From positions 29,334-64,627 of the forward strand of contig CADECM010000020.1 in assembly GCA_902825845.1 (NCBI GenBank): 35,294 bases of DNA, in the 5' to 3' direction. Both the position numbers and the translations under genes were made by a program. A model generated the notes under the pieces. It saw only the letters and a list, made by a program, of their open reading frames with translations, ran no database searches and had not been told where the DNA came from. The DNA comes from an uncultured beta proteobacterium. GTDB taxonomy: Bacteria > Pseudomonadota > Gammaproteobacteria > Burkholderiales > SG8-41. Shown piece by piece: positions 1-35,294 of this stretch. Positions within the stretch are counted from its first letter, which is position 1. Every line of letters starts with the position of its first letter.

Positions 1-651
1 GCCCAGCGCGAAGATGCCGATCGCCACGATCACGAACGCAATGCCGTCGAGCAGCTCCGCGCGGCCAAAGGTAAACCGCGATTCCGCGGTAAACAAATCC
101 GTGCCCATGCTCGCCAGCCACAGCCCCACCAGCATGGCGAGCAGCGCCTTGACCATCGACTTGCCCGCGAGCAGCACCACCATCGACAGCCCCATGCACA
201 TCAGCGCGAAATATTCCGGCGAGCTGAATTGGAGCGCGAACTTGGCGAGCGGCGGCGCAACCAGCATCAAAAAAATCACGCCGACGGTGCCGGCGATAAA
301 TGAAGCAATCGCCGCAATGCCCAGCGCCGCGCCGCCGCGGCCGTTCTTCGCCATCTGGTAGCCGTCGAGACAGGTGACCACCGAGGCCGATTCCCCCGGC
401 ACATTGAGCAAAATCGAGGTGGTCGAGCCGCCGTACTTGGCGCCGTAATAGATCCCCGCGAGCATGATCAGCGCGCTGGTGGGGTTCATCAAAAAGGTCA
501 GCGGCAGCAGCATGGCGATGGTGGCGGGCGGGCCCAGCCCCGGCAGCACGCCAACCACGGTGCCGAGAAAGCAGCCGACGAAACACCACATGATGTTGGC
601 GGGCGTTAACGCGACGGCGAAACCCTGGAGCAGTCCGTTGAAAATTTCCAC
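1..651 (-). CDS. tctA: Tripartite tricarboxylate transporter permease TctA, partial (C-terminus beyond window)
   Basis: This is the large membrane subunit of a tripartite tricarboxylate transporter, which imports carboxylates together with the small subunit TctB and a periplasmic Bug/TctC receptor. The frame is open from a GTG at 651 to the window edge (217 codons). It shows the TctA signature GVLPGLGPPATIAML near residues 34-48, followed by IYYGAKYGGSTTSILLNVPG and several hydrophobic segments. Full-length TctA is about 500 residues, so well over half is missing. The GTG lies two bases after the tctB stop codon (TGA at 656-654), so the two genes are translationally linked. The substrate cannot be read from the sequence. 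The family call is secure. Confidence 0.93.
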   Translation of the reverse strand, partial: MEIFNGLLQGFAVALTPANIMWCFVGCFLGTVVGVLPGLGPPATIAMLLPLTFLMNPTSALIMLAGIYYGAKYGGSTTSILLNVPGESASVVTCLDGYQMAKNGRGGAALGIAAIASFIAGTVGVIFLMLVAPPLAKFALQFSSPEYFALMCMGLSMVVLLAGKSMVKALLAMLVGLWLASMGTDLFTAESRFTFGRAELLDGIAFVIVAIGIFALG

Positions 652-653
652 GA

Positions 654-1106
654 TCAAATTCCCAGTAGACCGGCGGGCAAACGCACATTCAGCCCCACGC
701 TGAACAACAGGTAAAACCCGGCGGCGCTACCCACGGCGACCGCAAGCGCGACTTTCCAGGGCCGCCGGTACATGCCGGCCACGAGAAACAGCACGAACAA
801 GCCGAATCCCAACACAAAGCCGAGGTATTTAAGCGACGCCACGCAAACAACAAACGCCGCCCACACCAGGCAGACACGTCCGATTTCGCGCCATTTGACC
901 GGCTTGCCTTGCGCAGCCGGCGCGGTCATGCAAGTTTGCGCCACCAGCAGCAGCGACAGCACGAGCATGGCGACGCCGTACCATAGAGGGAAAAACCCGG
1001 GGCCCGGCCCTTCCGGGCTCAGATAATCCCAGCCTCTGGCCTCGCTTATGATGTACACGCCCAGCGCGGCCAGCACTGCGCCTGAAACGATATCTGCGCG
1101 ATTCAA
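654..1106 (-). CDS. tctB: Tripartite tricarboxylate transporter small subunit TctB
   Basis: A 150-residue protein with about four hydrophobic segments, the size and layout of the small membrane subunit TctB. TctB pairs with TctA in the inner membrane. The N-terminal pattern NRADIVSGAVLAALGVYII and the GPGFFPLWYGVAMLVLSL segment are typical of the family. The start is a TTG, supported by a strong GGAGGAG Shine-Dalgarno sequence six bases upstream. It is immediately followed by tctA. A Bug-type receptor lies nearby at 2166-3134 but is separated from tctB by a gene on the opposite strand, so it is a likely but unproven partner. Confidence 0.88.
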   Translation of the reverse strand: MNRADIVSGAVLAALGVYIISEARGWDYLSPEGPGPGFFPLWYGVAMLVLSLLLVAQTCMTAPAAQGKPVKWREIGRVCLVWAAFVVCVASLKYLGFVLGFGLFVLFLVAGMYRRPWKVALAVAVGSAAGFYLLFSVGLNVRLPAGLLGI

Positions 1107-1277
1107 CCGAGGCTCCTCCCGCCGCTGCAGCGGTCTTAAGCATCAAAGCGCTAATATATAATTGTTTGGGCGCATGCGGCTACCGTAGCGCAGGGCGCGG
1201 AGCATGCAAGCAGACCGGGCTTGCCGCCGCTTCCCTCATACGCGTCACCACACTTCATTCATTCGATCCCGCCCGCC
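1107..1277. promoter_or_regulatory. Divergent promoter region between tctB and the racemase-like gene
   Basis: The stretch is GC-rich except for an AT-rich island at about 1150-1165 that contains TATAAT at 1157-1162 on the plus strand and a TATATT on the minus strand. Either could be a -10 box. No convincing -35 box is visible at 17 bases, so the assignment rests on position between divergent genes and on base composition. Confidence 0.4.
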
Positions 1278-2018
1278 ATGAGACCCTTGACCGAACCCTG
1301 GTTCCGCCTCGCGTACGTCACCCCGCATCCGATTGTCGACAACGTCGCGTATCAGTTCTACCGCTTTGCGCCCGACGGCGTGATGCTGATGCTCGCCAAT
1401 CTGGAAATCGCCGACTATTCCACCCAGGCGGTGGACGAACAGATGCCGCTGTTCTGGAAACACGTGGAAGAACTCGCGCATGCGGGGGCGAGCCGCATAG
1501 TGCTGACGGGCGTGCCGGTGTCGGCCGCGCTCGGGCGCGAGCGCGTGCTGGGATTGCAGGCGGAAGTCAAGCAGCGCACCGGTGTCAGCTTCGACACCGA
1601 CCTCGAAGCGATTGCCGCGGCGGCCAACCACCTCGGCACAAAAAAAGTGGCGCTCGCCACGCGCTGGCACGAACCGCTCAACGACGCGGTGGCGAATTAT
1701 CTCAAACTGACCGGCATTGAAGTGGTGGGCCGCCAGGCGCGCGGCGCGACCATGGCGGAGAATGCCACGTTGAAAGCGGCAGACGGCATGCAGCTTGCGA
1801 TCAACCTCGGACGCGCCGCGCTGCAGGCCGCGCCGGACGCGCAGGGTCTTATTCTGCCCGGCGGACGCTGGTTGAGCACGCACGCCGTCGCGCCGCTGGA
1901 AGCGGAATTCAGAAAACCAGTGCTGCTGAATCTGAATTGCAGTCTATGGGCGGCGCTGCGTGCGGCAGGGCGCGGGTTGCCGCTGCTGGAGCAGGGCTTG
2001 CTGCTGTCCACCGCATAA
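1278..2018 (+). CDS. Asp/Glu racemase-superfamily protein, maleate isomerase/arylmalonate decarboxylase-like
   Basis: A 246-residue protein with the two-domain alpha/beta organisation of maleate cis-trans isomerases and arylmalonate decarboxylase (AMDase). Visible landmarks are IVLTGVPVS (first catalytic loop), KKVALATRWHEPLNDAVANY (conserved family segment), GLILPGGRWLSTHAV (second catalytic loop) and PVLLNLNCSLWAALRAAG near the end. The ATG at 1278 gives the family's usual length of about 240 residues; a TTG at 1221 would add 19 atypical residues. By comparison with AMDase as I remember it, both loop positions that can carry a catalytic cysteine are glycine here (TGVPVS and LPGGR). The activity may therefore differ or be absent. 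It lies between tctB and a Bug receptor, and such genes often accompany carboxylate uptake systems. The substrate is unknown. Confidence 0.72.
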   Translation: MRPLTEPWFRLAYVTPHPIVDNVAYQFYRFAPDGVMLMLANLEIADYSTQAVDEQMPLFWKHVEELAHAGASRIVLTGVPVSAALGRERVLGLQAEVKQRTGVSFDTDLEAIAAAANHLGTKKVALATRWHEPLNDAVANYLKLTGIEVVGRQARGATMAENATLKAADGMQLAINLGRAALQAAPDAQGLILPGGRWLSTHAVAPLEAEFRKPVLLNLNCSLWAALRAAGRGLPLLEQGLLLSTA

Positions 2019-2165
2019 AATACGCCCGGCCATGGCGACCACTGACACGCGGCGCGGCGCGCACGTCAGGCAAAATGCGGTACGGCCGTCATCTGCAACG
2101 GCTTCGCGCCGCGGCCCTACGCTTTTGGCAATGAAGTCAAATGCCGCGACAGATCAGAGTGGAAG

Positions 2166-3134
2166 TCATTCCAACTTCAGTTTCGCCGCGCGGATGGCAG
2201 TGCCGAAGCGCGCCCATTCGGCGCGGATGAATGTCGCGAATTCCTCCGGTGTGCTGGTCACCGGCTCGCCGCCCTGACGCTGAATTTGCACACGCGCGTC
2301 CGGGTGCGCCATGGCCTTGAGAAAGCCGCCGCGAACGCGCTCGAACAACGGCCGCGGCATGCCTTTGGGCGTCATCAAGCCGATCCAGCCGGTCGACTGA
2401 AAACCCGTAAGGCCCGCCTCGATGAAGGTCGGAACGCTGGGTAATTGGCTGGCGCGTTTTTCGCCGCCACTGGCCAGCGCGCGCAGCCGCCCGCCGTTGA
2501 CATGCGCGAGCGTTGCCGGCAGCGGCGTGATGGTGAACTGCGATTCGTTGGCGATCACCGCGGCCACCGAGGCCCCGCCGCCTTTGTACGGCACATGCGT
2601 CGCCTCGGCGCCGATCGCGAGCAAAAACTGCACACTCGCGAGGTGGCTCTGCGAGCCCGCACCAGCCGAGGCCATGTTGAGTTTGCCGCCCGAATTCCTG
2701 ACATGCGCGATCATCTCTTTGACGTTGGCGGCGGGCAGCGCCGGGTGCACCACCATGATGTTGTTCGTGATGCCGAACAGCGACACCGGCAGCAAATCCT
2801 TGAACGGATCGAAAGCGAGTCTCTTGTGCAACTGCGGCGCGATCACCTGCGTCGCGGTTGCGGTGGTGAGCAGCGTGTAGCCGTCAGGCGCGGCCTGCGC
2901 GGCGAGCTCCATGCCGATCAAACCGCCGGCGCCGGGACGATTGTCCACCACCATCTGTTGGCCCAGCGCTTCGCCGAACTTGCCCGCCAGCGCGCGCGCC
3001 AGGGTGTCGTTGGATGCGCCCACGCCCTGCGGCACCAGCAGGCGGATGGGCCGATTCGGGTAGTGGTCCGCGGTTTGCGCCAATGCCGCGCACGGCGTGG
3101 TTGCGAGGGCGAAAGCCAGTAGCTTCGTTTTCAT
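2166..3134 (-). CDS. Bug/TctC-family periplasmic tricarboxylate-transporter receptor
   Basis: A 322-residue exported solute-binding protein. The first 19 or so residues (MKTKLLAFALATTPCAALA) form a signal peptide. They are followed by YPNRPIRLLVPQGVGASND and VDNRPGAGGLIGMELAAQA, hallmarks of Bug receptors, which deliver carboxylates or small aromatic acids to TctAB permeases. Family length is about 320-330 residues, so the gene is complete. It is divergent from the AhpD-like selenoprotein gene (start at 3214) and shares an 80-base intergenic region with it. Bug genes are hugely expanded in Burkholderiales, so the ligand cannot be inferred. tctB and tctA lie about 1 kb further on the same strand, beyond a gene facing the other way. 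Confidence 0.93.
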   Translation of the reverse strand: MKTKLLAFALATTPCAALAQTADHYPNRPIRLLVPQGVGASNDTLARALAGKFGEALGQQMVVDNRPGAGGLIGMELAAQAAPDGYTLLTTATATQVIAPQLHKRLAFDPFKDLLPVSLFGITNNIMVVHPALPAANVKEMIAHVRNSGGKLNMASAGAGSQSHLASVQFLLAIGAEATHVPYKGGGASVAAVIANESQFTITPLPATLAHVNGGRLRALASGGEKRASQLPSVPTFIEAGLTGFQSTGWIGLMTPKGMPRPLFERVRGGFLKAMAHPDARVQIQRQGGEPVTSTPEEFATFIRAEWARFGTAIRAAKLKLE

Positions 3135-3146
3135 TCAAATCCTTCA

Positions 3147-3175
3147 TTGTGTTGTCGGGTTTCTGTTCCTAGAAT
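3147..3175 (+). promoter_or_regulatory. Candidate sigma-70 promoter of the AhpD-like selenoprotein gene
   Basis: TTGTGT at 3147-3152 and TAGAAT at 3170-3175 are separated by 17 bases, close to the sigma-70 consensus. They would start transcription about 30 bases before the ATG at 3214. No operator is obvious. Confidence 0.5.
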
Positions 3176-3213
3176 ACAAACTCGATTCACAATGCACAAC
3201 ACGAAAGATACCC

Positions 3214-3768
3214 ATGGCGCGAATACCGTACCTACCCCCCTCGGCTATCACCGACCCGCAAATCGCCGGTTGGCTCGACGACGCGCGGCGCGAAGGCCGT
3301 CCCGGCCCGGAGAATCAGGCGATACGCGCACACCAGCCCGACGTGATGCGCTCGTTCACGATGACGCGCAAATGGCTGTTCGACGGCAACGCCGGCGTGC
3401 TCGATCACGATTTGAAGGAACTGCTGCGCGCATATATCGCGCACACCATCGAGTGCGGCTACTGAAGCAATCAAGGCACCGCGCGGTCGGCGCGGGATGC
3501 GGGCGGCAAAATGGCCGAGTTGATGAACTACGAGAAGTCGGACAAGTTCAGCGCGCGCGAAAAAACCGCGTTGCGTTACGCCGACGCCATCATGTATGAC
3601 CCGGCGCAGGCCGACGACACGATGTGGCGCGAGCTGCACGCTGAATTCACGCCCGCGGAACTGGTGGAACTCGGCTACTGGGTGGGCTTCACCTTCGGCG
3701 GACAGCGCTGGCTGAAAACGTTGTCGACGCGCCAGGGCGAATACGAAGCGTTTTTGGCTCGCAACTAA
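3214..3768 (+). CDS. Carboxymuconolactone decarboxylase/AhpD-like selenoprotein with in-frame TGA (Sec84)
   Basis: Read through the TGA at 3463-3465, this is a 184-residue CMD/AhpD-family protein. The first part (MARIPYLPPSAITDPQ onward) ends E80-C81-G-Y-TGA84. The same frame then resumes with SNQGTARSARDAGGKMAELM and continues through FSAREKTALRYADAI and ELVELGYWVGFTFGGQRWLK to a TAA at 3766. In the family this motif is CxxC; AhpD uses the second cysteine as the reactive thiol, and here TGA replaces that residue. Immediately downstream is a GGUC-loop hairpin of bacterial SECIS type (separate entry). CMD proteins are helical disulfide reductases, peroxidases or decarboxylases; a CxxU motif points to a thiol/selenol redox role, probably against peroxides. 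A nonsense-mutated pseudogene is the alternative, but the intact downstream frame, the position of the TGA and the hairpin argue against it. The ATG at 3214 starts the conserved family sequence. Confidence 0.86.
3466..3500 (+). promoter_or_regulatory. Candidate bacterial SECIS element of the AhpD-like gene
   Basis: Thirteen bases after the TGA, CCGCGC (3479-3484) pairs perfectly with GCGCGG (3490-3495) around a five-base loop GGTCG (3485-3489). GCA (3476-3478) can pair with TGC (3498-3500) below a two-base GA bulge. The loop starts 19 nt after the TGA and carries GGUC. The well-studied E. coli fdhF SECIS also has GGUC in its loop, about 18 nt after its UGA. This is what SelB recognises to insert selenocysteine. 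The fold was derived by hand. Confidence 0.8.
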
Positions 3769-3770
3769 AA

Positions 3771-3793
3771 TATGTTTAAAATCATATATTTAT
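3771..3793 (+). repeat. AT-rich intergenic element, copy 1 (IHF-like core)
   Basis: GTTTAAAATCATATATTTA just downstream of the selenoprotein stop matches the recurrent window-wide element (consensus TTTAAAATCAATTAGTTA). Its core AATCATATATTTA differs at one position from the IHF consensus WATCAANNNNTTR. Confidence 0.45.
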
Positions 3794-3934
3794 ATCGATG
3801 TTGGCGCAGCGATGTCAATGCCGCCCCTTCGCCGCGCACGATCAGCACGCATCGCGCCGTCGGCATTGAACTTGACAACAACGGCTATTCAACCAGCGCT
3901 ACCAGCAACCTGTCGCACTCAACCTGACCGGCTG

Positions 3935-5179
3935 CTATTCGCCGTCCCCGCGCTCCGCCGCCAGCAAATGCCGCGCATCGGCATCGTAGTCTTGAGCGTA
4001 GCGCTGCCAATGCCGCAACATGCGTTGCGCGGCCTCTCGCGCGCCATCCAGCGTCTGGCGGCGCCATTTGGCCCGTTCGGCAAATTCGGCCAGTGCATCC
4101 ACGCTGGCGGCGCCATGCCGGCTGCAGCCCCGCAAGTGTCCCCAGGCAGTGACCTGTGCCATGGTGCGAATCACATCCGTCAGGGTGCCCGCCTTGCCGT
4201 TGAGCGCGAACAGATTCACGCGGTCCGCCGTGGGCTGCATCTCCTTGATCAAATACGAACGCTTGCCGACCTCGGCCGCGCCCAGCAGCGCCGGCGAAAT
4301 GCCTTGCACGATCCCCTGCAGCGTGGCGACCCGCTGCGCCTCGTGTGCCCAGCGCGGCTGCCGCGTGCGGATGCATGCGGCAAGAACGGACGCTTCGGCA
4401 CGCTTGATGTCGATCAGGTACTGCCCCTGTGCGCCGCCGCTGCCGCGCACCAGCGCCACGTAGCGTTCCAGCCCGAGGCTGCCGGTGCCCGCGATGCGCC
4501 GCGCAATGTCGATGGGCTCAAAAAAAGCGGGGGCGCCCCGCGTGTCGGCATACGTCGAGAGGATGGCGGCGGCGCGCTCGCGTTCGGCCTTGGACGCGGC
4601 CAGCGTACGCCTGCCATCGATGATCAAGCGCAGCTTGCCCGCCTTGCGCCGCGTGCGCGTCTTGATGAAATCGCGCCGGTGGCGGCCGCGCAGGCTTCGC
4701 AGCAGATCGCCCACCGGACCCGTGGCAAGCGGGCGTTCGACCCAGCGCGGCTTTTGCGCAATGACGTTCGCGGCATAGGTTTCGATAAACAGCTGGGCCA
4801 GCCGCAACGCCAGTTTGTCGCCGATCTGCAATACCTTTGCGCCCGCCAGCAAACCCGACACAAAGCGCGACAGTTCGTAGGCCAGCGGCGCGACACAGGC
4901 TTCGTCGAAATCGTTGAGGTCAAAATAGACCAGGCGATTGTCGCCCTTGTAGCTGCCAAAATTCTGCGGATGCAAGTCACCACAGGCGAGCACCGGCGGC
5001 GACGTGAGCAAAGACCGCTTCAGACGCAGCGTGCGGTAATACAGCGCACTGGTGCCACGAAAGAAGGCAAAGGCATCCGTGCGCATGGCGGCGAGCTTCA
5101 GACGCAGCCGCTCCGTATCGCGGCCGCGATTGTCGTCCAGAATGGCCTGGGTCACGGAATGCACGGGCATAAGCCTCAT
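3935..5179 (-). CDS. DUF2252 domain protein, kinase-like fold, function unknown
   Basis: A 414-residue protein of the DUF2252/COG4320 family. Key family motifs are visible: SALYYRTL followed by CGDLHPQNFGSYKG near residues 66-79 and LVYFDLNDFDE near 83-93. These resemble the HGDxHxxN and IDFxD catalytic and metal-binding loops of aminoglycoside-phosphotransferase-like kinases, so a phosphotransferase fold is inferred. No substrate is established for the family to my knowledge. The protein is cytosolic, with no signal peptide or membrane segment. It stands alone on the minus strand between plus-strand genes, so context does not help. Its 3' side faces the AhpD-like selenoprotein gene across about 165 bases. 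Confidence 0.82.
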   Translation of the reverse strand: MRLMPVHSVTQAILDDNRGRDTERLRLKLAAMRTDAFAFFRGTSALYYRTLRLKRSLLTSPPVLACGDLHPQNFGSYKGDNRLVYFDLNDFDEACVAPLAYELSRFVSGLLAGAKVLQIGDKLALRLAQLFIETYAANVIAQKPRWVERPLATGPVGDLLRSLRGRHRRDFIKTRTRRKAGKLRLIIDGRRTLAASKAERERAAAILSTYADTRGAPAFFEPIDIARRIAGTGSLGLERYVALVRGSGGAQGQYLIDIKRAEASVLAACIRTRQPRWAHEAQRVATLQGIVQGISPALLGAAEVGKRSYLIKEMQPTADRVNLFALNGKAGTLTDVIRTMAQVTAWGHLRGCSRHGAASVDALAEFAERAKWRRQTLDGAREAAQRMLRHWQRYAQDYDADARHLLAAERGDGE

Positions 5180-5471
5180 CGGGAAAGCGACATTATGAAC
5201 CGGATTGTCATGCTGGCACGCTTGCCCCTGGTATTGGCTCTGGCGCCGGGGGCGGTTATCGGTGTTGCTCGGCAGATGCGCACTCTATCATTGCGATCGC
5301 CGCCACATCCGTGTTCCTGAATGCCAATGTCGTGCCGCACCGGATGGAACATCGTTACGTTGCGGACGATTCACACCGGCAAGATGCCCCTGCCATCCTC
5401 TTGCCACCCTATACCGATGCGCCTAGACTCGCCGCAGAATGCCGCCGTCCCGCACCTGCCTGGAGAAAACC
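5180..5471. other. Intergenic stretch without a supportable gene
   Basis: Several short frames are open, one starting at 5194 with a hydrophobic MNRIVMLARLPLVLALAPGA segment that would stop after 42 codons. None shows family similarity or a clear ribosome-binding site. A decayed secreted-protein gene is possible but not demonstrable. The leader of the VOC gene must lie at its right end. Confidence 0.4.
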
Positions 5472-5885
5472 ATGCCTTATTCAATCGTTCATTTCGGGAT
5501 CCCCGCCGACGATGTGGCGCGCGCACAAAACTTCGACAAGCAGGCGTTCGGCTGGAAAATCAGCGACCCGTTGAAAATGAACCATTTATTCGTTGAGACC
5601 CGCAAGCCGGGCGAAGACGGCATCAACGGCGGATTGATGCAGCGCATGATGCCCGGCCAGCCGTTCATGAACCCTATCGGCGTGAAATCGGTGGACGCGG
5701 CGCTTGCCCGGGTGATCAGGGCCGGCGGCACCATTTGCATGCCAAAGACGGAAATCGGACAGGGCATGGGCTGGATTGCCGCGTTTCAGGATATCGAAGG
5801 CAATCTGATGGGCTTTCATCAAGCGGGCAAGGCCGCCCCGGCCGCTGCAAAAAAGACCGCGAAAAAGCCGGCGAAGAAAAAGTAG
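5472..5885 (+). CDS. VOC-superfamily (glyoxalase/bleomycin resistance-like) protein
   Basis: A 137-residue single-domain vicinal-oxygen-chelate protein. It opens with MPYSIVHFGIPADDVARAQN and the family hallmark F(D)KQAFGWKI, has a central GLMQRMMPGQP segment, and ends its domain with GMGWIAAFQDIEGNLMGFHQ. Such proteins bind a divalent metal and act on small electrophiles, or are uncharacterised homologues. The metal residue set cannot be fixed by eye. The last 20 or so residues form a lysine/alanine-rich tail (KKTAKKPAKKK), probably disordered and possibly nucleic-acid binding. The ATG at 5472 starts the conserved domain. The stop lies about 20 bases before the DedA-rhodanese gene, so co-transcription is likely. 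Confidence 0.85.
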   Translation: MPYSIVHFGIPADDVARAQNFDKQAFGWKISDPLKMNHLFVETRKPGEDGINGGLMQRMMPGQPFMNPIGVKSVDAALARVIRAGGTICMPKTEIGQGMGWIAAFQDIEGNLMGFHQAGKAAPAAAKKTAKKPAKKK

Positions 5886-5889
5886 GCGT

Positions 5890-5905
5890 CAGTCCGCAAG
5901 CGAGC
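5890..5905 (+). repeat. Half-copy of the REP-like element also found in rsmB
   Basis: The 16 bases between the VOC and DedA-rhodanese genes match the core at 29450-29465 with one mismatch (CAGTCCGCAAGCGAGC versus CAGTCCGCGAGCGAGC). The palindromic arms are not present here. Confidence 0.35.
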
Positions 5906-5906
5906 C

Positions 5907-6851
5907 ATGGCGCATTTCAGCAATCTGTTCGCGCAGTACGGCCTGTTGCTGGTGTTCGCCAATGTGCTGTTGACGCAAGCGGGCATGCCGCTGCCGGCGT
6001 TACCGATGCTGATCGTCGCGGGCGCGCTGGTGCACGATGGGCAGTTGTCGCTGGGAGCGGTATTGCTGATTGCTGTGGCGGCATCGCTGCTCGGCGACCT
6101 GCCGTGGTATGCGGCGGGACGCATGGCGGGTTACCGGGTGCTGCGCCTGCTGTGCCGCATTGCCATCGAACCCGATTCCTGCGTGAGTCAGACCGAAACC
6201 AAATTCGAGCGCTGGGGCGCGCGATCGCTGCTGGTGGCCAAGTTCGTGCCCGGATTCTCCACCGTGGCGCCGCCGATCGCGGGCGCGATGCGCCTGGCGC
6301 TGCCGGTGTTCTTGCTGTACAGCGCGGCAGGCGCGGCATTGTGGGCCGGCGCGGCAATTGCACTGGGCATGGCGTTTCACGCGCAGGTGGATCGGTTGCT
6401 GCAATGGTTGAGCGAGATGGGATCCTCGGCCATCCTGCTGCTCAGCATCGCGGCGGGCTTGTACATCGTATTCAAGTGGGCGGAGCGCCGTCTTTTCATT
6501 CGCGCCCTGCGCATGGCACGCGTCAATGCGCATGAACTGCACGCGCTGCGCGAGGCCAACGCGCCGCTGCTAATTCTCGACGCGCGGTCATCCACCGCGC
6601 GCCGCATTGACCCGCGCCACATTCCCGGCGCGGTTGCCGTGGATGTCATGGCGGCGGAACACAACGTCGGCGATGTGTCGCCGGAGCATCACATCATCGT
6701 CTACTGCAGCTGACCCAGCGAAGCCAGCGCGGCGCGTGTCGCCCGCCAGTTGATGCGCAGGGGCTTTCGCAAAATCCGGCCGCTCGAAGGCGGACTCGAT
6801 GCGTGGATCGAAGCCGGTGGCGACTTTGCCCTGTTTGAAGCTGCGGAATAA
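5907..6851 (+). CDS. DedA-family membrane protein fused to a rhodanese domain, selenoprotein with in-frame TGA (Sec269)
   Basis: Read through the TGA at 6711-6713, this is a 314-residue fusion. Residues 1-195 are a DedA/SNARE-associated membrane protein with several hydrophobic segments, including FERWGARSLLVAKFVPGFST, the usual DedA arginine-containing signature. Residues about 205-314 are a rhodanese domain: LLILDARSS, HIPGAVAVD, then IIVYC267-S-TGA269-PSEASAARVARQLMRRG, RPLEGGLDAWIEAGG and a TAA at 6849. In DedA-rhodanese proteins I recall this loop as YCxCPxEA, so TGA sits on the second cysteine, next to the catalytic Cys267. Frame and similarity continue to the natural end, and a SECIS-like hairpin follows the TGA. 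The role is unknown; a membrane-tethered sulfur or selenium transfer, or redox, function is inferred. Without readthrough the rhodanese domain would be cut in half. A uracil-DNA glycosylase family gene starts 12 bases after the stop. Confidence 0.82.
6714..6747 (+). promoter_or_regulatory. Candidate bacterial SECIS element of the DedA-rhodanese gene
   Basis: GGCG (6731-6734) pairs with CGCC (6740-6743) around the loop CGTGT (6735-6739). The stem extends by GC (6729-6730) with GC (6745-6746) past a bulged C at 6744. The loop begins 21 nt after the TGA and has G at its second position followed by U, which fits the relaxed bacterial SECIS definition. It is weaker than the hairpin in the AhpD-like gene, and the hand-drawn fold should be computed. 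Confidence 0.6.
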
Positions 6852-6863
6852 GTCCGGGATGAC

Positions 6864-7439
6864 GTGACATCACTGCGCACACTGCTGCCGCGGGTACGCG
6901 CCTGCCGCATTTGCGCGCACGCGTTGCCGCATGGCCCGCGCCCCGTGATACAGATCAGCCGTTCCGCCACCATCCTCATCGCGGGTCAGGCGCCGGGGCG
7001 CCGCGTGCATCACACCGGCATCCCGTTTAACGATCCCAGCGGCGAACGGCTGCGCGAATGGTTGGCCATCGACCGCGACACGTTTTATGACGACAGAAAG
7101 ATCGCGCTGCTGCCGATGGGCTTTTGTTATCCCGGCAGCGGCTCCGGCGGCGACCTGCCACCGCGCCTTGAATGCGCGCCCGCGTGGCGCGAGGCGTTGC
7201 TGGCGAATCTGCCGCGGCTGCAATTCACCATCGTTATCGGCCAGTTCGCGCAGGCTCACCATCTGCCGTGCGGCAGACGATCCGTCACCGATGCGGTGCG
7301 TGCCTGGGATTCGTTCTGGCCGGCGCAAATGCCGCTGCCGCACCCCAGTCCGCGCAAACAGCTGTGGCTGAAGAAAAATCCGTGGTTCACGCGCGACGTG
7401 TTGCCCGCGCTGCGCCGACGCGTGAAGGCGTTGTTATGA
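6864..7439 (+). CDS. Uracil-DNA glycosylase family protein
   Basis: A 191-residue member of the uracil-DNA glycosylase superfamily (COG1573-like), which removes damaged bases from DNA by cleaving the glycosidic bond. The conserved ILIAGQAPGRRVHHTGIPF segment near residues 37-55 and PLPHPSPRKQLWLKKNPWF near 155-175 correspond to the two catalytic-loop regions of the superfamily. Four cysteines (C15, C18, and those in MGFCYPG and LECAPAW) could ligate an Fe-S cluster, as in thermophilic-type UDGs. The start is the GTG at 6864. The upstream ATG at 6859 is followed two codons later by a stop. It lies 12 bases after the selenoprotein stop and so is probably in the same transcript. Confidence 0.8.
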   Translation: MTSLRTLLPRVRACRICAHALPHGPRPVIQISRSATILIAGQAPGRRVHHTGIPFNDPSGERLREWLAIDRDTFYDDRKIALLPMGFCYPGSGSGGDLPPRLECAPAWREALLANLPRLQFTIVIGQFAQAHHLPCGRRSVTDAVRAWDSFWPAQMPLPHPSPRKQLWLKKNPWFTRDVLPALRRRVKALL

Positions 7440-7452
7440 GCGGCACGCGTCC

Positions 7453-8082
7453 TCAACCGGCGAGCGTCAGCACCATGAACGCGGCGCCGGCCGCGGTCAG
7501 CGTGCCGCCCGCGGTTTTGAGCAAGGCGAATGCCGGCCTTCTTGTCGCGATGAAGCGTGCGACGGCGTAGCCGCACATCGCAATTGCAAACTGCACCAGC
7601 GTGAAGCCGGCCAGATACGCCAACAACGGCGTGGGTTCCGCGCCAATGATGGCTTCGCCGTAGGCATAGCCGTGCGCGAGGCCGCTCAGCGCGAACAACG
7701 CCAACGCTGCCCTGCCGTCGAGCAGCGCGCTGCGGCGAAAAAACAGCACGCCGAGCAGAATCAGGCTCAGTGCCACCCAGGCGTCGGCATACGGCACATT
7801 GGGCGCAAGCAAGTGAACCAGCGTGCCGGCGAGGGCGCACAGCAAAAATACCAGCACCGTTGCGATACCGCGCCCGAAACAGTAGCCGGCAACGCCCACG
7901 GCCAGTATGAACAGCAAGTGATCGAGGCCGATGACCGGATGCCCGAACCCGGACAGCAGGCCCTGCATCAGGCTGGACGGCGTGGCCTTGCCCATCGCGT
8001 GATGCGCCGACGCCGGCAGCGCGGTACTCACAGCCAACAGAAAAAAGGTGTTGAACGCGATCGCGCGAGTGTGGTTTTTCAT
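7453..8082 (-). CDS. hupE: HupE/UreJ family membrane protein (putative nickel/cobalt transporter)
   Basis: A 209-residue integral membrane protein. It has a cleavable-looking signal sequence ending ALPASA, then HHAMG. Next come the family motif HPVIGLDHLLFILAVG near residues 48-63, several hydrophobic helices, and GLAHGYAYGE near 137-146. The histidine-rich motifs are typical of HupE/UreJ proteins, which are linked to nickel or cobalt uptake. The ATG at 8082 is chosen because it starts the signal peptide and is preceded by an AAGG; the open frame extends further upstream without family similarity. No hydrogenase, urease or cobalamin gene is in view, so the metal cannot be told. The gene converges with the UDG-family gene. 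Confidence 0.88.
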   Translation of the reverse strand: MKNHTRAIAFNTFFLLAVSTALPASAHHAMGKATPSSLMQGLLSGFGHPVIGLDHLLFILAVGVAGYCFGRGIATVLVFLLCALAGTLVHLLAPNVPYADAWVALSLILLGVLFFRRSALLDGRAALALFALSGLAHGYAYGEAIIGAEPTPLLAYLAGFTLVQFAIAMCGYAVARFIATRRPAFALLKTAGGTLTAAGAAFMVLTLAG

Positions 8083-8378
8083 GTTTTGCCTTGTGTGGGA
8101 ATCGAGCAACCGAATCTTGCGGAAGTTGCCAGCATAGCCCACGCCCCATCCCGGGTAAACGCAGCAGCCGGCGCCCGGCACGCACAGCGCACACCGGGAA
8201 GCAATGGAATTATTGTAACTAATTGATTTTAAACAACTAATGTCATCCACGTACACTTCGGCGCGCGGGCGGATTACGGCGTGGTGCACGGCAATGCGCG
8301 TGGCACCGTCGCGAAACACCCACCACAAACCACCCATGCCGCCGCCGATTCACCCGCAGTCGATGGCGCCCCGGATAG
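8083..8378. other. Intergenic stretch upstream of hupE
   Basis: No convincing gene is seen. The notable content is the AT-rich IHF-like element at 8213-8241. The hupE promoter must also lie here on the minus strand; a TACAAT hexamer inside the AT-rich element could be its -10 box. Confidence 0.5.
8213..8241 (-). repeat. AT-rich intergenic element, copy 2 (perfect IHF-like core)
   Basis: On the minus strand this reads GTTTAAAATCAATTAGTTAC. The core AATCAATTAGTTA matches the IHF consensus WATCAANNNNTTR at every defined position. It lies about 130 bases upstream of hupE. Confidence 0.5.
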
Positions 8379-8609
8379 TCAGCGCAGTTCGAACGCCAGC
8401 CAAATCGCGCCGCCGATTTCGAGGACATAGCCGGTAACGGCAAGCAAATGCTCCTGCTTGTTGTCCCAGGCATTTGACCAAGCCAATGCGAAGGCGATGG
8501 GCAGCATGACACAGATCAGCCGCACCGCGATCGGCCAGCAGAGACAGTTGACGCGTTCGATCAGCCGCCGCCCCGGCCGCCACCCGGTGCGGATTAGCGT
8601 GCTTCGCAA
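8379..8609 (-). CDS. Small hypothetical membrane protein
   Basis: A 76-residue frame whose ATG (8609) overlaps the last codons of the upstream PDZ-protein gene, which stops at 8594. This suggests translational coupling. It has two hydrophobic segments (about residues 29-45 and 57-72, ending YVLEIGGAIWLAFELR) and an arginine-rich N-terminus, so an inner-membrane protein with two helices is plausible. I do not recognise a family. It could be a chance frame, since high-GC DNA has many. Confidence 0.4.
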   Translation of the reverse strand: MRSTLIRTGWRPGRRLIERVNCLCWPIAVRLICVMLPIAFALAWSNAWDNKQEHLLAVTGYVLEIGGAIWLAFELR

Positions 8610-9943
8610 CTCACCGTGATTTCACGCGGCTCTTTTTCGCCCCTGCGCATCACAATCAACTGCAGCGGCTCCCACAACGGCTTGTCGCTGCGCACATGGA
8701 CTTCCTCTGCGCTCATGCCTGCGGTGCTCGTTCCATCGATGCCGACGATATTGTCGCCCGGTATCAGGCCGGCGCGACGCGCGGGCGTATCCTTGCTGCC
8801 TGGCGCCAGCCGGAAACTGTTGACCCAAATGCCGCCTTCCCACGATCCGTCCCGTTTCGGGCGCGCGTCCAGCACGACCAATCCCGAATAACAGACGTTC
8901 GGATCCTCGTCCTTGCGGTTGGCACTCAGGTCTTTCCAATTGACTTTGCGGGGTTCATGCGGACGCAGGGCAGCCAACAACGGGTGGACCTCCGGCGCGG
9001 ATTCCGGCATCGCTGCCGCGGGTGCGGGCGAAGGGGGCGGAGCGGGAAATCGCGCTACCAGCTGCAACTCCTGTCGGCCGCGGCGGATGCGGATGGGCAG
9101 CTGCGCACCGGGCGACAGCCCATCGAGCACGCGCACGACATCCTTTTCCTGCGTCATTGTCACATTGCCGACTTCCAGCAGCTGGTCCTTGGCGCGCAGG
9201 CCCGTGGCCTCCGCGACCGAGCCGGGATTGACGCTAACGATCATGACCGCACCCCGGTCGGGCAAGCCGATATCCTGAGTCCACAAGCCAACGCCCAGTC
9301 GCAACTTGCCTTGGGCGTTTGCAGGCCGCACAGGCTGTGGCGCGGGCGGCGGCGCGGCCTGCGGTCTTCCCCGAGGCAACTCAACCTGATCCACGGATTG
9401 CCGGGGCGGCACGGGTTCCGGCTGTTGCTGCTGCTGTTGCTGCTGTAGCTTCTGTTGCTGCTGTAGTTGTTGTTGCTGAAGCATCTGCTGTTGCTGCTGC
9501 TCTCGTTGCAACTGCTGTTGCTGCTGCGTGTTGGCGGCATCGCGCATGCAGATCTGAAACGGCACATCGCAGCGCTCGCGCGACGGGCAGCCCACGGCGC
9601 GCGGCGCGCAGCGCCATGCCATCTCCTTGAGTTGAAATGGCGCCGAGCAGCCCTTTTCGCGCAGGCGCAGATTCTGACAGGCGTCCTCCGCTCTGGCACG
9701 TTTGCCCGGGGGAAGCGCGCGGGCGCAAAGGTCAAATTGATGGCGCGCGTCGGCAATGCATCGCCGTTCTTCATCCCGGTAGCGCTTGTGGCAATCGTTT
9801 ACGAGTGTGCTGCAGGTGTTGTTCAACTCGGCCGCGCAGGTGTCGAAATTGATCCGGCACATGCGCTGATCGAGCGTTTGTGCGCGGCCATTGCCTGCGA
9901 AAACCATCAGCACCAGCGCCACCAAGGCCAGGAACGGTTTCAT
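8594..9943 (-). CDS. Exported Cys-rich, polyglutamine, double-PDZ protein, function unknown
   Basis: A 449-residue exported protein with an unusual mosaic. It has a signal peptide (MKPFLALVALVLMVFAGNGRA). Next is a domain with twelve cysteines (residues about 28-135), probably disulfide-bonded in the periplasm. A glutamine-dominated stretch follows (about 139-175, encoded by CTG/TTG-rich sequence at 9420-9530), then a Pro/Ala linker. A PDZ domain (about 210-300, GVGLWTQDIGLPDRGAVMIV onward with PGSVAEATGLRAKDQLLEVG) and a second PDZ-like domain near the end (ARRAGLIPGDNIVGIDG) complete it. PDZ domains bind exposed C-termini, but no protease domain is visible. The ATG at 9943 has a GGGGAG Shine-Dalgarno six bases upstream. 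I do not recognise a named family. Confidence 0.8.
   Translation of the reverse strand: MKPFLALVALVLMVFAGNGRAQTLDQRMCRINFDTCAAELNNTCSTLVNDCHKRYRDEERRCIADARHQFDLCARALPPGKRARAEDACQNLRLREKGCSAPFQLKEMAWRCAPRAVGCPSRERCDVPFQICMRDAANTQQQQQLQREQQQQQMLQQQQLQQQQKLQQQQQQQQPEPVPPRQSVDQVELPRGRPQAAPPPAPQPVRPANAQGKLRLGVGLWTQDIGLPDRGAVMIVSVNPGSVAEATGLRAKDQLLEVGNVTMTQEKDVVRVLDGLSPGAQLPIRIRRGRQELQLVARFPAPPPSPAPAAAMPESAPEVHPLLAALRPHEPRKVNWKDLSANRKDEDPNVCYSGLVVLDARPKRDGSWEGGIWVNSFRLAPGSKDTPARRAGLIPGDNIVGIDGTSTAGMSAEEVHVRSDKPLWEPLQLIVMRRGEKEPREITVSCEAR
9420..9530 (-). repeat. CAG/CAA-type trinucleotide-rich tract encoding polyglutamine
   Basis: On the coding strand this is a run of CAG and CAA codons broken by a few Leu, Met, Lys, Arg and Glu codons. 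Runs of up to eight glutamines occur. Such tracts are prone to replication slippage, so length variation between strains is expected. Confidence 0.8.
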
Positions 9944-10005
9944 TGTAATCTCCCCGAAAGCTTTTTTTTAGAGTGTACTCAAGCGCGCGGTATCGTGACA
10001 GTCCC

Positions 10006-11136
10006 CTAGCAGCGGCTGCCCGGTCTGAACAGTTTGCCGAGACCGCAGCCGGCCTTGTTGATGCCCTTGACCACACCTTTGCCAACGGCATGGACGGTTC
10101 TGTCGGGCCGCGCGATCGCGTTCACGCCGGCCTTGGCGACGGTATAGGTGCCTTTGGCCAACCCGGTGCCGACGGCCACCGTGGTGTTGCCCAGGGCAAC
10201 AGCGGTGTTCCCGACCGTGGTGACTGCGTATTGCGGATGCATAACCATGTATGCGCTTTCCCTGGCGAGTGCCGCGCCACCGTAGGCGACATTCACGGCC
10301 ATGCGGTCGGGTCGGGTGAGCGACGTCGCAAGCTTCCCTGCGGCATGCAACCCGTCTCTGCCGAGTTCACCCAGACGCCGGGGCATCTCCTGCGGGCGCT
10401 GCAGGGTATCGCCGGTCCACTTTGCGGCCGCCAACGGATCGGGCGTGTGCACGCCGGTCGCGGTCTCGACGGCCCAGCCGACTGCCGCGCCTGCCGCCGC
10501 ACCGGCGACGACACCACCCGTAAGCCTGGCCGCCCGCACTGTGCGTGAACCGGTACGCGGCGTGTCGACTTCGGCATGCACACCGTGGGCGCGGTGCGCG
10601 CGATCGATTTCGCCGCGCCGCTGCAGTTCATCTGCTTCCGGGGCGCGGCCTTCAGCCAGCGCCGCAACCGAGCGCTCCGGATAACCGCGGCGCGCGCGGA
10701 CTGCATCACCCGCTTGCTGCATGCGGTTCAGCTCCCGCGGATGATGCCCGAGGCGTTCGACGTCGCCGCGCGGGGTGGAGGACGCCGGATGCCCGGCATC
10801 GAGTCTTTTGAACTCGTCCATTTGCCTTGTGTGCATGCGTCTGTGCCGCGCGTCGTTGCCGCTTTCGCGCAGCGCATGCGCTTCGACCGTCTCACCCTTG
10901 ACCAAGGCACGTGTGCCGGCATCCAGATCTTCGATGCCGGCGTTGAAGCGGCGCTTCTGTGCCTGGTCGCCGGCCTTGAAGGTGCGCGCGGCGTTATCCG
11001 GATCCGCTGAGATGACTTCGCGCAGATCGGCTTCGTCGAATTCGCCGGTATCAGCGCTGGCATGGCCAGACACGCTGCCGGCAAGCAACAGGCAAATCAT
11101 GGCGTGGCGGACAAGGTGTTTGTGTTGCGTTGTCAT
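10006..11136 (-). CDS. Exported hypothetical protein with glycine/alanine-rich C-terminal half
   Basis: A 376-residue protein I do not recognise. It starts with a signal peptide (MTTQHKHLVRHAMICLLLAG to ASA near residue 28). A hydrophilic, arginine- and histidine-rich region follows (residues about 30-200) with several RxMxxxDExxRL-like charged helices. A small-residue segment (LTGGVVAGAAAGAAVGWAVE near 203-222) could insert in a membrane. The C-terminal part has alternating VAYGGAALARESA and GNTAVALGNTTVAVGTGLA stretches and two late cysteines (CGLGKLFRPGSRC). The composition suggests a cell-envelope or surface protein. It is followed on the same strand, after 62 bases, by the Cys-rich PDZ protein gene. 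The two may work together, but that is only inference from adjacency. Confidence 0.65.
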   Translation of the reverse strand: MTTQHKHLVRHAMICLLLAGSVSGHASADTGEFDEADLREVISADPDNAARTFKAGDQAQKRRFNAGIEDLDAGTRALVKGETVEAHALRESGNDARHRRMHTRQMDEFKRLDAGHPASSTPRGDVERLGHHPRELNRMQQAGDAVRARRGYPERSVAALAEGRAPEADELQRRGEIDRAHRAHGVHAEVDTPRTGSRTVRAARLTGGVVAGAAAGAAVGWAVETATGVHTPDPLAAAKWTGDTLQRPQEMPRRLGELGRDGLHAAGKLATSLTRPDRMAVNVAYGGAALARESAYMVMHPQYAVTTVGNTAVALGNTTVAVGTGLAKGTYTVAKAGVNAIARPDRTVHAVGKGVVKGINKAGCGLGKLFRPGSRC

Positions 11137-11483
11137 GTTGGTCTCCTGGAGGTCTTGTATGGCTTTTGGTAAAGAGGAACTTGTTCAACAAGTCGTGCCG
11201 GTGGTGCGCTTCGTTTAGTTCCATCGTTGGAAATGATTGTAGAAAGCGCGCCGTGAAAAATCACCGGAACAATTGCAACAGCGATCATTGATATGTAACC
11301 GACCGGCCGACTTCCGTTACCAATTGTTTCCATGCCCGCCTTGCCGCGCGCGGATAAACACATCGCCACGCTATCGCGCGCAATGCACAGGCGCCCGGGT
11401 ATCGATTTGTAACCAATTGATTTTATTGGATAAATTTATTCACCCGATGGCAAACCCGAATCTCCGCTACATTCCGCCCCCTC
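11137..11483. other. Intergenic region between divergent genes
   Basis: This 347-base stretch separates the exported hypothetical protein gene (minus) from the AEC transporter gene (plus). It contains the AT-rich IHF-like element at 11406-11434 and must carry both promoters. I see no RNA gene, strong hairpin or coding frame with family similarity. Confidence 0.5.
11406..11434 (-). repeat. AT-rich intergenic element, copy 3 (perfect IHF-like core)
   Basis: On the minus strand the core reads AATCAATTGGTTA, matching WATCAANNNNTTR at every defined position. It sits 50 bases upstream of the AEC transporter start. Confidence 0.5.
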
Positions 11484-12446
11484 ATGAACTATTTCATTCA
11501 ACTGCGCGGCCTGATGATCGAGGTCATGTTGCCGCTGGGCCTGCTGGTGGCGGCGGGCGCATTCTGGCCGCGCATCTTTGCCGACGCGCAGCCGGATGTG
11601 CTGCGCACGCAGCTCAACCGCGTGGTGATGTACGTTTTTTATCCGTGCATTCTCTACGCGGTAGCGGCCACCACGCCGATTACGCCGGCGCTGCTGTCGG
11701 TGCCGCTGCTGGTGGGCATCGGCACGCTGGTGTCCGGCGCATTGCTGTACGTGCTGTTGTATCGCTCGCCGCTGGGGCGACATTTGAGCGACCCGACGCG
11801 CGCGGTGCTGGTGATCGGCGGCATGTGGGGCAATACCTTCAACGTGGGTGCGCCGGCGCTGATTTTCTTTTTCGGCCGCGACGCCACGCGCTACGCGATC
11901 TATAACGACGTGGTAATGACCATGCCGCTGGTGTGGAGCCTCGGCGTGTGGATCGCCACGCGCCTTGGTTCGCATCAGAGCAATGTGTCGTACCCTTCGG
12001 TATGGCGCGTGCTGTTCACCATGCCGCCGATCTGGGCCTTTGTGCTGGGCTTTGCCTCGCAGCAGCTCGGGCTTACCTACCCGCCGCTGGTATCCGCCGC
12101 GCACTTTGTGGGTCAGGCGACGATCCCGGTGGTGATGTTCGTGCTCGGTTTGACGATTCCCTGGCGCAATCTGATTCCGCGTGCGGAAATTCTCGTCACC
12201 GCGTCAGTCAAGCTGCTGGTGATGCCGGTGCTGGTATGGCTTGCCGCCGGCGCCCTGTTTTCGCAACGGGGCGAAGCGCAATACGCGTCGGTGGTCGAGG
12301 CCGCGACGCCGGCGATGATGACCACCCTGCTGCTGGCCGACCGTTTCAAACTGGATTCGGCGATGGCGGGACTGATCGTGGGCTGGACCACGCTGCTATT
12401 CTGGTTGAGCTTGCCGGTGATCATGGCGCTGGGGATGATAAAGTAG
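11484..12446 (+). CDS. AEC-family (auxin efflux carrier-type) permease
   Basis: A 320-residue polytopic membrane protein with about ten hydrophobic helices, the length and pattern of AEC-family carriers such as MdcF and related malate or malonate permeases. Recognisable stretches are VVMYVFYPCILYAVA (residues about 48-62), GGMWGNTFNVGAPALIFFFG (about 112-131) and QATIPVVMFVLGLTIPWRNL near residue 213. The family moves small organic anions across the inner membrane; direction and substrate are not predictable here. The ATG at 11484 begins the first hydrophobic helix. It stands upstream of a phosphatase gene with a 49-base gap and may be co-transcribed with it. Confidence 0.88.
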   Translation: MNYFIQLRGLMIEVMLPLGLLVAAGAFWPRIFADAQPDVLRTQLNRVVMYVFYPCILYAVAATTPITPALLSVPLLVGIGTLVSGALLYVLLYRSPLGRHLSDPTRAVLVIGGMWGNTFNVGAPALIFFFGRDATRYAIYNDVVMTMPLVWSLGVWIATRLGSHQSNVSYPSVWRVLFTMPPIWAFVLGFASQQLGLTYPPLVSAAHFVGQATIPVVMFVLGLTIPWRNLIPRAEILVTASVKLLVMPVLVWLAAGALFSQRGEAQYASVVEAATPAMMTTLLLADRFKLDSAMAGLIVGWTTLLFWLSLPVIMALGMIK

Positions 12447-12495
12447 GGCCTTGCAGTTTTAACTTCCCCGCAATCCATCATCAATCTATTCCGCC

Positions 12496-13014
12496 GTGAT
12501 TCCGGAGCTTTGCTGGATCAGTGACATCGCGCCGCTGCGCCTCACGCAGATGCCGCGGCCGCGCGCCGGCGACTGGCTGCTCGAGGAAATTGCCGGCTGG
12601 CAACGCGCGCGCGTCAACACGGTGGTGTCGCTGCTCGAGCCGCACGAAGTGAGCGAGCTGGAATTGCATGACGAACCTTTGTTTTGCGCGTATTACGGCA
12701 TCGATTTCTTGACGCTGCCGACGCCGGACGCCGGCACACCACATTCGCTGCCGCAGACGTCGACGCTGGTGGATGATCTGGTGGCGCGCCTGCGCCGCGA
12801 CCAGGGCGTGGCCATTCACTGCAGGGCGGGCATCGGCCGTTCCGGTTTGCTCAGCGCCTGTGTGCTGCTGCGGCTGGGCGTGCCCCTGGCCAAGGTGTTT
12901 CCCATCCTCAGCCGCGCGCGCAGACTACCCGTTCCCGATACGCCGGTGCAGGTGGAATGGGTTGCACGCTTTGCGGCGACGGTCGGCGCGACAGCACAGC
13001 GCGCACCGGAGTAA
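12496..13014 (+). CDS. Dual-specificity/tyrosine phosphatase-like protein
   Basis: A 172-residue cysteine-based phosphatase. The signature CX5R loop reads H-C109-RAGIG-R115-SG, with the upstream general-acid aspartate probably in the LTLPTPDAGTP region near residue 78. This is the compact fold of dual-specificity phosphatases, which hydrolyse phosphotyrosine or small phosphoester substrates. There is no signal peptide, so it is cytosolic. The start is the GTG at 12496, the first in-frame start; no strong Shine-Dalgarno is visible. The next gene begins 24 bases after its stop, with an AGGAG before it, so the two are probably one transcript. The substrate is unknown. Confidence 0.83.
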   Translation: MIPELCWISDIAPLRLTQMPRPRAGDWLLEEIAGWQRARVNTVVSLLEPHEVSELELHDEPLFCAYYGIDFLTLPTPDAGTPHSLPQTSTLVDDLVARLRRDQGVAIHCRAGIGRSGLLSACVLLRLGVPLAKVFPILSRARRLPVPDTPVQVEWVARFAATVGATAQRAPE

Positions 13015-13038
13015 CAACGCAATCAGGAGAGCACTGCC

Positions 13039-13377
13039 ATGGCATCAACCGCGCCGGCCGGCTATTTCTACATGGTCACCTTTGAAATCGCGCCCGAAGA
13101 CGAAATGGATTTCAACGAAATCTACGACACCGAGCACATCCCCAACATTCTTCAGGTTGACGGCGTGCTGCAGGTGATACGCCTCAAGGATGCCGACCCC
13201 ACACCGCAGGGCTGGCTGCGCTATTCGGCGCTGTATCTGCTCACGCAGCCCGACCTGCCAGCCACGCCGCAGTGGAAGGCGAAATCCGATCTGGGCCGCT
13301 GGGCACCCGTGATCCGTCCGCGCGTGAAGGCGCGGCGGCAGCGCCTGGGGCAAGTAGCGGCCAACGCGCGACGATAA
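13039..13377 (+). CDS. Small dimeric alpha/beta-barrel-type protein (EthD/DUF4286-like)
   Basis: A 112-residue protein with the pattern of a ferredoxin-like dimeric alpha/beta barrel: YFYMVTFEIAPEDEMDFNEI, then YDTEHIPNILQVDGVLQVIR and later WLRYSALYLLTQPDLPAT. The YDTEHIPNIL segment resembles EthD/DUF4286 family proteins, which include small monooxygenase-like or chaperone-like subunits of degradation pathways. The C-terminus is basic (RPRVKARRQRLG). The ATG is preceded by AGGAG. It follows the phosphatase gene closely. The fold is likely; the function is not known. Confidence 0.68.
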   Translation: MASTAPAGYFYMVTFEIAPEDEMDFNEIYDTEHIPNILQVDGVLQVIRLKDADPTPQGWLRYSALYLLTQPDLPATPQWKAKSDLGRWAPVIRPRVKARRQRLGQVAANARR

Positions 13378-13380
13378 AAT

Positions 13381-13404
13381 TATTGTTTAAAAACAAATAG
13401 TTAC
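13381..13404 (+). repeat. AT-rich intergenic element, copy 4 (IHF-like core)
   Basis: TTGTTTAAAAACAAATAGTT starts four bases after the stop of the preceding gene. The core AAACAAATAGTTA has one mismatch to WATCAANNNNTTR. It lies about 90 bases before the metallopeptidase gene. Confidence 0.45.
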
Positions 13405-13494
13405 GATATCATTGCCGCTGAGCGCCCGGGCACGCTCACGTCGACACGATCGGCGTCGCCAGCAAACGCAGGGCGCAGCGGGTAACGTCTGCTG

Positions 13495-14526
13495 ATGCGC
13501 GCGCTTAGAAAAAAAATCGTGTTGTGGCTGCTGGCGGCAACGCTGATCGCGGCCCTGGTGGCCGGACCCACACGCGTGCGGGAATGGTTGTTCCCGGTAC
13601 CGGATGTGCCTCAGGACTGGGCCGCGCTGCTCGCCGAGGTGCGCGCGTTTGAACGGCGCATGGGGTTTCTCGCGACCGACAATTTCAGGCTGGATGTTCG
13701 GCGGCAGGCAGACCATACGATCTGTGGTTACGCACCGCGTTTCGTGTTGCCCTATTCCTATCAGGATCCCGCGGTTCGCTGGGCCAACGCCGGCAGCGCC
13801 GAGGCGTGCCGTGCCGGCGCCAACGGCGACGACGTTTACTTCGCGCAAACGGAAGCGCTGGGCGAGGTGGCTGCACCCATGACCGTGAGCATCGCCAGCG
13901 GCAAACTCGACCGCTTCCTGTATCTGGTCATTCATGAAGATTGCCACGATCAATTCGATTTTCCCCATGGCTTCGAAGAGGCGCTGTGCAATCTGCTGGG
14001 CTACCGCGGCATGGCCGCTTTCGCGCGAGAACGCTACCGCGCGCTGAGCGCGGCGCGGCAGGCCGTGCGTGCCTATGCCGATACCGAGGAGCGCTTGACG
14101 CATGCGGTGGTGCAGTACTACCGGCAAGTCGAAGCACTGTATGCGCGGCATGCACGTGGCGAAATCGCCGCCGCCGCAGTGCTGATCGCGCGCGCGCGCG
14201 TATTCGGTGCCGCCGAGCGCACCTTGGGCTGGGACCGTCATACCCTGAGCAACGTGGGTCTCGCCAACGAAATGACGTACAGCCGCCACTATCCCCTGCA
14301 GCAGCGGGTGCATGAGGCACTGGGCGGCGATTTGGCACAAACCGTGGCTTTCTTCAAACGCGTGGACCGGCTGAAACCGACGCCTGCGGCCGTGATGGCG
14401 CAGCATCGCATCAGGGACGGGAAGGATGTGCGCTTTGTGCGTGCTTACGAAGCGGCGGTGGTTGATGCCGTCCATCGTCAGCTGGCGCAGTGGCGCGCCA
14501 CCGCGGCGTCAGGCCCGCTAAAATAG
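13495..14526 (+). CDS. Putative membrane-anchored zinc metallopeptidase (predicted aminopeptidase family, DUF2265-like)
   Basis: A 343-residue protein with an N-terminal hydrophobic segment (IVLWLLAATLIAALVAG, residues about 7-23), probably a signal anchor that places the rest in the periplasm. The zinc signature is H147-E148-D-C-H151, a good HExxH, followed by FDFPHGFEEALCNLLGYRG, where E158 or E159 is a candidate third ligand. DNFRLDVRRQ and YAPRFVLPYSYQDP precede it. These features match a bacterial family labelled predicted aminopeptidase, whose members are mostly uncharacterised. The ATG at 13495 is immediately ahead of the hydrophobic segment. A short rhodanese-like gene follows after 34 bases. 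Confidence 0.68.
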   Translation: MRALRKKIVLWLLAATLIAALVAGPTRVREWLFPVPDVPQDWAALLAEVRAFERRMGFLATDNFRLDVRRQADHTICGYAPRFVLPYSYQDPAVRWANAGSAEACRAGANGDDVYFAQTEALGEVAAPMTVSIASGKLDRFLYLVIHEDCHDQFDFPHGFEEALCNLLGYRGMAAFARERYRALSAARQAVRAYADTEERLTHAVVQYYRQVEALYARHARGEIAAAAVLIARARVFGAAERTLGWDRHTLSNVGLANEMTYSRHYPLQQRVHEALGGDLAQTVAFFKRVDRLKPTPAAVMAQHRIRDGKDVRFVRAYEAAVVDAVHRQLAQWRATAASGPLK

Positions 14527-14560
14527 CGGCCGTTGTGAAACAGCACTGGAGCACGACATC

Positions 14561-14974
14561 ATGATGCGCAAGTGGCTGCTGCCATTGCTGATTTGCCTCG
14601 GCGTTTATGTCCTTGCCAGCCGCGGCCTGCAAGGCGGCCCGGAGATTACCGTGGATGAAACGGCTGCGCTGCTCAAGGGCGAGCCACGTCCGGTGCTGAT
14701 CGATGTGCGTGATCGCGCCGACTACGACAAGGGCCATATCCCCGGGGCGATTTCCGTGCCAGCCGCGGAAATCAAGTCGCGGCTGCCCGGCCTCAAATTA
14801 CCCCAGCTCGATGCGGTCGTGCTCTACGGCGCCGACGATGCGCGCGTGCGCGACAGCACGCGCCTGCTATATGAAAACGGCTATCAGGGCGCGCTGACGC
14901 TGAAGGGCGGAATGGCCGCCTGGCAGACGGCCGGTCAAAAGGTCCACAAACCCGCGCCTGCCGCTCAGCAATAG
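14561..14974 (+). CDS. Membrane-anchored rhodanese-like protein lacking the catalytic cysteine
   Basis: A 137-residue protein with one N-terminal membrane segment (WLLPLLICLGVYVLAS, residues about 5-20) and a single rhodanese fold: VLIDVRDRADYDKGHIPGAI, LDAVVLYGADDARVRDSTRL, GYQGALTLKGGMAAWQTAG. In active rhodaneses a cysteine follows the VVLY strand; here that position is glycine. Sulfurtransferase activity is therefore unlikely, and a structural or binding role is inferred. A Pro/Ala tail ends the protein. It follows the metallopeptidase gene closely and probably shares its transcript. Unlike the DedA-rhodanese gene, its missing cysteine is not a TGA. Confidence 0.85.
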   Translation: MMRKWLLPLLICLGVYVLASRGLQGGPEITVDETAALLKGEPRPVLIDVRDRADYDKGHIPGAISVPAAEIKSRLPGLKLPQLDAVVLYGADDARVRDSTRLLYENGYQGALTLKGGMAAWQTAGQKVHKPAPAAQQ

Positions 14975-15040
14975 GCGCGCGCCTCGTGACGCCATGCCGG
15001 CGCCACAGCGCCAGCCTGTGCACCAACCGCCGGTAGCCGC

Positions 15041-15673
15041 TTACTGCAGCGGTGAAAACGCCGACGGCAGCAGGATCTTGTTTTCCTGCGCAACCAGACT
15101 GTAGCCCGGCAGCCCGAGTTTCGCAGCATTGGGCGGCCAGGCGCCTGCGGCCGATGCCTTGTCGCGCGTGGCGTTGCGAGCGTCCAGCGAGGGATAGGGC
15201 CAGATGTGCACAAACTTGTTGAGGCCGCCGAGTTCGGAATACCACGCCGCGCACAAGGGGCTGTACTTCAGGCGCTCGGGCACGCCTTTTTCCCACACCG
15301 CGCGCAGCTTGGGCAAATCGCCCGCGGCATGGGTGTAGGTGCGCATTTCGTAATACGGCCCCATCTTGGCGGGCGGCAGTTCCGGCGACACCGAAAACGG
15401 CATGAAGATTTCGGAACGCATGCTGACGATGAATTCGCTGATGTTCGGCGGCCACACCTTGTCGGCCACGGCGGCAGCGCGGATGCGGTTGCGTTCTTCC
15501 ATGTCCTTGTACGGCCACACGTGAATGATCTGGTTCAAGGGCCCGATTTCAGTGTGCCAGAACGCGGTCAGCGGGGAATAGGTCTTGCGTTTTTCGTAGG
15601 CTTCGCCAAAGCGCTTTTCCACTTCGCCCAGTGAACGGGGCTTGATGTCATAGGTACGCATTTCGTAGATCAT
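15041..15673 (-). CDS. Tandem NIPSNAP-domain protein
   Basis: A 210-residue protein made of two NIPSNAP-type dimeric-barrel repeats: MIYEMRTYDIKPRSLGEVEK with IIHVWPYKDMEERNRIR, and PYYEMRTYTHAAGDLPKLRA with FVHIWPYPSLDARNATR. NIPSNAP proteins of bacteria often sit in catabolic operons without a defined enzymatic role. The ATG at 15673 begins the first repeat; the open frame upstream has no family similarity. It lies about 90 bases downstream of the CitE-like lyase gene on the same strand. It is probably the last gene of the catabolic operon, which suggests an accessory role. Confidence 0.85.
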   Translation of the reverse strand: MIYEMRTYDIKPRSLGEVEKRFGEAYEKRKTYSPLTAFWHTEIGPLNQIIHVWPYKDMEERNRIRAAAVADKVWPPNISEFIVSMRSEIFMPFSVSPELPPAKMGPYYEMRTYTHAAGDLPKLRAVWEKGVPERLKYSPLCAAWYSELGGLNKFVHIWPYPSLDARNATRDKASAAGAWPPNAAKLGLPGYSLVAQENKILLPSAFSPLQ

Positions 15674-15763
15674 GGTAGCTCCTGGTTGATGGTGAATGAA
15701 CCCCGAGTGTAGCGCGATTGGCGCCCGACGCCGATGCGTTGCCCCCTTGCACCGCACGCTGCC

Positions 15764-16681
15764 TCATGCCTGGTGTTCCACCGCAGCCAATGTGCGCGAT
15801 TCGCGCGCCTTGATCGCGTCATATCGCGCGATGAGTTTTTGCGCGCGCACGATAATCGGAATGTCCACCATCTTGCCGTCAAGCGTGAATGACCCGCGGC
15901 CGGACGCGGCGGCTTCGCGGTCGAGCTGAATGAGCTTGCGTGCGTATTCAACTTCCGCAGCACCCGGGGTGTATTCCTCGTTGACGATGGCGACCTGCCC
16001 GGGGTGTATGCAGCCCGCGCCCTTGAAGCCGAAATCGCGTGATCGGCGCACCATGGCGCGAAACGCCGCCCAGTCGCCGAAACCGGCAATGCTGTCGACA
16101 AAGCCCAGCGGTATCACGCCTGCCGCGTTGGCGGCGAAAATCATCTGCTGCTTGGGATACAGCAATGCTTCTCCGGTCGGCTGCATGTCGTTGTCGAGCG
16201 CAAAATCCTCGCCGCCAAGATTGCAGGCGACGATGCGTGGCGAGGCGCGCACAATGTCGCGCAACTGGAAAAACGCATCGGCGGTCTCCACCATCACAAT
16301 GAATTTGGTGCGGCCAACGCTGATGCCCCGTTTTTCCTCAAGTTCCGACACCAGTTCGTCGAGCAACTGCACGTGGCTGGCGCCGCCAATCTTGGTGCAG
16401 GCCAGCGCATCGACGTCGGGACAAATCGAATGCTCCAGATCACGCACCGCCATCGATAAGGGCTGGTTGAAGCGCACCACCACGTCGGCGCCGCCGCGGC
16501 GCACGCGGGCGGCGGCTTTTTCGACAAGCTTGCGCGCGGCAGCTTTTTCCGCGTGCGGCACGCTGTCTTCCAGGTCCAGTTGAATGACGTCCGCACCGCG
16601 CGTGTGCGCCTTGTCGACATATTTTTCCACATTGACCGGGCAATACATCAGCGAGCGCCAGACGGGAAGTTCGCGGTTCAT
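15764..16681 (-). CDS. CitE-like acyl-CoA lyase (HpcH/HpaI aldolase superfamily)
   Basis: A 305-residue TIM-barrel lyase of the HpcH/HpaI and citrate-lyase-beta superfamily. It carries RSLMYCPVNVEKYVDKA at the start, VIQLDLEDSVPHAEKAAAR near residues 36-54, VVRFNQPLSMAVRDLEHSI (substrate-binding arginine), VMVETADAF (metal glutamate) and CNLGGEDFALDNDM near 154-167. The family cleaves 3-hydroxyacyl-CoA esters such as malyl-CoA or citramalyl-CoA to acetyl-CoA plus a 2-oxoacid. It lies downstream of a CaiB-type CoA-transferase, so the pair could activate a hydroxydicarboxylate to its CoA ester and split it. The precise substrate is inferred, not shown. Confidence 0.9.
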   Translation of the reverse strand: MNRELPVWRSLMYCPVNVEKYVDKAHTRGADVIQLDLEDSVPHAEKAAARKLVEKAAARVRRGGADVVVRFNQPLSMAVRDLEHSICPDVDALACTKIGGASHVQLLDELVSELEEKRGISVGRTKFIVMVETADAFFQLRDIVRASPRIVACNLGGEDFALDNDMQPTGEALLYPKQQMIFAANAAGVIPLGFVDSIAGFGDWAAFRAMVRRSRDFGFKGAGCIHPGQVAIVNEEYTPGAAEVEYARKLIQLDREAAASGRGSFTLDGKMVDIPIIVRAQKLIARYDAIKARESRTLAAVEHQA

Positions 16682-16739
16682 GGCTTTTTCCTGAAAATCA
16701 TTATCAGCTGCGGCGTGCGCCGTGGAACACGGGACTGCA

Positions 16740-16760
16740 CATCACGCGACTTGCGTGATG
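16740..16760. promoter_or_regulatory. Perfect 8-bp hairpin between the CoA-transferase and CitE-like genes
   Basis: CATCACGC and GCGTGATG form an uninterrupted stem around a five-base loop GACTT in the 107-base gap between the two genes. It has no T-run, so it is not a classic terminator. It may be an operator, an mRNA-processing site or an attenuating stem that sets relative expression. Confidence 0.4.
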
Positions 16761-16788
16761 CGCCGTGCGCGCTGCGGCAACAATCGGG

Positions 16789-18045
16789 TTAACGTTTGGT
16801 CTTTTTCTGCGGTCCGGCGTAGATCACATCCGCGTCAGCGAGAGATTGTATCTCTGCCGCGGACATTCCCAAGCCGCCGAGAATTTCCGCATTGTGCTCG
16901 CCCAACTTCGGCGCTGGCGAGCGGATGGCGCCTGGCGTGCCCGACATTTTCGGCACCACGTTGTGCATGGGGATGGCACCCATGTCGTCATCCGGCAGTT
17001 CCACCACGATCTCGCGCGCCAGCACGTGCGGGTCCTGCATGAACTGCGCAATATCGTAGACCGGGCCCACAGTGACTTCGTGCTCGTCGAAGAACGCCAT
17101 GTTTTCGGCCAGCGTCATCTTGCCGATAAAAGCGCCGACGATGGCATCGAGGTCGGCCGCGTGTTTGACCCGTTCGGCGTTGGTCTTGTAACGCGGGTCT
17201 TCAAGCAGATGTCCCTGACCGATCACGCGCAACAACCGCTCGGTCATGGCCTGCGTCGACGCCGACATGCTGACCCATTTATCGTCCCGGGTGCGATACA
17301 CGTTGCGCGGCGCCGCCGTCGTCGAGCGGCTGCCGGTGCGTTCCCGCAGTTTGCCGCTGGCCTTGTAACTCGCCGCCTGCGGGCCCATGAAGGTGAACAG
17401 CGGCTCCAGCAGCGGCAGGTCGATCACCTGCCCTTGCCCGCCGCTTACTTCGACATGGCGCAGCGCGATCATCACCGCGAACGCGCCATAGGTGCCGGCG
17501 GTGCAATCGGCCAGTTGATTCGGCGGCAGCACCGGTTCGCGGTCGGCAAAGCCATTGAGCGCGGCGAATCCCGACATGCCTTCGGCCAGCGTGCCAAAGC
17601 CGGGTTTGTGCCGGTAGGGGCCAGTCTGGCCCCAGCCGGTGACACGCACGATCACCAGTTTCGGATTGCGCGCGTGCAGCACCTCGGGACCGAGGCCCAT
17701 TTTTTCCAGCGTGCCGGGACGGAAGTTCTCGATGAACACGTGCGCGGTTTCGACCAGACGCAGCAGCACGTCTATGGCTGCAGCCTTGCGCAAATTGAGA
17801 CACACGCTTTTCTTGTTGCGCGCATAGACTTTCCAGTTGGCAGCAACACCGCCGACCAGCCAGTCGCGCAGCGCGTCGCCTTCAGGGGATTCGATCTTGA
17901 CCACGTCCGCACCAAAATCCGCCAGCAGCAGGCTCACCATGTTGCCCGCCACCACGCGCGACAGGTCCAGCACGCGCACGCCGTCCAGCGGACAGCGCGC
18001 GTCGCGCGCAAACGAATGCTGCGGAAGCCCGGGCACGTCTATCAA
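16789..18045 (-). CDS. CaiB/BaiF (family III) CoA-transferase
   Basis: A 418-residue family III CoA-transferase, which moves CoA between acyl-CoA and a free carboxylate. Landmarks are LDGVRVLDLSRVVAGNMVSL near residues 20-39, FIENFRPGTLEKMGLG near 104-119, VTGWGQTGPYRHKPGFGTLA near 135-154, and PNQLAD180CTAGTYGAFAV, where D180 is the likely catalytic aspartate. The length is normal. The start is uncertain: a TTG at 18045 and a GTG at 18036 are both possible and neither has a Shine-Dalgarno, so I chose the longer. It precedes the CitE-like gene and follows iclR on the same strand, with an IHF-like element at its 5' edge. Confidence 0.9.
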   Translation of the reverse strand: MIDVPGLPQHSFARDARCPLDGVRVLDLSRVVAGNMVSLLLADFGADVVKIESPEGDALRDWLVGGVAANWKVYARNKKSVCLNLRKAAAIDVLLRLVETAHVFIENFRPGTLEKMGLGPEVLHARNPKLVIVRVTGWGQTGPYRHKPGFGTLAEGMSGFAALNGFADREPVLPPNQLADCTAGTYGAFAVMIALRHVEVSGGQGQVIDLPLLEPLFTFMGPQAASYKASGKLRERTGSRSTTAAPRNVYRTRDDKWVSMSASTQAMTERLLRVIGQGHLLEDPRYKTNAERVKHAADLDAIVGAFIGKMTLAENMAFFDEHEVTVGPVYDIAQFMQDPHVLAREIVVELPDDDMGAIPMHNVVPKMSGTPGAIRSPAPKLGEHNAEILGGLGMSAAEIQSLADADVIYAGPQKKTKR

Positions 18046-18072
18046 TATATTTTTAAAAACAGATAATTATGA
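18046..18072 (+). repeat. AT-rich intergenic element, copy 5 (IHF-like core)
   Basis: TTTTTAAAAACAGATAATTA lies in the 44-base gap between iclR and the CoA-transferase gene. The core AAACAGATAATTA has two mismatches to the IHF consensus. It abuts the CoA-transferase start on the minus strand. Confidence 0.4.
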
Positions 18073-18089
18073 TAGATGCGGTAGCCTGC

Positions 18090-18881
18090 TTACAGGCCGT
18101 TGCTGAGCTGCTTCTCGATCAGGCGCACTTCGGCCTTCAGTAACGAAGCAATTTCGATCACGCGCTTTTCGGTCATGCGGCTGGAGATGGTCGACACGGA
18201 CAACGCCGCAAACGCGATGCCCGACTGATTGCGGATCGCTTGGCCGACCGACCGCACGCCAGCCAGCGTCGGCGCCTCGCGCATGGAGTAACCGAGCTTT
18301 TGCGCCTTGCGCGCCTGCGCCAGGAGCGTGGCACCCGACACGCCGTACTCTTCATAGCGCGGCTGATTGCTGTTGATGATGGTCTGGATTTCTTCATCGG
18401 GCAGCTGCGCCACGATCGCCAGGCTGCCGGTGCCCACGCCGAGCGGCCGCCGCATGCCGATATCCAGCGTAAACGTCTTGATCGGGAAAGTACCCTCATG
18501 GCGATCGATGCACACTGCGTCGAGTCCGCTGCGCTGGGTCAGAAATACGGTGTCGCCGGTCGCTTCGGCGATGCGCGCCATGCCCGGGTGCGCGATCTCG
18601 CGCAGGTTGAAGCGCGGCGCGGCGGTAAGGCCGAGCTCGAAGGCCATCGAACCGAGATAGTAACGATGCGTATCCGCGTCCTGCTGCACCATGCCCTCGT
18701 GCGCCAGACACTTGAGCATGCGGTGCACGGTAGGACGTTGCAGGCTGGTGCGTGTCGCCAAGTCGAGCAGGCGCGAACCGGTGCGGTTGTGGGCGGCAAT
18801 CTCGCGCAACAGCAATAGTGCGCGTTCTATACTCTGGGTGCCGGTCAGGCGGTTGGCGTCGTCGGTGGATTTTCTGGGCAT
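18090..18881 (-). CDS. IclR-family transcriptional regulator
   Basis: A 263-residue regulator with the standard two-domain IclR plan. The N-terminal winged helix-turn-helix runs over TGTQSIERALLLLREIA, SRLLDLATRTSLQRPTVHRM (recognition region, residues about 36-55) and CLAHEGMVQQDADTHRYYLG. The C-terminal effector domain includes FLTQRSGLDAVCIDRHEG and MRRPLGVGTGSLAIVAQLPD. IclR proteins bind small carboxylates or aromatics in the C-terminal domain. It is transcribed away from the PrpB-like gene and upstream of the CoA-transferase/CitE-like genes, the right place to control both. An inverted repeat at 19009-19025 in the divergent interval could be its operator. Confidence 0.93.
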   Translation of the reverse strand: MPRKSTDDANRLTGTQSIERALLLLREIAAHNRTGSRLLDLATRTSLQRPTVHRMLKCLAHEGMVQQDADTHRYYLGSMAFELGLTAAPRFNLREIAHPGMARIAEATGDTVFLTQRSGLDAVCIDRHEGTFPIKTFTLDIGMRRPLGVGTGSLAIVAQLPDEEIQTIINSNQPRYEEYGVSGATLLAQARKAQKLGYSMREAPTLAGVRSVGQAIRNQSGIAFAALSVSTISSRMTEKRVIEIASLLKAEVRLIEKQLSNGL

Positions 18882-19008
18882 GATGGAAGAAAGTGTTTCG
18901 ACAGTCCGAATCGTGTTGGAGGCAACTGGAGTCCACGATTATAACTCTAACTGATAAAATATCGCCATTCGCCGCGATTCCATTGTCGATTTGTCACTGA
19001 AAAAACGT

Positions 19009-19025
19009 TGTCCGTAAATTGGACA
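19009..19025. promoter_or_regulatory. Inverted repeat in the iclR-prpB divergent interval (candidate operator)
   Basis: TGTCC (19009-19013) and GGACA (19021-19025) are perfect inverted copies separated by seven bases, 65 bases before the PrpB-like start. The geometry suits a dimeric regulator, and the adjacent IclR protein is the obvious candidate. The short arms mean it could be coincidence. Confidence 0.35.
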
Positions 19026-19089
19026 GAATCACCGGATTCGGCCGTCCGAGATCTGAAACAGAATAGTAACCTTCAGGAGTAACCACATC

Positions 19090-20004
19090 ATGACCGACTT
19101 ATCCACTGGTAAATCCGCCCAAACGGCCTCCGCCGGCGCATTGTTTCGGGCGGCCGTCGCCGCCGAAAAGCCGTTGCAGATCGCCGGTACCATCAACGCC
19201 TATGCGGCACGCCTCGCCCAGCGCACCGGCTTCAGGGCGATTTATCTCTCCGGCGGCGGGGTCGCTGCCGGCTCCCTCGGCCTGCCGGATCTGGGCATCA
19301 GCACGCTCGACGACGTGCTCATCGATATCCGCCGCATTACCGATGTCTGCAGCCTGCCATTGCTGGTGGACGTGGATACCGGCTGGGGCGGCGCCTTCAA
19401 TATAGCGCGCACAGTCAAGTCGCTGATCAAATTCGGCGCCGGCGCCATGCATATCGAAGACCAGGTGCAGCAAAAGCGCTGCGGTCACCGGCCGAACAAG
19501 GAAATCGTGAGCAAGGAAGAAATGGTCGACCGCATCAAGGCCGCGGTGGACGCCAAAACAGACAGCAATTTTGTGGTGATGGCACGCACCGACTCACTGG
19601 CGGTGGAAGGGCTGCAGGCGGCGGTTGACCGCGCGTGCGCCTGCGTCGAGGCGGGCGCGGACATGATTTTCCCTGAAGCCATAACGGAACTCGCCATGTA
19701 TAAGCAATTTGCCGACGCGGTGAAAGTGCCCATCCTGGCGAACATCACCGAATTCGGCAAAACGCCGCTGTTCTCGACGCAGGAACTGGCCAGCGCAAAT
19801 GTGGCGATGGCCCTGTATCCGCTGTCGGGCTGGCGCGCAGCCAATGCGGCAACGCTGAAGGTATTCGAGGCGCTGCGCCGGGACGGACACCAGAAGAACG
19901 TGGTCGACACCATGCAGACGCGCGACGACCTCTACGACTATCTCGATTACCACGCGTTTGAAGGCAAACTGGATACCCTGTTTGCACAGGGCAGAAAAAA
20001 ATAG
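19090..20004 (+). CDS. prpB: 2-Methylisocitrate lyase-like protein (ICL/PEP mutase superfamily)
   Basis: A 304-residue member of the isocitrate lyase/PEP mutase superfamily, closest by motif to PrpB, which splits 2-methylisocitrate into pyruvate and succinate. Landmarks are [20 protein letters not shown] near residues 38-55, [10 protein letters not shown] with D94 and D96 for Mg2+, and the catalytic K129-R-C131-G-H-R134 followed by [28 protein letters not shown] is also typical. An AGGAG lies upstream of the ATG. prpC and prpD are not adjacent. Its partners here are an IclR regulator, a CoA-transferase and a CitE-like lyase, so a related substrate such as a dimethylmalate cannot be excluded. 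The gene symbol reflects the motif match only. Confidence 0.85.
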
Positions 20005-20026
20005 GCGAGGCTGTGCCCGCGGCGGG

Positions 20027-21175
20027 TCAGCCGGTGGCGCGCCCGCAAACCTGATCATAGGTCTGCGTGTAGCGGGCCACCATCGCGTCGAGACTGAAGC
20101 GCTCGACAGCGACGTGGCGCGCGGCGCTGCTGTGGGCGGCGCGCAACGGCAGATCGCGCGCATATTGCAGCAGCAACGCGCATAACGCCGCCACATCGCG
20201 CGGCGCAAAAAACCGCCCCCATGCGCCGTCCTCGACCAGCTCCAAGTTTCCGCCCACGCGGGTGGCGATCACCGGCAGTCCGCAGGCCATGGCTTCCAGT
20301 ACGGTATTGGAAATGCCTTCGTTCAGCGACGGCTGCACATACACGTCCAACGCGCGCAGCGCCTGCGGCACATCGCCCATTGCGCCGGGGAAACACGTGA
20401 CATCGTCGACTTTCAACTGCCCGGCGAGTGTTTGCAATTCCCCCAGCAGCGGCCCGTCGCCGACGATCAGCAGGCGCAACGTCTCGCGCAGCGCCGGCGC
20501 TTGCGCAAACAGGCGCGCAAAGGCGTGTAGCAGGATTGCCTGATCCTTCACTGGATGTACGCGCCCGACCGTGCCGATCAGCGTAAGCCCGGGATCCCGA
20601 AAAGCGGGTGGCAGCCAAGCGCGAGGCTTCGCCGGATCCGGGCAAAAGCGCCGCGTGTCCACGCCGTTGTAGATCTGCGTAATTCGCGTCTCGCTGATAC
20701 CGGCACGGGCGGTCAGATAGCGCTGCAAATCCCGGGATACGGTAATGTAATGTTCGATCATCGGCGCATGCATGCGCCGCAAAATGACCGGCCGCCAATG
20801 CTTGCCCTCAAGATCATGCATGTCCCAGCCGTGCTCGCCATGCACGCAGTGCGGCACCCCCGCGAGCCTGGCCGGCAGCAGTGCATCCAGTCCCGACAGG
20901 TTGCGCGTATGCACGATCGCCGGCTTCAGTTGACGGCACAGGCGGTAGATTTCCCGCCGCAGCCGCCACAGGCCAATGCGCGAACGGTAGAGCGCAATAA
21001 CATCGACGTCCGGGCGCGTAATCCGGTTGCGAAAATCCGAGAAATCCTCGACGCAAAGCACCGCGTGCCGATACTTTTCCGAAGGTATGTGGTTGATCAA
21101 ATTTATCAACCCATTTTCCATCCCGCCCATCATCAGATGGTGGATGACATGGAGTATCAACGGTGGTTCACGCAT
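20027..21175 (-). CDS. XrtA/PEP-CTERM-system-associated glycosyltransferase (GT4 type)
   Basis: A 382-residue GT4-type glycosyltransferase. The N-terminal PLILHVIHHLMMGGMENGLI and EKYRHAVLCVEDFSDFRNRI match, from memory, the TIGR03088 group associated with the exosortase (XrtA/EpsH1) exopolysaccharide system. The C-terminal Rossmann half has LIGTVGRVHPVKDQAILLHA and VYVQPSLNEGISNTVLEAMA, where the glutamates form the usual EX7E motif. It would transfer a nucleotide-activated sugar during polysaccharide assembly at the inner membrane. No exosortase or other eps gene is in this window. The gene converges with the PrpB-like gene across 22 bases. Confidence 0.88.
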   Translation of the reverse strand: MREPPLILHVIHHLMMGGMENGLINLINHIPSEKYRHAVLCVEDFSDFRNRITRPDVDVIALYRSRIGLWRLRREIYRLCRQLKPAIVHTRNLSGLDALLPARLAGVPHCVHGEHGWDMHDLEGKHWRPVILRRMHAPMIEHYITVSRDLQRYLTARAGISETRITQIYNGVDTRRFCPDPAKPRAWLPPAFRDPGLTLIGTVGRVHPVKDQAILLHAFARLFAQAPALRETLRLLIVGDGPLLGELQTLAGQLKVDDVTCFPGAMGDVPQALRALDVYVQPSLNEGISNTVLEAMACGLPVIATRVGGNLELVEDGAWGRFFAPRDVAALCALLLQYARDLPLRAAHSSAARHVAVERFSLDAMVARYTQTYDQVCGRATG

Positions 21176-21257
21176 TGCAGGTGCGCATGGTCGAGGGCTT
21201 GCAATGACAGTTCAAGCGCCGTGCAGCCATCGAATGACGACAGGTTAGCGACGACAT

Positions 21258-22355
21258 TCAGTTGCGAATGTCCTGCAGAAACCACTCGGTCGGCAGTTCG
21301 CGTCCCAATCCCGCAGCCTTTGCCTTGTGGTACACCAACCCACCCACCGACGAAAATTGCACGCCCCAGTTGCCAATGGTGCGGTAGTGGGTGATCTGAT
21401 CGTTGTGCGTACGACCAGGCGCCTTGCCGCAAAGAATGTCGGTGTACACCGGCCACGCGGCAAGTTTCAAATCCTTGGTCGCGCGCGGCAGGCGCTGTTG
21501 TTGCGCCTCGGTGCCCATCACGAAAGCACCGAGGCTGCCGCCGATTCCCTTGCGGTACATCGCGCTTTCCGGTAGCGGCAGGCCTTCATTGCCCTGCTGC
21601 ACTTTCACGTCAAAACGCGCGGCGACTGCGGCTGAAACTTCATGCGGCCCGAGATTCACCACGTGCATGCCCGGTTCCAGCCACTCGGGCTCGATGGTGG
21701 GCTTGATGCTGTCGGTGCAGGTTGAAAGGATGTCCGCGCCGCGCACGGCTTCGCGCGCGGAATCCACCGCCGTGACGGCGATGCCAAGCCGCTGGGACAT
21801 CTCGTCGGCGAAACGCCCGCGGTTGTCCGGGCTGCGGCTGAACACTTTGACGGTCCTGATCGGCCGCACCGCGCAATACGCTTCCAGAAACGTGCGTGCC
21901 ATGCCGCCTGAACCCAGCATCCCGACGGTGGCTGCATTCTTGCGTGCCAACAGACGCGTGCCGATGCCCGCGGCACCGCCCACGCGCATGTGTTGCAGGT
22001 GGCCGTCGTTCATGATCGCCAGCGGTTCGCCATTGCCGGAACTGTACAAAATCACCAGGCCGCAAAACGTACCAGGTTGCACGCAGTATTTGTTTTCCGA
22101 CACCGAGCCGTCCGCGCCCACCGGCCAGTGCACGATGTCGGACTTGAGTCGCACGGCGTAATAGCCACCGCTCGAGCCTTCCACAGTGCCGAAGCGGTAA
22201 TAGCCGTCTTCGCGATCGCACGGTACATAGGTGTCAATGCGCGGGCGAAAAATCGCCTTGCCTTCGAGCAATCCCGCGAATGCCGTTTCCTGCACCTCGA
22301 TGCATTCGCGCATGCTCAGCACCTGGGCTACGACGTCGTTGTTGATCATCAACAT
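21258..22355 (-). CDS. Ornithine cyclodeaminase/mu-crystallin family protein
   Basis: A protein of about 365 residues of the ornithine cyclodeaminase/mu-crystallin family. These NAD(P)-dependent enzymes include ornithine cyclodeaminase, alanine dehydrogenase and ketimine reductases. It has a Rossmann motif VGMLGSGGMARTFLEAYCAV, the preceding RVGGAAGIGTRLLARKNAAT, and GADILSTCTDSIKPTIEPEW. The start is uncertain: the frame opens at 22385, but the ATG at 22355 or 22349 (MLMINNDVVAQV) fits the family better. An AT-rich IHF-like element lies about 110 bases upstream. The neighbours (glycosyltransferase, topB) give no metabolic clue, so the reaction is not assigned. Confidence 0.85.
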   Translation of the reverse strand: MLMINNDVVAQVLSMRECIEVQETAFAGLLEGKAIFRPRIDTYVPCDREDGYYRFGTVEGSSGGYYAVRLKSDIVHWPVGADGSVSENKYCVQPGTFCGLVILYSSGNGEPLAIMNDGHLQHMRVGGAAGIGTRLLARKNAATVGMLGSGGMARTFLEAYCAVRPIRTVKVFSRSPDNRGRFADEMSQRLGIAVTAVDSAREAVRGADILSTCTDSIKPTIEPEWLEPGMHVVNLGPHEVSAAVAARFDVKVQQGNEGLPLPESAMYRKGIGGSLGAFVMGTEAQQQRLPRATKDLKLAAWPVYTDILCGKAPGRTHNDQITHYRTIGNWGVQFSSVGGLVYHKAKAAGLGRELPTEWFLQDIRN

Positions 22356-22461
22356 GGTCAGTACCGCCAGTAGTATTGGCCGCACCCGGTATCAGAGTGC
22401 GATCACCTGATGCATCGCCGCGCCAACCAATTCAGCCCATCGCCACAACAGCACGATAAAT

Positions 22462-22487
22462 TAATTCAATAAAAACAGATAGTTATG
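22462..22487 (+). repeat. AT-rich intergenic element, copy 6 (IHF-like core)
   Basis: TCAATAAAAACAGATAGTTA overlaps the topB stop codon on the other strand. The core AAACAGATAGTTA has two mismatches to the IHF consensus. It separates topB from the ornithine cyclodeaminase-family gene. Confidence 0.4.
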
Positions 22488-25023
22488 CGGTTTTACGCGC
22501 GCGGGCCGGTGCCTTCCGCTTTGCCGCGGGCTTGTCTTCCGTGGCAGTCTTCGCGCCGGCCTTGGCCTCGCGTGGCGCAAACTCGAACGACACTTTGCCA
22601 TCGGTGCCGCGCACCAGAAACGCCGAAAACGGGCGGCCCTTTTTGCTGATGAATTTGTGCAGCAGATCGGTCTTGCCTTCTTTCAGCAGCTTGGTGACCT
22701 GTTCGGGCTCAATGTTGCGCTGAAGGATGATCTTGCCAGTGCGAAAATCACAGGTGCGCGGCTGCGCGGCGGATTTTTCGCAAATATAGGCCATGCCATG
22801 ATCGTACACGTTGGCGCTGCATTTCGGGCACGTGCCGAGCGGCTCCTTGCCGGTGAAATCGACAGGCTCCGCGTCCTCGTTCGACTGGCCGAAATCAAAC
22901 TCGAAGTTGAATTCGTCATTCAGCTTGATCACCGCCGCGAACGGACGTCCCAGCCGCGAGCGAAAGCCCTGCAGCGGGCCGATGCTCTTTTTGACAAACA
23001 GCTCGTCGATCTCCGCCGGCTCAAATTGCCGCCCGGCGAGAATGCGCCACAGCGAAAAATCGCATTTTTCGCACTGGAATTTCTTGTAGTTTTCCTTCAC
23101 CGTGCCGCCGCATTTCGGGCACTTCGCCTTGAGCGTGGCGTAATCGCCAGGCACGGTCTCGGACTCGTGCGCCTTGGCGCGCTCAACAATATGGCGCGTC
23201 ATTTTGGCGATTTCCTTCATGAACGCGGCGCGCTTCAACTTGCCGTGCTCCATTTCCTTCAGCTTGTATTCCCATTCGCCGGTCATTTCGGGCGACGCGA
23301 GCTCCGGAATGTCCAGCCCGCGCAGTAACGTCAGCAGCGAAAATGCCTTGGGCGTGGCCTGCAGTTCGCGGCCGTTGCGCAACACGTATTCCTCGGCGAT
23401 GAGTTTCTCGATGACCACCGCGCGCGTGGCCGGCGTGCCGAGGCCGCGCTCTTTCATTGCGTCGCGCAGCTCTTCGTCTTCCACCAGCTTGCCGGCGCCT
23501 TCCATCGCCGACAGCAATGTCGCTTCCGTAAAGCGCGCCGGCGGCTTGGTCTGCGTGGCAAGCACGTCAATTTTCTCGGTTTTGGCTTTTTCGCCTTTCT
23601 TGACCGCAACCAGATTGGGCGTGTCACCGTCTTCGGCAGCCGCCTTGCCGTGCACCTCCAGCCAACCCGCGTTGACCAGCACCCGGCCTTCGCTCTTGAA
23701 GGCTTCCTGTTCGACGCGGGTGATGCGCGTGGTGACCATATATTCCGCGCTGGGATAAAACACCGCGAGAAATTGACGCACCACCAGATCGTAAAGCTTG
23801 GTTTCGATTTCGTTCAGCGCCTTGGGCGCCTGCCCGGTGGGGATAATCGCAAAGTGGTCGGAGATTTTTGCGTTGTTGAATATGCGCTTGGTGGGCTTCA
23901 CCCAACCTTGTTTCAGTATCTTCTTTGCAAACGGCGCGTATTCCGATTCCGACAGCACGCCCAGCGTTTCTTTCACCGTGTCGACATAATCTTCGGGCAA
24001 CGCGCGCGCGTCGGTCCGCGGGTAAGTCAGTACCTTGTGTTTTTCGTACAAGGCCTGCGCCAGCGACAACGTGGTGCGCGCGCTGAATCCAAAACGCCCG
24101 TTGGCGGCGCGTTGCAGACTCGTCAGATCAAACAGCAGTGGTGACGCCTGCGTGCTGGGCTTGCTTTCCTCTTCGATTTCGCCGGGCTTGCCTTCGCATT
24201 TGGCCTTGATCGCCTCGGCGCGTTTGGCATCCCACAAACGCTCGGCACGAAGATCGGGGTCGATCTCTTCGTCTTTGGCGTCTTTTTTTGTCTTGGAGAA
24301 TTTCTCGTCGATCCAGCGGCCGGCATACTCGCCCGCGCTGACGCCGAAGGTGGCGTGTACCTCCCAATAATCCTTGGGCACGAAGCGTTTGATTTTTTCC
24401 TCACGCTCGACCAGGATGGCCAGCGTCGGCGTCTGCACCCGGCCCACCGGCGTCTTGTGAAAGCCGCCGCTCTTGGAGTTGAACGCGGTCATCGCGCGTG
24501 TGCCGTTGATGCCCACCAGCCAGTCGGCCTCCGAGCGGCACACGGCAGCATCGGCCAGCGGCAGCATTTCCTCGTCACTGCGCAGATGCTTGAAGCCTTC
24601 CTTGATCGAGCCCGCCGTCATCGATTGCAGCCACAGGCGCTTTACCGGCTTCTTGGTGCCCGCGTGATTGGCGATATAGCGGAAAATCAGTTCGCCTTCG
24701 CGGCCGGCGTCACAGGCGTTGATAATGCCGGTGACGTCCTTGCGCTTGAGTAATTTGGTCAACAATTTCAGCCGCGATTCCGTCTTTTCGATCGGTAATA
24801 GATCGAAATGCGGAGGAATCACCGGTAAATTGGCAAAGGACCACTTCCCGCGCTTGACTTCAAACTCGTCGGGCACCGCGATCTGCACCAGATGCCCCAC
24901 TGCAGACGACAACACAAAATCGTCGCTCTCAAAATAATCGTCGTGACGCTTGAAGCCACCGAGCACGCGCGCAATATCGCCAGCCACGGACGGCTTCTCA
25001 GCGATAATTAGTTGTTTTGACAT
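22483..25023 (-). CDS. topB: DNA topoisomerase III
   Basis: An 846-residue type IA topoisomerase that decatenates and relaxes negatively supercoiled DNA by a single-strand break. The Toprim domain starts MSKQLIIAEKPSVAGDIARV and contains INACDAGREGELIF, whose acidic residues bind Mg2+. TPVGRVQTPTLAILVEREE follows, and the active-site tyrosine is Y334 in LTYPRTDARALP. Near the C-terminus are Cys4-type zinc elements (CPKCGGTVKENYKKFQCEKC and CPKCSANVYDHG), topoisomerase C-terminal repeats (RPFSAFLVRG), and a lysine/alanine-rich tail. It is complete. It lies downstream of dprA, as in many betaproteobacteria, but the small smg/DUF494 gene I would expect between them is not seen. Confidence 0.96.
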   Translation of the reverse strand: MSKQLIIAEKPSVAGDIARVLGGFKRHDDYFESDDFVLSSAVGHLVQIAVPDEFEVKRGKWSFANLPVIPPHFDLLPIEKTESRLKLLTKLLKRKDVTGIINACDAGREGELIFRYIANHAGTKKPVKRLWLQSMTAGSIKEGFKHLRSDEEMLPLADAAVCRSEADWLVGINGTRAMTAFNSKSGGFHKTPVGRVQTPTLAILVEREEKIKRFVPKDYWEVHATFGVSAGEYAGRWIDEKFSKTKKDAKDEEIDPDLRAERLWDAKRAEAIKAKCEGKPGEIEEESKPSTQASPLLFDLTSLQRAANGRFGFSARTTLSLAQALYEKHKVLTYPRTDARALPEDYVDTVKETLGVLSESEYAPFAKKILKQGWVKPTKRIFNNAKISDHFAIIPTGQAPKALNEIETKLYDLVVRQFLAVFYPSAEYMVTTRITRVEQEAFKSEGRVLVNAGWLEVHGKAAAEDGDTPNLVAVKKGEKAKTEKIDVLATQTKPPARFTEATLLSAMEGAGKLVEDEELRDAMKERGLGTPATRAVVIEKLIAEEYVLRNGRELQATPKAFSLLTLLRGLDIPELASPEMTGEWEYKLKEMEHGKLKRAAFMKEIAKMTRHIVERAKAHESETVPGDYATLKAKCPKCGGTVKENYKKFQCEKCDFSLWRILAGRQFEPAEIDELFVKKSIGPLQGFRSRLGRPFAAVIKLNDEFNFEFDFGQSNEDAEPVDFTGKEPLGTCPKCSANVYDHGMAYICEKSAAQPRTCDFRTGKIILQRNIEPEQVTKLLKEGKTDLLHKFISKKGRPFSAFLVRGTDGKVSFEFAPREAKAGAKTATEDKPAAKRKAPARARKTA

Positions 25024-25173
25024 GATTTTTTATGGGCGCCTGCGGTGAAGCTGGATTGTTCACTGCAACATGCAATGCGAAAGAAGGCGCAGATAATAAG
25101 AACAAAGCGGCCGCGAAAGCAAGCGCAAATCGTCACAAAAAGGACAAAAGGCTGCGACGATCATAATAAATAC

Positions 25174-25195
25174 TAAATAAAATCAATTAGTTAAT
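25174..25195 (+). repeat. AT-rich intergenic element, copy 7 (perfect IHF-like core)
   Basis: TAAATAAAATCAATTAGTTA overlaps the dprA stop codon on the opposite strand. The core AATCAATTAGTTA matches WATCAANNNNTTR at every defined position. It lies about 150 bases upstream of topB, where the topB promoter should be. Confidence 0.5.
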
Positions 25196-26266
25196 TCTTT
25201 GCCACAGCCCGCCCGGCAAGTTCGCCACCGCCCCTTCCAGTTCCAGCTGGACCAGCGCGGCGCTGACTTCATGCACCGGTTGGCCGGCGCGGCCGGCCAG
25301 CGTATCCACATCACATGGATCGTAGGCCATGTGCGACAGCAGCGGATGCGCGGAAGTTGCAGGGGCTTCCTGCGACAGGCCTGTCGCAGGCAGCGGCAAT
25401 CGCAGTTCACCGAGGATGTCTGCGACGTCGTCTACCAGTTTGGCGCCCTGCTTTATGAGTACGTGGCAACCCTTAGACAGCGCGGAGTGAATCGAACCGG
25501 GTATCGCGAATACATCTTTCCCCAAATCGTTGCTGATACGCGCGGTAATCAGCGAGCCGCTCGAAACCGCCGCTTCAACCACCAGGCAGCCACGCGTCAT
25601 GCCGCTGATCAGGCGATTGCGGCGTGGAAAGTTGGCGGCCAGCGGCGGCGTGCCGAGCGCGAATTCGGACACGATTGCACCCTGTTCCGCGATGCCGTGC
25701 GCCAGATCGCGGTTGCGCGCGGGATACACTTTGTCGAGCCCGGTGCCGACGACGGCAACGGTCGATGCGCGTCCTGCCAGCCCGCCACGATGCGCCGCCG
25801 CGTCTATGCCCAACGCAAGCCCGCTGACGATACACAGCCCGGCGTTGCTTAGCGCAGTGGCGAAGGCCTCCGCGTTGAGTCGTCCCTGCGCCGTCGCGTT
25901 GCGGCTGCCGACCACGGCAAATGCCGGCTGATTGAGCAGCTCCAGGCGGCCCTTGACGTAGATCAACGGCGGCGGATCAGGCGTCAGTAACAGCGCCTGC
26001 GGATACTCGCTGTCGGCAAGCGTCACCACGTGATTGCGGGTATCGGCCAGCCACGCTTCCACCGCGGCTGGATCGCCGTGCATCGTACCGTCGGTAATGG
26101 CATCGGCAAGTTTGCCGCTGACGACGCGCGTCAGCGCCGAGCGGCTGGCGTCGAGGACCTGTTGCGGGCCGCCGAATGCCGACAGCAGTTTACGAAATGA
26201 TTCGCCGCCGAGGCCGGACGTCAGCGACAGGCGCAGCCACGCCCGAAGGTCGTCATCCAGCGGCAC
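25187..26266 (-). CDS. dprA: DNA-processing protein DprA (Smf)
   Basis: A 359-residue DprA/Smf protein. DprA loads RecA on incoming single-stranded DNA during natural transformation, acting in the cytoplasm. The Rossmann-like core shows FAVVGSRNATAQGRLNAEAF near residues 115-134, SGLALGIDAAAHRGGL, and VVGTGLDKVYPARNRDLAHG. Later PRRNRLISGMTRGCLVVEAA is the classic family signature. The C-terminal winged-helix-like domain (HPLLSHMAYDPCDVDTLAGR) is present. It starts 12 bases after the LysM gene stop, so the two are co-transcribed. Its stop codon lies inside an AT-rich repeat element. Confidence 0.95.
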   Translation of the reverse strand: MPLDDDLRAWLRLSLTSGLGGESFRKLLSAFGGPQQVLDASRSALTRVVSGKLADAITDGTMHGDPAAVEAWLADTRNHVVTLADSEYPQALLLTPDPPPLIYVKGRLELLNQPAFAVVGSRNATAQGRLNAEAFATALSNAGLCIVSGLALGIDAAAHRGGLAGRASTVAVVGTGLDKVYPARNRDLAHGIAEQGAIVSEFALGTPPLAANFPRRNRLISGMTRGCLVVEAAVSSGSLITARISNDLGKDVFAIPGSIHSALSKGCHVLIKQGAKLVDDVADILGELRLPLPATGLSQEAPATSAHPLLSHMAYDPCDVDTLAGRAGQPVHEVSAALVQLELEGAVANLPGGLWQRIN

Positions 26267-26278
26267 GCGGCGCGAACT

Positions 26279-27418
26279 TCAGGGCGTCGTGAATACGTCG
26301 TCGATGGCAACCGGCAGGCTTGCCTGCATCACCAGCGCAAACGACGCGCGCTCGAAGGTGCGAAATACCATCACCAGGCCATAGCGCTCGGCGGGAATGC
26401 CGGCAATATCGGCATCATCAATCGCCTTGGGATTGTCGAAAACCGGCCTGTTGCGCACGTTCAGCTGTTCTTCGTAATAGGGCCGCCGGCCGTCGTTGCC
26501 GGTGGGTCCGGTGCGCCCCAGCACTGCACTGGTGCGCAGGGAGTAGCGCGACGCCGTCGGGCTGCGCTGCAACGCAAGCACATGGCCCGGCTCCAGACCA
26601 TCCTTGGCGCCGCGCGACAACGACACCACCGAGTAGCGGCCGGTCTCGAACAGATTGTCATTGAGCGACATCACACGGCCTTTGACCGCGCTGCCGGGCG
26701 CGCGCGGCACGTAGGAAAACACAGGCGCCGAGTTGCTGATGGCTACCAAGCGGTCGCCGGTATAGATTTCCTGCACGGACTTGGTGACTTCAATGCGGCT
26801 CACGTCACCGAATTTGCGCACGATCGCGTCACCCAGATACAGCCCCAGGTAACCCAGCGTGACGCCGGTGTCGGGATCGACCAGCTTGTCGCCACGGCGG
26901 TAGATGTGCCAGTTTGCGCCCTTATCCTGGGTCAGCCCTTTGACATACGCGATGTTGCCCGCGCCGACGACCACGCGCGACTCCTCGGTGGCCATGATGC
27001 GGGGCGCATCGTCCAGTTCATTTTCGCCAATCACCATCGGGCGCGAAATAAATGCCTCAATCGCCGAAGGCGGTATGGTCGGCACGGCCTCGGCAATATC
27101 CTCCGTACGAATGCGCGGCGACAGTGTCGCGGCGCCATCGTCGACCCGCAGTTGCCCGGTGCTGCGGTCCAGCACCAACACGTCGCCCGGGTAAATACGA
27201 TGCGGATTGCGCACCTGCGTGCGGTTCATGCCCCACAGCCGCGGCCAGTTCCACGGCGAGGTGAGATAGCGGCCGGATATACCCCACAAGGTGTCGCCAC
27301 GCTGCACGGTGTAGCGATCCGGTGCATTGGCCTTGATGTCCTGAGCGCCAGACACTGCGGACAAGGCGCACGAACTCATCACCAGCAGCAGCGATATAAT
27401 TCTCGTTTTCATAGACAT
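26279..27418 (-). CDS. LysM peptidoglycan-binding domain protein, exported
   Basis: A protein of about 379 residues. It has a signal peptide (MSMKTRIISLLLVMSSCALS to SGA) followed at once by a LysM domain: YTVQRGDTLWGISGRYLTSP, WNWPRLWGMNRTQVRNPHRI and YPGDVLVLD. LysM binds peptidoglycan glycan strands. The remaining 300 residues are not assigned but include repeated short strands such as VVGAGNIAYVKGL. The start at 27418 is chosen because it begins the signal peptide; the frame stays open to a GTG at 27526 with no signal. Location next to dprA is common in betaproteobacteria. It diverges from def across about 200 bases. Confidence 0.9.
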   Translation of the reverse strand: MSMKTRIISLLLVMSSCALSAVSGAQDIKANAPDRYTVQRGDTLWGISGRYLTSPWNWPRLWGMNRTQVRNPHRIYPGDVLVLDRSTGQLRVDDGAATLSPRIRTEDIAEAVPTIPPSAIEAFISRPMVIGENELDDAPRIMATEESRVVVGAGNIAYVKGLTQDKGANWHIYRRGDKLVDPDTGVTLGYLGLYLGDAIVRKFGDVSRIEVTKSVQEIYTGDRLVAISNSAPVFSYVPRAPGSAVKGRVMSLNDNLFETGRYSVVSLSRGAKDGLEPGHVLALQRSPTASRYSLRTSAVLGRTGPTGNDGRRPYYEEQLNVRNRPVFDNPKAIDDADIAGIPAERYGLVMVFRTFERASFALVMQASLPVAIDDVFTTP

Positions 27419-27576
27419 AGCCCGTACCTCAGTGAATTTACACGCGCTTGTGCCTGGCACGGCGGACAGGTGCGATGCAGGCGGTAATACCTGATCCGGC
27501 AACCTGTTACCTGCCCGTTGCACCACTTTGCAAGCGCGCCGATGTGCGTCGCGACCGCTCCCGGCGCAACATCACA

Positions 27577-27609
27577 AATTGGTTTAAATTCTGCATCTAG
27601 TTAATTCTA
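27577..27609 (+). repeat. AT-rich intergenic element, copy 8 (diverged)
   Basis: TTGGTTTAAATTCTGCATCT followed by AGTTAATTC lies between the divergent LysM and def genes. It keeps the GTTTAAA and AGTTA parts of the element but has lost the middle of the IHF-like core. It is close enough to def to overlap its promoter. Confidence 0.35.
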
Positions 27610-27624
27610 TTAGCAAGACTTTTT

Positions 27625-28140
27625 GTGGCGAAACTACCTATACTGCTGTATCCCGACCCGCGCCTGCATACCGTGGCTGCACCCGTTGTGCGGGTAAATG
27701 ACGATATTCGTAATTTAATCAATGACATGGGTGAAACCATGTATGCCGCGCCTGGTGTTGGCCTGGCTGCAACACAGGTCAATGTACATTTGCGAATTAT
27801 AGTCATCGACACCTCACCCACGCGTGACGAATTACTCGCTTTTGTCAATCCAGAACTGATTGCGGCAAGCGGCGAGGCGGATTTTGATGAAGGCTGCCTG
27901 TCAGTACCCGGCATTTACGAAAAGCTGCGTCGCGCGCAAAACATCCGCGTGCGTGCGCTGGGCATCGACGGCCAGCCGTTTGAATGGGCTGCGGAAGGGC
28001 TGCAGGCCGTATGTATTCAGCACGAAATGGACCATCTGGAAGGCAAGGTGTTTGTCGAAAAGCTGTCACGGCTGAAGCAGCAGCGCATTCTCGCCAAAAT
28101 CAAGAAGCGCCAGCGCGAAGACAGTCATCCGGCTAAATGA
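27625..28140 (+). CDS. def: Peptide deformylase
   Basis: A 171-residue peptide deformylase that removes the formyl group from the initiator methionine of nascent proteins using a bound ferrous (or similar) metal. All three motifs are present: G44VGLAATQ51, E89GCLS93 with the cysteine ligand, and H133EMDH137. The start is the GTG at 27625, which opens the typical MAKLPILLYPDPRLHTVA sequence; its Shine-Dalgarno is weak. Its stop TGA overlaps the fmt ATG (ATGA), as expected for translational coupling of the formylation/deformylation pair. Confidence 0.97.
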   Translation: MAKLPILLYPDPRLHTVAAPVVRVNDDIRNLINDMGETMYAAPGVGLAATQVNVHLRIIVIDTSPTRDELLAFVNPELIAASGEADFDEGCLSVPGIYEKLRRAQNIRVRALGIDGQPFEWAAEGLQAVCIQHEMDHLEGKVFVEKLSRLKQQRILAKIKKRQREDSHPAK

Positions 28141-29063
28141 GGCTCATTTTCGCGGGTACGCCGGCGTTTGCCGCAATCGCATTGCAGGCACTGATCAAGG
28201 CCGGGCACGATCTGGTGTTAGTGATTACTCAGCCTGATCGACCAACCGGGCGTGGGCTCAAGCTCGTGCCGTCCGAAGTAAAAAAAATAGCACAAAATCA
28301 AGAATTTATATTAGAGCAACCCCTCACACTCAAGACCGACGCCGCGCGCGCCCTGGTCGCGGCAGCAAAAGCGGACGCGATGATCGTTGCGGCCTATGGA
28401 TTGCTTCTTCCCGCGGATATCCTGGCCATACCCCGGCTCGGTTGCCTGAATATCCATGCGTCGCTGCTGCCGCGCTGGCGCGGGGCGGCACCGATTCAGC
28501 GCGCCATTCTGGCCGGCGATGCTCAAACCGGGGTCACCATCATGCAAATGGACGCCGGGCTGGATACCGGCGACATTTTGCTTGCGCGTGCAACCGCCAT
28601 CGGGGCACAGGAAACCGCGGGCGAATTGCATGACCGTCTTGCCGTTCTGGGTGCCGAGTTGATCGTGGCCGCGTTGGACAAATTGCCGCCGCCGGTAAAG
28701 CAGGACGCCGCGCTGGCGACCTATGCGGCCAAGATTGCCAAGTCCGAAGCCTGCATCGACTGGCGCGAAGACGCGGCGCACATCGCGCTCAAGGTTCGTG
28801 CCTACAACCCGTTCCCCGGCGCCGTGTGCGCGCTGGGCGATGAGCGCATCAAGATCTGGCGCGCGCGCGTTGCCGCCGGCGGGGCCGGCGCGCCCGGCGT
28901 GGTGTGCGCCGGAACACCCGGCACACTGGTGATCGCCTGCGGTACGGGCGCGCTCGAGGTGCTCGAATTGCAGCGCCCCGGCGGGAGGCGCCTTGCCGCC
29001 GCGACCTTTCTGGCGGGTCACGGCATCGAGCCGGGCGCGCGTTTTGGCGTTGCCGCGCCCTGA
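28137..29063 (+). CDS. fmt: Methionyl-tRNA formyltransferase
   Basis: A 308-residue enzyme that formylates initiator Met-tRNA using 10-formyltetrahydrofolate. The N-terminal Rossmann-like domain begins MRLIFAGTPAFAAIALQAL. The catalytic and folate-binding motifs are N105-I-H107-ASLLPRWRGAAPIQRAI and GVTIMQMDAGLDTGDIL near residues 132-148. The C-terminal tRNA-binding domain includes VRAYNPFPGAVCALGDERIK. The ATG overlaps the def stop, and its own stop (TGA at 29061-29063) overlaps the rsmB ATG. The operon is therefore fully coupled. Confidence 0.97.
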   Translation: MRLIFAGTPAFAAIALQALIKAGHDLVLVITQPDRPTGRGLKLVPSEVKKIAQNQEFILEQPLTLKTDAARALVAAAKADAMIVAAYGLLLPADILAIPRLGCLNIHASLLPRWRGAAPIQRAILAGDAQTGVTIMQMDAGLDTGDILLARATAIGAQETAGELHDRLAVLGAELIVAALDKLPPPVKQDAALATYAAKIAKSEACIDWREDAAHIALKVRAYNPFPGAVCALGDERIKIWRARVAAGGAGAPGVVCAGTPGTLVIACGTGALEVLELQRPGGRRLAAATFLAGHGIEPGARFGVAAP

Positions 29064-30352
29064 TGCAGGACGCGCAAGCGCAGGCGGTGGCGGTGCTCGG
29101 GCGCGTGCTGGCCGGACGCAATTTCGACAGCGAACTGGCCGCCGCATGGCGCGGCATGCCCCCCGGGAACACCGGGCAGCGCGCGCTGGTGCAGGACCTG
29201 TGCTATGGCGTGCTGCGTCATCTGGGTGCGCTGGATGCGATGCTCGAGCCCCTGCTCGACAAACCGCTGCGCGACGAACGGTTGCGGCAGTTGCTGCGCA
29301 TTGCGCTGTATCAATTGCTGCACACCCGCGCCGCGCCGCATGCGGTGGTCGATCATGCCGTGCGCGCGTGCGCGGTCCTGCGCGCCGCGCCGGCCAAGGG
29401 CTTGGTCAACGCCGTGCTGCGGACTTTCCTGAGGCGCAGGACGGAACTTCAGTCCGCGAGCGAGCGTACTGAAGTCGCACGCTATTCGTTTCCCCAGTGG
29501 TGGATTGAGCGGTTGCGCGTGCAGTATCCGGACGCCTTTGCGGCCATTCTTCAGGCGGGCAACCAGCATGCCCCGCTCACCTTGCGCGTCAATGCGCGGC
29601 GCATCGCGCGCGATGCCTGCCTTGAACGACTGGCCGCCGCCGGCATCGCCGCGCGCGCGCTGGAGCGCCATGCCGTGGTGCTCGACAAGCCGCTGCCGGT
29701 GCAGCAGATTCCGGGTTTTGCCGAAGGTCTGGTGTCCGTGCAGGATGCCTCGGCGCAGCGCGCCGCGCCGCTGCTCGATGCGCGCGACGGCATGCGCGTG
29801 CTCGACGCCTGCGCCGCACCCGGCGGCAAGAGCGCGCACCTGCTCGAACTCGCGCAGATGAGGTTGACCGCGGTCGATCAGAATCCCGAACGCCTGGCGC
29901 GCGTATCCTCCAATCTACTGCGCCTCGGACTCGCAGCCGACATCATCCGCGGTGACGCGGCGGATCCCGATGCGTGGTGGGACGGCGTGCCGTTCGATCG
30001 CATCCTCGCGGACGTGCCGTGCACGGCATCCGGTGTCACGCGGCGTCATCCCGATATCAAGTGGTCACGGCGCGAAAGCGACATCCCGCGCTTCGCGCAG
30101 CGCCAGCAAGCGATCGTCGACGCCCTGTGGCGGCTGCTGGCGCCAGGTGGTAAATTCCTGTATGTGACATGTTCGGTGTTCAGGGAAGAAAATCAACTTC
30201 AGATCGCGCGCCTGCTTGAGCTTAACAGCGATGCCCAACGCGTAGCGCTTCCCGCCGAAGAATTTCCAGACGCGCCTCAGCAACATGCGGGACAGATACT
30301 GCCGGATGCCGTGCACGATGGGTTCTATTACGCATTGCTGCAAAAAACCTGA
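29063..30352 (+). CDS. rsmB: 16S rRNA m5C967 methyltransferase RsmB
   Basis: A 429-residue enzyme that methylates C967 of 16S rRNA. It has an N-terminal NusB-like domain (QRALVQDLCYGVLRHLGALD, LVNAVLRTFLRRR) and a C-terminal SAM-dependent Rossmann domain. The SAM-binding motif is VLDACAAPGGKSAHLLEL, and the two catalytic cysteines lie in DVPCTASGVTRRHPDIKW and YVTCSVFREEN. The ATG at 29063 overlaps the fmt stop; longer frames upstream lack similarity. Between the two domains, in a variable loop, the sequence TELQSASERTEV is encoded by a 30-base palindromic element, an apparent in-frame acquisition. The gene is otherwise normal. Confidence 0.95.
   Translation: MQDAQAQAVAVLGRVLAGRNFDSELAAAWRGMPPGNTGQRALVQDLCYGVLRHLGALDAMLEPLLDKPLRDERLRQLLRIALYQLLHTRAAPHAVVDHAVRACAVLRAAPAKGLVNAVLRTFLRRRTELQSASERTEVARYSFPQWWIERLRVQYPDAFAAILQAGNQHAPLTLRVNARRIARDACLERLAAAGIAARALERHAVVLDKPLPVQQIPGFAEGLVSVQDASAQRAAPLLDARDGMRVLDACAAPGGKSAHLLELAQMRLTAVDQNPERLARVSSNLLRLGLAADIIRGDAADPDAWWDGVPFDRILADVPCTASGVTRRHPDIKWSRRESDIPRFAQRQQAIVDALWRLLAPGGKFLYVTCSVFREENQLQIARLLELNSDAQRVALPAEEFPDAPQQHAGQILPDAVHDGFYYALLQKT
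29446..29475 (+). repeat. REP-like palindromic element inside rsmB
   Basis: ACTTCAGT (29446-29453) and ACTGAAGT (29468-29475) are perfect 8-base inverted copies. Inside them CGC and GCG pair around GAGCGA, giving 11 pairs with one mismatch. The element adds about ten codons in frame at a variable interdomain loop of RsmB. A near-identical 16-base core recurs at 5890-5905. Confidence 0.55.
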
Positions 30353-30356
30353 CGCC

Positions 30357-30926
30357 GTGCCAGTCCGGACAGCGCGCGCGTTTGTCCGTTGTGTGGCGGC
30401 GGCCATTGCCGCATTGGCCACCCTGTTGTGCACGGCAATGGCCCTCGGCGCCGGCATCGACGTGCGCAGCGCGGCGGTCATCGCCAGCGATGACGGCTAT
30501 GTGCTGGAGGCGAGCTTCGACGTGCGCCTGACGAAGGTCGTGGACGACGCCCTGCACAAGGGCGTGCCGCTGTATTTCGTGCTGGAGCACGAATTGATAC
30601 GCCCGCGCTGGTACTGGACCAACGAAAAGGTCGCCGTGGTGCGGCAGGAGCGGCGGCTGTCGTACAACACGCTCACGCGCCAGTACCGCGTCGGCACCGG
30701 CTCGCTGTACCAGAACTTCACGTCGCTTAACGATGCGCTGGACAGCATGAGCCGGGTACGGCGCCGTCTTGACCTTGATCCCGGCGCCCTGCAAAAAGGC
30801 ACCACCTATCCCGCGTCGCTGCGCCTGCGTCTGGACACGGCGCTGCTGCCCAAGCCGTTCCAGCTGCACACCGGACGGACCTGGGATATTGCATCGGACT
30901 GGTACCGCTGGACGGTAACGCCATGA
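30357..30926 (+). CDS. DUF4390 domain exported protein
   Basis: A 189-residue protein of the DUF4390 family. It starts with a signal-peptide-like segment (CVAAAIAALATLLCTAMALG, residues about 11-30). A beta-rich domain follows with SDDGYVLEASFDVRLTKVVD, GVPLYFVLEHELIRPRWYW and TLTRQYRVGTGSLYQNF. The GTG at 30357 is chosen because it opens the signal sequence four bases after rsmB ends. Its stop overlaps the ntrY ATG (ATGA). In many betaproteobacteria this gene sits between rsmB and ntrY, as here, so a cell-envelope role linked to the NtrYX system is inferred. The biochemical function is unknown. Confidence 0.88.
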   Translation: MPVRTARAFVRCVAAAIAALATLLCTAMALGAGIDVRSAAVIASDDGYVLEASFDVRLTKVVDDALHKGVPLYFVLEHELIRPRWYWTNEKVAVVRQERRLSYNTLTRQYRVGTGSLYQNFTSLNDALDSMSRVRRRLDLDPGALQKGTTYPASLRLRLDTALLPKPFQLHTGRTWDIASDWYRWTVTP

Positions 30927-33142
30927 CAGCGCGGCCGGCCACGCCGACCCATCCGCTCGGCAGCGGCACGCCGTCGCGGCGGCGGCGTTTCGCCATCGTG
31001 CTGCTGGTCGGCCTGTGCGCGGTCGGCCTGTTCCTGCTTGCCACCGCCAGCGCCAATACCGCGCTGTTTGCCCGGCACTATCTTGGCCTGCTGGTACTCA
31101 ACGGCACGATCGCCACGTTGCTGGCGATCCTGGTAATACGGCAGCTGGTGATGCTGCGCCGGCGGCTGAAGACAGGCGTGTTTGGCACCAGACTCACGGT
31201 GCGCCTGATGCTGCTGCTGTCGCTGATGGCAGTGGTGCCGGGCGCCCTGCTATATGGCATGTCGATGCAGTACATGGGCAGAAGCATTGAATCGTGGTTT
31301 AACGTCAAGGTGGACAAGGCGCTCGAGGGCGGACTCAAGCTCAGCCAGGACGTGCTCGACAACATGCTCAGGGATTTGAAGAGCAAGGCCAGCGCCACGG
31401 CGCTGCAGTTGTCGCTGCGTCCGGTGGCCGAACATGCGGTTGCGCTGAACACGCTGCGCGAACAGGCCGGGGCGCACGAGGCCACGCTCTACACCCAGCG
31501 CGGCAAGGTCATCGCCACTGCCGGCAACGAGCGCGCGGGCGTGATGCCCGATGCGCCGCCGGCAGAGGCGCTGCGCCTGCTGCGCACGCAGCAAACGTAT
31601 GCGGTAGCCGACGCCACGCCCGACCGCGGCCTGCTGTTGCGCGTGGTGACGCCGGTGAACCCGCTGTCGCTGGCCGACGAAGCGCGGGCGCTGCAACTGA
31701 TCTACGTCGTGCCGCCGCGCCTGGCACAGAACGCGGAAACCGTGCAGTCGGGCTATCGCGAGTACCAGGAACTGGTGGTCGGGCGACTGGGCCTGAAGCG
31801 CCTTTATGGGACCACACTGACACTGACACTGCTGCTGTCGTTGCTGGCCGCGCTGGCGGCGGCCATTTTTCTGTCCGAGGAATTTTCTGCGCCGCTCAAC
31901 GCGCTGGCCGAAGGCACGCGCGCGGTGGCGCAGGGCGATTTCAGCCGCCGTGCGGCGGTGGCCAGCAGCGATGAACTGGGACAGCTGACGCAATCCTTCA
32001 ACAGCATGACGCGCCAGCTCGAAGATGCGCGCGATCTGGCCGAGCGCAATCAGGCCGAAGTGGTGAAAGCAAAAGCCTATCTCGAAAGCATACTGGCGCA
32101 CTTGTCCACCGGGGTGCTGGTATTCGACGCGCAGATGACACTGCACAGCGCCAATCCCAGCGCCACCACCCTGCTGGGGCTCGAGGGCATACAGGCCGGC
32201 GCGCTGATCGGCCTCGGCACCGGCGCGTGGGGCCGTGTCGACGAATCGCTGGGCGTGCTGGGGCAGGAAATCGCGGACTGGTTCAAAGGCGCCAACGGCG
32301 AGGAATGGGAGAGCCAGACCGCGCGGCAAACGCCCACCGGCGAGCAGCAGCTGCTGCTGCGCGGCAAACCCCTGCAGCACGGCACGCAGGGTATGGAAAG
32401 CGGTTACGTGGTGGTGTTCGATGATGTGACGCACGTGCTGCAGGCGCAGCGCGACGCGGCCTGGGCCGAGGTGGCGCGGCGGCTGGCGCACGAAATCAAG
32501 AATCCGCTGACGCCGATACAGCTCTCGGCGGAGCGGCTGCAGCTGAAACTCCAGCCCAAGCTGGAGGCAGCCGACGCCGCGATGCTGGAGCGCTCCACCC
32601 ATACCATTGTCAATCAGGTCACCGCGCTCAAGCGCATGGTCGATGCCTTCAGCCAGTACGCGCGCGCGCCGGAACCGGCGATGCGCGAATTGGACCTCAA
32701 TGCGCTGGTGCGCGAGGTACTGACGCTGTACGAATCACTGGGCTCGCGCATCCGGCTTGAACTTTCGCCCGCGCTGCCGCGCATCGTTGGTGACGCCGCG
32801 CAGTTGCGCCAGGTCATTCACAATCTGCTGCAGAACGCGCAGGACGCGATGGGCGAATCCGCGGCGCCCGGCATCACGGTGGCGAGCGCGCCCGCCGCCA
32901 ATGGCGTGCGCTTTACGGTGACCGACAACGGCAGCGGTTTTCCCGAACACCTGATGCAGCGCGTGTTTGAACCCTACGTCACGACCAAACCCAAGGGCAC
33001 CGGACTGGGCCTGGTGATCGTGAAAAAGATTGTCGAGGAACATGGCGGCAGCGTCGCCATCCGCAATATTGAACCGCGCGGCGCGCAGGTCGTGATCAAC
33101 CTGCCTGCCGCTGCGGCGCAGCGCGAGCCGAGCGCGGCATGA
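30923..33142 (+). CDS. ntrY: NtrY-like sensor histidine kinase
   Basis: A 739-residue membrane histidine kinase. Hydrophobic segments lie near residues 17-37, 49-68 and 87-107, and a fourth follows a periplasmic region at about 293-315. Next come a HAMP domain (FSAPLNALAEGTRAVAQGDF), a PAS-like region (about 385-490), the dimerisation/phosphoacceptor helix with H523 in RRLAHEIKNPLTPIQLSAER, and an ATP-binding domain with NLLQNAQDAMGES, VTDNGSGFPEH and TTKPKGTGLGLVIVKKIVEE. The architecture is that of NtrY, which senses an envelope or redox signal and phosphorylates NtrX. The ATG overlaps the DUF4390 gene stop; ntrX follows after 64 bases. Confidence 0.94.
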   Translation: MTARPATPTHPLGSGTPSRRRRFAIVLLVGLCAVGLFLLATASANTALFARHYLGLLVLNGTIATLLAILVIRQLVMLRRRLKTGVFGTRLTVRLMLLLSLMAVVPGALLYGMSMQYMGRSIESWFNVKVDKALEGGLKLSQDVLDNMLRDLKSKASATALQLSLRPVAEHAVALNTLREQAGAHEATLYTQRGKVIATAGNERAGVMPDAPPAEALRLLRTQQTYAVADATPDRGLLLRVVTPVNPLSLADEARALQLIYVVPPRLAQNAETVQSGYREYQELVVGRLGLKRLYGTTLTLTLLLSLLAALAAAIFLSEEFSAPLNALAEGTRAVAQGDFSRRAAVASSDELGQLTQSFNSMTRQLEDARDLAERNQAEVVKAKAYLESILAHLSTGVLVFDAQMTLHSANPSATTLLGLEGIQAGALIGLGTGAWGRVDESLGVLGQEIADWFKGANGEEWESQTARQTPTGEQQLLLRGKPLQHGTQGMESGYVVVFDDVTHVLQAQRDAAWAEVARRLAHEIKNPLTPIQLSAERLQLKLQPKLEAADAAMLERSTHTIVNQVTALKRMVDAFSQYARAPEPAMRELDLNALVREVLTLYESLGSRIRLELSPALPRIVGDAAQLRQVIHNLLQNAQDAMGESAAPGITVASAPAANGVRFTVTDNGSGFPEHLMQRVFEPYVTTKPKGTGLGLVIVKKIVEEHGGSVAIRNIEPRGAQVVINLPAAAAQREPSAA

Positions 33143-33206
33143 AAAACGCGCCAACCCCACCCACATTTTGCACGGCATTACAATGAACCCGGGAAGGTAA
33201 TCAGTC

Positions 33207-34457
33207 ATGCAACAAATTCTGGTTGTAGACGACGAAATGGGCATCCGCGAGCTGCTGTCGGAGATTCTGGCCGACGAGGGCTACAAAGTGGAGCTCGCGC
33301 AAAATGCCACGGAAGCGCGCGCGTGGCGGCAGCAGGCGCGGCCCGATCTGGTGCTGCTCGACATATGGATGCCGGATACCGACGGCATCACGCTGCTCAA
33401 GGAATGGGCAAGCAGCGGCCTGCTCACCATGCCGGTGGTGATGATGTCGGGACACGGCACCATTGATACCGCGGTCGAGGCCACGCGTATCGGCGCCTAC
33501 GATTTTCTGGAAAAACCCATTGCCCTGCAAAAGCTGCTGACATCGGTCAACAAGGCGCTCAAACATGGTGCCGCGCAGCCCCAGCCCAACGCGTCGCTGG
33601 CGGCACTGGGGCGATCGCCGCTGATTGCCGACCTGAAACAGCGGCTCGAACGCATTGCCGCCATGCGGACACCGGTGGTGCTGGTGGGCGAGCCCGGCAG
33701 CGGCATCGAAGTGTGCGCGCGCGTGCTGCACACGCGCAACACGCCCTGGGTGACGCCGGAATCCAACGCGCAACTCGCGGATCAGCCGATTGAGCTGCTG
33801 AATCAGGCGCGCGACGGCACCTTGTTCGTGCATGACGCCGCGACACTCACCCGCGCCGAGCAAAAAGGCATGCTGCTGCTGCTGTCCAAGGTCGCCCGTT
33901 CCAATACGCGGGTGGTGTGCGGCGCGTCGCGACCGCTGGCGGACGTGGCTTCTGAAGGTGAATTCGACGCGCGGCTCTACGAACTGCTGTCGGTAATGAC
34001 CATCGTCGTGCCCAGTCTGAAGCAGCATCGCGAAGACATTCCCGAGATTGCAGGGCTGATTCTCAACCAAATGATCGAGGCCAAGGAAATCCCGCCGCGG
34101 CAGCTGTCGACCGCGGCACTCAACGCGCTGCGCAACTACGACTGGCCGGGCAACGTCACGCAACTGGAAAGCGTGGTGCGCACCCTGGCGCAAACCGCGC
34201 ATACCGACGAAATCTCGGTCGAGCAAGTGACGCGCGTGCTGCCCGAGCCGGCACACGAAGCGCCGCAACAGGTGCTCGCGTTCGACCAGCCGCTGCGCGA
34301 GGCGCGCGATGCGTTCGAGCGCGCCTATTTCGAGTATCACCTTGAGCAGGAAGGCGGCAACATCAGCCGTGTGGCTGAAGTGGTGGGACTGGAGCGCACA
34401 CATCTGTATCGCAAGCTCAAGCAACTGGGCGTAAAGCTGGCGCGGCGAGACGACTAG
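33207..34457 (+). CDS. ntrX: NtrX-like response regulator with a degenerate AAA domain
   Basis: A 416-residue response regulator paired with the upstream NtrY. The receiver domain begins MQQILVVDDEMGIRELLSEI, with D52 in LVLLDIWMPDTDG as the phosphoacceptor. The C-terminus is a Fis-type helix-turn-helix (NISRVAEVVGLERTHLYRKL). The central region is an NtrC-like AAA domain in reduced form. Walker A reads GEPGSGIE (lysine replaced by isoleucine), the Walker B region reads GTLFVHDAAT instead of GTLFLDE, and the GAFTGA loop that contacts sigma-54 is missing. Hence it is unlikely to hydrolyse ATP or remodel sigma-54 and probably regulates by DNA binding alone. Confidence 0.93.
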   Translation: MQQILVVDDEMGIRELLSEILADEGYKVELAQNATEARAWRQQARPDLVLLDIWMPDTDGITLLKEWASSGLLTMPVVMMSGHGTIDTAVEATRIGAYDFLEKPIALQKLLTSVNKALKHGAAQPQPNASLAALGRSPLIADLKQRLERIAAMRTPVVLVGEPGSGIEVCARVLHTRNTPWVTPESNAQLADQPIELLNQARDGTLFVHDAATLTRAEQKGMLLLLSKVARSNTRVVCGASRPLADVASEGEFDARLYELLSVMTIVVPSLKQHREDIPEIAGLILNQMIEAKEIPPRQLSTAALNALRNYDWPGNVTQLESVVRTLAQTAHTDEISVEQVTRVLPEPAHEAPQQVLAFDQPLREARDAFERAYFEYHLEQEGGNISRVAEVVGLERTHLYRKLKQLGVKLARRDD

Positions 34458-34461
34458 AAAA

Positions 34462-34485
34462 TATTGTTTAAAATCATTATGTTAC
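34462..34485 (+). repeat. AT-rich intergenic element, copy 9 (IHF-like core)
   Basis: TTGTTTAAAATCATTATGTT begins five bases after the ntrX stop. The core AATCATTATGTTA has one mismatch to WATCAANNNNTTR. It lies about 25 bases before the rubredoxin gene and may contain its promoter. Confidence 0.45.
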
Positions 34486-34507
34486 AGAAATACGCGAAAC
34501 CCGGGGC

Positions 34508-34690
34508 ATGGCGATGAACGACAAGAAATGGATGTGCATTCTGTGCGGATTTGTGTACGAAGAAGCGCTCGGCATTCCCGATGAAGGCATCGCGCCGGGC
34601 ACGCGCTGGGAGGACGTGCCCGAAGACTGGTCGTGCCCGCATTGTTCCGCGACCAAGGAAGACTTCGAAATGGTGGAAGTTCAGGCCTGA
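34508..34690 (+). CDS. Rubredoxin
   Basis: A 60-residue rubredoxin, a small iron protein that shuttles single electrons in the cytoplasm. The iron is held by C10xxC13 ([14 protein letters not shown]) and C43xxC46 ([13 protein letters not shown]), the standard spacing. The length is normal for a bacterial rubredoxin. The start at 34508 was used; an ATG two codons later (34514) is equally possible because neither has a strong Shine-Dalgarno. It follows ntrX by 50 bases, separated by an AT-rich repeat. A rubredoxin reductase or oxidase partner is not in the window. Confidence 0.95.
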
Positions 34691-34704
34691 ATTGCGCGCA
34701 ATTC
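34689..34704. promoter_or_regulatory. Perfect 16-bp palindrome at the rubredoxin stop
   Basis: GAATTGCGCGCAATTC overlaps the rubredoxin stop codon and is fully self-complementary. It could be a regulator-binding site or a short transcript-end stem. No T-run follows. Confidence 0.3.
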
Positions 34705-34797
34705 GTGTCGTACGTGCCGTGCGGCGTTGTTTGCACGCGGCCGTGATGGATTTAACGGCGCGCTGACAACCCGGCTGGCCGCGCGAAACGCTTGCGT

Positions 34798-34803
34798 TAT
34801 AAT
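34798..34803 (+). promoter_or_regulatory. Candidate -10 box of ahcY
   Basis: A perfect TATAAT eight bases before the SAH riboswitch begins. This is where transcription should start for the leader to carry the whole aptamer. The -35 region (CTGGCC at 17 bases) is a poor match, so an activator or extended promoter may be involved. Confidence 0.55.
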
Positions 34804-34810
34804 GCCGCCC

Positions 34811-34917
34811 GCGCCGAGGAGCGTTGCGACCGGTTCGTTGATTGACACGAACCGGCCAGGCTTGGCGCCGGGTTTGAGCGGATTCATCCGCGTTCCGACC
34901 CCCGCAACGGCGCTCAC
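34811..34917 (+). ncRNA. S-adenosylhomocysteine (SAH) riboswitch
   Basis: The leader of ahcY carries the SAH riboswitch pattern. P1 is formed by GCGCCGAG (34811-34818) with CTTGGCGC (34861-34868). The hairpin CCGGTTCGT/ACGAACCGG (34830-34838 with 34847-34855) follows. The conserved GAGCGTTGCGA segment (34819-34829) pairs in pseudoknot fashion with CGCAACGGCGCTC (34903-34915). SAH riboswitches turn on SAH-hydrolase genes when SAH builds up. The aptamer ends about 34 bases before the ahcY ATG, so it could act on transcription or on access to the ribosome-binding site. Pairings were drawn by hand. Confidence 0.88.
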
Positions 34918-34950
34918 GAACTTTTTTCATAACACTGAAAGGAGCGCGTG

Positions 34951-35294
34951 ATGAGCGCCAAATCTCCCGATTACATCGTAGCTGACATCAAGCAGGCCGA
35001 CTTCGGCCGCAAGGAAATCGCCATTGCCGAGACCGAAATGCCCGGTCTGATGGCAACCCGCGAAGAGTACAAAGGCAAGCAGCCGCTGAAGGGCGCGCGC
35101 ATCGCCGGCTCGCTGCACATGACGATCCAGACCGCCGTGCTGATCGAAACGCTGGCGGAACTGGGCGCCGACGTGCGCTGGGCGTCCTGCAATATCTTTT
35201 CCACGCAGGATCACGCCGCGGCCGCGATTGCCGCGCGTGGCATACCGGTGTTCGCGTACAAGGGCGAAACGCTGGAAGACTACTGGGAATACAC
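34951..35294 (+). CDS. ahcY: Adenosylhomocysteinase (S-adenosylhomocysteine hydrolase), partial
   Basis: The first 114 codons of SAH hydrolase, which splits S-adenosylhomocysteine to adenosine and homocysteine and so clears the by-product of SAM-dependent methylation. The sequence is characteristic: [80 protein letters not shown] clear AAGGAG Shine-Dalgarno precedes the ATG. The gene runs off the window end; the full protein is about 430-475 residues. It is controlled by the riboswitch immediately upstream. Confidence 0.97.

Follow-up and report, generated by a model that had tools for sequence, protein, structure and literature searches.

Within a 35,294-nucleotide stretch of DNA from an uncultured beta proteobacterium (hereafter the window), a predicted gene is broken by an in-frame TGA codon, and this raises the question of whether the TGA ends a protein, marks a gene in decay, or is read as an amino acid. 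We conclude, with a probability of roughly 0.93, that the gene encodes a predicted CMD-superfamily selenoprotein whose UGA codon 84 would be decoded as selenocysteine (Sec) by SelB and tRNA(Sec) under the direction of a downstream hairpin, giving a C81-G-Y-U84 centre.

Conservation of the frame on both sides of codon 84

Direct reading confirmed the single 184-codon frame described in the initial annotation, which runs from ATG 3214 to a TAA and has as its sole break the TGA in the context E80-C81-G82-Y83-TGA-S85-N86-Q87 (Table 1). The same annotation had placed the product in the 'AhpD/CMD family'. In a profile search, the window protein scored 26 bits against PF02627 (cut-off 23), making it a member of the CMD superfamily. 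By contrast, the assignment did not extend to AhpD proper, since there is no His after the CxxC. The motif of AhpD proper is E-x-x-C-x-x-C-x-x-x-H; the His four residues past the second Cys is absent here, with G88 found in 121 of 121 aligned proteins, and among the best 120 of 698 homologues, 110 carry Q and 10 carry Y at position 87.

Table 1. Positions of the predicted gene, its elements and its neighbors in the window, and contigs and motifs of related genes elsewhere in the host genome
Feature	Position	Strand	Remarks
CDS, predicted CMD-superfamily selenoprotein	3214..3768	+	184 residues counting codon 84 as Sec; one TGA
C81-G-Y-U84, predicted redox-active CxxU	3454..3465	+	motif columns shared with aligned proteins
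TGA, predicted Sec codon, residue 84	3463..3465	+	TGA in 49/55 aligned loci, TGC in 6/55
Predicted bacterial SECIS hairpin	3479..3495	+	6-bp stem, 5-nt loop GGTCG, 13 nt past the TGA
Natural stop TAA	3766..3768	+	read from sequence
TctC/Bug solute receptor, divergent neighbor	2166..3134	-	PF03401, 213.9 bits
Arylmalonate-decarboxylase-type gene	1221..2018
SAH riboswitch	34810..34922		RF01057, 56.2 bits
CMD CxxU genes elsewhere in the genome			C4 CHYU; C13 CQYU; C12 CNYU; C56 CNYU; C67 CSYU; C54 CTGU

A search of 74 same-family genomes, the host's own among them, gave 70 matches to the window protein. A single TGA, with no further stop, was present in each of 26 matches at 72–99% identity, and likewise in each of 6 matches at 47–53% identity; the same TGA occurs in 25 further genomes of the family. 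The other 38 matches are stop-free: 37 at 37–42% identity, counted at the level of the match and not codon by codon, and one, in genome G009, at 62%. The G009 match (G009:C37:62733-62987, L165) is a relic of the selenoprotein gene that retains the residues from about 84–92 to the end, its first half having been swapped for sequence resembling the end of an ABC-transporter gene. Close copies at 72–82% identity align from residue 1, with one TGA each. At the order level, all 22 matches, in 15 of 399 genomes searched, contain one TGA, and 369 genomes drawn at the class level gave no match beyond the host's own genome. Among the genomes drawn, the subfamily was confined to three families (f1, f6 and f13) of a single order.

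The initial annotation looked to homologues with Cys at position 84, and these are plentiful: Cys occupies positions 81 and 84 in all of the best 120 of 698 protein homologues, and C81, Y83, and Cys or Sec at 84 are present in 121 of 121 aligned proteins. The six loci with TGC at codon 84 are L012–L017. The 55 aligned loci include some contigs present twice, from two collections, and, of the six TGA matches at 47–53% identity, leave out three that had no locus; the 38 close copies represent 34 distinct coding sequences. In L012, L014, L016 and L017, two CMD paralogues lie on opposite strands, about 1–3 kb apart, the L017 pair being two paralogues or one paralogue and a piece of another; three of these four loci are titled Acidimicrobiia or Acidimicrobiaceae. 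A tree built from 24 Sec and 23 Cys sequences selected from these sets called for three switches between Sec and Cys, of which two or more are imposed by branches with good support; the program warned of long branches and unsettled bootstrap values.

For the close copies, pN/pS was 0.227 ahead of the TGA and 0.272 past it. The gene has the pattern by which bacterial selenoproteins are recognized: the TGA aligns with the Cys of homologues, and the coding sequence is conserved before and after it. A gene in decay could also acquire an in-frame TGA, through nonsense mutation or sequencing error, and the G009 copy, with its replaced first half, is an example of such decay; however, the same TGA is found in 26 of 26 close copies, none of which has another stop, and the low pN/pS past the TGA shows continued purifying selection. 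We consider the probability of decay to be negligible.

The hairpin downstream of the TGA

As the initial annotation had described, the perfect 6-bp stem (3479–3484, CCGCGC, with 3490–3495, GCGCGG) starts 13 nt downstream of the TGA, and the GGTCG loop (3485–3489) lies 19 nt from it. A perfect 6-bp stem with a loop of 4–6 nt, 8–18 nt behind, was found for 1.8% of window positions (1,247/70,468, both strands), and such a stem with GGTC at the loop for 0.047% (33/70,468, both strands). The 45-nt stretch folds at -15.4 kcal/mol, which is unremarkable given its base composition (z = 0.04; 100 of 200 shuffles were equally or more stable); conservation and covariation, rather than stability, therefore carry the case for a SECIS.

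In an alignment of 39 distinct sequences, the stem pairs in 99.6% of cells, as compared to 21–58% for controls slid along the alignment. Three of the six pairs have changes on both sides, amounting to 13 cells versus 1.4 in shuffles. The covariation score of the stem was reached by 0 of 500 shuffles, and its 'further pair types' measure by 115 of 500, counts that do not amount to probabilities because the 39 stem sequences are related. The window hairpin (loop of 5 nt, stem of 6 bp, 19 nt) falls within the published bSECIS constraints, as do all 49 TGA loci when at least 5 of 6 pairs are counted as a stem; all six pairs form in 48 of the 49. Within the gene, synonymous variation is lowest at codons 90–94 (0.12; mean, 0.77), which span the greater part of the hairpin.

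The hairpin also bears on the possibility that the TGA is a true stop separating two peptides, an N-terminal one of 83 residues and a C-terminal one that would start at ATG 3511. An 85-residue ORF does start at that ATG, and the corresponding M100 is conserved in each of the 34 distinct close copies. However, each of the Cys homologues listed is one protein of 181–223 residues, and the spacing between UGA and hairpin is constant in 49 of 49 loci, arguing that two separate products are extremely unlikely.

Selenocysteine machinery and further predicted selenoproteins

The initial annotation had named selA, selB, selC and selD as genes to look for, and all are present in the host genome (G000; 6.04 Mb in 207 contigs, completeness 100%, contamination 2.68%). 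selA, selB and the gene for tRNA(Sec), selC, are clustered on contig C6 (24303-28837), and selD lies apart on contig C64, all over curated cut-offs. Between selB and tRNA(Sec) there is a thioredoxin-reductase-like gene (within L068:9482-10672) that scored 212.9 bits with TRX_reduct, under the model cut-off of 343.45; it is a possible electron donor for selenoproteins. The host selD likewise has a single in-frame TGA (HGGG-U-GCK), past which a simple scan found only a weak hairpin. Adjoining selA on the other strand is a UGSC-family gene (PF24696, 38.2 bits, cut-off 25; G000:C6, about 22343-24176, L068, minus strand) with a TGA at C6:23780 in GIGA-U-GACTP, which is probably a further selenoprotein gene.

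Six more CMD genes of the host genome have a TGA at the second position of the CxxC (Table 1), and in all six a hairpin lies shortly past the TGA. The loops are GGTC or GGTT in the C12, C56 and C13 genes; the C4, C67 and C54 hairpins, identified by simple scan or fold, deviate from this. The C54 gene (G000:C54:5458, L164) is the sole one of the seven CMD genes that is not CxYU. The C56 and C67 proteins (L072 and L076) are longer; their TGA falls in the first part, and their second, CMD-like part has no clear CxxC. Beyond the host, a CMD-type match with an in-frame TGA was found in 13 of 14 genomes of the genus, G066 having none, and TGA placement in eight TGA loci among L144–L163, two of them from the host's own genome, was CxYU throughout. 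Taken together, the host genome is predicted from sequence to encode at least nine selenoproteins: the seven of CMD type, SelD and the UGSC-family protein.

These genes are also relevant to whether the UGA could be read, through suppression or an altered code and with no selenium involved, as Trp, Cys or some other residue. Cys would suit this protein family, and insertion of Cys at UGA is possible in other systems. The final stops of the 38 close copies are TGA in 21, TAG in 11 and TAA in 6, and the use of TGA as a final stop indicates that the genetic code is not changed. Moreover, read-through without Sec would leave the conserved bSECIS-type hairpin without a role, in a genome that has the complete Sec machinery and seven CMD genes with TGA at the second CxxC position. 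We judge such read-through to be very unlikely. The reading of the TGA as selenocysteine, put forward in the initial annotation, is supported by the retention of TGA and hairpin, by the Cys homologues and by the sel genes.

Predicted function, significance and comparison with known systems

In the mechanism we propose, SelB carrying Sec-tRNA would bind the hairpin and place Sec at the UGA in vivo. In AhpD of Mycobacterium tuberculosis the second Cys is the attacking residue; because Sec84 sits at this position, it would be the residue that attacks a peroxide or other electrophile. Cys81 would then resolve the adduct to give a selenenylsulfide, which a thiol donor would reduce again, the thioredoxin-reductase-like gene of the sel cluster being a candidate source. 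We infer that the protein is a selenol peroxidase or reductase acting on a peroxide or other electrophile, with peroxide reduction as the first choice, ahead of dehalogenation or another catabolic reaction.

A selenoprotein for reductive dehalogenation, or for another attack on a carbon electrophile, would resemble the debrominase Bmp8; enzymes of this type carry out reductive debromination through a CxxC pair. Bmp8 is the best match among solved structures (6ohi, E 5.9e-8), and its CMYC stands opposite CGYU. In 15 of 21 loci a Bug receptor match stands about 250 bp or less from the selenoprotein gene; this neighbor and the arylmalonate-decarboxylase-type gene suggest catabolic surroundings, but TctC/Bug solute-receptor genes number at least 150 in the host genome (150 scored among 447 candidates). 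We regard a dehalogenase-type function as possible, though improbable. A broader proposal is that this betaproteobacterial lineage has made the CMD fold into a selenoenzyme family, as the seven CxxU genes in one genome, the Sec-type SelD and the UGSC gene might indicate, and that the His-less window subfamily catalyzes steps of organic-acid or halo-organic catabolism and not peroxide defence; we offer it as speculation.

A 2006 survey credits Sec-decoding Alphaproteobacteria, Betaproteobacteria and Pseudomonadales with formate dehydrogenase as their sole selenoprotein (PMC1794560). With its predicted complement of at least nine, the host would depart from that picture, and it would count as selenoprotein-rich by the mark of six genes given in another study (PMC5029168). 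Standard annotation would likely truncate the window gene at the UGA. The Sec protein and its Cys relatives at 55–64% identity form a natural comparison, in which one can ask what selenium contributes at a CxxC site without the AhpD histidine.

CxxU selenoproteins of AhpD-like or CMD-like type have been reported since 2005 (PMC1088965, PMC2398784, PMC13188914; also PMC9312934), making the window gene a new branch of a known kind. The known bacterial proteins (COG2128 YciW, PF02627, TIGR01926) share with the window protein the CMD superfamily, Sec at the second CxxC position and a bSECIS hairpin past the UGA. By contrast, the window protein is far under the cut-offs of the NCBIfam (seleno)protein models NF053654 (GroundWater_YciW, 46.5 bits, cut-off 310), NF041047 (14.8 of 110 bits) and NF041238 (12.6 of 175 bits); it scored 26 bits with TIGR01926, peroxidase-related enzyme (cut-off 81.8), and was under the cut-off in all eight NCBIfam models reported. 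NF053654 had no match over its cut-off in the 14 genomes of the host genus.

The closest Cys-type CMD proteins (P0002–P0121, and the Acidimicrobiia loci L012–L016), at the identity given above, share the length class and the C81-x-Y-x84 frame, but have Cys at 84 (TGC in the loci) where the window protein has Sec; the five of the best 120 homologues that name an organism are all Acidimicrobiia or Actinomycetota. M. tuberculosis AhpD (1gu9) has a His, H137, at this place, and mutant structure entries H132Q and H137F are listed; the window subfamily instead has Q or Y at 87 and G88, with no His at +3 or +4. Bmp8 (6ohi, 6ohj), the top sequence match among solved chains, is 17–18% identical to the window protein and alike in sequence and fold, and differs from it as a Cys enzyme, with C-x-Y-C in place of C-x-Y-U.
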